Below, in pieces: positions 1 through 64,000 of a stretch of 64,000 nucleotides of DNA (the stretch's first letter is position 1; each line of letters opens with the position of its first letter). The stretch is from contig CP114125.1 of the NCBI GenBank assembly GCA_029959195.1, forward strand, positions 1,736,001 through 1,800,000, given 5' to 3'. Origin of the DNA: Dictyophora rubrovolvata. Taxonomy: Eukaryota; Basidiomycota; Agaricomycetes; Phallales; Phallaceae. The notes beneath the pieces are model-generated. The model had not been told where the DNA came from, searched no databases, and worked only from the letters and a program-made list of their open reading frames with translations. The translations under genes and the position numbers were made by a program.

Positions 1-167
1 CGAGGCACTGACTCGTACGACGACACTGACGACGTTCTCCTGGTCATGCAACAGTTCCTTGATCACGTTTGATGATATTTCATCCACTTTATTCACTTTT
101 GAAATGCTCTCAAAGAGGTGGACATCACCGAAAATCACATCTTTAGTGCCCACATTTCCTCTCTGCG
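1..167 (-). CDS. Partial exon at left window edge, unknown protein
   Basis: The minus strand carries an open frame of about 55 codons that runs off the left end. It begins after a plausible splice acceptor (CAG at 170-168) and reads GNVGTKDVIFGDVHLFES followed by a charged, valine-rich stretch. Nothing in it is recognisable. It is only supported by the open frame and the acceptor site, so it may be the 3' or middle part of a gene lying mostly outside the window. Confidence 0.3.
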
Positions 168-170
168 CTG

Positions 171-1202
171 AGCACGTAAGGTAAGCCAGTCCTTGATTTC
201 CGTGCGGATACAGGTTAGCATGATAGGTATAGATGCGGTATTTGAGACTGTACCCGGGTGAAGGGGAGAGAAAAAGAAAAAGTCCTGGGTTTTGGGTAGT
301 ACCCCTCTAGTGTTTTCAATCATATTCCACAGGGACAATGGGCGCGTTGTGTTGGGGATGCATGGGCAAGGACCGCTGGATGGGAGTCGCAAGTAGTTAG
401 AGTACTAAGGCACAGATCAAACTGGTAGAAATGGTTGGATATTGTGAGCAAGAATGATCATAATAAAACCCTTTGATAGAGATGAAACGCACCATTTTCC
501 AGCTTTGCGAGTTGTAACATTACTAGGAGAATCAATGTCAGTTTAAAAATCGCATATTAGAAGCTGACGCAACCGACAGACGAGTCTAGGATTGTTTGTT
601 GATTGTTTGTTTGTACAGTTCGGCGCTCATTGACTTCAAGCTCCGACGTGGCCAATGGACACGCATGGGTGCTTCCCTCACTGCGATCGGCAGTAAGTCC
701 ACATCCACATCGCCATAGAAACGGACATCTCGTTCAAATGGAATTATAAGTGGTTTCTTTGACAAGTCTATGGTATGCTTTTTGCTAATAGTTTAACATG
801 ATCTCAATAAATAACTGTTTTTACTTTTCTAAGTCTCTTTCCATTGTTCTCCGCTCATAAACTAAGAGTCATACTCTCGGATATGTTTAGCCTTCTGGAT
901 GACCAACATAACGAAATGGCTCTCCGTTCTTCCTTAGATACGTGCAACTCGGAACCTCGCACTCATATCCCATGAGGACCGCCTGAGAATAGCTACCGCC
1001 TCTCCAGGTGAAAGACAGCCTTCACTTATCAACCATTGTTCTGCTTGAGCACGGATATCGGAGACTCGATATGACGATGAAGTTTGCGAGTTCCATCAGC
1101 CCGAGTGTCCCTACGATGTTGGTCCCTGGACAGACATATCCAAACTTTGCTTGTGGGGGTCTGTTTGCCGAGGTACCAGGGATAAGTCTGAAGTATTTTT
1201 CG
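171..1202. other. Region without a supportable gene
   Basis: Only short ORFs without family signals occur here. A minus-strand stretch around 930-990 reads YECEVPSCTYLRKNGEPF, which has two Cys spaced as in a C2H2 finger but lacks the paired His residues, so it is not called. Confidence 0.4.
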
Positions 1203-1592
1203 TTATATGATTTCTGTTTTTTGGGGGCTTTGTTTGCCTGTGGGTTCTACAGATCTCATTCTAGGAGGGGAGGCGGATGGTGGTGAGATGGGACACGTGC
1301 TGTTCGCGTCAACCGTGTTGCGTTGATTGTTGGTTTGCATCTGCTGCAAGCTGAGGTCAATGTTAACGTCCCAGGAATCTGCGGGCTCCGTCATAGAAGG
1401 ATATGCCGCTGGCGTGTGGAACGGCATTTCATCAACAAAAAACAATTGTTGATTTTGCTCATGTACAAATGACATATCAGCAACTGGAACGAAAGATGTT
1501 GACGGAACATGGGCTCGATAGGCTGGAAACGCGAGAAAGGTCAGGGAAGCAGACCTAAACAGGACATGGGTGACGCGCGAAAGCGACATCAA
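1203..1592 (-). CDS. Unrecognised ORF, low-complexity protein
   Basis: A 129-codon minus-strand frame rich in Ser, Pro, Gln and Thr, including SWDVNIDLSLQQMQTNNQ and SPPSASPPRM. No domain, signal peptide or membrane segment is evident. Such composition resembles the disordered part of a regulator, but that is only an impression. It lies downstream of the glycosyltransferase on the same strand and could also be non-coding. Confidence 0.2.
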   Translation of the reverse strand: MMSLSRVTHVLFRSASLTFLAFPAYRAHVPSTSFVPVADMSFVHEQNQQLFFVDEMPFHTPAAYPSMTEPADSWDVNIDLSLQQMQTNNQRNTVDANSTCPISPPSASPPRMRSVEPTGKQSPQKTEII

Positions 1593-1928
1593 CCCTATTT
1601 CTGCTGTTCCTGTTGATGGGTCAATTGAAAAATGAGGAAAAGAAGAGACGACAAGAGCGGAGAAAGGTTGGGAATCAAAGTGGTTGATTTCAAATAGACT
1701 AAGTTGTGAATATCCCTATCGATATATTCCTGTATCCTTATGGAGGGGTTCGGTTCTGGCACTAAGTTGAACACCAACTTACATACATCGTTTTTGAAGC
1801 TGACCTTGATGAAGAACTTGTAATTCATTCTATTCAAATAGGGCTTCTTTATAGACAATTTACAGGAGCAGTTGTATTGCGATTTTGTGAAATGTCCAAT
1901 TTGTGAAGGCAACTGAACGTCTAAATAT

Positions 1929-4031
1929 TTAATTAAGGGGAACAAATCTGTTCAAGAATTCAAGGAATTCTTTTCGCGCTTCTCCATCCTCCTCCCATGC
2001 CGAGCCCACTTTCCTTTGTAACGTATGAATGTTTTCTCTCTTCTGAATACCATCTATACCCCACGCCTTAGTGAGAATTGATCGAAATTCTTCCTCGGCG
2101 GCTTCTAAGGTTCCAGTGGGCTTAATGCCACGACAGAGTGGACGAAGCCCTTCATTGATTCGTGTCTCGAAAAGTTCATATGCGATATTCAAAGTCGTGC
2201 TGATATGTGCAGCATTGACGTATTGATCTGCAGCAAGAGGCCATGCAATCCTACACAAAAAAAATATGATATCATCAGGAGGAAAGGGAGGGACGGGCAC
2301 TGTAAAGGGTGAATATCAAACTCACATAGGAACACCATGCCCAACTGCTTCGGTAATGCTATTGTTGCCACAGTGCGTCATAAAGTATCCTGTAGCTCGA
2401 TGTCCCAAAATCACATGCTGCGGAGCCCAAGCTGTAACTACTGCAAGTTGAGTAGCCTTGAATTTCTCTCGCAGGTGAGAAGGCATTTCAATTCTGGGAT
2501 TGAGAGACAGAATCTGATGCGAATTTGGTGAGCAAAGTGCATCCAAAAAAATAAACATGAAATATGTACTAAGGGAATCTTCATATCCAGCACTATCTCG
2601 AGCATTCTCCATACAGATTCGCCAATCGGCCAGAACATTGTACCGAAAGAAATCTTGGTAAAAATTCAGCTGGCAAATTTTCGATAAACGCTCGACGCAG
2701 GCATACATAAAGAAGGGAATAATCTCCATGCGACTTTTGAATGTTTTCGAGGAAATTTTTGATTTCAGCGCCGTCTGGAGACCCACTTAATTCTTTTTCT
2801 TGGGAATGAGATAACTGCTTGTCGACAGATACCTCCTCAGGTAGGAGCGGTCCGACGAAATAGACAGGTCGGGGAGCGAACCATGTTCTGTAAGCGGAGC
2901 AGACTTTCGGTTCATAGGACGCATTTCCCAGTGCTACAACACCATCGCACTCTTGAAAAAACCTATGTAGGATCAGTTTCCTAATTCCCAGATATGTAGT
3001 AATTACTACATACTTGTAACCGTTTGCGAACACAATCTCGATTGAAAATGATAATGTATGCGGCTAAATCGAAAATTTAATAACCTTTCAGCATATTTAG
3101 TCCGTATGATATTCTTACATCTATGTTGTGGGAGTTAAATTCATAGTCATACATGGCCGGCAATCCAGGAAGTTCTACCACCTCTCCAGCGCGTGGCTGG
3201 TATAACTGACAAAGTTCACAGGCAATTGATAAATGGGCAAGAAGGATGTCAGAATAACTTACAGCACCCAAGATGTCATAGTAAGGTTCTCCGGTTTCTT
3301 TGGAAAGCTCTTCAGCCTTAAGAGGTAGGTTTCCTAACCCACCCAGCGACTGCGGCCCGAAGTAACGTAACACTGCGTTAAGAGAACTAGTACTCCATGC
3401 TAGGACCGGCACATTGCTTCCACTAATTTTGCGAACTCCTCTAAGTATGTCCAACAAGAAGGGCTTAAATATAATTAATTTATACTTCAATAATAGTTTT
3501 TCGAAACTCACGTCGAGGAGAATAACATCCGGTCGGATGACAGCTGGGTATACCTGTCCTGTTGCGCAAGGCACTGGTTTTTCCTCGTATAAATTAGGGT
3601 AAAGATTATTGAACGCTTCACTATATGCCTCAAAGACTTGTACAAGGCCCATGGCACTAAATTCGCCCAAGTGCAAAAGTCTAGGTATGTGATGTGTCTT
3701 AGTATAATATATGATTTGATAAAATCAAACAATGTATAGTAACCTGATGTGATCCTTCAACGCCTTTTCTTCCTTGGTAAAATATCTATCAATCTCGTTT
3801 TCTATCTTGGATTTGAAATCACCAGCCGTTATGAACGTTATAATGATATCTGGTCGCTCGTGGACCAGCTTGGTGGCTAAAGAAACAAAAGGTCTAAGGT
3901 GTCCTATACCGGGAAGATTAGAATGAACGAATTGACCAAATCAGAAGACCAAAAAACTTACCCCACGCCGGAGGAGCAACAAAAAGGACGTGTCTGAATG
4001 ATAACTTGTCAGTCATGACCATATTAGACAT
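1929..4031 (-). CDS. UDP-glycosyltransferase (GT1 family)
   Basis: A GT1 enzyme that would transfer a sugar from a UDP-sugar to a small acceptor; acceptor unknown. I can thread about ten exons. The start (ATG at 4031) gives [20 protein letters not shown], followed by PPAWGHLRPF, the usual N-terminal acceptor-side strand with its conserved His. The C-terminal donor-site (PSPG-like) motif is plain: [20 protein letters not shown] followed by [15 protein letters not shown] (about 2322-2435), then [10 protein letters not shown]. The protein ends NRFVPLN at 1929. Introns are 50-80 bp with GT..AG ends, for example before [10 protein letters not shown] and before ISFGTMFWP. Family length (about 500 residues) is met. 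The canonical HCGWNS of plant UGTs is HCGNNS here, as is common in fungi. No N-terminal signal peptide is seen, so a cytosolic enzyme is likely. Confidence 0.88.
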
Positions 4032-4994
4032 TGTATGGAAAGGTCTGAAGGTTCTGGCGTTAGGATAAAGGCTGATTTATAACGAGTGGTTATGTTTTAG
4101 CGAACGCACGAGGTTGTTAGGTTAGTAATGCGGACCCGTTGGATGTATTTGCAATGCTTACGCACTATCCTATCAGTCAGGAGGCTATTCTCCAAACGTG
4201 TCTCAGGCACCCCAGGATTTGACAACAGGATGAAACGGTGTGTTCATTCTTCCAATAGTGCAATTCACGATTAACTCTAACCTTGCCATTGGGCGAGTGC
4301 AACAAGAATTCCAAAGAAGGTAGGCCGCCGGCTCGATCTTACCGCATCAGTACGGGATCAAAAAAAAAAATACTGCCTGACATGATATTAAATCAGTTTT
4401 TTAAAGTGATAGTTCAGAATGCTTGCGGGAAGCCTTTCAAGTTATTGGCGTCGAATGATATCGATAAAGCAACTAATGGCATTGACTCGGTGTAATACTT
4501 CAGCGTATGTGAGCGGACAACCCGAAAGCATTGGATCATTTATCAGCACAAAAATCATGACCAGTCATAATGCCTAAAAGCTGGCGAAAGGTTCTCAATT
4601 GAAATTCACCTGAAAAATAGATATATTTGGTCGGGCGCGTATATATGAGCGCAGCGCGCGGCAGTAATTGGACTAATGGGGTAGTGTAAAGTCGCTAGAA
4701 TTAGTTAGTAATAATAGTAGACTTTGATTATATAGAGAGCTTTGAAATTTAGTGAATTTGAAGTTTAGTGTGAGATGTTTCGAAGTCTAAGGTAAAAGAT
4801 TGCATACAGGAGGGTTTTTATAGATAAGGAAAATAAGTTAATAACATAAACAAATATTAACCATCAGTGATCAGTGAACAATTGAACATTGACATACCAT
4901 TTTGAAACGAAGTTCATTTTGGAATGACTCTGTTCATTGCGTTATCAAGTGAAGCAATGTATGTATATTACAGATATGATGGGTATCGTGAATG
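4032..4994. other. Intergenic, no gene seen
   Basis: AT-rich spacer between the UGT 5' end and the Cys-rich gene pair. It has poly(A) runs and a GC-rich patch near 4635-4665 but no coding signal. A 70-codon plus-strand ORF at 4283-4495 has no features of a gene. Confidence 0.4.
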
Positions 4995-5276
4995 TTATTC
5001 GGCAGCATCAGCCACTTTCGTTCCCGTTTTTATTTTGACCTCCTTGTCCTTGACCTTCTCCTCCTCTCCTCCACGTCCTAATCCTCTCCCTTGTTAGGGC
5101 CGGGTCGGAAGGTGATGCGGGTGTATAGGCGGTACAGCCTATTTTTGTAGGAATCTCCAGGGCACTTTTCGGCGCGGACATCATTGGTTCTCCTCCCTAC
5201 AACAGTACTCCTCGCAGTACGAATGCAGTGGATATATTTGGCAATTTATATACGTCTTTTCAATTTCGTGACACAT
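4995..5276 (-). CDS. Small Cys-rich protein, copy B of a tandem pair
   Basis: From ATG at 5276 the frame reads MCHEIEKTYINCQIY then HSYCEEYCCREE, a Cys-rich N-terminus of the MC[YH]E type common among small basidiomycete proteins of unknown function. At least one intron follows. A downstream frame ending at 4995 reads GRGLGRGGEEEKVKDKEVKI and closes KTGTKVADAAE. The arrangement (Cys-rich head, Gly/Glu/Lys tail) matches the neighbour at 5430-5785. Aligned DNA upstream of and across the start codon shows the two are duplicates. The intron structure is not fully resolved, so it may be decayed. Confidence 0.4.
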
Positions 5277-5429
5277 TTTGACTATAGAAATCTGTAAGTA
5301 AGCATGCTGTATCAAAAGGGACGACTAGACGCCATATAATTCGGGTAGGGTGGAGGGAGACGAGATGATGTAGTTGGCGTAGAGGGAGGTGAAGAACAAA
5401 TACAAATCAATGGTTGCAACTTACCATTG

Positions 5430-5785
5430 CTATTGCCATTTTATTCTCACCTCACCCTCCCCTCCTCTTCCATCTCCCACTCCATCTCCCCCACCGTCCG
5501 CGTTGTTTTGTCCGTCATCTGCATCATTTTGTTCGCCATCCGCACCGTTTTGACTGCCACCCGCACCATCTAGTTGTGGGCTGTTAAGGTTCAGTACAAG
5601 CTCCGTTTTTCTGCACATGGGCAGCGGATTCTTGTCGGTGTCCTGGCTGCACTGTTTAATTTGGGGTAGTGGCCGTTGGCGCCGAGGTTGTACCAATTGG
5701 CTTGCTCATTGCAGCATAGCCTTTCAATGTACGTGTGCCTTCGAAGGACGCATTTTAGGTAATCCTTTTCGGCCTCGTAACACAT
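5430..5785 (-). CDS. Small Cys-rich protein with Gly/Asn/Asp tail, copy A
   Basis: ATG at 5785 starts MCYEAEKDYLKCVLRRHTYI, then ERLCCNEQANW. A 42-bp intron (GT at 5692 side, AG before TGCAGCCAGG) joins this to CSQDTDKNPLPMCRKTELVL and a repetitive acidic tail of the type NGADGEQNDADDGQNNADGG ending VRIKWQ. The MC[YH]E start and spaced Cys suggest a small zinc-binding or disulfide-rich protein. No signal peptide is present, so it is probably intracellular. Function is unknown. It lies between its duplicate and the 3' end of the NLR gene, all on the minus strand. Confidence 0.5.
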
Positions 5786-6112
5786 GCTATAGAAATGTAG
5801 GTAAGCACATTCTATCAGAAGAGATGATTTAGATACCTCAAGGTCACAAATGATCAAAAAAATAAATAGCGGTATGTGAGGATGTGGTGGAGGACGCAGA
5901 GAAAGATGCGAGCACGACCGATGGGTGTATGCAGACAAAGAACAAGGACGCAGAGGAAGAACGCAATCTAAAGTGACACATCTTATATGCCCATATAAGG
6001 CTTTGTAAGCACTGGTACTGAGCGTTCACGGCCTCAAATCCCAAGATATGGGAGCATGGACCAAGGTCAGAGATGTATCAGAAGGCTAATATATGAAATG
6101 CCAACAATTATA

Positions 6113-9100
6113 TTATGTACATGATGTTTTACATTTTGCCCAACTCGTACCATGTACAAATTTGTCAAACTCGAGTTTTACAAACTTTTCTCTGACCATG
6201 TCTACACTGTACGACATAGATGGACACCACAAATAACTTCGCATCCTTGGCGGGACCCAGAATAAGAGCTCACCATGGGGACCTAACATCCAGCCTTCGT
6301 CCATTTCTGTATAGGGCGAAAAGATTGCTTTATTCCACGCCTTCAGTGTGTAGTCCAATGTCTCCGCGTTTTCATAGCTTGAGCGGTAATCCTCAATTGA
6401 CCTGGTCAACTATTATTAATGCAAAAAATTTCACCAAAACAGGCAACATACTGTCTAATAGTTTCCGCAGTATTGATATTGGCGGGCAACATGCCAAACT
6501 GCGATTTGTTCAAATGATCATCAAATAGAGACTCCATAATTTTAAGCACGCGAAAATCCCAAGTTTTCCCGGAACCGTCCTCCACAGTCGAAAATAAGCT
6601 GTCTCCGTGTAAAGCAATATTTCCGCCATCATGTACATTGTAGAGCGGAAGAGGTCGAATAATTAGCTTTCCAGTTCCAATATCCCATATATCAACATGT
6701 TTCAAGTGTGAGTTACCATGTGATATGCACAGCAGTGTGGAGTCGGTGGAAAAGTCAAAGTTACTGACGTCATTTCTACTTCTGTAATTATCATTGATGT
6801 AATCGTTGAACGAGGGCGCGTCGATCATTATGTCCTTCTCTAGATCCCAGAGTTTCACTTCATTACCTTTCTCTCTAGGTACCCAGGCCGCGTACTTTCT
6901 ATTCGGGGATAATCGTGACCCCCTACTTATTGTATCAAAGCATATACTTGCACCAGTTGATGTGTCCAAGATCTTGAGACTGCGGTATAACATGCATACA
7001 ATATGTTTGTTGCCGGAGGGGAAGACAATGGGCTTGACAGTGGGGAAATCAACAGTCTCAATAAAAGGACCTCTCAATAAATTTTTTGATACCAAGTCCC
7101 GTTCTTCAATGAGTAGTTGTTCGTCTGACGTCGTGTATGCGACGACGAATGTGGTACCCGTCGAGGAAAAAGCAAGAGCATCCACCCTCAGCAAGTTGCG
7201 AACCGGCAGTCTGCTGATGCCGGTCAATTGACGCTTATGAACATCCCATACTTTGATTTTGATGTCCCTACCCAATTCGCCGACAATAAGACGATCACCA
7301 GTAGGAGAAAATGCAAGCGGGGTAGTGTAGTGAACTGTTTTGTCTAAGGTAATCTCTTTTCTTCCATCAATATCCCAAAGACGGAGCCCACGAGGCTTCA
7401 CCGTGTAAGCTATGGACCAATGATCATCTTCAGGAGAAACTGCGACTATGCGGGAATTATGGATTTTGTGATGATTAAGCGTTTTGGTAGTATCGAGGAT
7501 TCGAATACTATGACCACGATACTTGCTGACATACATATGCAAGAGAACATAGTGACCCTTTAGCCAGACAGCCAAAACTTTCTCTGCTTTATATTCTTCA
7601 TCATCATTATCGTCGCAAAGAGGGGTTTGGAAAAGAGAATCCCATGTTAGCATGCGCATTGTATTATCAGACATACTCAACGCTATATATTTGCCATCAG
7701 GGGATACGACGATTGCGAGGGGGAAGTCGCTGTGCCCAAAACTTGGAGGCTCGATCAGGCGTGGAAGCGAAATCCTGATAATTAAATTTCCTGTTGACAT
7801 GTCATGGATGTGGAGATTAGCGGAGATGTCAATGTTAATGAAGTATCTTTCATCCGGAGTGAATGTAGCATCATGGCATGAACGACGTCGATCAACCTCA
7901 ACAAGGCTAACTGCTTTGTTTGTCCGTAAGTCCCAAATCTCTACATCCGAGCTGAGATTGTGCTTTTTCTCCAAAACGATGTAATTGTTCGCAAGTGCCA
8001 GTAGCTTCCAGGCTGACGGCTCGGGGACCGACGTTTCAGGTGAAAAAAATGTCTGTGTGCGTGTATTCCATAGGCGCGACACCTTACCACGAAGGGCAAA
8101 CCAATTTCCATTCGGAGAAAACGACATGTTGCAGTGCTCCTTGCAACTGTCGTCAATAGTGTGTGTTGAATCGGAGCTGTTGTCATGTAGAAGTGTCGCG
8201 CCATTCATAAGTGCGAAGGCGATGTACCGTCCATCCGAGGAAATAGTGGAACCACGACATTCTCCTTGAGTGATTTTCTCGTAAGACTCTACGATTGTGT
8301 CATTTGTCTCTACATCCCAAGTTTCAATGAGCCCATCATTATAACAACGATAAACCAGTCCCCCATCGGGCGAAAACACCACACTGTCGATACCAATTTT
8401 GTCTTCCTGAGACACCAATTGGTCATTAATTTCTCCAGTAATATAATTCCACATCCAAAATTCACCATCGTGAAAGCCAGTTGCGATCTGTGTATCTTTG
8501 GGTGAAAAAGCGAGTGTGTGTGGCACCGCCGAAAAACTTGGTTTCACCATGGTATATTCGATTTGGGGGCATATTAGAGGTTGACCAACTTCCATGTGAA
8601 GAATTTGAGAATAACGATGGATGAATTGCTTGTATATAAATGAATCCTTCGAGGTGAATGGAAGCGCAGAGAGATATAGATGTGGAGTGCTCTGCTGCAT
8701 CATATCTCCAAATTCGCGTCCAAAACAATATGCATCGGCCGCCTGATAAGCTAACCCATTGTCCTTATCCTGAAAATATCTGATCAGAAAAAGAAATTAG
8801 TCTCAGTAAAAGAACACCGACTTTGACCTTATCCTCCAGGATCCGCATCCCGACGCAACCATGTTCCACTTCTCCCAATAGACTGAGAGCTTCGAAGAAA
8901 TATAGTAATTTCTGCTCCATCAGTTCATGGATCTCTTTTAAGAGTTCCGAATCATCAAGACGTGAATGTTTAAAGTGATAGGCCCAGTGACAACACGCAT
9001 ATGACAACTGCTCTGGAATAGCCTTTTCCACAAGTGAATCAAAATTTTCTACATCATTATCGTATCGGTGGGATGTGTCCAGATCGCACATGTTGAACCG

Positions 9101-11542
9101 AAGCATATCATTCATTAGCCGCAGACATGCGTGTGTTACAGGAGCTTGGTTCGACGTATCGATGTAGTATCGGTTCGGAGTCTTGGGTTTTTGTTCGGCA
9201 CTAATGAAAAAATCGAACAACGAGGTATGTAGTGGTCGAATTGTGGTGGTCGAATCATCAACACCGATGAACAGTGAACGAAATGGAGCTAATGCAGCCT
9301 TGACATCAAGATCCTCGTTAAGGGGTTCAAACAGAGCTTGCAAAGTTGTAATTGAAAACGGTTCCCGCGATACTATGAGTGCCCCAATGATTGTTTGGAA
9401 TGTAGTGAAAGAGTCCGCGTCCTGAATACCTTGCTTTTCATCAAGGATTCTATGATACATTTCGAATAGGGAGGCTGGGGCGGCCTTCGAGAGGAGAGTC
9501 TTTAGCCGAACTATGTGGTTATATTCGACGATGTAGTGACATGCGAGATACGCCCATTGAAAGAGACCCTGAGCTTTTTCTGCTAGTTCTGAACGCCAAT
9601 CCACGTGAAACCTCTTGTCCAAAATCTCCGCCACATCCAAAAGCTCGGAAGAAATATATTTTTGGATGTCGTTTAGCGTATCATCCGGATCAATGTCCGC
9701 CATATGTATGCAAAGAACATTAAGCTCCCGATTTTCATATTTCTGTTCGATGTCCGATTCAGGCCGAGAAGTGATTATAAGACGATAGTTCTGTGGAAAC
9801 TCGGAAGTCCGTTCAAAGAGTAAATGCAACAGAGTTCGGCGACTCTCCCTGTCTCCACTTTCATCAAAGGCATCTATGATTATAACCACAGGCTTTGTCG
9901 TGTTTTTCGAAGGTTTGACAATCAGTTCATCGAATTGCGTCGTGGGATCAAGAGATTTCCTGATTTCCGTCTCTCCGATAGGGTGTACGAGATTTTGTAG
10001 CCACAAGGCGTCGTCTGCCAAATTGCGGGAGATGGTGCTAAAAAAGAGATTGCGTCGGTTTTGATCACTCCGGTTAAAGCAAAATATTGTGGTAAGTTTA
10101 TCTGTGCTTCTGAGATTCTCGTAAATGGTGTGGGCAACGGCAGATTTGCCCATTCCGGCTTGTCCGCTCAGGACGAGAACCCGCTGGGTCGTATCCGTAT
10201 TGACCCAGTTCAAAATCTTCTTGATCAACTCCTCACGAGTTCCCGGTAGGCATTTCTTCTCAGTTTGGAATCCCGCATTTGCAGTATATGGCAATTCGGC
10301 AAGAAGGTTGAAATTATCTGATAAGAATAATAGAATACGGATAAATATATGAGGGAAAGAAGCCTTACGAATCAAGTCCAGCATATTGTATACGACAATA
10401 TGTGTTTCTAGGTTGAGAGAACGTTGCATGGCATCAAAAAGTCGACTGAGTGATTTTTGGAACTCTTGGACTTTATTATCGATGATCGGCCCTTTCAAAA
10501 AATTCTTGGCTGGCAATTCTAGCATCGTACAACTCAAACCAAATAGACTGGGAATCAAAGCGCACCGGTACTACTATCGTCATAGTCTTTGACGAAGCGA
10601 ACGCATTCTAAAGTTTGGCGAAACAGCAGTTTCAGGTTCTCGGTTTGAGTGATTGTGAAGACGGGCAATCGGTCCGCATCGATGATGAATTTATAGATGT
10701 CTTTCAAACGTTCACATAATTGATTAATGTTGCTATTCCGAATTAGGTGTGCTTCGATACTCTATAGACTGAGCAAGTAGTTATATAGAATGCCAAAACA
10801 CTCACATCTGGTATAAGTAATAAAACGTTCCAAACTTGCTGAACGTAGGAATTCAACTAGAAGATTTTTTAGAAACCATGTAAATTCGACAACCAGGTAA
10901 TCAATGATGCACAAACCCTAGAAACAGAGCTTATGACATCCTTCACCATTTTAAAATACGTAAAGAACGTAAACCAGGTCTCCCTTTCGTTGAAGCGTAT
11001 GTCTTTTATTTGTTCAATTACCTCATTAAGAGCATCTTGGACGAGAGTGTCCTTGATAGTAAAGCTTAGTTCCAATTCTCCTTCGCTCAGTTGGCATAAT
11101 CCTAAAATGTTTTTTAATAAACAGAGCTAAGTCGAACCCGGCGAAACACACCCGATGATCTTTGCATATCAAAGAGAGAGGAAACGCTAGTTTCATACCT
11201 CCCCGCTCTCTTTTTACGGCCAGCATACCTATTTTTGAGAACCGTGAAAACGATGGTAGACTGAGGAGTAGCATCTCTGTTTTCAAATAGACAATGACCC
11301 TCAGTTGAATAGACAATCTAAGCTAATCCCGTAATCTCACAGATGGATTTGTTCGTCGGAAACTTGATTTTCAAACAGTATTTCTTCCACAAGCTTAGAC
11401 ACCCTGTCGCTTCCAGTTATCTCAGCTCGCAAGGTATAAGTGCAGCCGTTTGGAGGAGTCGGATTCAATAATTTGATATCTGTAAAGCAATTAGAAATCC
11501 GTTTATTCAGCCTCAGACATCGTCACACGTCTCACCAAACAT
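6113..11542 (-). CDS. NACHT-WD40 NLR-type receptor
   Basis: A fungal STAND/NLR protein, a class linked to non-self recognition and regulated cell death. In order: a C2-like N-terminal stretch (exons near 11533-11340, GCTYTLRAEITGSDRVSKLV), a helical linker (ELSFTIKDTLVQDALNEVIE; TENLKLLFRQTLECVRFVKD), a NACHT NTPase with Walker A GQAGMGKSA (about 10140-10170) and Walker B VVIIIDAFDES (about 9870), a helical region to about 8800, then about fifteen degenerate WD40 blades (8703-6406; repeated FSPDG-type and IWD-type ends), enough for two propellers. The last exon carries the family tail GPHGELLFWVPP and HGTSWAKC. Introns are seen at about 6410, 8760-8800, 10320-10370 and further 5'. The 51-bp intron at about 10320-10370 is in frame without a stop, so retention would not break the frame. 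The start used here (ATG 11542) lies one base from a foldback element, so the true N-terminus may be altered or lost. Confidence 0.85.
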
Positions 11543-11543
11543 C

Positions 11544-11693
11544 TGTCGCAAAAATCGAAATTAAATTTTTTTGTTAAGCGAACAGATCAAGGCTCTAACT
11601 TGCATTATAAACAGTTTATAAACCCTTTATAATGCAAGTTAGAGCCTTGATCCGTTCGCTTAACAAAAAAATTTAATTTCGATTTTTGCGACA
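11544..11693. repeat. 150-bp foldback (MITE-like) element with ~68-bp arms
   Basis: The two arms are near-perfect reverse complements. The left begins TGTCGCAAAAATCGAAATTA at 11544; the right ends with its complement, TTTTTGCGACA, at 11693. They surround a spacer of only about a dozen bases around 11612-11625. One mismatch is visible (AACAGATC against GATCCGTT). No clear target-site duplication is seen in the flanks (CAAACATC left, TTCGTTAT right). The size, long terminal inverted repeats and lack of coding suit a non-autonomous DNA-transposon derivative. It sits directly upstream of the first recognisable NLR exon. Confidence 0.75.
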
Positions 11694-12150
11694 TTCGTTA
11701 TCAGCCACCGATCATGCCTACAAGAATGGCAAGCTTGTTCTGAGCAGCTCGAACTTGAAAGCTCACATAGCTGACTTACCACGACGATGTCTTGAGTTGA
11801 GAATTCATAAAGTAACTCAAATGAAGTGGGTGAATCGAATAACGTGAGGTTAAGCAATGAGGCGGTGCCTCGCTAATGTTTCGCTTATGTCGTGAGTAAG
11901 GTTCGGCATTTGCCATTGCCCTAAAATAGGAACTGGATATCATAGGCTCCACAGCTCTCTATTGAATATTGACATGTCAAACTAGATTATTATAATCAAT
12001 TCGAGACGCACACAGGTTTGTCAGGAAGTTTATAGCTTTTCCTCTCTCCGATAGACACACTGTCCCTCGGCATTTTCGAGAAACCGAAGAAGCGACAAAA
12101 GCGAGTCAGGAAAGTTTAACGGACACCGCCGAACAGAGCTCTCCGCCCAG
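11694..12150. other. Possible displaced 5' part of NLR, otherwise no gene
   Basis: A minus-strand frame at 11857-11694 (FDSPTSFELLYEFSTQDIVV, then a GTAAGT donor) runs into the foldback element. It may be the former 5' exon of the NLR gene now separated by the insertion. Nothing else is seen up to the F-box gene. Confidence 0.3.
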
Positions 12151-12855
12151 TCATACCACCGCTATGTAGCACGTGTGGATGGAAAGATGTGACTGTTCAA
12201 TGCATGAGGCTGATAGAGGATATTTGGAAGCAACAAAAAGACTGAGGTTGAACGAATGTGTGCCGATAGGTACGGTATTCTGGGGGCGGTTTAGATTCGA
12301 CCAGATAGATGTCATACACTCAATGAGGACATCGGTAATGTATTGGACTCCCTGGTTTCCCAAAAATCTGCCGTCGCGAAGGACGAAGTGTTGAGGATTG
12401 ACTAGTTCGAGACCGCGACAGAGACTGCCCACATTCTGTGAAGATATATCATCCAGTGAGACACATAGAGTTTTGAGTCGAGGAACTTTTGAAAGAATTG
12501 TATAGATAGCCCGTCCTTGCCCTCCCTCGATACGGAGTTTCTTGATATAGTAGCCGATGCGTTGGTGTCGTTGCCGCAGCTTGAATGCCAAAGCTTTCGC
12601 CTCCGCTTTGGAAGTAATAATGACAGTTTCATAAGATATGGGCAAAATAATTCGTCTCCAACGGCGACAAACCAAAGAAAAGGCCTTCACCTCAGCACGA
12701 TGTGCAAGAAGGTGAGCGGGGTCGCGATGGGAAAACATGTCATAGTCGACGGAAAGGCGGTATTCCAAAATAATATGGATGAGTTCATCTGGAAGCAGAT
12801 CGAATAACCTCAACTTGGTTTTTCGTTTTTTGGACAATCTTGTCTGCAATTTCAT
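12151..12855 (-). CDS. F-box protein
   Basis: A 234-codon frame from ATG 12855. Residues about 17-70 form an F-box: LFDLLPDELIHIILEYRL, then AFSLVCRRWRRIILPISYET. The F-box would bind Skp1 in an SCF ubiquitin ligase. The downstream part (IKKLRIEGGQGRAIYTIL; VPRLKTLCVSLDD; GLELVNPQHFVLRD) is leucine-rich-like, as in basidiomycete F-box expansions. The product is shorter than the 400-600 residues common in that group, so the C-terminus may be truncated or continue in another frame after an unseen intron. The basic start (KKRKTKLR) is noted. Confidence 0.75.
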   Translation of the reverse strand: MKLQTRLSKKRKTKLRLFDLLPDELIHIILEYRLSVDYDMFSHRDPAHLLAHRAEVKAFSLVCRRWRRIILPISYETVIITSKAEAKALAFKLRQRHQRIGYYIKKLRIEGGQGRAIYTILSKVPRLKTLCVSLDDISSQNVGSLCRGLELVNPQHFVLRDGRFLGNQGVQYITDVLIECMTSIWSNLNRPQNTVPIGTHSFNLSLFVASKYPLSASCIEQSHLSIHTCYIAVV

Positions 12856-13153
12856 ATTTTGAGGACGATGTCTGAGTTCCGGCTCTAGGGGGCAGCTCGA
12901 ATCTGCAAAGGGGTTTTAAAAACCTCCGCTTTAAATTTTAATCCAGCCCCTTCTACTATGGTCTCAAATCCTCGACCCTTCTTTGGAGGGTCGACATTAT
13001 AGATAGACTATATGAAGTAAACTCAGTTGTGAAAGAAACAACTGAGGTTTAATACTCCGAATTTGAAACTACATAACTTTGCTAAAGATTTTGAGAACTA
13101 ATGCGTACTAATGCGTAGTACGGGTGTCAATATGTAACAATAACAACACTATT
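12856..13153. other. Intergenic, no gene seen
   Basis: AT-rich spacer. It contains a short local duplication (ATGCGTACTA followed by ATGCGTAGTA near 13100) and a small inverted patch TCGACCCTTC/GGAGGGTCGA at about 12974-12993. No ORF of note. Confidence 0.4.
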
Positions 13154-13429
13154 TCAGTGTCGATGCAATAGGAGAAAATTTGATTCAGTAAGGTCAGAGG
13201 GAAACAATGCAACAATTAAGACGATCTGGTTCAACCCAGAACTCCTCTCAACGGCATCTGCCGCGGTGGAACTCCGCCCGGTGTCGGCCGGGGCACACAT
13301 TTTGACTGTTCTCAGACTCTTTGGACTCTTTGCGCCGCCTTTCATTTCTACTTCGGTCACTTCCCGGGGTATTGTAATCCCAAAGATATGAACGTCACTG
13401 AATGGTTTCACGGGATGAATAAGGGCCAT
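13154..13429 (-). CDS. Unrecognised ORF
   Basis: A minus-strand frame from ATG 13429 reads MALIHPVKPFSDVHIFGITI then PREVTEVEMKGGAKSPK and ends LTESNFLLLHRH. Composition is protein-like but no domain is recognised. It lies between the F-box gene and another unassigned minus-strand gene. Confidence 0.25.
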   Translation of the reverse strand: MALIHPVKPFSDVHIFGITIPREVTEVEMKGGAKSPKSLRTVKMCAPADTGRSSTAADAVERSSGLNQIVLIVALFPSDLTESNFLLLHRH

Positions 13430-13843
13430 GTGCAACGCAGGTTATTCCGAATGTGTTTTACTTTGAAGTGAAATGAGATCTGTCAAGAAGGTTGCTCGTT
13501 CATCCAGTTATAAATAAGTACGTCTCTTCTTGTATATGGCAGAACGCGGTACGAGGATATAAGATCTGATGTTCCTAGTTCGAGACCCCTCGACCTTTCA
13601 ATGGAGCGGCAACAAGCGACGGCGACAGGAAATCAGAGCAGCTCTATCGAACTTTATCTGGCTTCTTCGAACGACAATGTGCATCTGTAGTCATTGTGTC
13701 GCCTAATTCTAACCCGTTCTCGATTAGTATTAACCCAAACTGTCAAAAACCATCTCTCCTGAAAACTCGGTTCTGACCGGAACGATGTCCATCCATTCAA
13801 CGTATGCACATGATTTGAACACCATATGACAACTTGGACCTCA

Positions 13844-14466
13844 CTAACCCAATAAACAAGTGAGACCGTTTAGAAGCCATTTTTTGAATTCGTCCTGGCT
13901 AATGGGCATTCGTTGATTATGTGAAAGGGACACCCATGGTATGGACATGAAGAATACATCAATGCTTTGCGCGATTTTCGCCGCCCAATCCGCTAAAGAT
14001 GCACTGGTTGGACGGGTCACGCACTCTCCCCGCGAGCACAGCCTGAATCATCCATTAACCAGTATAACATAATCAACGTCAAAAACTTCACTGGCAGCAA
14101 ATAGCTTTAAGCTTAAAAGGTTCTTCCCCCTCAAGCAATCGCGCAATACCTTCCATTATACTATCGGGGGTTCGGCCCCAAGTTTCAATTGATTTGAATG
14201 GGTTTGAAAATTTGGCTTAATTTTACACGGCTTGCTCCAGGGCTTTGCGTCAGTGCGTGCCCATGTGCGCCGCTCTTCGACGGTATTGATACGACAATCC
14301 GGAGCCTGAGTTCGAACTCTGTCATCTCCCGGGCCGGCCCTTCACGTATCAACTCCACCCAGATATCTTTCGAGTATAACACATCATCATCATGAAAAAT
14401 ACTCACATTAGAATTGGTGCAGTATAGTTTACGTCGCACCATTGCATGCGGGACTCTCATTTGCAT
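13844..14466 (-). CDS. Unrecognised multi-exon gene
   Basis: ATG at 14466 opens MQMRVPHAMVRRKLYC TNSN. A GTGAGT intron ends before DIWVELIREGPAREMTEFEL and RLRIVVSIPSKSGAHGHALT. Later segments read LRGKNLLSLKLFAASEVFDV then DYVILVNG, and SLADWAAKIAQSIDVFFMSI ending LLNGLTCLLG at 13844. The last two blocks share a frame but are separated by an in-frame stop, so either an intron lies between them or the gene is decayed. No family is recognised. Confidence 0.35.
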
Positions 14467-15118
14467 CGGTCAGCTGTAGCTCCTAGAAGACGTTAAGGCG
14501 TCATCGACTAGGTTATATCAATCGAGATTTTCATACCCCTGACTGGATTCACCGTGTCTATTGGCGAGTCTAATTAGCAAAGGATCACTGCTTGTTGATG
14601 CAAGCTAGGCCTAGCTTGCAGCACCGCTGCCCCTCTTCAACGTGATTGGTTCGGCAACCACCATTTACCGGCAGGGGGGAGAAGCCTACAAAAAAGACGC
14701 GCTGACGCGAGCCCGACATCTCTTCAGTTTTGGACCCTCAAACATCTTCACTCTTCGCTAACAAGTTCCTATCTTTCCGTCCATGTTCTTAAGAATATCA
14801 AAAGATTTTTGACCTTGAATTCTCTTCCTGAAGATGGCAACTCGCCTCTCCGATAGCGCAGGAACGGTGTATCCAAGTGTCCGGTATGCCATCAAGCCAA
14901 ATTGCATTGCTTTGCGCTAAAATCTGATCTTCAATTGATTGAATTTAATAACCGCTGACATCGTCCGTTCTACCAGAAGGGCAAGGCGCTTTCAGTATGG
15001 TCATGTTTATTCATTCAACCCTCCAAATGACTTAGTTGATCAAATGTTCCGTACTCGCATTGATGATTGAAACTCATTATTTGAATTAGATGAACATCTA
15101 TAAAAAGTGCCTTAGTGC
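14467..15118. promoter_or_regulatory. Upstream region of the laccase gene
   Basis: A non-coding spacer between a minus-strand gene and the laccase, so it may act in both directions. It contains a perfect 22-bp palindrome at 14599-14620 and a TATA-like TATAAAAA at about 15100, about 40 bp before the laccase start. Pyrimidine-rich tracts occur near 14720-14790. Confidence 0.5.
14599..14620. repeat. Perfect 22-bp palindrome
   Basis: The half-site TGCAAGCTAGG is followed directly by its exact reverse complement CCTAGCTTGCA. Lying about 520 bp upstream of the laccase start, it could bind a dimeric regulator, but this is inference. Confidence 0.7.
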
Positions 15119-15139
15119 ATGCTTAGCTTTCTACAAAGG

Positions 15140-17729
15140 ATGCGTCCATTCTCCAAGTCATTACCTTTTGCTCTCTTAGCCCTCGCTGGCTTCAGCGAAG
15201 CGGCGGTTGTTACACAGCAGTGGACGCTGGGTAATGAAGATATTTCCCCCGATGGCTTCACGCGAAGTGCTGCTTTGGTCAATGGTCAATATCCTGGTCC
15301 TTTACTCTCTTTCAACAAAGGGGATACGGCCTATGTTACGGTCAACAATCGTTTAAGTGACCCAACCATGCGTCGCAGCAGTAGCATTGTAAGCCCTTGT
15401 CCAAGCCTCCCTTCCTTTGGCTCAAATCCAGGCTCATGCATCTCCCGTTTAGCATTGGCATGGTATTGTATGTGCAAACTCTATTCGCTTCGCTCAGGAG
15501 GACTGACATTTTTCCACCCCAGTTCCAACACCGTAATGCAGAGTAAGTCAATGATGTTTAATGATTCCCCTTCGTGATGTTGAATCTACTTTCAGAAACG
15601 ACGGTCCATCGTTCGTTACTCAATGCCCTATTGCCCCCAAGTGAGTTGACAGCTGATCCACCAAAAAAATATACCCGACCTATAACTAGCCACTCGTATA
15701 CGTACTTCATCGCACCCGGGAAACAATCCGGCACATATTGGTATGTCGGCTTTTCACCAAAATGTCGATATTATAGCCAGTAATAACCATATATAATCAA
15801 ATAGGTATCACAGTCATTTGAGTACTCAATACGTCGACGGCATTAGGGGTCCCTTAGTAATTTGTTAGTATTCAATATCTTATCAGGTATTGCCATTGTT
15901 TTATTGATGTGTTTCAGATGATTCAAATGATCCTAATAAACATCTATATGATGTTGACGATGCATCGACGTACGGCTTCTTGTTCAGTCACATCCGATTT
16001 GATTTGACTTTTTAACCGTTCCTTCTTTGCAGGGTCATAACGTTGACAGATTGGTACCACGGTACAGCCTTGAATTTGGAGAGTAGGGTCATTCCGTAGC
16101 AATAAATGGTTCCGCTGATTTAATGTGATTTTAGACGCATGGTTTGCTGGTGGTCCTGAACCTGTACCCGATTCAGGATTGATCAACGGAGCGGGTCGTT
16201 ATGTTAACGGATCGCTCGTCCCACGGACGAGAATCAACGTACAAAACGGCAAACGGTACCGTTTGAGATTTGTTTCTGTGTCTGCTAATGGTATGCATGA
16301 ACACTTTATTAACTCGAGGAGAATGCTGAATACAGGTTCCATTCAATTAAGGCTTCTTCAACGTTTCAATACAAAACCATCGTTTGACTGTCATCGAAGC
16401 AGATGGTGTGTACCTTAATAATATATCAACTTCATGGTTCATTAATTATTTTTGCCACAGGAATTGCTGTTCAACCTTACGTTGTCGATTTCCTGCCCAT
16501 TCTCCCAGCTCAACGATACAGTGTTGTTGTAAGTATCTATAGACACCACGTTGTGACATAATTTGACATCTAGAACAGATAACTGCCAATCAATCGGTTG
16601 ACAATTACTGTAAGGATTCTTACCAGAAACTAGAAATTGTGGCGAATCATAATAACTTCTTTTAGGGATCAGCGCTCAACAAACCGTTCGCGGGGCTACT
16701 ACTTCTTCCACGAATCCCAACTGTAAGTTGTCAAAAGTTTAATAATCTTCTTCGTTCAGCCCTGTTTACATTAATACCTAGTCAATGGCTCGGATACCTT
16801 CGCTGTTCTTCACTATGCCGGTGCTTCTTCAGACGAGCCGACTAGCTCCCAGATATTTGCCTCAGGACCAGTTCAATTCAACGAAACAGGTTTAGTTGTG
16901 CGTTATTAATCATACTTGGATATAACCTATTGTTGAACACCTATATTTAGCCCGTTCACCACCCGGGCGCTCCAGGTGGCGACACGCCTCCTGATTATCT
17001 TTTCAACTTCACCTTTGGCACTAATACGTCTAACGGTGATGTCTGGGTAAGGTTCTGAGAACGTGCTAATGCATCTGGTACTGATTCTTCCTGTAGCTTA
17101 TTAACAATATTCAATATCAATCCCCGTCACTACCCACTCTTTTAAATATACTTACTCATCAAAAGTAGGCTTCAGTTTCACGTTTTGTTAGTTATAGTTG
17201 TTTATCATCTTCGCAGCGCGACATTTGGTGTAAATGAACATACTTTGACGTTACCTTTCAATGCTACCGTCGAGGTTGCTTTCATTGGTACAGCAGGACA
17301 CGCCTTCCATTTGCAGTATGTCCTTATCTTTCGATCTTTGAAATGACCTGCTGATAAACGATTCAAGCGGCCATGCTTTCTCAGTTATCCAGTCCGCTTC
17401 CGGTGGCGCTCCCAACTATGTAAACCCTCCTCGTCGCGACACAGTTTCCAGTGGTGGCACGCCTGAAGCTCCTGTCCGTATTCGTTTCCGCACCGACAAC
17501 CCAGGACCTTGGTTCGTCCATTGCCATATCGACTGGCACTTGGGTACGAAATAGTTTTATTCAACTGAAGCGCGCTTTGTCACTGATTTCTTTCGCAGAG
17601 GCTGGCCTGGCTGCCGTATTTGCTGAAGACCCGGCAGGTATACGTAGTGGACCGCAATCTGTTAATCCCGATCCACAATGGGAACAACTTTGCAATATTT
17701 ATAATCAACTTCCTGAATCCGAGAAATAG
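15140..17729 (+). CDS. Laccase (secreted multicopper oxidase)
   Basis: A secreted blue copper oxidase that oxidises phenols and reduces O2 to water. The second ATG (15140) is preferred over 15119 because it gives a compact signal peptide, MRPFSKSLPFALLALAGFSEA. All four copper motifs can be read after splicing: HWHGI (15453-15467), YHSHLSTQYVDGIRGP (about 15805-15860), HAFHLHGHAF (17299-17385, split by an intron) and HCHIDWHLEAGLAAVF (17522-17620). Other family strings are DGPSFVTQCPIAP, TLTDWYHGTALNL and FNFTFG. The gene has many introns. Exon 1 ends at 15388; exon 2 is only 15 nt (15453-15467) and exon 3 is 20 nt (15523-15542, FQHRNA), joining in phase. It ends NQLPESEK. It is followed by a secreted S28 peptidase on the same strand. 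It looks intact. Confidence 0.93.
15453..15542 (+). other. Two laccase microexons (15 nt and 20 nt)
   Basis: Exon 2 (15453-15467) codes exactly HWHGI, the first copper-ligand motif. It follows an acceptor CCCGTTTAG and precedes a GTATGT donor. Exon 3 (15523-15542) follows CACCCCAG and precedes GTAAGT. Joining exon 1 (..SSI), both microexons and exon 4 (15596 onward) gives SSIHWHGIFQHRNAENDGPS in one frame, which matches the laccase pattern. Confidence 0.85.
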
Positions 17730-17954
17730 GTTTATTTTTAGTGAAAGAGTTTTTTGATATTTTCGGACCTTATTGGTTTAAGTATTGTCGTTATGTAATT
17801 AAATGTGTTACTCAATGACTGTTGTTTAATCACTACTCTATATATAATCTGTTGAATAAATCTTCTCAATTATCTAAATATCTAGGTCTCACTGTCTCAG
17901 CTGAGGTTGCGACTCAGCTAAGGAACTCGCAATAAGCGCTCGCGCAACTTTCTC

Positions 17955-18197
17955 TCAAATCCACCATGTGCTACTCTGCCCATCAGGCGATTCGAGGAAC
18001 TGTTTCCCGACGTGTTGTGATAGGCCAACCTTTACCGGCTTATCAACTGCTATGCATGCTTGTGCTACAACAGCGCTGTATAATATTGGCGGATCGTCGA
18101 TGATCGTTGTTCTGGTATCCCATTCTGCACCTTTCACAAAGGGATCGAAACGAGATGCCCAAATCGATATTTGGGGAGAATTTTTTACTCTTGTCAT
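17955..18197 (-). CDS. Unrecognised ORF, possible gene 3' end
   Basis: An 80-codon minus-strand frame (MTRVKNSPQISIWASRFDPF; TTIIDDPPILYSAVVAQACI; GLSQHVGKQFLESPDGQSST) with convincing protein-like composition. A frame just upstream (18388-18240, PAESDESIHIEMAPFCCYG) could be an earlier exon. It is squeezed between laccase and S28 genes on the opposite strand. No family is recognised. Confidence 0.3.
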   Translation of the reverse strand: MTRVKNSPQISIWASRFDPFVKGAEWDTRTTIIDDPPILYSAVVAQACIAVDKPVKVGLSQHVGKQFLESPDGQSSTWWI

Positions 18198-18597
18198 GTT
18201 TGTATGCTTGTTCGTGTCCTATCACGCTGATAAATAAGGTCCTTGAACCCAGCGTCAAAAAGAATGCCGTAGCAGCAAAAAGGTGCCATCTCAATATGTA
18301 TACTCTCATCCGATTCAGCCGGCGCATCATCATGCTGATAGGAAGCCAGGTCACGCTGCGCATCTTGTCTTCCTGAGCTAATAGTCACCTTGTTCGTAAG
18401 TCGAGATTATAGTCATATGGTCCTTCAAAAAAAACAATAATGGCTGAAAATTTGGCGATCTCGTTTAGAACGCCAGAAGATGGAGATGTCTATATAAACG
18501 AGAATTCAATATGTTTCCGTTGACTGCCGGAACATCCCCACACGACGCCAGTATAAAGGACAATTTAGTTTGGCCTTTGTCTATTTCTGTTGCTTTG

Positions 18598-20650
18598 ATG
18601 ATTCCATCGTTTACGTTGGTTTTACTGTTTTGCCTTCAATCTACGGCTGTTCTAAGTGCAAAGTCTTTCGGTACTCACACTGTCAAGTTATGGCAAATTC
18701 AACAACGGTATGTCTGTCTCAACTTAACCGGGGAATGTTGCTTAAAGTGAAATACGCAGAAATAAACCGTCTGCAACTGTCGACGCTGCCCAGGCTCTTC
18801 CTTCGGGTCTCATTGAAGGAACATTCACCCAACCCCTCGATCACTTCGATTCAAAGAATCCATTTACCTTTGAGCAACACTACTGGGTCAATCCAATATT
18901 TTATAAGCATGGTGGACCTATCATTCTTATAGATGGAGGAGAAGATACAGGTTTAGATAGACTGCCTTATATCGTTACCGGTATAGGCGCGAAACTGGCT
19001 AACGCGACTGGTGGACTCGCATTGGTACTAGAACATAGATATTATGGACAGTCCGTACCGGTGGCAAACTTCTCTACAGATTCCCTTCGATGGCTTACTA
19101 ACGATCAAGCATTCGCTGATTCCGCCAATTTTATGCAAAACGTTGACATTGGTGCAACGATTGGCATTGAAGGTGATTTCACGGCCCCGAAAACACCTTA
19201 TATATACTATGGGGGATCGTATGCCGGTGCTCGTGCAGCCATTATGAAGGTCAAATATCCAGATATTGTATTCGGCGCAATTTCGTCGAGTGGCGTAACA
19301 CATGCGACTATCCCGCTGTGGCAATATGGAGATGTTGTTCGGACCGCAACACCGAACTGCTCCGGCGCAGTCGTGAAAGCAATTGAGACGGTTAATCAAG
19401 CGTTAGATCAACCAGCTCTAAATGCGGAATTAAAGGAGTTGTTTGGACTTTCTGGTTTGGCCGATGATGATTTTGGCTCAACACTAACGGTAAGAGATGT
19501 TGCAAATATCGTAATTATATAACAAACTTGACATACCCTAGTTTAACTTAGGAGGTTGGCAAGATCATAATTGGGATCCGGCAATCGATGATGATGTCTG
19601 GACCCCCTTCTGTGAGCTGATAGCGACAAAGCCTTCCAACGCCTCCGAACAAAGTGGAAAGCTTGGTGACTTGGAAGTTGGCTACGAGTTCCTGAACTAC
19701 GCAAATTACGTTAAGAATGTAAGTTTTGTCGACTTCGGTTTCGTGACAGAATTTAAAAGTCTGAAAGCAACTGGTGCCTTTGTGTGGAGGTGAATCGATT
19801 GAAGAAGTATGCCAAACAAAGAGTGGTGATTCCTTTCCGAACATTTATGCGATGCTTCTAGTGTTTCGGCACAACCAATGCTACTCAGTTCCAGGTGGAT
19901 GATCTATCACAAACGTGGAGACCATGGCAATTCCAAGGCATGAACAATACTCTTCAATTTAGAAAGTAGTAGTTGATATTATATCAGTTTGCACGGCATG
20001 GGGATTCTTTACCGTATGTTTCTATTATTAATCAGTTCCTAAAAACCTGACGTAAAAACTATAACATACCACCCTCTTAGAATGCGCCCCCGACAAATAT
20101 TCCACCAATCATACCACAATCGGTAACCGTTCCGTATCTCGCTAAAATTTGCAAACAGGTAAAGTTATTTTTTCTTTTAACAAAAAAATATCTCTTACAT
20201 TTTATCGTCCAAGGCGTATCCTCCAGGAAAATTCTTCCAAGTTCCAGAAGAACCAGATGTTGAATCCGTAAATAAATATGGTGGCTTCAATATCGCTGCT
20301 GACTATTTGGCAATTATTGGTGGTCAACGTCAGTAACTTCGGTGATCTTGTTAGTGTGCTCTAATGTCTTTGTTCGTTTTATTAGTCGATCCCTGGAGAC
20401 CTGCGACACCTGTTAGCTCTTATGCCAATCTTCCTCCTCGGGAAGATACTACATTGAGACCTTTCAAGTTAATCCCAGGTATGGGGATATTGCTTAGGGC
20501 TCAACAAAGCCAATTAATATATTATCTGAAGGCGCAGTTCACCACTGGGACGAAAATGGCCTTGCAGATACCTCTGCTGAACCGCCAGAAATACAAGCTA
20601 TTCACAACGAAGAGATCGCCTTTGTGAAAGCATGGTTACAGGATTTCTGA
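18598..20650 (+). CDS. Serine peptidase family S28 (lysosomal Pro-X carboxypeptidase-like), secreted
   Basis: Expected to remove residues after Pro. The start at 18598 gives a signal peptide MIPSFTLVLLFCLQSTAVLS; an upstream in-frame ATG at 18511 would bury it. A TATA-like GTATAAAGG is at about 18551. Motifs: FTQPLDHFD, the oxyanion-side GLALVLEHRYYGQSVP, the nucleophile elbow YYGGSYAGARAAIMK (Ser in GGSYAG, about 19215), VCTAWGFFT, and near the C-terminus VDPWRPAT (Asp) and EGAVHHWDENG (His). The end is AFVKAWLQDF at 20650. Several introns of about 50-60 bp are needed, for example after DDFGSTLT and NYANYVKN. It lies between laccase and a PDR transporter on the same strand and looks complete. 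Confidence 0.9.
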
Positions 20651-21182
20651 ACTTCCTAACTTGAAGTGATCTGTTGACCTTAGACTTGTCGGGGAAAGAT
20701 ACGGCTAGTAATAATCAAGTGGTAGTTTTTTCTGGGATAACTCATTATCCAAGTCATAGTCTTGATTATCGAGAGTTTGCTGAGCTAAAATGGATGTTCA
20801 GTCTTACGGATATTGCATTGAGATTATATTGGATGTATACGTAGCTTTCGTCTTCGGGTGGTGCCGATGTGACGAACGCGTGACGAACAATGTCACGGTG
20901 GTCTAGCAGCGAGTCAACTTCTTTTCTACGAAAAGCTCGATTAAGCAAATGTTTACACCTTTTGTTCTTTATGCTGGTTTCTGGACCATCCACATGTGTT
21001 CAAAACTCCAGTGTCAGATATCTCTCGTCTGCTCTATTGATTCGCAATACTGTCAGGTTCAACTTCCGACCAGAGGATACCACGGATAATTTGTTTTTCA
21101 CAATGAGCAGATACGCATTTCTCTCCAATATCTTGACTATACCTCATCCGTATCTCGAATAAACTCGTACAAATTTCCTGTC
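20651..21182. promoter_or_regulatory. Upstream region of the ABC transporter
   Basis: No gene is supported here. Short ORFs on both strands overlap without any family signal. The region presumably holds the S28 terminator and the transporter promoter. Confidence 0.4.
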
Positions 21183-24100
21183 ATGAAATTATCTCTGTCG
21201 ACGAAGCTGAATGGAAGACGTTCTAGGACTCTAGATAACGGTCGGAGCTCTCAGAATGATTCGGACGAAGACCACTCCACGCAAGTCTCATCGACAGGAG
21301 AATTCCGTTTTGATCAATACTTACAAGCCAAATGGAATCAAGCCATGACTGAAGGTATCAAACTTCGCAATGTCGGCGTAGTCTTCAAGGTAGGCTTAGC
21401 CAGATTTCTGTTTGATAAAAGAACACGTACTAAGAAAAGTGTAGGATCTGCGAGTAGTGGGTTTAGGCGCATCCACGAAATACCAAGACACGGTGTTCTC
21501 ACTTTTTAATCCCTTGAACTTTGCAAGCAGGATTCGAGACGTTTTTCATCCTCCCGTAAAGGATATACTGGACGGTTTTGAAGGTTCAGTGAAACCGGGT
21601 GAAATGCTACTGGTCCTCGGGAAGCCAGGATCGGGCTGTTCAACCCTTCTTAAAGTTCTTGCAAATGAACGCAAAGGCTACAAGTACATTTACGGCGATA
21701 TTTCCTATGATGGTATTAGTCCATCTGCCATGGAAAAACGATACAGAGGCGATATTGCCTATGTTCCCGAGGATGATTTCCATTTTCCTTCTCTTACCGT
21801 ACGGCAAACACTAGTAAGCCAAACACTTTTCGACTCTATTATGCCCTTTAGGTGACAACATGCTTTTTAGGTGGTTTCAACGGCCGCTCGCGTTCCCCGT
21901 TTACGCGTAGGCGGACAGTCTCGAAAACAGTATATCAATAACATAGTGGATATATTAGGAAAACTTTTCGGTCTCACTCATGTGTTTGATACACCCGTCG
22001 GGGATGAAAACATTCAAGGCATTAGTGGAGGAGAAAAGAAGCGTGTTAGCATTGCAGAAACGCTGAGCACACGAGTTCGTCTAGCGTCATGGGATAAGTG
22101 AGAAACCAAATTTCGTCATTTCGAAATTCGGTTGCCAATTTACTGCTCAGCTCAACACGAGGTCTAGATGCTTCGACAGCCTTAGAATTCGTCCAAGCTT
22201 TGCGAACTGGAACCGACGTTGCCAAAGCGACCTCTATCGTCTCTATCTATCAGGCTTCAGAGAATATTTATCGTCTTTTTGACAAGGTCGTGGTTATAGG
22301 GAATGGGAATATGTTTTATTTCGGTCCCGCTAAACAGGCTCGCCAATATTTCATCGACATGGGTTACGAACCTGCCCATCGACAAACTTCTGCTGATTTT
22401 CTTGTCAGCGTTACAGACCCTCCGTCTCGCATAGTTCGCAAAGGTTATGAAATGCGGGTTCCCAGGTTACCTTCCGAGTTTGCCGCGTACTTCTTGGATA
22501 GCAATCTTGGGAGACGTAATAGCGAAAGTACCAGAAGACGATTTGAAGAACTTGCTCATCAAAATAATGTAGAAGACTATGAAGCATCTGTCCGTGGAGA
22601 ACGCTCCAGACATGTATTTAAAGGATCTCCATATAACATTGGGGTATTACGGCAATTGAGTCTCTTGATGAAACGACGAGCCCAGATATTGCGTGGAAGT
22701 ATCGCTCCTCAAGGTACATTAGTTCTTTCTTCATCATGTGGTAGATATAGATGTTAACCATTGGATTAGTTATAATAGCTTTTAACTTCATAACTCAAGG
22801 GCTTATAATGGGATCTCTCTTTTTTAATATGCCATTAGCAACGAGAGCTTACTTTTCGCGTGGAGGTGTCCTTTTCTTCGCCATTCTTTTCAGTGCGCTG
22901 TCTGCCATGTCTGAAATTCCTGCGTTATACGCTCAGCGGCCGATCGTTGCACGACACCATCGTGCTGCTTTGTATCACCCATTCATCGATTCCTTGGCAC
23001 TAACAGTGGTCGATATGGTATTCTTCAATTAACCCATAGCCTTTGCTGATTACTAATAAAGGAAATTGCATTCACAGCCTATATCATTCTGCATACTCAT
23101 TTTATTCGATATCATTATTTACTTCATGACGCGTTTAAAACGTAATGCTGGGAATTTTTTCATTTACGTATTCTTCGTATTCGTTTCTAGTTTGACGATG
23201 AAAGCCTTTTACCGGAGTTTAGCTGCAAGTTTTAATAAAGCATCGGGCGCACAGGCTTTAGCTGGACTCGGCACTTTGATCCTTGTCATTTATACGGGTT
23301 ACACGATCCCCCGTCCGACGATGATCGGGGCCCTGAAGTGGTTTGTAAACGTTACCTTGTTCATGTAAAACGTGAATTAATCCATCGTTGTCAGGCTTAC
23401 GTATCTAAATCCTGTCACCTACGCGTTTGAAGGCCTTGTTACAAATGAATTCCACGGACTTCGGGGGGCATGTTCATCACTCGTCCCATCCGGTCCAAAT
23501 TATGAAAACGTCAATCTTGCCAATCAGGTGTGCACGACACTTGGCTCAGAACCTGGGTCAGCAACAGTAGACGGCGATCAGTTCATTGGAATCAATTTTG
23601 GATATAGATTTTCTCATATGTGGCGGAATCTGTACGTTGTCTCTTTCGAAACATTTGAATACGACTTTGATATGTAAGTCATTTCCAGGGGTATCCTTTT
23701 TGTATTTTGGGGTGGATTTCTTTGTTTCTTCCTTTTCATGACTGAAAGGAAAAGTTATATATCGGCACGCAGTGCTACTCAACAACTCGTCTTCAAGCGT
23801 GGCGTCCCAGATCTTAGTCAACCTCAAGATGACCCGGAGAATGGACCGATGTCTCGTAATGAAGCTGAAGGGTCCATGGCTTCATCGCCCAGTGTAGCCA
23901 ATGGCGCTTCTGACTGTATCCCGCCTTCGAGATGCATTTTTTCATGGCATCACCTGAGCTACGATGTACAAATCTCATTTGGGAAGTACCGTCGACTATT
24001 AAATGATGTCTCTGGATATGTAGTGCCCGGGAAATTGGTATGCCTGTCTGATTGTTTGTTTTGCCAAGAATCTTTTCCGACTTTGGGTCTAGACGGCGCT

Positions 24101-26753
24101 CATGGGTGAAAGCGGTGCAGGAAAGACCACCTTGTTGAACGCTCTTGCTGAACGATTGCCGACCGGAATCATCACAGGTGATCGTCTTGTCGATGGACGA
24201 CCAGTTCCTCCTGATTTTTCAGGTAAAACGGGCTACTGCCAGCAAATGGATATTCATTTAGAGACCACGACTGTAAGAGAAGCTCTGCAATTCAGTGCGG
24301 TCCTTCGTCAACCTGCTTCGGTTTCTAAGAAGGAAAAATATGATTAGTACGTTTTTGTTTTACCCGATTTATACTTGAATGGGTAGATAGATTGACATGT
24401 CGACGCGATAGTGTTGAAGAAGTAATCAAGATGTGTGATATGGAGCCCTATGCAGATGCGATTGTTGGGACTGTTGGCCAAGGCTTGAATGTTGAACAGC
24501 GGAAAGTAAGAATTCGGTTGTGAATTCACAAAGCCACTTTTGGCTCATGGTCTGTTTAGCGTCTGACGGTTGGCGTAGAATTGGCAGCAAAGGTGAACAT
24601 AAACGTATATATGTATAGCGAGGGATAAGTTTTTAACTGCTAGGATGATCAATTAGCCTGAACTCCTTTTATTCTTGGACGAACCTACTTCAGGCCTTTC
24701 ATCACAGAACGCCTGGTCAATATTGAAATTACTTCGTTCTCTTGCGGACAAGGGACAGGCTATTCTGTGTACCATACATCAGCCTTCCGCGGAACTATTT
24801 GAGATGTTTGACAGACTTCTTTTACTTCGGTCCGGCGGCGAAATATGCTATTTTGGAGATCTTGGTGAAAATACTACCCAATTAATTCAATATTTTGAAG
24901 AAAATGGGGGGCGTGAATGCCAGGAATCGGAAAACCCTGCTGAATGTATGTGTTTATTGACTGCAAATTACTGGCGTAGTTGTTTTTTTATCTGATCCCG
25001 CGTGTGTAGATATGCTTGATGTCATCGGAGCGGGTGCCACAGCTAAGACCGATATTGATTGGCACGCGATCTGGATCAGTTCGCGTCAATACGAAGAGAT
25101 GCAAGTTGAGCTACAAGATATAATTAAAAGAGGAGAGCAATCGGCTGGAGACGAGACGCATGATAGGAAGACACATTCATTATTTCCCGCTCCGGTCAAA
25201 GTCCAGGTATCGGAACTCATGAAACGTGGTTACCAAAACTATTTTCGTAATCCTCCTTACCTAGTGAGTAAATATGGTACGAATATCTTCGCAGGTGGGC
25301 TTGTTTCCTTTACAAGGGGGCTTTGTCATCGTTGATCCGATTGACGATGGAAGGACTGTTCATCGGATTTACTTTTTTCAAAACCAAGCATAACCAAAGA
25401 GGAATCCAAAACAGTATATTTGCATGTTTTATGTCTGTGGTATTAGGTGCGCCGTTATCGAATATGATTCAAGTGCCTTTTATTCGGTTTCGGTGCGTTC
25501 TGTGGCTTGCCGATTATCAGAAGACATATCTCATTTAAAGGGAATCTCGTTTCCTTAGACAAGTTTATGAAACGCGTGAGCGACAGTCTAGGATGTATCA
25601 TTGGATATCTTTTATAACGTCATGCTTGGTTAGCAACCTTTCACTTTCGGCTATTGCTTGTTTTCATGAAACTAATGATGAGTCTAGCTAATTGAACTTC
25701 CGTTCAACATCATTGGTTCCACCATCTTTTTCTTTTGCTGGTATTGGACAGTTGGATGGCCTAACACTCCTAATCGAGCCGGCTATCAAGTACGTCCGAG
25801 TCGTGTGATTGAAAACAAAATTAACATCTGAAGCTGAGGCCGTGTAGTATTTTCTTTATGGGCTCATTTTTCCGATGTATTACACAACGTTTAGTCAGGC
25901 TATCGCAGCTGCGTCGCCTACCCCGGAAATTGCAAGCCTCGTATTCGGTGCGCTGTATAGCATAATATTAGTGTTTAGCGGTGGGTACAACAACCGAATG
26001 GTTACGAGCTTAATTTGAATTCTCCCCTGACAAATGACTTAGGTGTGTTACAGCCATTGCCTCAGCTGATCAAATTTTGGCATTGGCTATACCATCTATC
26101 ACCGTTTACCTGTCAGTTTCTTTTTCCGGACCTTGCTGCGTGATAGTTAATCTTGATCTGTGATATCATAGATCTAATAGAGGGGTTGGCAACCAATGGC
26201 TTTGGGAATACAGAGCTACGGTGCGCGGAAACAGAGTTGGTAAGTTTAAGGCCTCCAACTGGGCAAAACTGTCAAGACTTTATGAACCATTATATCTCGA
26301 CACGAGGTGGGTATTTGATGGACGGAGCGGCGACATCATTGTGTCGGTTTTGCCCGATTAGCTCCTCGAACACCTTTTTGTCAGTTGAACATACACTTGT
26401 TCCTCCGTAAAAAAGAAAGCAATCAAGGGCTGACGATATTGCAGTGCAAACTCGAATATGTACTTCCGACACCGATGGCGTAATCTCGGCTTCTTGTTTG
26501 CCTACATTGTGTTTAACGTAAGTTACAGTTATAGTTCGGTCGGCGATCCCTCTAGTCCTAAAATTGAACCCTTTGCTACCATATTTGTTTCGTTTTCTCC
26601 TTTTTTTTTTAGACTTTTATGATCTATGCGAACATGTTCATCTTCCGTATCGGCCTGCCCAACCCGCTCCGGCCATTGATCCCCACCTTGCGCAAGGTTG
26701 AAATGAGGATCAAGACGTGGGTGGGTATGAATTCCGTGCAGGAAACTGTATGA
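21183..26753 (+). CDS. PDR-type (ABCG full-length) ABC transporter
   Basis: A plasma-membrane drug/lipid exporter with the (NBD-TMD)x2 layout. N-terminus [23 protein letters not shown]1: degenerate Walker [10 protein letters not shown] (Cys for Lys, normal for PDR, about 21618), signature [15 protein letters not shown] (about 22017), then [21 protein letters not shown]1 includes [29 protein letters not shown] and [21 protein letters not shown]2: canonical Walker [19 protein letters not shown] (about 24105), [10 protein letters not shown], Walker [19 protein letters not shown] (about 24668) and [22 protein letters not shown]2 follows ([15 protein letters not shown]) and the end is [20 protein letters not shown] then VQETV at 26753. 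About fifteen introns are needed. The last intron has a long T tract before its AG. It looks whole. Confidence 0.9.
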
Positions 26754-27069
26754 TAGGACATTGTATGTACTTGCGAGAAACATGTTATATGATTTTCTGG
26801 GCGGCAGTGAGGATCATGACAGTGACAGTGACAGGACGGCCTTGCTGCCCTTAATCGGAGTCCAAAGTAATCACTAAGATTTCCCTTCAGGTGGATGGGC
26901 GCCTCCTCCGTTGATGGAAAGTGGTGACATCCGGCGCTTACTCAATGAGGGTTTCGTTCCAACTGGGACCGCTTGGACCAAAACAACCACAACCACCACC
27001 GTCGACAACTCTTAACCGACGCTGTCTAAGCTACTTAGACTTTGGCGACACAAGTCCTCAGAACCTCCT

Positions 27070-29216
27070 ATGATGCCTTCTCGTCTGCGTCCCCCTTCCC
27101 CAGACCCATTTATTATTGCCTTGCAACCGCCACCTGATGAAACACCAGAAGAGAGAGCAATTAGAGAATGTTCGTCGATTTTAGCCTAGATATCATTATC
27201 GAACTGATCAACGGTCTCTTCTTTTTTTGTTGTAACTGCAGCGAGAGAGCAAGAAGCCCTACGTATAAGCAATGCTATCGACGATTCCCTTAAAGCTGAA
27301 CGGGCTGCTGAAAAGCGCAAGAGAGTGACTAGATTATTGTTATTGGGCCAGTCGGAATCAGGTATTACACATCTTATTTTTCAACAGTAGTAATGCTAAT
27401 CTGTTCAGGGAAATCGACCACACTGCGACAATTCCAACTTCATTATACACCCAACGCCTTTCGTACCGAACGATTGTTATGGCGATCCATTGTCCAGTTA
27501 AACGTCGTTCGATCAGTTCTCACCGTCCTAGATACCCTGTCTGAGGCGCAAGCCGAATCGCTACAAGTCTTACAGTCAACCAATGGACAGGGTGACGATC
27601 CTAATGAAGAGCCTCTTCTTTTCAGCGACGATTTTGAAATTCTTAAATCACGCCTTGACCCACTACGAAGGGTGGAAGAAATCCTTATTGCCAAATTGGG
27701 CGATGAGGAAGGCCTTGTAGGAGGCGGTAGTAACGGCGGAAGCCTTCCAAATTCTCCGGGGGGTATACCCCGTCCTAGCATTCAACAGAAGAAACGCAAA
27801 CAGGAGGTGACAGTGCGTAGCACAGCCATGGATAAGTTGCGTGTAAAGCTATTGGGTGGACCCGCGGGCACCCGCCCACAGTCCGAGGGAGACGGTGCTA
27901 ATTGGGACGAGCCGACCGAGGTTATCTATCATTGCAGAGAAGAAATGATGGCATTATGGGAGGACCCGACGGTGCGAGAAGTTTTGCGACGCCGACGGGT
28001 CAGGGTTGAAGAAGGCCCTGGATTGTCAGTTTATTTTTTTTTTCTCTTTTCCCCCGCTTCGGCCTTTAGAGGTTTGACCCTGTTCATTAGTTTCCTCGAT
28101 GATCTTGAACGTGTTACCAGTGCGGGTTACATCCCTTCAGACGGTAAATTATAGTTTTTCTCCGCCTATGGATCCTATTGAAAACAAATTTTATAGATGA
28201 CATTTTACATGCTCGCCTAAAAACTGTTGGCGTTACCGAGTACAGGTTTGATATGGAGGTCTCAGCAGGCCGGGAATCAGGTTCCGAGTGGAGAATATAT
28301 GACGTTGGGGGAAGCCGGAGTCAGGTAACACCAAAATCCAATTTTTTTTTACGATAACACAAGGATACTGATTCAAATCACAGAGGCGTACGTAACTCTC
28401 TCCTGAAATTCGGGAAAAAAAGTTCGTCATATTCATATGTACGCCTTTTTTAGACTCTTGGGTCCCCTTCTTCGATGATGTGGACGCCATTATTTTCCTT
28501 GCACCAATCAGCGCTTTTGATCAGCCGTTAGTGGTAAAGAAAATCCTCCGTTTACTTCCCGTAATTCGAAAACCTGATGCCTCGTGGTTCCCTTTTTTTT
28601 TCAGGAAGATCATTCGGTTAACCGTCTTGAGGACAGCGTCCTACTATGGAAGTCTATTTGTTCAAATAAACTGCTTGCTAATGTCGGTTCTAATTTAATA
28701 ACTTTCACTTGATCTTATTTTCTTATTTTCTCACACGTCTGTCTTTCACTCATTAGGTGGAACTGATTCTTTTCCTAAATAAGTGCGATATCCTAGCGAG
28801 CAAATTGGAAGCCGGCATCCGGTTATCTAAATATGTTCGCTCGTTTGGCGAACGATCTAATGATGTAGAAACCGCCAGTGCTTGTAAGTCTCCCCTTTCT
28901 CTTTCTTTCCTCTGATAGCGTTTTTACACTACCTAGACTTCAAATCCAAATTCCAAGCTATCGAACGAGAGTATTCCCCGGAGCCGCGACGGTTTTACGG
29001 CTATTGCACATCGGTTACGGTATGCCTTACGATCTTTTATACTCCAATTGTCTTAATCCCTTTATCCAGGACCGCGAAACAACAAGGGGCATTCTGCACA
29101 GTGGTAAGTTGTATATAAATGCCTCCTAAAATTTGGGTCATCTTTTTCACGCGTTGCCATGGCCAGTACGGGACATGATTGTCCGAGAGCATCTTCGCAA
29201 ATCTCGCCTTATTTAA
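27070..29216 (+). CDS. Divergent heterotrimeric G-protein alpha subunit
   Basis: A GTP-binding switch of the G-alpha family. Exons thread to MMPSRLRPPSPDPFIIALQP.., then RVTRLLLLGQSESGKSTTLR (G1, about 27330-27430), a long helical-domain insert with Gly/Ser/Pro stretches (GGGSNGGSLPNSPGG), HARLKTVGVTEYRF (G2 with the Arg and Thr kept, about 28210), YDVGGSRSQ (G3, about 28300), LFLNKCDILASKLEAGIRLS (G4, about 28770) and YCTSVTDRETTRG (G5-like). It ends REHLRKSRLI at 29216. Two oddities: the G3 Gln that activates the hydrolytic water (DVGGQ) is Ser, and there is no N-terminal MG for myristoylation, although the start could be further upstream. The large insert and degenerate motifs suit the expanded fungal non-canonical G-alpha group. 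It follows the ABC transporter on the same strand. Confidence 0.88.
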
Positions 29217-30231
29217 AAAATATACCAAGAGCGCAAAATTACGGCGTGTCACGATCGAAAGAAAGAAAGGAAAAATAGAAGTGGATATACTCGGAAAATG
29301 CATATTTTTTTCGCATCTTTTTTTCCGACTCTCAAGCTGTTAATCGTTTTCACGTCCTTGCAATACGGAACTGAGTATGGCGGTGTGGGTTGTATTTTCC
29401 GTGCATGTGGTGGTGATGGTGGTGTCGGTGCTGCAATTATTTTTATTGAGATTGGGCGAGAAGTCTTGTCGGTTCGTGGGTCGGCGGGGCCTGCTGGTCT
29501 TCCTTCGGAATAGAACATGGTCCTCTACTATGTGTGCAGTCTACCATATTTTTTTCTTTCTGGCACTCAATTATTTCGTATCCGCATCCCTACTTGAACT
29601 TTCGATATTCCTTCTTTTCTCATCTTCCCTTCTTCTCTCACTCCTGTATTCTGAGCATTCATTTGTCTGTTCATATTATGCCATTATATATATTCCCTTT
29701 CTTCTCTCACTCTCTTTGCACGACTGAACGCAACGTATATCCCAGGCCCTATAATGTTATGTACATTTATTTAGTTCCGCTGCACGACCTAGATTGCTAG
29801 ATTGCATTGTGTATGTAATTGTGATGACAAATGACCTCGTGTCATGTCATTTATATAAATACCTCTTCGGGAATGAATAGGGATCAAGGAAAAAACCGTA
29901 TCTAATCCCCCTGAGATCCCGAGATCATGCTGAAGCTCAAGATCAGACACCAATTACGGACAGAAGCTAATATGCAGCGTTCACATCTTGACAGGCCCTC
30001 AGGGCCTCGAGCTCAAATCTCACATTCAGATTCCATGTAGGGGTTCCGGCTCAAAGGTATGACTTACATAGTAACCTAGTGATCACGTAAGAAGTCATAT
30101 GGTGAAATTACCTTAATTGATTCCCTTGATTTGTTAAATTGATGGTAGTAATATATGGAGTATATTAAGTGATACATATAACTGAATTGAAGGTTTAATG
30201 GAACTCGGCCTCCGACGCCGATCGTTGGGAG
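29217..30231. other. 3' flank of G-alpha, no gene seen
   Basis: Contains pyrimidine-rich tracts (about 29580-29720) with near repeats of CTTTCTTCTCTCACTC, which create spurious hydrophobic ORFs. No coding support. Confidence 0.4.
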
Positions 30232-30620
30232 TTATAACCAGGTGTGGTCTGACATTGGTAACAGAACAGGCAGGAAGTAATTTCCTGAATCCTTTACTTT
30301 AGCTGCGGTGAGATATGAACGATCCACAGGATCCGATTTTCGATTAGTAATTACCAGCCACATAATAGGCGTTGCAACCATTGATACGCCTGGGCCAGTT
30401 CCGATAAAAGTGGAACCAAGACAGTAACAAACTATGCTCGTCGCATCACAAACATGCACACATGATTTTCAATATTCGAGCAATAAAAATAGGTACGAAA
30501 GGGTATTAGGTGTGATTCATCAAAAATTTGTTTCTCAGCGTTCGATAGAATTTGATTTTTGTTATTCGATATGAGCATCATGATGTATCGAAGCTCTCGA
30601 CAGTCTTCTAGAGTGTTCAT
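30232..30620 (-). other. Possible gene fragments, unassigned
   Basis: Two adjacent minus-strand frames read CRELRYIMMLISNNKNQILS then AEKQIFDESHLIPFR, and GTGPGVSMVATPIMWLVITN. The first has coding-like composition but no family match that I recognise, and no clear start. It may be a decayed gene. Confidence 0.2.
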
Positions 30621-30831
30621 GGATCCAAGTTGCCAACAGTTTGGAGCATCCTGATTTTAAGCGGCACGCATAGCCAATGAACGTCTCAAGTAGAAATAAC
30701 CGGACAAAGAAAAAAGAGGCTGGAACTGAGTGAATTACATAATTGACGTCCGATCAAACACAAATGTCTATAAAAAATAAGCCATCCGGCACGGGAAAAG
30801 TCACACTTTGTGTCCACCACTCTGCACCACT

Positions 30832-32214
30832 CTAATTCAGGAAATCTGCGTACGCCGAAGCCCATGCGGCTTTACCGTCACTCTCAATGACCTCCTGAAA
30901 ACGGGTATTCATATATTGCAATCATCAAATAAGCCAGCAAATTCTTGATTTCTAAACTTACGCCATGACACGGAATAATACGATCAAAATCCCAGGACAT
31001 AACGGTTCTTGCATCTCGTTTGGTGGCACTGCGCAAAAAAAAGGGAAGAATAAGCAATGTGAGTTCAAATCTTAACCCTTTTAGGAAATTGCCGATCCAA
31101 CATGTGAAGTTGTGGCGTGGTAAACAAAGACAAAGTCGGTGAGGATTTCGGACGTACTTTTTATCCGGATTAAGACCTCCAATTATTTTTCTGTAAGCGG
31201 AGTTGTACGGATTGATGAAGTCATAGAGACTCTGAAAGAGCGCTCTGGGAGCTTTTGAGTACTGTAAAGCTCGTTTTTTCATGTGCGGGGTGAATGAGAA
31301 GTCTGAAAGTGTACCTGTTCCCTGGCAGGAAGATTGAGTAATAAATCTGCTACGATCAAAGTTTTCGAGGCCTTGTGAAAGTAAGCGACATCTTTATTCC
31401 TAAATCCTGGAAAATAGCTGGATCATCGAATATCTTAAGTCTGGGTGATCGTCGTATCCCAAAGCCTAAGGAGACAAAAACGAACCATGCTTCGATCTAT
31501 GTAATATTAACATATCGGTTTAGCTTCTTCAACTCCAGTTTTGAATTACAGAATCCTTACTTCATCCTCGTAACCGTATTTTGTACTCGGCGGGTCATTA
31601 CCATAAACTAAACGACTTAGTCAATGCGCAAGAAAGAATGATGTGTATTCGATATACCGCCATCTAGCTTAGGAACTCCTGGCCTGTTAAGTATTGGGGG
31701 TACACCAATTACTTTTGCTTGAGGATAAGCATCTTTGAATTCGCCTTGTATTTTCGGGACTTAATCAGTGTGGGTCAAAACAAACATACTAAGCTCTTAC
31801 GAAGGAAGTAGTAATGTCCGCCGTCGCCAGTTACAATGTATCTAATAACATTATAAAGCGATAAATATCATATATATCAATCAGCATGAATCGTAAACCT
31901 TACTTTACTTCTCCAAGGCTGTCAATTGTTCCCTTAGTTTCGGTATCTAGCGTCGTGGAAGCCATAACCCATACACCGTCATTCAGCTTGATTGCGGTAG
32001 ATCGTCCTCCAAATGGTATGAATCCAAACCTCGCAAAAGGCCTAGTTGAAGAAAAAAATCATTCTTTCACTCTAAGTCGTTTGAATAAGGGGTGGTTGGC
32101 CAGCTTGCCTGGAAAACGTCCAGATGTTCTCTGCGACCTTTCGTTGTCTTAGAAAGTGTTGCAAATGGTTTTGGATGAACATACTTTCCGAATAACTGTT
32201 TCTGTTCCAGCCAT
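30832..32214 (-). CDS. DUF4336 protein (metallo-beta-lactamase-like fold)
   Basis: After splicing, the start (ATG 32214) gives MAGTETVIRKVAENIWTFSR followed by PFARFGFIPFGGRSTAIKL, NDGVWVMASTTLDTETKGTI, DSLGEVKYIV and, near the end, VMSWDFDRIIPCHGEVIESD, GKAAWASAYADFLN. This is the DUF4336 pattern (GGR near the start, IIPCHG near the end). Biochemical function is not established; the fold suggests a hydrolase-like protein. One intron (32108-32042) begins GCAAGC instead of GT, and joining across it restores FSRPFARFG. The last intron begins GTAAGT directly after CHG. It stands 240 bp downstream of the carboxylesterase on the same strand. Middle exons (31280-31900) are less certain. Confidence 0.78.
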
Positions 32215-32450
32215 ATTGTGCTTTGAAGAAGTTTGAAGGAGGACGAATAGCGTTCCAAGATGCAACGGTGGCAAATGACGTAACGGGGCGAGTTTTTCCG
32301 TCACAAACGTTGGCTCTCGTACCGGCATTCGCATTAATACACTATCACATGCATGTTTATACTTCGGTTCAAGTTTTCCAAGTCGAGGACGCTAGGATCA
32401 AAGTTTCAGAAATTAATATTACATATTAATACAGTCAAGTTTTTGGAATA

Positions 32451-34298
32451 CTACTGTTCTAATCTAGTGGTCAGACTCTTCCAAAACTGACATCGAGCTA
32501 TTTGAGTACTTGGTACAGTCTCCACCATCGTGGCATTGACTTGTAGAAGAAGTCTCTCTTTAGTTTTGGAGCTATACTCCGGCCAGAAGACACTGCCTTT
32601 TACTTTTTCGGCATTAGGATCAAGAAAACGGACAAAGCTCGTATAATAAGCTTGAAGCATTGGCGTTAATGACATGTCCGAAAAGTCGAAACTTTTGGTG
32701 CTTGAACCGGCTGGCGTATTTCCGGGGCCGAAGACGTTAGGTAGTTCACTGACGTGTGAAACGCCAATTCCCTGCTGGATCCCGGAGGATGTCAGGACGT
32801 TGTACCTATCAGAGAAAGATAATCCAAAATTGTAAGTACATGATTTTTTAAAAAATCTTACCTATAGTTCCAAGACTTGGTATGCTGGGATACGAGGGTA
32901 GACAGCTCGAGTCCTGGACAAACAAAAGTCGATTCACCATATGCAGCGGCGGCTGATGAGAAATACGCGGCATGTTGACTAAAAGGATCTTCCGATGAAT
33001 ATATTGCGCTGATAGCTGCGGTGTGTTCATCGGATAATTGAGGGAAGTTGTCTTTCATAAAGGATCCCACCTCTTCAAGGGATTTAGCATTCGCAGCAAA
33101 TATGGTTCCTTCGTTTGTGTCGTCACTAACGAATGTAAGAACATGCGAGTATTTTGTAAGGATAAAAGACATGGCATACCCGAATACACAAGGAACCTTT
33201 ACGAATTTGCCTTGTTCGAGAAGGCGATAAGGGAAATCAGGAATGAGATCACCATCAATAGTAGGCGTATACGGCCACAGCGCGTAGGACTGTCTTCCGG
33301 GATATGTCATGTTCTGATTAGCAAGCTGTAACTCTGTACTATTTTTCTGGCGCAAACAATTTAAGGGATCTGTGCTTGAGCCGCATCCTGCTCTGGACGC
33401 AAATAGGTCAAACTGCCATTCTAGCTCAGGGACGCGACGTTGGGTTGGGAAGAAAGGTGATACGCCAAATGCGCCGGCGAAGAGGTTGGTTGGTGCCCCA
33501 CCGTTCGCGACTAAGTGAAGTGCGATACTACCTGCTCCTGAACTGTCTCCTACTATAACGACTCTATCAGGATCACCCCCGAACTTATTAAACATGATAT
33601 CAGTTTATTAAAATAGATGAATGATAAAAGCCAACCTTAGTTATGTACTTTTGAACCCATTCCAGCGCAAATCGCTCATCCCAAAAACCGGCGTTTAGAT
33701 CACCATCGTTTCTGACTTTTTCGCTAGCCAAAAACCCGAAAGGACCAACCCGATAATTGATGTTAACAAACACCATTTTGTTTCCTGTGAATTGCACCAG
33801 ATCGGAACCGTTAAACTAAATCAATGTTTTTTCATTGAGCTCTAATGAGAACATGAAAGTAGTTACAAAACACATTACGTTGGCATTAATATTCAAGCAA
33901 TACCCTCCCCCCTGAATCCAAAAGAAGACAGGGAGTTTAGAATCCGGAGTTGCATTTGACGGTGCCCAGACATTTAAAAACAAGCAGTCTTCTCCAAAAC
34001 CTGGCGCGAGCCCTTCTCCTACTCCATAACATACGGGTCCGAACTTTTTGGCAGACTGAATGCCATTTGTCTTCAAAGGATGTTGCGGTTTACGGAAACG
34101 CAAATGACCTAGAGGCGGCGCTGCATAGCGGATTCCGAGGAATTGGTTTTGGCCATTACTTTGCGCCGTGCCTTCATAAGTGGAGTAACCAAGGTCGACA
34201 ATAGGGGCTTTGGAAGTTGAAGCAAAGACGAGTGATAATGATGACAAAAGGTAGGTGAACGCTGCCTTGATCAGAAATGCTTTTTTGCTGAAGCGCAT
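32451..34298 (-). CDS. Type-B carboxylesterase/lipase, secreted
   Basis: An alpha/beta-hydrolase cleaving carboxylic esters. The ATG at 34298 is preferred (signal peptide MRFSKKAFLIKAAFTYLLSS then LSLVFAS) over upstream frames. Motifs: QFLGIRYAAPPLGHLRF, EDCLFLNVWAPS, PVFFWIQGGGY (oxyanion hole), FVNINYRVGPFGFLAS, the nucleophile elbow VVIVGDSSGAGSIALHL (about 33540), DDTNEGT (acid, about 33110), and GVSHVSELPNVFG (catalytic His, about 32740). It ends CQFWKSLTTRLEQ at 32451. Four or five introns of 50-60 bp are visible. The triad is intact. It is neighboured downstream by the DUF4336 gene. Confidence 0.9.
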
Positions 34299-36905
34299 CT
34301 TTGAGGTTGAAAGAAGATGAAGGAGAAGCCTTTCCATTACACATGTTATATATCACTTGGAACTTCTAGAATCTGTTATGACAATCAACAGGGTTTGTTT
34401 ACAAGTATCGGACTTGACACCAGGGCGAAGACGAAGGGATGACGGGATGACGGGATGACGGCTGATAGGGCAACACTTCGGACCTTGCCCTACCATTTTT
34501 GTTATTTTTCCGATTCCAATAAATCTGACAATGTTCGATTTAACAAGAGTAAAACGTTTCTCCTGATGGGGTGACAGAATGAGCGTAGTATAAAGCTGAC
34601 AATGAGTCTGTTCAGGAAAGATGACGCAGGCCCTGAATCATAATACCTTGTTCAAGGGCGCTCATTAAGATGAATCATATTCCAAAGGATGTTTTGTGAT
34701 ATGAAATTGGGGCAGTTCTCAATCGTTTTCCACGAGCACCCTAAGAGATCAATTCCGAGCTGAGTCCTAAAACCGGCGTGATCCTTATCATACCTTATCA
34801 AACAGAGAAGCACAAACTTTTTGCTGCTTACATGCTTGTACTCTCGAAGAGATAAACTATCCGGCAAAACTTGCTCTGGAAATCACTGGCATAGGTTCAA
34901 CAAATCGGATGAACAATTAATCAGTGAAACGGCTTGGAATTCAAAAGCGGTTAGAAATATCATACCGTTAGCAGCGATCACAACACCCCACTCATTATAT
35001 TGAGTGTAATTCTGTACGGGTCGTATGAATTAGAATATGATAGAGTCCGTCGTGCAACGGTCCGAGTCCTGTGGAGACTGCGGTGGTATTAGGCAGCTAG
35101 GCTGTATTGGGCAACCCGGGAGTTACGTAATAGACGCCCAATGCTTGGCTACGGCGCGGACATCCCCAAGATCGTGCACGGTCCAAGCACGGTCGCCCAC
35201 GAACCTGTACACCCTTGTGCGAAGATATGACACTTTCTCATTCCTAGGTAATAATCTCATCTAGGCACGAGCTTGGGCGAGGGTTCACTGTGATACTCAT
35301 CTAAAATATTTCGATGGCAAAAACACGCCGCTTTGGGCACAAAGCGAATTCATATCAGGAAAGCAAGGAGGCGAGTCGGCGGGGACCGGGGACCGCTGGT
35401 CATTACTTTTGGTGCATCTGCCGATCCGTTGCAATAGTCAACCAGGCTCTTCCTGCGTCACGAGTATTCCAAAAGGACGAAACTGTACCCCGCTCAGTAG
35501 GTCAAAACAAAATTATGTCAGAGATATTCTTGATGACACGAATTAAGTCCATTTACAACTATGAAGGCTCGAGATAGTTGGGTCATAGGAGCAATCCTTG
35601 GCACGGCAGTTTTCTCAAACCCAAGAGAAAGGTAAGCGCTAGTCTCAAAGTCCCAAAGAAAATGAGCCTCAAATATATCTTCCACGTGAACTCGGAAATC
35701 TAAATCGAACGTTCACCAGGCGTATTTCAACAAAACAAATATCCGGTGTGTACAGTAGCTTGGATGACATTCTATCTAACAGACATGATGAACAGCGTAC
35801 AATGATTGAAATTTGATGCCAGCCAAGGTTAGAAATTAATGTCAAGGATCCTTGACAACTTGAATTTCAGTGACTGACAGCCGACGGAAAATGCAAGCTA
35901 ATCTATGTATAAGTAGAGTTTTAGGTATCAACCGGCCGTCTTTCTACTGCGCTTTCATTCCCTTGCATCCAGCAAAGGCTCTGGCGGCTTCGTCCCACGA
36001 CGCCTCTAGTGGTGAAGGTAAATGTTTAACATTATGGCGCTGCCCTGTGAGCTCAGCAAGATTTACACACAACCGTAAAGATTCACTCAATAACCAGCCC
36101 CATGGGTCCTTTACGTGACATTCATGGCAGTATTATTTGCGTATCCACCATCTGCTATCTATCCTTTCCCCACCTCTGGTCCGCATTACTATATGACAAG
36201 TTCAAAGGACATCATGCGTTACCAGAGTTCCCATCACAGGGTCTGATCACATTCGGTACACCAGATACATACTTCTGATGATCCCGTCTTCCTATCCGTC
36301 CCGTTTAAATTATTCATTTTTCAAGCATGTGCGACCCCAATTTATTGACAAGCTTCCTGAACTGCCTCGTGGCTAACCGGTTTGTTGCGAAACCTTTAAT
36401 CTTCCGCTTGCGCACTCTAATATGTAACTCAAATTATAGGTAATTGACCCCGACCTCTTTCCGCAACTAACACGTGTTTCTTCATATCATTCTTGAGCTC
36501 ACCCTGTTTTAAGGAAAGCTATCGAGTTCAGTAAGCCGCAAAGAGAGAGAAAAAAGTCGTCAGCGTGGTGAATGAAAGAGTTTTAAGGAACGGTCGGATT
36601 TCCTTTGAAAAATATACATCCGTATAATATACAGCTTTCTGTGATTAATCGGACATTGAGAGAGACTAAACGCGGTTTCTTCAGTCGTCGAGAGCAACTG
36701 ATGTATAATAAAACGAACCTCAACGCGGTTCTACTAGAAATTATCAAGTGTTTAAACTAAAGCAGTCATTCGAATGAAATACTTGCTCCTCAGTTTACGG
36801 AAGCAACTGAATTCATACTCAGTACATTTTATACTGAATAAAAGTGAAAGAAAAGTGAAAGAGAAATGCTCGGAAATTTATAATGGGGGCTTATGACGAG
36901 TTGTT
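34299..36905. other. Gene-poor stretch
   Basis: About 2.6 kb with only short frames and no family signal. It includes the 8-bp tandem repeat at 34436-34461. Part of the right end may be the decayed flank of the copia fossil, but I could not define a terminal repeat. Confidence 0.4.
34436..34461. repeat. Short tandem repeat, (GGGATGAC)x3
   Basis: Three exact copies of an 8-bp unit followed by GG, in the upstream region of the carboxylesterase. Confidence 0.8.
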
Positions 36906-38420
36906 CTATATACATAATACATCGCCACTCTTTCTACACATGCACCACGCGAGAGCGTGAAACAAGTTCAAACAACCGTGCGAATAGCTCTTGATTAGCT
37001 CCACTTTCGTGCACGGTTGGGCTTTCGTGAATATATGTGCCGCCATCTCGTTCGTCTGCTTGTGTTTGGCCAAAGCTTCTCCATTCTCCACGAGTTCTTG
37101 AACCCAAATGTACCAGATGTCAAGGTGTTTATTTCCGGTGCCGTATTTGCCGCGGGTTATGAAAGCTATCGTGCTTTGATTATCACCATAAAGGACAGTT
37201 GGAAAGGGTAAATTTCGAATGAATTTTACCTCCTTGCCAGCTTGCGTGGCCGCGATGAACTCAGCTTTGGTTGTGGGGGAACGGCCGAAGGCTGTTTCTT
37301 TGAATTTCAAACAGCCACGCCGTCGTCAACGATATAACCGTGACCTGAAGTCGAATGTCTATCTTTTTGAGGTACCCAACCCGTGTCGGTGTAACCGAAC
37401 AGTCCGGTCTCTTCGGTGCCAGAGGTAAACTTCATCATATCCCTCGTGCCCTTGACATAGCGTAAGACTTGTTTCCACTGCATACGACCGGGGCTCGACA
37501 TAAAAGGAGCGAGTAGTGACGCTGCGTGCTAGATACAGTAAGCCGCCGATCAGTTCTTTATAAGGAACATCCCTCATATATCTTTTTCTTCATTCGTTGT
37601 AGGGAATTGTGACTGCAAAACGCTGGATCTAGAGGTGCTGTGGCAGGTGTCGCGTTCAACGTACCGAACTTTTGAAGCAGGGTGTCGATATACGCCGTCT
37701 GCGATTGACGAGGTGGATTCAATCCTGCCTGTTGCGTTCGATTTTCATCCCAATCAACCAGTGGATCTCCCCGGGTGTAAGAGTCTGGACTCTTATCCGA
37801 GTTCCCCGAGTCGGAGACTACAGACGTAGTCAGCTTGTCTTACTTTCATTTATTCTTTGTCTTTATTAATAGTTTCTTAAGTTTCCTTTTATTTCTTATT
37901 AGATAATCTTTCTTTTTCTTATAAATACTCGAGATGTAGATATTTTATTCTTTAGCTTCTAATTCTACGAAGGTTACTACACTCATTGTTGTCTGATCCT
38001 CGTTTTATCTGAAGTTCTTGTGTAAAAGTCTTCCGACTTTTACACCGGGCCCCCAGATCTGCCAATTCAAACTTTTCTCCGAGTTTCTGTTTCATCTCGT
38101 TTGCCAGCTAGCGTCAAGTCGTCGACATGTACCACTATTTCGTGCTGGTATTCGGGTCGTGTTTGTAAAAGACACCTACTCAAGGTTATTGAACAATTGC
38201 AGTTCGATTGCACGCCGGTTGCCAGTGGTAGGACGTTTACAAATGGGTCGCATGGCTTCAGGCTTATTCACATCGGACTCTGTAAATTCATTTCGAGATA
38301 ATCATAATTCAACGGCAAAGTTGATGTTATAAATGCTGACTATAATTTCGGTTGAGGCAACTGCCAACGACTATAGACAGGCTGGCAGCCGACGGCCCGA
38401 CGACATAGATGTCACATACA
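36906..38420 (-). mobile_element. Ty1/copia retrotransposon fossil (pol 3' part)
   Basis: Minus-strand pol remnants. The reverse-transcriptase region carries HVDDLTLAG (about 38105-38135). The connection region has PYKELIGGLLYLA (about 37530-37570). The RNase H region reads KAEFIAATQAGKEVKFIRNL, VLYGDNQSTIAF and GNKHLDIWYIW (36906-37310). Family order RT-RNase H is that of copia. It is broken, with several breaks, and truncated at both ends; no flanking LTR pair of its own is seen. A younger solo LTR is inserted in it (37776-38044). Confidence 0.8.
37776..38044. mobile_element. Solo LTR (269 bp) with 5-bp target duplication, nested in the copia fossil
   Basis: The element begins TGTAAGAGTC and ends GACTTTTACA, giving imperfect inverted ends of the TG..CA type. 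It is flanked on both sides by CCGGG (37771-37775 and 38045-38049), a 5-bp target-site duplication as made by LTR retroelement integrases. A TATAAATA lies at about 37920. No internal region is present, so it is a solo LTR left by recombination. The intact duplication suggests it is younger than its host fossil. Confidence 0.85.
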
Positions 38421-38651
38421 TCACGTTCGGCTTCCCGGGATCTACCATCAGGGTTGAGAATGCGTCAGGCTTGTCCAAATTTTCCCCATGCCCGGTGTGG
38501 TGCAGGAGGGTGTAGGCAGCTGCGCTGTGGAACTAAAATTTCGCAATCCGATGACAAATGCTGATAAATACAGGACCTCCCACGATTTTGAGCCTGACGC
38601 TACGCCGCTCATTGTCTATTCCAGCTGACATTGTAATATATCAAGTAGATT

Positions 38652-40494
38652 ATGGCTCAGGCTCGGGAAGATTTCAAAGAAAAGGATGAGCTTGGAAGCT
38701 CAGAAGCTCAGTCTTCAGTAACGGCCGTGCTCCAGGCACAGGAGCCTCCGGATGGCGGATACGGATGGGTTATTGTAGGATGTATCTTTATGGCAAATGG
38801 TAAACACCTATTCAGCTTCGGGGTCGTTTCATTGTTCTAATGTGGCTTAGCGGCGACATGGGGGTATGTCTTTCATTCTCGGTCAAATCGTTTTTTGTTC
38901 TAGATGACGAAATACCTCAATCAGCGTTAACTCGACCTTCGGAGTGTTTCTGAGCTTTTATACTAAAAACAATTGCAGGTATTGCTTCGCAACTTATGTT
39001 TCTATATAAATAATCTTTCTTGACCCAGTTTTCCCGGGCGCAACGGATGTGGACTTCGCTGCCATCGGCGGTCTGGCTGTTGGATGCGCTATGGTCATGG
39101 CACCTTTATCGAATTATTTATCCAAAAGATATAACTTCAAAATACCCTTAATCACCGGCGTAATAACGTATGTTCTCGCACAAATATTCGCCGGACTGAG
39201 CACGAAAATATGGCAACTATTCTTAACGCAGGGCGTTATGTTTGGGCTCGGTTTAGGTTTGGTATGTTCGCCTATCGTTTCTGACAAGTCAAAGCCAACT
39301 TCACGCCTTCGGCCTTTTTAGATATTCGTTCCAACAGTCCCCTTGGGTAACGAATGGTTTTCCAAAAGACGCGCTTACGCGACAGTAAGTGCTTTATTAG
39401 ACGAGCCATAGATCAACAAACCTGACATTTGTTTTAGGGCCTATCAGCAGCAGGTTGGAATGATCCGTCTTTATTTAGCGTGATTAAGTATTAATAAGTC
39501 ATCAGGCTCAGGAGCAGGGACTATTGTTTTTTCGCAAATTACGAAAGCATCCATAACTAGACTAGGACTACGATGGGCTTTCTTTATCAACGGAATTATA
39601 TCTTTCGTAATTCTAGTTCCTGTGGTGATTTTTTTAAGAAGTACATTGTCCAATTTCTCACTAGTAATGTATTGACTAACTGAACAAAAAAACCAGCTCG
39701 ATCTCACGTAACAAAAGCCCGTTTCGAACCAATCCAATACCCACTTCTATGGCATCCTGGTTTTAGATGGGTATGGTCGTGGGGTTGCTTTACCATCCTC
39801 GGCTATACCTTGTCCCTTTACACAACCGCAACATACGCATCTTTGGGCCTGGGCCTCTCCCAGTCCCAAGCTGCGGCAATTCAATCCATCATCGCAGCAG
39901 GTCAAATAGTCGGGCGCCCTCTCTCAGGATACGCGATGGACAGAGGCGGTAGATTCAATATTGCTATTCTTTGGACGGTGGTTGCAGGATTGAGTTGTTT
40001 TGTTATCTGGATGGTTTCACGGAGTTTTGGAGTTCTCGTTTTATTTTCGATAATTCAAGGTAAATTACTAGGAATCCCTTTGTTTTTTTTTTTGAGTCTA
40101 TTTCTTATTTATTTTTCAAGGAATGTCAGCGGGAATATTTTGGAGTGCATGTGGTGCTCTAACCACAGAGGTGGTGGGCTTGAAAGACCTCGGTTCAGCA
40201 TTATCAATCTTATGGCTGGCAATTGCTCCGTCCTGTATTTTAGCCGAACCAATCGCGGTATGGCTTCTTCAAGCATCTGAAAGACACTTCGGCATTTTTC
40301 TCTCCGAACAGAGAAATCAAGCAACAGGAACCACAGACGCTGTCAGTGGCGCGGGATCGGGGAGTACGAAAGGGGCTATCGTGTTTGAAGCAACCATTGG
40401 TTTCGCTGGTGCTACGTTTTTAGTTGGAAGCGTCTTGCTCTATACCGCAAAACGGTGGAAGCAGGGAAACTGGAAGTTGTTTGTAAAGACATGA
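38652..40494 (+). CDS. MFS transporter, monocarboxylate (MCT/SLC16-like) family
   Basis: A proton-linked monocarboxylate-type permease by family; the fungal substrate is unknown. The family signature near TM1 is plain: EPPDGGYGWVIVGCIFMAN. TM segments follow: VDFAAIGGLAVGCAMVMAPL, FKIPLITGVITYVLAQIFAG, FLTQGVMFGLGLGL, RWAFFINGIISFVILVPVVI, GRPLSGYAMDRGGRFNIA (the loop motif), VVAGLSCFVIWMVSRSFGVL, MSAGIFWSACGALTTEVVGL and ATFLVGSVLLYTAKRW. It ends GNWKLFVKT at 40494. A 13-nt microexon (38851-38863) joins GCA AAT G to the GVNSTFGVF exon, giving ANAATWGVNSTF. About six introns. It looks complete. Confidence 0.88.
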
Positions 40495-41476
40495 GACATG
40501 ACGAATGCTATCTATGTTTATAAAATTAAATGAATTAACGTTTGGTTGCATTTCTGTTGATGGTGCAGACTACTAAATTGAACATGATCTGAACAAACGC
40601 GATTGCAGGTATTGATAGCCAAATGTTCAATCGGAACCAGACAGATACAACCGACATTAACTCCTCTGAGCAACATCTTAATGTAGTAACAAGTTTCTTT
40701 AAACCCATGGGGTGCGGCAAAAATATTGTGCCGTGTCATGATCATGTATGCATAATTTTGCTATCGTACTTGAGGGTCATAATATTACTCGTTGTAAAGC
40801 TGCTATTTTACTATTCGACTCCGAGGCCTACCGCTCCTTTAATATGATCTTTACCTCCTCGGAAGAGAAATCCATTAATAATGCAATGACGGCCTGTGTT
40901 CTTTCACCTATTTATGGTCATTAAGGGTCAAGTGCTGGTTGGCGGTTTAGAGTTGTAGATTACGACGACCTTGCCATTCAATAGCTTTCACAAACCGTGA
41001 GTGAACGGCTTGAAGAATTGGGAGCTGCAAGTCCTCGCGATTCGAAATCTAAGGAAATGGAGCATACATTGGTGGTTTACTATGTTTTAAAATATTTTAA
41101 AGGCGGTGCAAAAAAGTAATATAGATGGGAAAGATTGATAACGAAACAAGGAAACGTGTGTTGAAACGGGTCATGAGACGACTCCTATTTGATTTGGATT
41201 CGGTTGAACATGTCGAGGTAAGCCAACTGTCGAAAAAATCGCAATAAATTTTTCTGTTGGCTGAGCTCTCTAAGGCTATAAGAAGGTTTATATGAGTTTC
41301 AAATTATTTTATAGATCCTAAGGTCTATTATGCCGAAAGCCTCGGGGACTTCCCCATATATCAAGAGATTTTTGCAAATCCGCAGGCCCACCATACATCG
41401 TGATTCATGATCTATCATCCATTCATTTTTTCAGGCTGCGCATTCAAAACAAATATAAATAAAGGCATATAGGATC
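40495..41476. other. Intergenic, no gene seen
   Basis: Short frames only. The right part is the upstream region of the small secreted peptide gene, with TATA-like AAATATAAATAAAGG at about 41452. Confidence 0.4.
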
Positions 41477-41556
41477 ATGGATGGATATAAATACAAGGAC
41501 AATCTAGACGAATTTTCTTCACCACTCAACCATCTCACGAAGTCAAAACGAAAAAG

Positions 41557-41688
41557 ATGTCCTTCAAAGTCGTTACTCTTACTCTTTTCACTGTCATCGC
41601 TGCTTTCGTCGGCAACGCAGCTGCTTCCCCTGCACCCATCCCCGACCCTATGGGCGCCGGTGGACTAACCACTGCGAAAGACTTTTAA
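41557..41688 (+). CDS. Small secreted peptide (43 aa)
   Basis: Reads MSFKVVTLTLFTVIAAFVGN then AAASPAPIPDPMGAGGLTTA KDF. Residues 1-23 form a clear signal peptide; the mature peptide would be about 20 residues, Pro-rich then Gly-rich. A TATA-like box lies about 100 bp upstream and a GTGAGT..CAG intron-like segment (about 41711-41778) lies 3', perhaps in the 3' UTR. No Cys and no CaaX end, so it is neither a typical hydrophobin nor a mating pheromone. Function unknown. Confidence 0.6.
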   Translation: MSFKVVTLTLFTVIAAFVGNAAASPAPIPDPMGAGGLTTAKDF

Positions 41689-43022
41689 TTCCTGAATAAT
41701 TACGGCCACGTCTGTGAGTACTTGATTCAGTCTGACCAAATTGTTTCACTTAGTTTTCATATCTAATATCGTAACAGGTCGTCAACTTGATCTCAAATTA
41801 TGTATGCGTACTCTTCTGTATATGCGTGACAATCATGAATTAAATGTGTTATAACCATTATTCATGTTTATGAATCTATCAGAATGAGCATTTGTGTAAA
41901 CCTTGTGCGTTCAAAAGACCTAGCAAAGGCTATCAGAAATGAGGGGGACTCTGTAGAAGGGTGGAAAATAAGGATTTCAAGTGTGATACGATGTCGAACT
42001 CACAAATCCCCAACTTTAATTCGTCTACCCGCGCGTCTCAGACCGTCCCGCACTCTCAGGCTCAGACTCACCCAGACCATTGCATGTTCCCAGACCGCCG
42101 TGATTTCAGACAAAGCAACTTTTCAAAAGACCTTCCGTATTAAGATAGATTGTCCAGAACATATTATAATAACAGGACGTCACGGTACATACATCGTCCA
42201 TATTACTCAGTATTTTTACCATATATTTACACCGCAGTGCACAGAGCACATTTATCTCAAGCTGTTTTGATGCTTTTTGTTCGAGTGTAGATTCCGATAT
42301 ACTACCAATGAGTACCCGGGTTTCTATCTACCATTCCTGATCATCTGAAATCCTAACTGCCAGAAAAAAACAATTGACGCAAATGACACACTTGAATAAT
42401 TCTATAGCAAAGGAAAATCGTTCGCTTTTTGAGGAGTTTATACCCGTAAATGCGAACGATTTAGCAAGTTGAGCGAGGGTTAATCGATAGGCGCCGTGTG
42501 TGAATCGATTTAATTATAGTCCATCGTATCACTCCATTTCAGACATTGTACAGTACGTAGATTCTTTGTCCTTTCTATTTCCTAGTATCTATCCCATCGC
42601 TGGGTGTTGCAGATCTTTCGATAAGGGTGCGACGTGGTTTGTTTCGCGCAAGCGAGCAACCCAGGTCCTCGGAGTCGTTTGTTAACTGTATATAAATAGA
42701 TTTTTTTTGGGAATTCGCGCACTCGACGGAGGAACCGGAGGGTTTTCCATACAGATAATGTGTTTGACATGTTTAACACAATATTCTACTAATGGCCAAA
42801 CGCGAACTTATGCACATTATGTGATGATCGTACGTCTATTAACAATGACAGTGGGAACAAGGGTTGAAAGGTTAATAAATAAGAGGTAATGGATACAACC
42901 TTTTGTTAAGTCTCATAAAGTCATACGGGACGCGGGACGTGCCCCAAACTAATAAACTGCAATACATAAATAAACCCCCTCCTTCCACAGCGAGTAAACA
43001 AATTCGTTTGTTTTTGATTAGC
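41689..43022. other. Intergenic, no gene seen
   Basis: Several overlapping short ORFs (41884-42270) lack features. An 11-bp stem, AAATCGTTCGC with GCGAACGATTT, lies at about 42416-42463. The left part is the 3' flank of the small secreted peptide. Confidence 0.4.
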
Positions 43023-46000
43023 TCAAACATACGCAATGCCCCCTAAAGTCCCAAAGAGCATCGCATCAACAGAATCACCCGTCCTATGTTTGATCCAAGT
43101 GTGTATATTTTCCAACAACGCAAGATCCTGTCGGTCGTCCTCATGTTCAATCAATTTCCCCTTTTTAGCAGGCCATTGGACACTTTCTTTCGTTCCGATA
43201 AAATTCACTTTCAGCTTCCCACCCATATCTTCCTCTTGTGGTATTTTGATGACGAGATCTAGATTCCACACATCAGTGCCATAAAACGAAGCTTCCTTAA
43301 CGTGGTGGCGGGCTAAGTGGTCGGGAGGATTATTGTCTAAGCTCCATTTTAGAACATGTGCATCGAATGCGATAACTAAGTCGAATGATTCAATGCGCTG
43401 TGTACAAGTATATATACGAAGAACGAACCTGTCCAAATTATTCCTGGGTGCTCGACCTGGAGTGTTAAACTTCGAGTGCCAGCAGACAAGTCGGTAGTGT
43501 CATTAATTGCAGACACCTTGAATGTATGTTCATCGGGGTGTCGTCGCTTGGCCGTCGTCAGTTGCATTCGATAGGGAGTCAAGAACTAAGGTTTTAAAAA
43601 GTGAGAGTTCTGAGAGAAAGGGCTTTCTATGAAAAACCTACAAATGAAAATGGATACAATGTATCCCAGTCGCCATTCCAATCGTCTAATAAGCAGTTAA
43701 TAAAACGTCTAAACCCACTTTGTCAGCATGACTTACTCATGAAAACAGGATTCAACTCGAATGCATCTTCGAGATGTTTGTGTCCGAATTCATCAAGCAA
43801 TTCTGTCACCAGTGAATCAAACTTGGGCGAACCATCAGCAGCCGCCATGTTCAAATGAAATGCACCGGTAGTTATCTGATGATAAAGAAATAAGTATGTT
43901 ATAAAAATAATAACTTTCGCACTTACATTTTCTGAATGGATGATAAACACACGTTTAGGATGTTGATCATCAAACGGCTCTTTTCGTGACATATAGACCA
44001 TGTTCACAATGGAGAGCATGCAGAGTGCTACGACAGATTGGGTGATAAATTTCCTCGGGAAGCGATGAACAAAAGCAGGAAGTAGCGGGAACGAATAAGA
44101 CACAATGAACCCAACCAACGAAGCGATGATGAACTCGGCCGGCGCTTTCTATACGATGCAGAGAAAAGTTTATCAAGCGTTTACTATAATAGCATGTGAG
44201 TTGACCTTACTTCACCAAGTCGACCGGTCTGTATTTACTTTCGCTCAGCCAAAACTCGCCGATGAAGACAAACATAAACACACCAATGGAACAAAGACAT
44301 CTCCAACACCGCACCACAGCTCCGTCCCTACGACGAGAGGAAATGCACCACCTATGATGTAGGAACTTAGTAAAATAGTCTGCTTGGTACCTCCTCCAAA
44401 AGTCTTCTGTAAAATTAGCGCCACCAAAAATGATAAGGCCGGGAAGGCAAAAATGGCGGAGGAACCCAGATTAAATACGACTTGAAGGACAAAGGCCATT
44501 GTACTGTTCCACATTAATATGGAAGTAAAAATCGAGCTCTCGCTATCTTCACGAGGGGAACTCAACAACAATCGCGAAATAAATAACGCTGTTAATGAGA
44601 ATTAGTCTTGACAAATTTGAAGAACGTAATATGACGAACCGGCGATGGAAGGCGGACTATAAAGAACAAGAGGAAGTGTTTCGTTAGAAAACCAGCTCAA
44701 CGATCTATTGAAGATCTTTGCCATTATCAAAGCGACAACATTTGCGCCCAAGATAGGAGCAATAATAGAGACCACAACGTGTCCCAGTCCACAGACTTGA
44801 GTTCTGACGAACTGCGCTAACGAAGATGGGTTGGAATTCAGGAAAACGAGAGTGATAGACGTAAGCCAAAGCGTTGTGTGAAATATTCTAGCAAAGGAGA
44901 ACGGGTATGAGAAGTACCATTTCCCCAATATAGAGATGTAGGTAATTTGAGGTTTATGCGGTAATACAGACGAAAGCCGAGGGAGAGTTGATTCTGAATC
45001 CGCAAAATGTCTCAACAAGGCCAGGGTGTTCTCCGCCATGTGCTGCGAAACGCTTGTCAACTACAGCGGAACCAAAAGAAGACGACGGTACCTGAGCAAC
45101 ACCGGGTTCAATATTTTCCACTGTATCCTAAGATACGATTAGCTAGTCCGACCGCAGTTATTTACCTTGCACAAACCTTTTGAGTATGATAAAAATAACT
45201 GTGACCAACCACGGCCATCTATTCTCCAACGTTAGATAACAGCGCTTCTTAAAAATTCCGAATTGCTCACATCAATGCCGGAGACATTTAAATATTGTTC
45301 AAATTGCCGGAAGTCAGTGCTACGAGAAGAATTAGTCAACGCAACCCCAAAAAGGGAATCAAACTCAACTCGGATAAAATTATGCCAGAGCCAAATATAT
45401 CACTGGCAACAATTGTTCCATATGGATAGGGTACTTTCCCGAATGCTTCAACCATCTCTTCCGAAGTCGCTTGGAACAATAATTCGGGGCCCTTGCTACC
45501 CGCGGCTTGACATACTTTGTCCAGAAAAACTGACATGATAAATGAAAGACATTACCTTCAAGGTTGATAACAGCACGAACTCTGCAAGAGCAAGTTTTAG
45601 CAGAGCATACTAACATAAGAGGATAACTTGCGTATTAGCTGTATGATGCTGCGTAGAATATAAATGAGAACCATCCTGTAAGGATTCCTCGGCATTATTA
45701 AACACTAAATAAAGAAAAAGTTAGATTAGATCATTTAAGCTTTCCAGGCAGGCTTGCCCACAGAATATAATAGGGTGTTTAGGTTCCCACTCGGATGTAT
45801 GAAGTAAAACACGTAAGCACTCTAGCATAACTCCAACAGCCAGTGCATCATCGGCCGCGCCAGGACTCGGCGGTGTACTGTCAAGATGTGAATTGATTAA
45901 GATCGCATGTTCTTTTCCAGCTGGTGTCCCATTAGAAATCCGGACAATTATGTTCGTCAAGTTGACGTAAGTTTTATAAAGTCTATACCCCATCATGTCG

Positions 46001-46393
46001 AATCTGAAAAGGTACGTAAATTTTCACAATTTTCGCGAGCTACCGATGAGCATACTGAGCAGCGGTACACACCTGTGTTGGCCATTCCCCTGTTGCCGCC
46101 ACACCTCGCACTCAAGATTACGACCACCCGCCGACCGCTCGACGAGTTGTTGACATGTCTTTTGGAAGAGAAGAACCTGCTCAAACAGCCACGCATCTCC
46201 TTCAGCATGTTCTCGTGTGCCCACTGTCCGAAAGCCGATTTCGCTTGCCAACTGCTTCACCGTAGCCAAAATATTGAACTCTGATAGTGTCGGGTCATTC
46301 CTATATGTATGATTTAGACCGAAACGAAGCGTTTATATTGCCCACTTACGAAGCCACCGGTCCTACCGGCGTTGGCAATGCTGAGCCGCACAT
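43023..46393 (-). CDS. M28 metallopeptidase, ERMP1/Fxna-like ER membrane protein
   Basis: A zinc aminopeptidase-type domain followed by a polytopic membrane region. The inferred ATG at 46393 gives MCGSALPTPVGPVASNDPTL then EFNILATVKQLASEIGFRTV GTREHAEGD. Zinc-site strings: ILINSHLDSTPPSPGAADDA (His and Asp ligands, about 45860-45900), FNNAEESLQDGSH (catalytic Glu pair, about 45690) and HSYFYHTQKDTVENIEPGVA (His ligand, about 45130-45190). About seven hydrophobic segments follow (TTLWLTSITLVFLNS; VVSIIAPILGANVVALIMA; FNLGSSAIFAFPALSFLVAL). A lumenal C-terminal domain (LVIAFDAHVLKW; GLAIKIPQEED-like) ends GGIAYV at 43023. ERMP1 relatives usually begin with a membrane anchor; none is seen here, so the 5' end may be incomplete. 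Confidence 0.82.
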
Positions 46394-46929
46394 GAATCAG
46401 TTAAAAGTGAAAGCGCAGCTCGAGAAAATGGCAACGACTCTAAATACTCAACTATAATGTTGTTTGACAGAAAAATACGAAATGAGAGACCATATTGGGA
46501 CAATAAAGAGCAATGTGGAACATATTCCCCATTTCCTTGAAGAATACATGTACGGTGGAGGTCTGGGGCAATGAGCAGAGGTTCAAGGAAGACGACGCGG
46601 TTGAAAAAAACGCCGCGCTTTTACGCCAATTGGATTACCTAATGAAACTGGCGTTTGAGCGCGTGCCCGGAATGATAGTAATACCGTAACGCCCGTACTG
46701 TCTGTCTGTCCCCCCCAAGTTATATGTTCGTTTACTCTTTTGTGCTCACAGATCAGACACCTTTCATCTACTTACAGCTGCAAGTAACTGCTCGTACTAA
46801 GTATTTGAGCTTGATACCACTGACTACAATTACGGAACAATCTCAAAAGGACAGATACGCGAAATTGGAAAAAACCATAAGTTCCGTAGATTTCGTGGTG
46901 CCGCAGCGATCAAATTGGTATCAGAGTTA
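46394..46929 (+). other. Possible unrecognised plus-strand gene between peptidase and P450
   Basis: Three plus-strand segments look coding: RDHIGTIKSNVEHIPHFLEE, then VEVWGNEQRFKEDDAVEKNA ALLRQLDYLMKLAFERVPG, then SLIPLTTITEQSQKDRYAKL ending SNWYQS near 46929. A GTAACG..CACAG segment could be an intron between the last two. The first exon and start are unclear, and no family is recognised. It might be a decayed gene. Confidence 0.3.
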
Positions 46930-47006
46930 ACGGAAGCTCCACACGTCCAGTCTTGGAATCTTTCACCCTATTATAACAGGCCGTCAGTAAGAGTGAATTT
47001 CAGTAT

Positions 47007-49320
47007 TCAGGACAAAATAAAACCATACATCGGACTCATAAGACCTGCAGGAGCTCGAAGAATTTCGATATTTCCAGGTGCGGGTGAGAATTCAAAGCTT
47101 TCGATCAATTCCATCAAAATAATTTGCATTTCCATCAGCCTTTTGATTCCAAAGTTGCGGGATTAGAAAGGTGAGACTACGAGGAAAGTGACGCACGTAC
47201 GCAAATTTCCAACTGCAATGATAGTATCAGATCTCATCATCATAACGAGTGCAGAAAAAGAAAAGAAATTCTAACCCAATACAGCTACGATTCCCGCTAC
47301 CAAATGAAGCACTATTGGCGTTAACATGAGCCAATCCAGACCGACCGGGGGTAAAAGTCACGCTCACATATTGCCAATTACTCCTACATTTGTATTTTGA
47401 CTACGATCATCTTCGCTAAGAAACCGTTCTGGGCGCCATTCATCGGCGTCCGAGCCCCAAACAGATTTCAACCTTAGGAACAAATTCTAAGAAAAGAAAA
47501 GAGACAAGGTGAGATCAACAAACCGATTATAAGTCAGAAGTGCTAAATAGACTTGTTGGCCACGTTCGACCGGAATACTTGTGATATCTCCTCCAGTTGT
47601 GGCTTTGATAGGTTCGGATAAAGGTATCAACATGTCTTTACGCGTCTCGCGTATGAGTCCAGGAGTGGTTGGATGAAAACGGAGGGTTTCCTTCCAAGTG
47701 TTGCGTTTTCATCATTGTTAAACTTCAGTGGCTCGGTACCCGTACCTTGATGAGCGCATTCAGGTAATGCATAGAGTCCAAGTCTGTCACTGTCACTTCA
47801 ACTTGTTTCTTCTGGGAAAGCCTAGCTCGCTTCAAGATAATTTCTTCCCTCACTTTCGCTTGATACTTTGGATGTCTTGAAAGTTCGTATAGAATCCAAG
47901 TCATTGTCGAGCCAGTAGTTTCGTGTCCAGCGAAAAAGAATGTCCTGTTTGTCCATTACAATCAACGTTTCAATTCCTGTGAGAATAACTGACGTGAGTT
48001 GCGAGCGAATTTGCGTATTGTCGAGCCTGCTCCTGGGATTTTCTGATAGATTTGCACGGACTAGCAACAGGTTGTCTCCAAATATTACTTGTGAAGATAG
48101 AGTAAGTACCTAATATGCTCATAAGGTCTTTAGAGCCCTCTTTCCCTTCACGATACAAAGTCGTTTGCTTTTTCACAATTTCATCAGCAACGGAAGTAAC
48201 AACTGATATGTAGCTTTTGATCCGTTTCAAACTCTTCGTAGGCAAATACTTCATCATGGAGAAAACGAAGTCCGGGGCTCGCCCAAGGAGATAGGCTACG
48301 ACAATATCAACGTCGCTCTGACGATAAAAAGCATCCGCCCTGGAAAGTAGTCATTGCCGAATCGACAAGGAACGCAAAATGAAAAATACATGAGATTGCT
48401 ATAAGCTTGAGCTAATTTACTCTCGAATCCACCTTCACTGAGTGCTCCGAAATCGTAATCGGCGGCAGCTACCCATATGCATCAATCATCAAGCCTTACC
48501 ACGCGCAGGACAACTAGAAACACTCAACCGGCTCCAATGATATCTAGTGTAGTCAGGGAAAGCCATGGTTTCACATTGATGACATTGGGATTTGCATCCT
48601 TTGACGATTGTATGTGTTCCTTAAGCCTCGAAACTAGCTGAGAGATTCTTTAGGAGACCATCCCAGACAGAAATAATTCCTAATAAGTTGATACTTTTTG
48701 AGCCTTAACGCGAAATAAAGGAATAAATTCCTTGAGAGCACTAGAGGAAAACGCCGGCGTAATAATTTTTCTTTGCTGAACATGTTGTTCACCTGATCGC
48801 TTTCAGAAGCGTTGTAATCAAAGACACTGAAACTTACCTTCGGCCCAAACCAAGCCCTTGCCCATAAGAAGACCGGTTCGGGAACGACCGTGTGGAGTCT
48901 TTCGAATGTTGTGACCGTTAACGTTAAGAAGGTAATGCAAAGCCTTCATGTTCAAGAATTGCATATAAATTAGGCTTCCAAATCAGGGCAGACTAGCTTA
49001 TACCTTGGGATCAGATATGAAAAGCACTTTGGCCTAATTCGTAATGAGAACCGAAACAGGATCAAAACAAGCAATTCTATGCTCACTCCTAACTCAGAAT
49101 GTATCTTAACGACATTACCATATTGTCTCGTCCACGCGAAAGGTGCATCGCCAACTTCCCGCGACCGCAACAAGTCAGGCATGTTACCCGCAAGCCATGT
49201 TGAAGGCGGAGGACCTCGTATTTTGTCCACAACCGAAGACCGCTTAACCAGACGCCTATACAGATAATAAAAAGCAAGCATAAAAGCTAATCCGTATAGA
49301 ACAAGGCTTTGAAATTCCAT
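47007..49320 (-). CDS. Cytochrome P450 monooxygenase
   Basis: A microsomal haem monooxygenase. ATG 49320 is chosen because it opens a membrane anchor, MEFQSLVLYGLAFMLAFYYL, followed by the Pro hinge GPPPSTWLAGN. Further motifs: I-helix FFFAGHETTGSTMTWILYEL (about 47900), ExxR in ETLRFHPTTPG (about 47680), EWRPERFL (about 47430), and haem loop FGSGNRSCIGW (about 47290, Cys kept). A 12-nt exon (47201-47212) joins the haem loop to ALMEMQIILMELIESFEF. The end is LMSPMYGFILS at 47007. About ten introns. All key residues are present. The substrate is unknown. It is adjacent to an M28 peptidase and not in an obvious biosynthetic cluster. Confidence 0.88.
47201..47212 (-). other. 12-nt P450 microexon
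   Basis: The sequence TTGGAAATTTGC follows acceptor CATTGCAG and precedes donor GTACGTG. Spliced in, it yields CIGWKFALMEMQ, matching the conserved P450 segment after the haem Cys; skipping it would lose W-K-F-A while keeping frame. Confidence 0.75.
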
Positions 49321-49365
49321 TATCATAGCTCCTGGTTTCAGCAGTGGGAATGTAAGAAGTCGCAT

Positions 49366-49760
49366 GCCAAATACTTATGTGTGTATGTAGCGCCTGCATG
49401 GCGCTGGGTTCCAATGGTGCTTCTTATCACGATTATGATGATCACTGGCACAATGATTTTACCCAGAACGTCGTGGCGTAGGAACTACATAGATTCGAAA
49501 GAAGCTTCACTTCACTGAAAGCCGATAGGCGCATATTCGATAAAGTCAAACGCGGTTCTCGCACGACCAGAGAACGAATCTGTACCCGCAAGAGTTGATT
49601 ATTGGTAACTGGCAATATTTACGTGTGATAAATACAGTAACTTCCATATCTTGATTTCATAATAAGTAAATCTTGACAAGATGACAGGGAGCATACCATT
49701 GCTGGATTTCCCCAAATCCGTCAGCCTGGGGTCGTAGGCTGAAGGAGGGACAATAATATA
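49366..49760. other. P450 upstream region, no gene seen
   Basis: No coding signal. It presumably contains the P450 promoter. Confidence 0.4.
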
Positions 49761-49915
49761 CGTCAGGAGAAAAAAAGGACGTTACAATATGCCCCGCTAC
49801 AGGAGTTATGTAGGCACTATTGTCGTAAAAGTCTCCGTATATGTATATATATATACTGTAGGTCTAGATAACTCCTGTAGCGGGGCATATTGTAACGTCC
49901 TTTTTTCTCCTGACG
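49761..49915. repeat. 155-bp foldback element (perfect-arm hairpin)
   Basis: Arms of about 48 bp (49761-49809 and 49868-49915) are reverse complements with only a one-base difference in an A/T run. The ends read CGTCAGGAG..CTCCTGACG. The loop of about 58 bp holds a TATATATATA run. Such near-identical arms imply a recent origin. No target duplication is evident. It looks like a MITE-like or snap-back element; its sequence is unrelated to the 11544-11693 element. Confidence 0.75.
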
Positions 49916-50200
49916 ACCCAGTGGAGCCTGAGCCACTGAAACCACGGTCGGAGCGACACGAAAAAGGGGTAAAACAGCCGACCCTTACGTCGAGGTTTTA
50001 CAAGTTCTGAGATAAGTCTGAATGGGTAATTCTACCTTGTGTGCGGTCAAGTAAATCCTAAAGATATTCAAGTTAATAAACGCCCGAGCCCACTCGTATC
50101 GGAAGCCGAGATGAAGAGGGCTGAAGTCACGCAGCCTGGTCACCAGATGGTCTTGGTTTAGCAAACCTATCCGCATGGTGAATAACGGCGTACGAATGTA

Positions 50201-50487
50201 TGTTGAAGATAGACAGCGCCACTAAGTGTGAGGGCTTGTGTAGTTAGTTTTAGCTTAGTCACACACTCGCCTAAAGGTTCAAGGCTTCGCCTTGAACTCT
50301 TTAGGTGAGCTATTTCTTTTTCATTCTTTTTTCTGTACATATCTAACGTTTAAGGCTTCGCCTTGAACTCTTTAGCTATATTCTGCTGCTTGTAATATAA
50401 GCTATATTACTCTAGCCGTTGTTAATGTATGAACACGGACTAGCCCGAAATAATCCATTGGTCTTTCTCTTCATCTCTTCATCAACA
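50201..50487. mobile_element. Probable solo LTR (287 bp), copia-like ends
   Basis: Begins TGTTGAAGATAG and ends CTTCATCAACA, giving TGTTGA..TCAACA inverted ends. No matching 5-bp duplication is found (ATGTA left, TCATA right), so the copy is probably old. It contains a direct repeat of about 24 bp (50281-50304 and 50352-50375), each starting with the small palindrome AAGGCTTCGCCTT. No primer-binding site or internal region is seen on either side. Confidence 0.55.
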
Positions 50488-50739
50488 TCATAATATGACT
50501 TCTGAATGTTGTAATCAACCGGAGAATCGTCAATAATAGCTAGTAGCACATCCTTATCCGATGATACGCCGCCTCTCCAGCCAATAGTTCACAGCCAAGG
50601 CAGTGCACAAATCGTGCCCGAAGAACATCTAGGGGGTGGTATTCTTTGATATTTATTATCATCTCTTTATGCTTTTTGGACATTGTTCGACTTACAGATA
50701 GAAAGGCATGTGCTAAGACGTGTTCAGATTGTTTGTGAT

Positions 50740-51310
50740 GCAATAAGTACACTGAGTTAGTGACTCAGTCGGCGTCGCAGCCAACAAGCAAGGTGCCATG
50801 TGAATGTGACAAGTGTGATGTGATATATGATACGCGACGCATGCGGCATCATCTGACCACGTAAACAAGATTCAACTCGTCAACTCTCCTGGCTGTTCCA
50901 ACGCGTTCAAACCTTGGGATCCATAAATTCTGTTTATCATGACCTCATCTCACTTCCGAAGCGAACCAACTTCGAATCAACTGACAACAGGATGCTTCCA
51001 GACTGAGTGTTCTTCATACCGAATCCTCATAAGGACATATTTGGGAATTGGGATACATAGTATTCGCAGCACAGTTAAACAGCAGTTATGAATTCGAATT
51101 ATAGCCAAATGACAATGTCTTAGACATATTTGATGCTGCTCTGCGTGTGGGTACTTATATAGCCCTTCACCCGAGTCAGGAATATCTTTCATGAATTTCA
51201 AATTCTTAGATTAACAGACTTCCCCTTCACACAAACTCTCCGTTCTTATGAATTATCTGATACCTGAAATCGCTTACAGCTTCAATTCTCGAGATTTCAT
51301 ACACCTACCC
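50740..51310. repeat. Segmental duplication, partner of 57535-58100
   Basis: Two stretches of this region align with DNA upstream of DUF6533 copy 2. One (from about 50740; AATGTGACAAGTGTGATG) matches from 57535 (AATGTGACAAGCGTGACG). The other (51191-51310; ATGAATTTCAAATTCT.. through GATTTCATACAC) matches 57961-58090. The copies are clearly diverged. Orientation is direct. Confidence 0.65.
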
Positions 51311-51705
51311 TACACTCCACCTTCACAACAAGCTCGTCCGTGGATCTTCCGGAAGACGACTCGGAAACTTCAGAGTCCAACGCTAATGACGCTCTCCAGA
51401 CATTCCTTGTGTTTGTTCTTTCATGCATCCCTCGTGTGTCTGATGTCGTGACATATCTCTACCGTTTCACACGGACAATCACGTATCCTGTCGTACTTCT
51501 CATCTCTCTCTTAATCTGTCTTCCAACCTGTTTTTATCTTCCTCCGTTTATTACTTCTTGAAGGTTTCGTTGTGGTACCTTTGTTGCGATCATCGACTTC
51601 TTATATCCGGTATATGTTTTCGTTGGAGTTTCCTGCTTAGCAGGAGGCTTGGTGGGACTCTGTGCGGCGACAATCATTCACTTTCTAAAGCTCCTGTTCA
51701 CGTAA
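51268..51705 (+). pseudogene. Small hydrophobic membrane protein gene, probably decayed
   Basis: A plus-strand frame reads SSSVDLPEDDSETSESNAND then ALQTFLVFVLSCIPRVSDVV, TITYPVVLLISLLICLPTCF and, after one in-frame TGA at about 51559, RFRCGTFVAIIDFLYPVYVF VGVSCLAGGLVGLCAATII ending LLFT at 51705. The frame carries on with strong hydrophobicity beyond the TGA, so either the stop is a decay mark or an intron (GTACTT..TTGAAG, about 51495-51562) removes it. No ATG is found in frame; a first exon may lie before the acceptor CTTACAG at 51279. Two to three membrane segments, family unknown. Confidence 0.4.
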
Positions 51706-52011
51706 AAGGGAACATTTCTTGCGCCGTCCGACACCTGTACTATATCACTCTATCACTCTCTAGTATTTCACTCCTTGAAGGTAAGGTCGTTTCTTTGTGT
51801 TTGCTTTGGAAATTAAACGTTCGTATAGGTAGTCCAACAGCACGGGGTGCACATTACGAATCTTCACTAAGATATGGCTCTATAACATACAGCTCTTTCC
51901 TCATCCGCAAAACAGTATCGCAAAAATATACCATTGCCTCAATAAAGTACTATCAAAGCAAAAAAGTTTAGCCCATGGTTACGGCAACAATAATACGTTG
52001 AATACGAACCG

Positions 52012-53290
52012 TTACGGATATACCTGGCCAATTAATGGAATTGAGCAATTCATTACGCAGCCGTAGTTCGCCTTTGTAAACCTCATTCGAATTTGCAATG
52101 ACTGCGGGCTGATAAGACGACCGAAGACTCCGTCTTCCGACTCTTTTTTTGGAAAACCTTCGGACGTTGTCGGGAATATCACTTCTTCATGGATCACGTC
52201 AGGTTCTTCTGGTAGTTCGGGTAACGGTTTTTCTTTCGAAGCATCGGTGATGTTTGTTCCAGTCGCCAACCCTTCCCCCAAATCTGATTCACTCGGTGGT
52301 AGTTGCTTGGATTTTCTATTCCACTTGAAGATCTGCGGAGTTCTAGTCGACATTCGATGAAGAAATGATCGTGCTCGACCTTTTCTCTCTTTCTGGACGA
52401 TTTTTTTGATTTGGCAGTTTCGTCTTCCGACGGGTACCTCGTTCTTGGCTCAGGGGCTTGAAATGCCATACCCGAATCGAGATGTAATAGTCGGATGATG
52501 CTTACACGAATAATGGATTCTTTGACAAGACTGGGTATCAGTTCTTGGGAATCCTCGAATGTAGTGACGAAGAGGTAGAATGGTATGAGATCAGAACGGG
52601 CGAACTCGAGAGGTTTGGGAAGAGATATCTATTTTATGATTAGCATGATGTTATGCATAATAAAAGGGTGAGTAGCGCTTACGGTGCACACAAAATCAGC
52701 TGGGGTAAGAGGCATAAGCTCATAATGGTTCCAGGAGTCTGGACGTGGTGGTTCTGGTGCTCTTTCCAATTTTTCGTGCTCGATTATGATAGGAGCCTCC
52801 AAGCTGAACGCCAACCAAATCAGGCACAAAAGAATAGATCCGGTTCCTTACATTTCTTCATACCTATGTTGTTCGTCATCCTGAAGTTCTTTCGGCTCCA
52901 AGCGCACAACTAGCTTATACGCGATCTGAGCACCTTCGGCAAACTACCGCCCTCGCACCCTTCCTTGGCGCAAACGTGAAACTTGAAAAGTGCTTGGTAC
53001 TTCCTTATCTCGCGACCCTCTCAAAATTGGCAACGGAAATGAAAAACTATGTGTCGTATTGCGGTCTTGGGTTGTTCCCGTTGCTATTGACACCGCTGCC
53101 TCGTGGCCTGTCTCACTGGCAGCTTTTCTTCGATATCGTTTTGCGGTGATATCCAAAAGAATGCGTCTTCTATCTAATAAAAAGATAAGTTGAGTGTGCA
53201 ATTCTGACCATGCAAAAGATTTCAGCGTTACGGAAATGGCAAGGCGGTGCTCTGTTCCTATCACTGAATGAAGTGGGGTTGACACTGTCC
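52012..53290 (-). CDS. Putative arrestin-like protein
   Basis: Multi-exon minus-strand gene. Segments in order: VGGTVSTPLHSVIGTEHRLA ISVTLKSFAWSEL, then ITAKRYRRKAASETGHEA, HSFSFPLPILRGSRDKEVPS TFQVSRLRQGR, FAEGAQIAYKLVVRLEPKEL, PIIIEHEKLERAPEPPRPDS, and a C-terminal part with KPLPELPEEPDVIHEEVIFP. The run from FSFPLP through VPSTF to IAYKLVVRL resembles the arrestin N-domain of fungal alpha-arrestins, which act as ubiquitin-ligase adaptors. That assignment is my reading of short strings. The first exon and start were not resolved. Confidence 0.4.
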
Positions 53291-54490
53291 CACCGACACT
53301 GATCTAAATATGAGCAAGCTTTGACATTAAGCAACGTTGGGACTGTCTGACCTGGTCACTTCTCCGACTGGGGCCAAAACGCGTCAATACAGCCAAACAA
53401 ACAAATACAAACATCGCACATTTTCTCCAACCTCTCCTTTCTTTCGTGCCAGTGCCAACGAAAAACGGGAAAAGTTTCACTGATTGTACCGCCGTGTTAG
53501 TGTGGTGCCAACACCTGTTCAAGATTTGGGGCATCTATGTTCTTTGATACTCCTAGTCAATGATAGATTGTTCAGGTAAAAACAATACAAAACAAAGGAA
53601 TGCTATCCAGGCCAGTATTGGTTCCAATCAAATATATGAATTGGAAACCGCGTAGAGCTGTTGGGTGAGCATTGTTCTAACAGTATCATGATATATGTGC
53701 CATAATCCCGTAGGTTGCGCCCAAATAATACACGAATAACCGCTCACATTGATGCTGATCGGCGCACATATCAGGATTGAGTAACATCCATCTCAAAACA
53801 TTCCTGGATATGCGCATCTGTCTCTCTTCCGATTCAAAATCAGATGCGCCAATCGCAAAGCCGCTATTCCTTGACCAGTACACTGACTTGAAGGTACCAT
53901 TGCCTGACACTCAAGTGTGTATCTGGCACCTTACTTTGGTTTTTATAGGTTTACTAGCACTGGTTAATGTCAACCGAGTCGTGCCAAACGCTGTCCCCCC
54001 CCTTTTTTTGCGGCGATGGGACATTTTGTAATACGTCCTCGAACATCAAATCACGAAATGTTCTACAAACTTACTCTGGGGGTTGCTTCACGCGAAGAAT
54101 TCATGAGGGTGAGCTCGATCAGGAGGATTCCACTTTACTATTCGACATGGAATCGCGCGTGTTCGCCCTCAAAGATGAAATAAAATCAAAGCTGTATTTT
54201 TTCCCTGCATCGCCGAAACCATACATGACCTTATGGTTATGTACTGCCTTCTTGAGACCTGATTTACCAGCTTAAAGAAATTGCCAAATGTCATCAAGAG
54301 TCTGGATGAAGATTTTTTAAACAACAGAAAACTGCTAACAATCAATACCTGTTTTATTAGATACACTGCAGCTGAACCTTACCCAATCGACGTTCGTTCA
54401 GAATTTTATTTAAACCCCCCTCCCCAAGCGTTGAAACATTACATCCCACATCACCCATCCCTCCTTTGTCTCCCCCCATCTTTCTTCGTC
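53291..54490. other. Stretch with ambiguous short frames
   Basis: Both strands carry protein-like frames: minus 53686-53910 (GNGTFKSVYWSRNSGFAIGA) and plus 54090-54220 (RRIHEGELDQEDSTLLFDME). Neither has a recognisable family or a clear start. One may be a decayed gene. Confidence 0.25.
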
Positions 54491-54766
54491 ATGAGCACTC
54501 AACGGAAACTCACTTCCAATGATGTCCTCCAGTACTGGGCTCAAGACCAGCAGCAGCAGCGAAAAATCACCCGCAACGATGTCAGCCAATACTACTCGGC
54601 TCAAGGCCGGGAACAGTCGTCTAGTGTTCAGGCCGTTGAACATGGGATTAGCCAAGATCACACGAATCAACTGAGACAAGCCCAACACAGAGTCGGCCAC
54701 GACCATGCAGCGGCCCAAACGCGTGCCATGAATCAATATGATGATACTCAATTCTTCGAAGAATAA
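54491..54766 (+). CDS. Small Gln-rich protein with internal repeat
   Basis: A 91-residue frame from ATG 54491: MSTQRKLTSNDVLQYWAQDQ then QQQRKITRNDVSQYYSAQGR and EHGISQDHTNQLRQAQHRVG, ending YDDTQFFEE. Two copies of RK[LI]T[SR]NDV[LS]QY[WY] stand about 22 residues apart. It has no signal peptide or membrane segment. It is highly polar and rich in Gln, His and Asp. A pyrimidine-rich leader with CCCCCC tracts precedes it, as in many fungal promoters. The antisense frame is a shadow. No family recognised. Confidence 0.55.
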   Translation: MSTQRKLTSNDVLQYWAQDQQQQRKITRNDVSQYYSAQGREQSSSVQAVEHGISQDHTNQLRQAQHRVGHDHAAAQTRAMNQYDDTQFFEE

Positions 54767-55327
54767 TAATATTGATTTATTTGCTCGGTATGATCGACTC
54801 CCAAACCCTTTCCAACTCTTGATACTAAACTAGCAATAAGTTTTAATTTATATCGCTCAGTTCAACGAGCATCTGAAATTGACTCGACGCGCCACCCACG
54901 CAACATCGACGGGTCCGTTTTGATAGATTCTCATCCTATTTATGCTATGCTATTTCTGTGTTATCTTAATATATATATGCATATATAATTATTCATATGG
55001 GTAGGCAACCTTTTGCCTAATGCAGGTCTTTGAGGGTACGCAACTAGGGCAAGTACAACCTCTGCTGAACACAAACGGTTCATATAACTCTATGGCAAAA
55101 AACCCAAAATCCCGAATGTCACGATGCCGAGAATGTGAGAAAATGAATGTACAGATGTGCCTTAACGGTTGTAAGTGTTGATACATAATTGTTTAGCTGC
55201 ATTCTATGAACAGTCTATAAAGCAAATGAAACCTGTGGCAGAACTTTAATCTCCCCTCATTCTCATTTTATTTATATTTCCCCCTTGCTTCAAACCACCG
55301 TGAATAATTCCCCTTCGTATTCCGAAA

Positions 55328-56891
55328 ACGGCAGTAAACCTCACCCCCGAGCAACTTCGGGAACTGGCGAAAGGGGCATACCCTTCTCTTGTTAACCTAG
55401 GTTGTGCTTGATTTACTTTACTTCGAATGAACCAACCTAGCTTTCCTACAGCATCTGCGGGGACCCTGATGACCTGGGATTTCTTAGTGACTCTGTCTGA
55501 AGAGGCAAGATCCTTCAAACCTCGCAGCAGTGCGACCATGGACTAACAAGCCTTGCACCCACTTCGGCAGATAAAATTAGTTTGGAGGTGAATAGCAGCT
55601 AGCTTGTATATCTTCTTTGTTGACAGACAAATTCTGTCAGATCGAAATTATCCGTCGTTACAGCTGTTTTCCTCACCATGCGATACCTAGCTCTTGTTAC
55701 CTAATAGTATGTATGACTATTCATTTTCTCAAAGGCATCTCCACAATCCCCTATCCTAGCGTCAGCATCGTAGTCCTCTTATCAGATGTCTCAGTACCAC
55801 ATTCTACATGCAAAGGCTATGTCTGGTTTCGATTATTCAGTTCTGGAATCTTAGTTTGTGCCTCGCAAATATTACTGATCTATCGAGGTGAGGGTCTGCA
55901 TTCAACACAGTCTCAAAGGATAGTCAATTAAGTCTCATCTTTTTTTTTCTTGTCAGGTTCTCGCATTCTACAATTGGAATTTCATACTTCAACCCTTTTT
56001 GGTTGCTCTTTTTCTTGTGATAAATATTTCCATTCTCGTATTTTTTGATTATAGGTATATCGTCTTACATAATAATACCAGAACCCTCTCCTTCTCTTAA
56101 CCCAGTACTTGGCGGCTGTATCACGTTTTCATATCCCAAAGCTCTCTCAATCCTTTGGCAAGAATCACTTGCTGCTATAAAAAAACATCCACTAATATTC
56201 CATTTACCTAGGATACTCGAGCTGGTCTTCCAAAGCATCTTGTTCATTCTTATTTTCTCAAAATTCGTTTTTGATTATATCGACCTTTGGAATGCAGGAA
56301 TACCCGGAAGAAAGAGACAAGTTTCTCAGATTTATACTATGTTCATGAGAGATGGCGTATGGGTTTATGTGGTTCAATTAGGTGCAGACATCCTTTTTGT
56401 TTAAGAAACTGGGTACTCAAAAGTATCGATCAGTCATTTTGCTTCTCTGCGTCATATACAGTCGACATACAAATTAATTAGTGTTTAAGCCGCTCCGGCA
56501 CCCAGCCTCTTTTTCACGGTATCCCGGGCTCAGACTGGCAAGCTGATTAGACTTCTTGGGAATTGATTTTATAGTGTATGTCTCGTAGTTTCTCGCCTTT
56601 GTTAAACCATTCCACTGATTAAAAACAAGATGGCAGGTTACCGTAACAAGCATATGCGTAAGTATTGTCTCAAATCATGATGATACCTTTTTAAACATTC
56701 CACATACTAATCTTAAGTGCACTCGCTTGATTTTGAATCTACGTTCGTTAGGTCCTCAAGAGGTCGAACAAATGACTCGCACGGGATACATTCCTAATGA
56801 CGATAGTATTGAGCTTACATCGGGAAGAAAGCGGCAGCGCAATGTACACGTAGTCGAATTTACACCAGAGACTAGTACTCCAATAGCGTAA
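55328..56891 (+). pseudogene. DUF6533 membrane protein, copy 1 (decayed)
   Basis: Homologous exon by exon to copies 2 and 3. DUF6533 proteins are polytopic membrane proteins of unknown function common in Agaricomycetes. Decay marks: the start codon position reads ACG (55328-55330) where copy 2 has ATG, and the exon ending RYLALVT has TAA where copy 2 has CAA. Still readable are SAGTLMTWDFLVTLSEE, a 17-nt exon (55571-55587, IKLVW), YVWFRLFSSGILVCASQILL IYR, PSLNPVLGGCITFSYPKAL, LELVFQSILFILIFSKF and a tail TPETSTPIA-like ending at 56891. Two of its introns have GC donors (55505, 56158). A different upstream start could partly rescue expression. Confidence 0.7.
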
Positions 56892-57534
56892 TTTTCATCG
56901 TCCTTGTGTCCTGGTGTTGGGACGCTCACACTCGCCTTTGTATGTATTTACCTACTACGATTATTGCCTAGGATACATGTAAATAAAATGTATGTTGTCA
57001 CCATTGGCCGAGCTGGAATAATTGAAAAGTGCGGAGGCAACAAACGTGCACTCGGTGGGACCGGGTAAAATGACTAAGCCGCCAACATGAACTGCTCATC
57101 TCATCTAGCATCGTGATTAAGATATTGACTCAACCTGAGCGGTGACCGGTGATACGTTGCCCTTGAGCATTGGATTGGAGTGGACATGCTCTCGAAGTGA
57201 TCGATAGCTCTGCAGCCGACAGTTCCATGGCTAGACGGCCGATTTGCAGTGCGTAAGACGTGTCCAGGGGCCGGGGTGTTCCAATTTCCGACCAAGATGG
57301 TCATCGCTAGACGACCTTAAGAAGCCCAGGAGATGGCGTCCTGACCTTTATCGAGAATTTAATATGCTTCCCTGTACATCGTTTGACTTACAGGCGGGAT
57401 TGTGCTGCGTGCATGTGTCGAAGATCATCAGGAGCCTCTCTAGGCCACCATAAGCATAATGTCTTCGTTTTCACAACAACTGTGCGTTCCTTGTTGGAGA
57501 TTGCCGGAGATAAATTGGGCTCATGTTGTTGGCG
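56892..57534. other. Spacer between DUF6533 copies, no gene seen
   Basis: No supported gene. Short frames on both strands lack features. Confidence 0.4.
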
Positions 57535-58100
57535 CGATGCAATTGCCAATGAGTGAGCTGAGTCGTCGAGTCACGGCGTTGCGGCACCGAAAAGAAAGCA
57601 AGATAAATGTGACAAGCGTGACGCAACGAATCAATTGCGTAATCAACTTCTGTTCAGTTGAAGTCCATCTGGCTTTTTCAACCGGACAGACGGCGTTTCA
57701 AGTATGTGTTCCTACGAGGATTTAGAGTTAAAAATGCTTTTCAGCTGAGGTTTGAAAGGATCTTGTTTTCGCAGTTGATTCCCTTTGAATGAGGCGTGTC
57801 CTGGCCCCTGGGGCCAGCTGATGATGAACAGAGCTCATCAATCGCAAAATTTGAACAGAGACTCGGATACAAGGCTGATATCAATATAATCCATGCAGAG
57901 CAGTAATGCCTCTGTCTGTGATCATTGTCTAAGCACAAAGCGAATTTGTAACTGCCCTTTCATGAATTTCAAATTCTCAAATTCAAAAACTTCCCCTTCC
58001 GCAGTGTTAGTCAGAATCTCCGCTCTTATGATTGATCTGATACTAAAACTCACTTCCAAACTTCAGGTCTCGATATTTCATACACATTTTTCTCCCCACA
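57535..58100. repeat. Segmental duplication, partner of 50740-51310
   Basis: Diverged direct copy of the region before the small membrane gene at 51.3 kb; see that entry for the matching strings. It ends shortly before the promoter of DUF6533 copy 2. Confidence 0.65.
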
Positions 58101-58149
58101 TCTCAGCTTTTGTCTTTCACCGTATACATCTCGGGCAACTTCCGCTCAA

Positions 58150-58424
58150 CACCCTGTTCATTTCGACTTCATGAGATGACATAATAAAGCTCTAATGTTC
58201 AAAATGTGGGAGGATATATGTACAGATGTCCCTTAACGGCTAGAGTGCTGATGTACTGATATGATCGTTTGGCTGCTATCTACCGACCGACAGCCTGCGT
58301 AAAGCAGGTGAGGCCAGCCCGTGGTAAAATCCTAGTCCCCCTCATTCTCTTTCATTATTTATAATTTCTTTCTTTCTTTGAGCCCATTGTGAATACGTTC
58401 TCTTTGTCAACCCGCGCTCCGGAA
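58150..58424 (+). promoter_or_regulatory. Duplicated promoter of DUF6533 copy 2
   Basis: Shares clear similarity with the region before copy 1 (55150-55327): ACAGATGT[GC]CCTTAACGG, a GTAAAGCA[AG] stretch and CCCCTCATTCTC followed by AT-rich sequence. The duplication therefore included regulatory DNA. Confidence 0.55.
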
Positions 58425-59897
58425 ATGGCAGTAAACCTTACCCCCGAGCAATTTTTGGAACTGGCACAAGGGGAATACCCTTCCCTTCTTAATATAGGTT
58501 GTGTTCAACTTTACCTCGTTTTGAATAAACTGACAGACCTTGCTAATAGTATCTGCTGGAACTTTGATGACGTGGGATCTTCTGGTAACCTTGTCTGAAG
58601 AGGTATGATTTTTCAAACCTCGCAGTGATCTGATTATGGCCTAATCATGCCGACTTTAGATCAACCTAGTATGGAGGTGAAATGCAATCTCCCGTCTATT
58701 TTCTTTCTTAACAGATGAATCTGGTTAGATCGAGGCTATCCGTTATTACAGTTATTTTCCTTGTCATGCGATACTTAGCTCTGGTTACCCAATAGTATGT
58801 ATGATTGTTTTTTCCGAAGGTGTCTACTTAATTCCCATCCTAGTGTCACCATGGCTGTGATTTTTTCAGAAGTCGCAGTATCACATTCCACATGCAGAGG
58901 CTACATCTGGTTCCGATCTCTCAGCCCAGCAATCTTAGCTTGCACCTCGCAGATCTTACTGATTTATCGAGGTGAGAGTTTGCATTTCAACAGGGTCTCC
59001 ACTAGAAACAGAATAATATCTTGCTTTTCTTCCTTGCCAGTTCTCGTTTTTTACAACTGGAATTTCATACTTAAACTGTTCTTGGGAGTTCTTTTTCTGG
59101 CGACAAATATCTCAATTTTTGTGCTCTTAATTATTGGTATATTGTCTTACATGATAATACCAAACCCCTTTCCTTCACTCAATACACTACTTGGCGCGTG
59201 TTCCACGTTCTCATATCCCGAAGCACTCTCAAACCTCTGGCAAGATTCATCACTAATTTCTATACAAAAAAAACATCGCTCTAATATTCTTCTTGCGTAG
59301 GATACCTGAGCTGATATTCCAAAGCATCTTATTTATTCTCATTTTTTCGAAATTTTCTTTTGGGTATTTCGAGTTGTGGAATATAGGAATATCAGGAAGA
59401 CAGAGACAGATTTCTCAGATTTATGCGGTGTTCATTAGAGATGGTATTTGGGTTTATGTTGTTCAACTAGGTACGAACACTCTTTCCCGTCCAAAAAAAG
59501 GGTAGTTAAAGAATTGATTCAGTCCTTTTGCTTTTCTGTGTCATATATAACCGACATACAAATTTTATTGGAGTCGATTTTATACTGTATGTCTCAATCT
59601 CTCTCGTCTCATAATCATTCCACTGAACCAGCAAAGCTGGCAAATCGCCGTAACAAGCATATGTGTAAGCATCGATTCGATTCATAATTATGCCTTCTAA
59701 ATTCACCCTACATACATTGCTAGTGTACTCGCTTAATTCTGAATCTGCGTGCGTTAGGTCCTCAAGGGGTCGAGCAAATGACCTGCATAGGATACACCCC
59801 TAGTGACGAAAACATTGAGCTTGCATCGGAGAGAAAACAGCGGGGAAATGTTCACGTAGTCGAGCTCACGATTGAGAATAGTACTGTAGCAGCATAA
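58425..59897 (+). CDS. DUF6533 membrane protein, copy 2
   Basis: ATG 58425 starts MAVNLTPEQFLELAQGEYPS then LLNIVSAGTLMTWDLLVTLS EE, the DUF6533 domain. A 17-nt exon (58660-58676) gives INLVW, then RSRLSVITVIFLVMRYLALV. Further membrane segments: WFRSLSPAILACTSQILLIY, VFYNWNFILKLFLGVLFLAT, NISIFVLLIIGILSYMIIP, PELIFQSILFILIFSKFSFG and IRDGIWVYVVQLG, about seven in all. The cytosolic-type tail reads GPQGVEQMTCIGYTPSDENI and ends NSTVAA at 59897. One intron has a GC donor (59240). All exons join in frame, so this copy looks intact. Function unknown. Confidence 0.8.
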
Positions 59898-60141
59898 TTT
59901 GCATCATCATCACTGGTATGTCCAGATGTCGACATCTAGAGCCGCACGTTGTCACTACAAGATTTTTCTATCAAAGTTGAAATGTAACTTTACAACCTAA
60001 TAAGGAGTTCCAGGACAGGAGAGCACCTCCCGTTTTGTATGTGTTTATATTCTGACCTCCACAAAGAAAGATTTATTTAAATAACCCTAATAACGCTAGT
60101 AGAAGATGAAGTCAATAAGAGAAATGGCCAGAAGGCAGCTA

Positions 60142-60438
60142 TCATAACAAAGGCATACAGTGGCTCGCCGTGTATAAGTTCTCACCATCACCAGGTATTA
60201 CAGTGAGCTCCAGCCAGTTTACGTTTTTCGTAGGATCAAGGGGATTTGACGTCTCTAGTTTTGTTACGAGGCCCTCAGAGCTGTTTTCTTCAGCAGATAG
60301 CCTATCCTCTGGCATACTTGAGGCATTTATCAAGGCAACGTTGTAGTCTCCGAAACTTGTTGCAGCGAGTAACCCTAATTGCGATAGGTGATCGAATTCG
60401 ACTGTTTGGAAGTGCGATTTATGTAGTCTGAGACACAC
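60142..60438 (-). CDS. Unrecognised protein, 3' part
   Basis: A minus-strand frame reading LGLLAATSFGDYNVALINAS, then EENSSEGLVTKLETSNPLDP TKNVNWLELTVIPGDG, ending HCMPLL. The NWLELT string recalls the C-terminal part of DUF3455-type secreted proteins, but this is a weak hint. The frame has no ATG, so an upstream exon is expected to the right. Located between DUF6533 copies 2 and 3 on the opposite strand. Confidence 0.35.
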   Translation of the reverse strand: MCLRLHKSHFQTVEFDHLSQLGLLAATSFGDYNVALINASSMPEDRLSAEENSSEGLVTKLETSNPLDPTKNVNWLELTVIPGDGENLYTASHCMPLL

Positions 60439-60959
60439 GAGATATCGTAAGGGAGAGTAACAACGCGTACATTGAAACCGAACCGTATTGAAATGATCAT
60501 ACGTGAATAAGTTGCGTGTGTAATTCTGGATACCGATACCGAGCTAAGTTGATGGAAAAGGGTTAATGTTGGGGATGGAAACGAGGCATAACGACGCAGC
60601 TTGAAGAAATACGTGCGAAAAAAAACGTTGGAGATAAAGTAATTTTTGAAGGGTAGTGTTGGAAATGAATAAGGTATATGAATGAATGATATGTTGAATA
60701 AAGTTACTTATAAGGAGTGGTTTATATAAGGGATGGGAGAAAAAGGAATAGGGAATAGAACACGCCATTATGGTCTTGGTTCGTTCTATGTCGTCGACAG
60801 GAGAAGGTTTGAGAGTTCAAGTTTCTTTTACATAATTGACGTATCAACCAACCTTACCAAGGATAACCCTATGTTGTAGGATACATGACAAACATTATGA
60901 ATGCGTGAATGTATTTCTTCTCGGTGCATGCCTTATTTTAAGATGCTTGACTACTTACC

Positions 60960-61423
60960 TTTCATTTTACGAATTAAAACTCGGGCCAGATCAACCATTG
61001 ACTTTCGCACTTGACGATTGCTGCTCCGTGTCATACTATGACAGTTGGGTTCGCCCTTTCACCGAGCAAGGGTGCAAATACGTCCAAGACAAACTTTACT
61101 GATCGTATTTCGTCGGTTTCGGCCGTCGGGGAAGAACTGAACGTTAGACATTGACCAAAACTGTTGACAAAGCAGAGCACTTCAGGAACCGAGAAACGAT
61201 ATGTACGCATCGAAATCAGCAACGCTGCAGCCAGTGCACGACTTGGAGCACCTGTTTAACTAGAAATGCTGAGATCCGTGTGATTACTGGTGCCATGAAT
61301 CCGATGAAGTCCACAAACCCTTTTTATCTGGACAACGCGGGGCAAAATACTTATAGAGGGGCAAACTACGGATGGATCGCAATCAATACAAACATGGGCC
61401 CGGCCTTTGAGCTAGAGAAATGA
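60960..61423 (+). other. Possible multi-exon gene, unrecognised
   Basis: Plus-strand coding-like blocks in successive frames: GFALSPSKGANTSKTNFTDR ISSVSAVGEELNV, then STSGTEKRYVRIEISNAAAS ARLGAPV, then GAMNPMKSTNPFYLDNAGQN TYRGANYGWIAI ending FELEK at 61423. A GT..AG arrangement between blocks is plausible (AG after TTGACAAAG). No start codon, signal peptide or family is identified. Confidence 0.3.
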
Positions 61424-62530
61424 ATGGAATTTCGTTGGAATTTCGTCCCGTTGTTCCGTTCCAAAGTGATCACTTGCCATCAAAATTGTTTGACGTCATT
61501 ACCTCTTGCGTGACTGAGTGATCCTCAAAAAATGTCTTCATAAACAATGAGAAAGACAATATCCACTTACTTAACAACCAATGACAATCATTGGCCCAGT
61601 TGCAAGAAAACTTGAAGTACAGCTGAGGTAACAGCAACCAGTGGGTCACTGTGGGTGTGACGCGCGTGACATGTGACATGTGACACTCATACTTCTTCCT
61701 CCAATACGCGTCGGTCTCTCTTCATTTTTCATACATGCGCGCTGAGAGCTCTGCTAAGCCCAACAATCTGTCATAAACCAAAAGTATATCAACTAAAACC
61801 CTAGCCGATATTTACTTCGTCACCCTACGCAGTAACCATACTAACTTTGCATCCCGGGTAGTTTTAACTTTTAAACTGGTAATAAGCTACGCGTCTATTC
61901 CTTGTTTTGCGGACAACTCAACCAATTACTGGTCTCGAAAGCGGCGTCTGCAAAGCAGATATAGCCATGGAAGCCATGGAATATATCCGAAGAACCTGCG
62001 AATGAGATGTCGTCGCCGGCGCGCTTCTCTCAGGAGAAAACATGACAAAAACACACATTCTCAATTAATATAAGCCACTTTCGTACATGTATAGTTGAGT
62101 TGGTATCTCTCTTATCATTTAAGACACTAAAAAAAGCTTCGTAGCTCTGGTTCTCTCACGTTCACTCGTCTAATCACCAATAGCGTTTTTCAGAAGATAA
62201 GGCTCACCTTTTCGGACCCTCGTAAGTTCCGTTACTTGCTTTGCTACTCCACCGAATATTTCATTCTTGGACACGCTTTATCATATTAAATGCCGTCGAA
62301 TAACGATTTGAACTCTACAGGTTTCTTAAAGAATCCGAGATAACGTTAGAATTTGGGAGATATGCATACTTTATCGGCACACCGTTGTTCATGTCTTGCC
62401 GAAGTCTGATTTTGGATCATCACTATCTATAAAACAGTTGTCACACGTGGTAAGAACCCCTTTCATTTCATTCATACTGTTGGCTCAGAGCGTTGTACTT
62501 TAGCCCCTTCGCCTACTAGTCCCTCTGGCA
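61424..62530. other. Spacer and upstream region of DUF6533 copy 3
   Basis: No gene seen. It includes a short repeat GTGACATGTGACATGTGACA at about 61668-61687. Only the last 80 bp or so resemble the promoters of copies 1 and 2. Confidence 0.4.
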
Positions 62531-64000
62531 ATGGGTAACCTTAGCCCCGAACAACTGCAACAATTGGCGAAGGGGACATACCCTCTTCTCATCAACTCAG
62601 GTTACTTCACCATGCTCTTTTGAAGAAAACACGCTCATTTATACCCCCTTGTAGTATCTGCCGGAAGTTTATTAATATGGGACATTTTAGTGACACTATC
62701 TGCAGAGGTATACTCTTTGAGACCCTTATCCTGAGCGGCCCCATCGTGTTCTGACCAGAAACCTTCTTTAGATTGAGTTAATCTGGAAGTGGGTATGATT
62801 TTTCCTTTTGTTTAAATCCCTATGCAATTGGCTCGCCAGGTCGAGACTATCCGTCGCAAAGATCATTTTCCTCATCATGCGATACTTGTCTCTTGCCATT
62901 CAATGGTACGCATTACATATATCTCAGCCAATATAAAGCGTTTATGCAATGCGTGGAATAGTGTCAGTATTGCAGTTCCGTTGATGCATTTCGCAGAGAC
63001 ACATTCTACATGCAAAAGCTACATTTGGTTTCGGTCACTCGGCTCAGCGATCTCAATATGTACCTCGCAAATTCTACTGATTTATCGAAGTGAGTTCTCA
63101 ATGGGCTAATGTCGATCAACGTCTAATTCGGATGGCATTGATACTTTAGCCCTTGCCTTCTACAATTGGAACTGCGCACTTCAGATTTGCCTGGGCGCTT
63201 TTTTTCTCGCGACAAATATCTCAATTGTTGTTCTTTTGATTTTGGGCGTATCACATTACACAGTAATCCCAAATCCCAATCCTTCTTTCAATCGTATTTG
63301 GGGCGGTTGTATCACAACTTCATACCCGAAGGCTCTGGGATTTATTTGGTAGGACTCATTGGTCTCTGAACGAACATGAGTGATCACGAATCCAAAACAA
63401 ATTTATTTGAATATAGGATACCCGAAGTTATCTTTCAAAGCATTCTTTTTCTCCTCGTTTTCTCAAAATTTGCTCTTGGTTACCTCGAATTTTGGCGTGC
63501 AGGCAGATCGAGACAGGCGCCTCAAATATATCTGGTGTTCATAAGGGATGGTGTATGGGTATATATAGTCCAGTTAGGTAACAACTTTTCTTTCATTAAA
63601 AAAGCCAATATGAAAGGAAGTGTCAAATCTAGTCGTTCTACTACTTTGCGTGCTATATAACCAACATGCCGGCTTCTTAGGACTTGATTTCATAATGTAT
63701 GTATTCGAAACACCTCGTAGGTCTATGTAGTCTAACGAAGCTCTTGACAAGTTGGCAAATCACTGTAACAAGTATCTGCGTGAGATCGGTTTATCTCTCT
63801 TATCCCGAATTTTGTTTAGCTGAACTCAGAATACTAGTGCACTCGCCTGATTCTAAATTTACGTTTGCTAGGCTCGCAAGGCACCCACCAGACGATACCA
63901 TCATTCTATATCGAAAATACTGAAAGTATCGAATTCAAAAATCGCACGTCCGAAAGAAAACTGCAGCCTGAAATACACATTGAGGTCCAGACAATAACCC
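62531..64000 (+). CDS. DUF6533 membrane protein, copy 3 (runs off window)
   Basis: ATG 62531 starts MGNLSPEQLQQLAKGTYPLL INS, then SAGSLLIWDILVTLSAE. The 17-nt exon is 62772-62788 (IELIW), followed by KSRLSVAKIIFLIMRYLSLA. Later: SVSIAVPLMHFAETHSTCKS, YIWFRSLGSAISICTSQILL IYR, AFYNWNCALQICLGAFFLAT, PEVIFQSILFLLVFSKFALG and IRDGVWVYIVQLG. At the intron where copies 1 and 2 have a GC donor, this copy has GT (63349). The last exon (about 63873 on) is still open at 64000. It is the most diverged of the three and appears functional as far as seen. Confidence 0.78.

Follow-up and report, generated by a model that had tools for sequence, protein, structure and literature searches.

In G-alpha proteins the switch-II glutamine (Gln204 of Gi1, equivalent to Gln61 of Ras) is regarded as indispensable for timing, and its loss is oncogenic in animals. 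The Rnds (Rnd1, Rnd3) are small, constitutively GTP-bound GTPases of the Rho family without the helical domain of G-alpha. Rnd3 carries Ser81 at the Ras Gln61 position and is GTPase defective (PMC6776491), and the Rnds, in which the equivalent of Ras Gly12 is absent, are GTP-loaded upon synthesis (PMC13236570). The residue corresponding to Ras Gly12 in Gi1 is Gly42 of the P-loop. In Gi1 the G42V substitution drastically reduces hydrolysis, with the new side chain blocking Gln204, and all residues other than Gly or Pro at position 12 of Ras are activating; Gi1 G42R, however, retains hydrolysis and is blocked in activation (PMC3285607). Thus the effect of a residue at position 42 is unreadable from sequence alone.

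Deviation from the catalytic motifs in nature has been reviewed for Dictyostelium, Naegleria and plant G-alphas; fungi are not named in the relevant section of that review (PMC8584482). In Naegleria fowleri, G-alpha1 has the P-loop residues TAQ, with Ala at the Gly position, and displays slow hydrolysis that none of the RGS domains tested speeds up. Placing this P-loop into G-alpha2 abolishes the RGS response of the latter, while in the reverse swap G-alpha1 hydrolyses GTP faster and still does not respond to RGS (PMC9283941). Thus insensitivity to RGS has more than one cause. Among fungi, a genome-wide search in Flammulina filiformis found four G-alphas, all presented as classical in having GXGESGKS, DXXGQ and MGXXXS (PMC9030616). 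An expansion of G-alpha genes has been described in Polyporaceae, and neither a missing catalytic Gln nor a missing P-loop Gly is mentioned in the extract of that study (PMC8242266).

The window, i.e., the whole stretch of 64,000 nt of Dictyophora rubrovolvata DNA that was analysed, carries a G-alpha gene on the forward strand at positions 27070-29216. A splice-aware protein-to-DNA alignment resolves the gene into 12 exons that encode 490 aa, with a frame that is open to the stop codon at 29214-29216. A family profile gives identical exons, except that it starts from the second ATG (27073), one codon downstream. The aligner penalises stop codons, so open frames arise partly by construction and alone prove little. 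The PF00503 profile matches the protein with 326 bits (cut-off 48.8) from profile position 2 to 333 of 333 and thus over the whole domain, and about 40 residues precede the start of this match.

Exon 1 (27070-27169) begins with the ATG at 27070 and encodes a DPF motif. The first part of the P-loop, LLLLGQSES(G), is in exon 2 (27242-27361); exon 3 (27409-28024) contains the remainder of the P-loop and the helical domain, including a Gly/Ser/Pro-rich insert, and the helical domain ends in exon 4 (28091-28143). Exon 5 (28197-28324) encodes switch I, RLKTVG, and the G3 motif, DVGGSRSQ. It is followed by exon 6 (28384-28387), a micro-exon of 4 nt, AGGC, that completes SQ-R-H(-S-W) and is found by both alignment and family profile. 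Exon 7 (28454-28533) encodes SWVPFFDDVDAIIFLAPISAFDQ, and exons 8 and 11 lie at 28605-28682 and 29070-29103. NKCD is at 28778-28789 in exon 9 (28757-28883), the G5 motif TSVT is in exon 10 (28937-29019), and exon 12 (29167-29216) encodes the C-terminus HLRKSRLI and ends with TAA. A micro-exon of 4 nt within switch II is also present in a second G-alpha gene of this genome, L016 (positions 2104-2107 of its reverse complement). Gene finders may skip an exon of this size and yield truncated or mis-spliced proteins for both genes.

Other features of the window can be mentioned here. On the same strand, an open frame upstream of the G-alpha gene ends, as read by eye, with TAA at 27013-27015, 54 bases before the G-alpha ATG, and exons farther upstream resemble an ABC-2 transporter in two weak profile matches below the cut-off; a second scan gave no such match. 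On the reverse strand, at 6409-10570, adjacent frames for an NPHP3_N/NACHT-type NTPase (8768-10570) and WD40 repeats (6409-8796) resemble a fungal NLR-like (STAND) gene. The domain scan of the window covered 9 of its 13 long frames and one shorter frame.

The codons at 28301-28324 are GAC GTT GGG GGA AGC CGG AGT CAG, which translate to DVGGSRSQ and are followed immediately by a GT donor. Thus the position of the catalytic Gln is occupied by Ser (AGC, 28313-28315), as had been claimed in the preliminary description, and neither spliced model places a Gln there. The complete switch II of the spliced model is DVGGSRSQRHSW. In the three alignments printed from a phmmer search against solved structures, this Ser lies opposite the Gln of the G-alpha chains. 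The same three alignments place the P-loop LLLLGQSESGKST opposite LLLLGAGESGKST, with GKAT in one of them, an engineered chain. A Gln hidden by a different splicing was rejected as an explanation: the motif is uninterrupted in exon 5 and the downstream junctions are shared with paralogues.

The P-loop, GQSESGKST, does not conform to the canonical GxGES. Its third residue, at the position of Gi1 Gly42, is also Ser (TCG, 27352-27354). Both classic sites at which substitutions cripple hydrolysis are therefore changed in one protein. The preliminary description had listed G1, switch I and NKCD as kept; this holds for Arg178 (CGC, 28214-28216) and Thr181 of switch I and for NKxD, but G1 is incomplete.

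All 11 contigs of the genome (28.2 Mb) were searched with the G-alpha profile, which gave at least 31 exon-level matches. Grouped by position, these represent at least 11 G-alpha genes: the window gene and L009 to L018. Each was read as a spliced model, and several models are without the first residues. For L017 the splicing was assigned by eye; two of its introns require GC donors, one of them (gctagt) unusual. The model of L013 stops 12 residues before a stop codon, to which its frame stays open. Two further PF00503 matches are outside the 11 on account of their translations: judged by eye, L019 resembles an Arf-type small GTPase and L020 an ABC-transporter ATPase. A tblastn search for relatives outside the genome found none in prokaryote and virus contig sets, which carry no information on fungi. 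The genome also has at least two RGS-domain loci, one G-gamma match and a Ric-8 locus with five matches. Thus parts of the ordinary G-protein pathway coexist with the G-alphas described below. A cluster of 17 STE3-type receptor matches, which by position amount to about five genes (G000:C11:864346-874372 and 1012125-1013087), resembles a basidiomycete pheromone-receptor mating locus.

Three of the 11 genes, L009, L011 and L012, retain both Gly42 and Gln204 and are referred to as canonical. The other eight, the window gene among them, have lost both and are referred to as divergent. Position 42 is Ser in the window gene, L010, L014, L015, L016 and L018 and Ala in L013 and L017. Position 204 is Ser in the window gene, L010, L016 and L018, Ala in L013, L014 and L015, and Arg in L017. 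All 11 proteins keep K46, S47, R178, T181, D200, G203, N269, K270 and D272; the GTP-binding motifs, i.e., the G1 Lys-Ser, the switch-I Thr, DxxG and NKxD, are therefore present in every divergent protein. Residue 43 is Glu or Asp in ten proteins and Gly in L014, whose P-loop, GPSGSGKST, is without Glu43 as well as Gly42. Glu43 normally interacts with the switch-I Arg (PMC9283941).

The changes extend beyond these two positions. R208, W211 and F215 of switch II are kept in all 11 proteins, and in all eight divergent proteins K210 is replaced by Ser or Ala, H213 by Pro or Ser and C214 by Phe or Tyr. K210 and C214 are G-beta contacts. E207 is Gln in seven divergent proteins and Leu in L017; Gln at this position is absent from the canonical three. 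Gln at position 41 is similarly distributed, being found in seven of eight divergent proteins (L014 has Pro) and in no canonical one. At residue 182 the canonical proteins have Thr or Ser, and the divergent ones Val, Met or Leu. A plant G-alpha study lists the switch-I Thr (T192 of SmGPA) among the likely RGS-contact residues (PMC11061236), and its match to residue 182 is by the numbering of the present analysis. In the 94 alignment columns that are identical in the canonical three and filled in all 11 proteins, 36 residues are kept in all eight divergent proteins and 17 in none, the latter including G42, Q204, E207, K210, H213 and C214.

The N-terminus and the helical domain differ as well. 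The window protein begins with MMPSRLR and is without the MG start for myristoylation; with the first in-frame ATG taken, no divergent protein has an MG start. The canonical proteins start with MGGC, MGVC and, in L009, probably MGCA, the last in an upstream frame that is not joined to the model. A DP(L/F) motif N-terminal of the first helix is present in all eight divergent proteins, and because it is common to them the lack of MG is probably not the result of a missing exon. An undetected upstream exon carrying MG thus appears unlikely. The absence of an MG start had been noted in the preliminary description. The large Gly/Ser/Pro insert that it had also reported lies within the helical domain and characterises the whole divergent group: the segment from T48 to R178 measures 187-286 residues in the eight divergent proteins (225 in the window gene) vs 128-148 in the canonical three.

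In a maximum-likelihood tree of the 11 genes (359 columns), a branch with 100/100 support separates the eight divergent genes from the canonical three; the alignment retained both trait columns, 42 and 204, and six of the eight inner branches are poorly supported. The last intron is common to all eight divergent genes and absent from the three canonical ones, and another is found in seven of the eight divergent genes. A phase-0 intron follows SRSQ in six of the eight, and the 4-nt exon with the phase-1 intron after it recurs in L016. Shared intron positions are not imposed by the aligner. Since the eight genes share ancestry, these are not eight independent losses, and the joint loss of residues 42 and 204 probably has one old origin. 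For Ser at position 42 the window gene, L010 and L014 have TCN codons, and L015, L016 and L018 have AGC; at position 204 the window gene and L010 use AGC, and L016 and L018 use TCN. The presence of both kinds of Ser codon shows that these residues kept changing at the DNA level, and Gly and Gln, respectively, are never found among the eight. The pattern weakly suggests that a small residue is tolerated or favoured at the two sites.

We consider it somewhat more probable than not that the eight divergent genes are a family of paralogues encoding G-alphas with impaired GTPase activity and no sensitivity to RGS, which would work in the manner of Rnds; the GTP-binding residues are complete in all eight, and the window gene is apparently an intact member. 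From the residues described above we infer slow hydrolysis, GTP loading, insensitivity to RGS and altered binding of G-beta-gamma. A divergent G-alpha would load GTP, hardly hydrolyse it and probably stay active for long periods. RGS proteins would be unable to speed its switch-off, because the Gln that they hold is absent and the RGS-contact residue 182 is changed. Binding to G-beta-gamma would probably be weak or different, since the N-terminal lipid signal has been lost, as have the charged residues and the Cys of switch II. Control of activity would then lie with synthesis, turnover, localisation or partners, in the manner of the Rnd GTPases. An altered or RGS-independent cycle was already the suggestion of the preliminary description and is still the best reading; its account by a single residue is incomplete, as G42 and residues 182, 207, 210, 213 and 214 are also lost.

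An alternative is that hydrolysis is kept by another route, with Gln41, Gln207 or a dedicated partner supplying the catalytic side chain. There is a precedent in RapGAP, which supplies the catalytic side chain to Rap, a protein without Gln61. The distribution of the two Gln residues, each in seven of the eight divergent proteins and in none of the canonical ones, is consistent with such a role, as is the presence of Arg178 in all eight. However neither Gln is universal, with Pro at 41 in L014 and Leu at 207 in L017, and the loss of G42 in all divergent proteins also argues against a rescue of hydrolysis. In addition, the expected geometry has residue 41 facing away from the gamma phosphate and residue 207 about one helical turn further on. 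We consider this alternative unlikely.

Judged slightly less likely again is that the family has left the GTP switch, being either locked with GDP, like Gi1 G42R, or largely independent of nucleotide, as the plant XLGs reportedly are. A protein substituted at G42 can be trapped in the inactive state (PMC3285607), and in XLGs, which are atypical G-alphas, extensions are accompanied by degraded motifs (PMC8584482). Contrary to the XLGs, K46, S47, T181, D200, N269, K270 and D272 are intact in all eight divergent proteins, and it is the integrity of these binding residues that makes a GDP-locked or nucleotide-independent role less likely. The analogy with G42R is also limited by size, as the Ser and Ala seen at position 42 are far smaller than Arg. 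Finally, it is very improbable that the genes are paralogues in decay or products of faulty gene models, as might be suspected from the short exons that split the switch-II region (4 nt in the window gene and L016, 9 nt in L018), the GC donors of L017, the early end of the L013 model and the stop-penalising aligner, because the last intron is common to all eight divergent genes and to no canonical one, the GTP-binding residues are unchanged in all eight, another intron is shared by seven, and the L013 frame runs on for 12 residues to its stop.

If the reading as GTPase-impaired, RGS-insensitive G-alphas is correct, a natural G-alpha family without Gln204 and the P-loop Gly would show that signalling is possible without the hydrolysis timer, and the question of why some fungi multiply their G-alpha genes would become testable. 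The automated label "G-alpha" can also mask proteins that are perhaps outside the textbook cycle. The expansion of G-alpha genes in Polyporaceae is already in print, and in Laccaria bicolor Martin et al. (2008) reportedly noted "new classes of GTPase alpha genes". Sequences of the DVGGSR type are also present in the genomes of other Agaricomycetes. The classical set of Flammulina filiformis speaks against a divergent family common to all mushrooms. In the open-licence literature, as far as the extracts extend, no report was found of fungal G-alphas without both residues, and the paired loss of 42 and 204 in fungi is apparently undescribed there.

Compared with the fungal G-alphas of groups I-III (PF00503), the window gene is alike in its whole-length match, the P-loop Lys-Ser, the switch-I Arg and Thr, and NKxD, and it differs in the absence of MG, Gly42, Gln204 and K210/H213/C214 and in the large helical insert. 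The plant XLGs are similar in being atypical paralogues beside canonical G-alphas and in having extra sequence; however their nucleotide-binding motifs are described as very weakly conserved (PMC8584482), whereas those of the divergent eight are intact, and the long N-terminal domain of XLGs contrasts with about 40 residues in the window protein. Naegleria fowleri G-alpha1 provides a natural replacement of the P-loop Gly by Ala, but in a protist and as part of a three-residue P-loop change, and a loss of the switch-II Gln is not described in the extract of that work (PMC9283941). Rnd1 and Rnd3 share with the window gene a residue other than Gln at the Ras 61 position together with one other than Gly at the Ras 12 position. 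The paired loss is all that they have in common with the divergent G-alphas, which makes the relation an analogy and not one of membership. It is thus tentatively, and with less confidence than for the impaired GTPase itself, that eight of the 11 G-alphas of this fungus may be seen as a heterotrimeric counterpart of the Rnds, long-lived in the GTP-bound form and free of RGS, and perhaps also of G-beta-gamma and of membrane anchoring.
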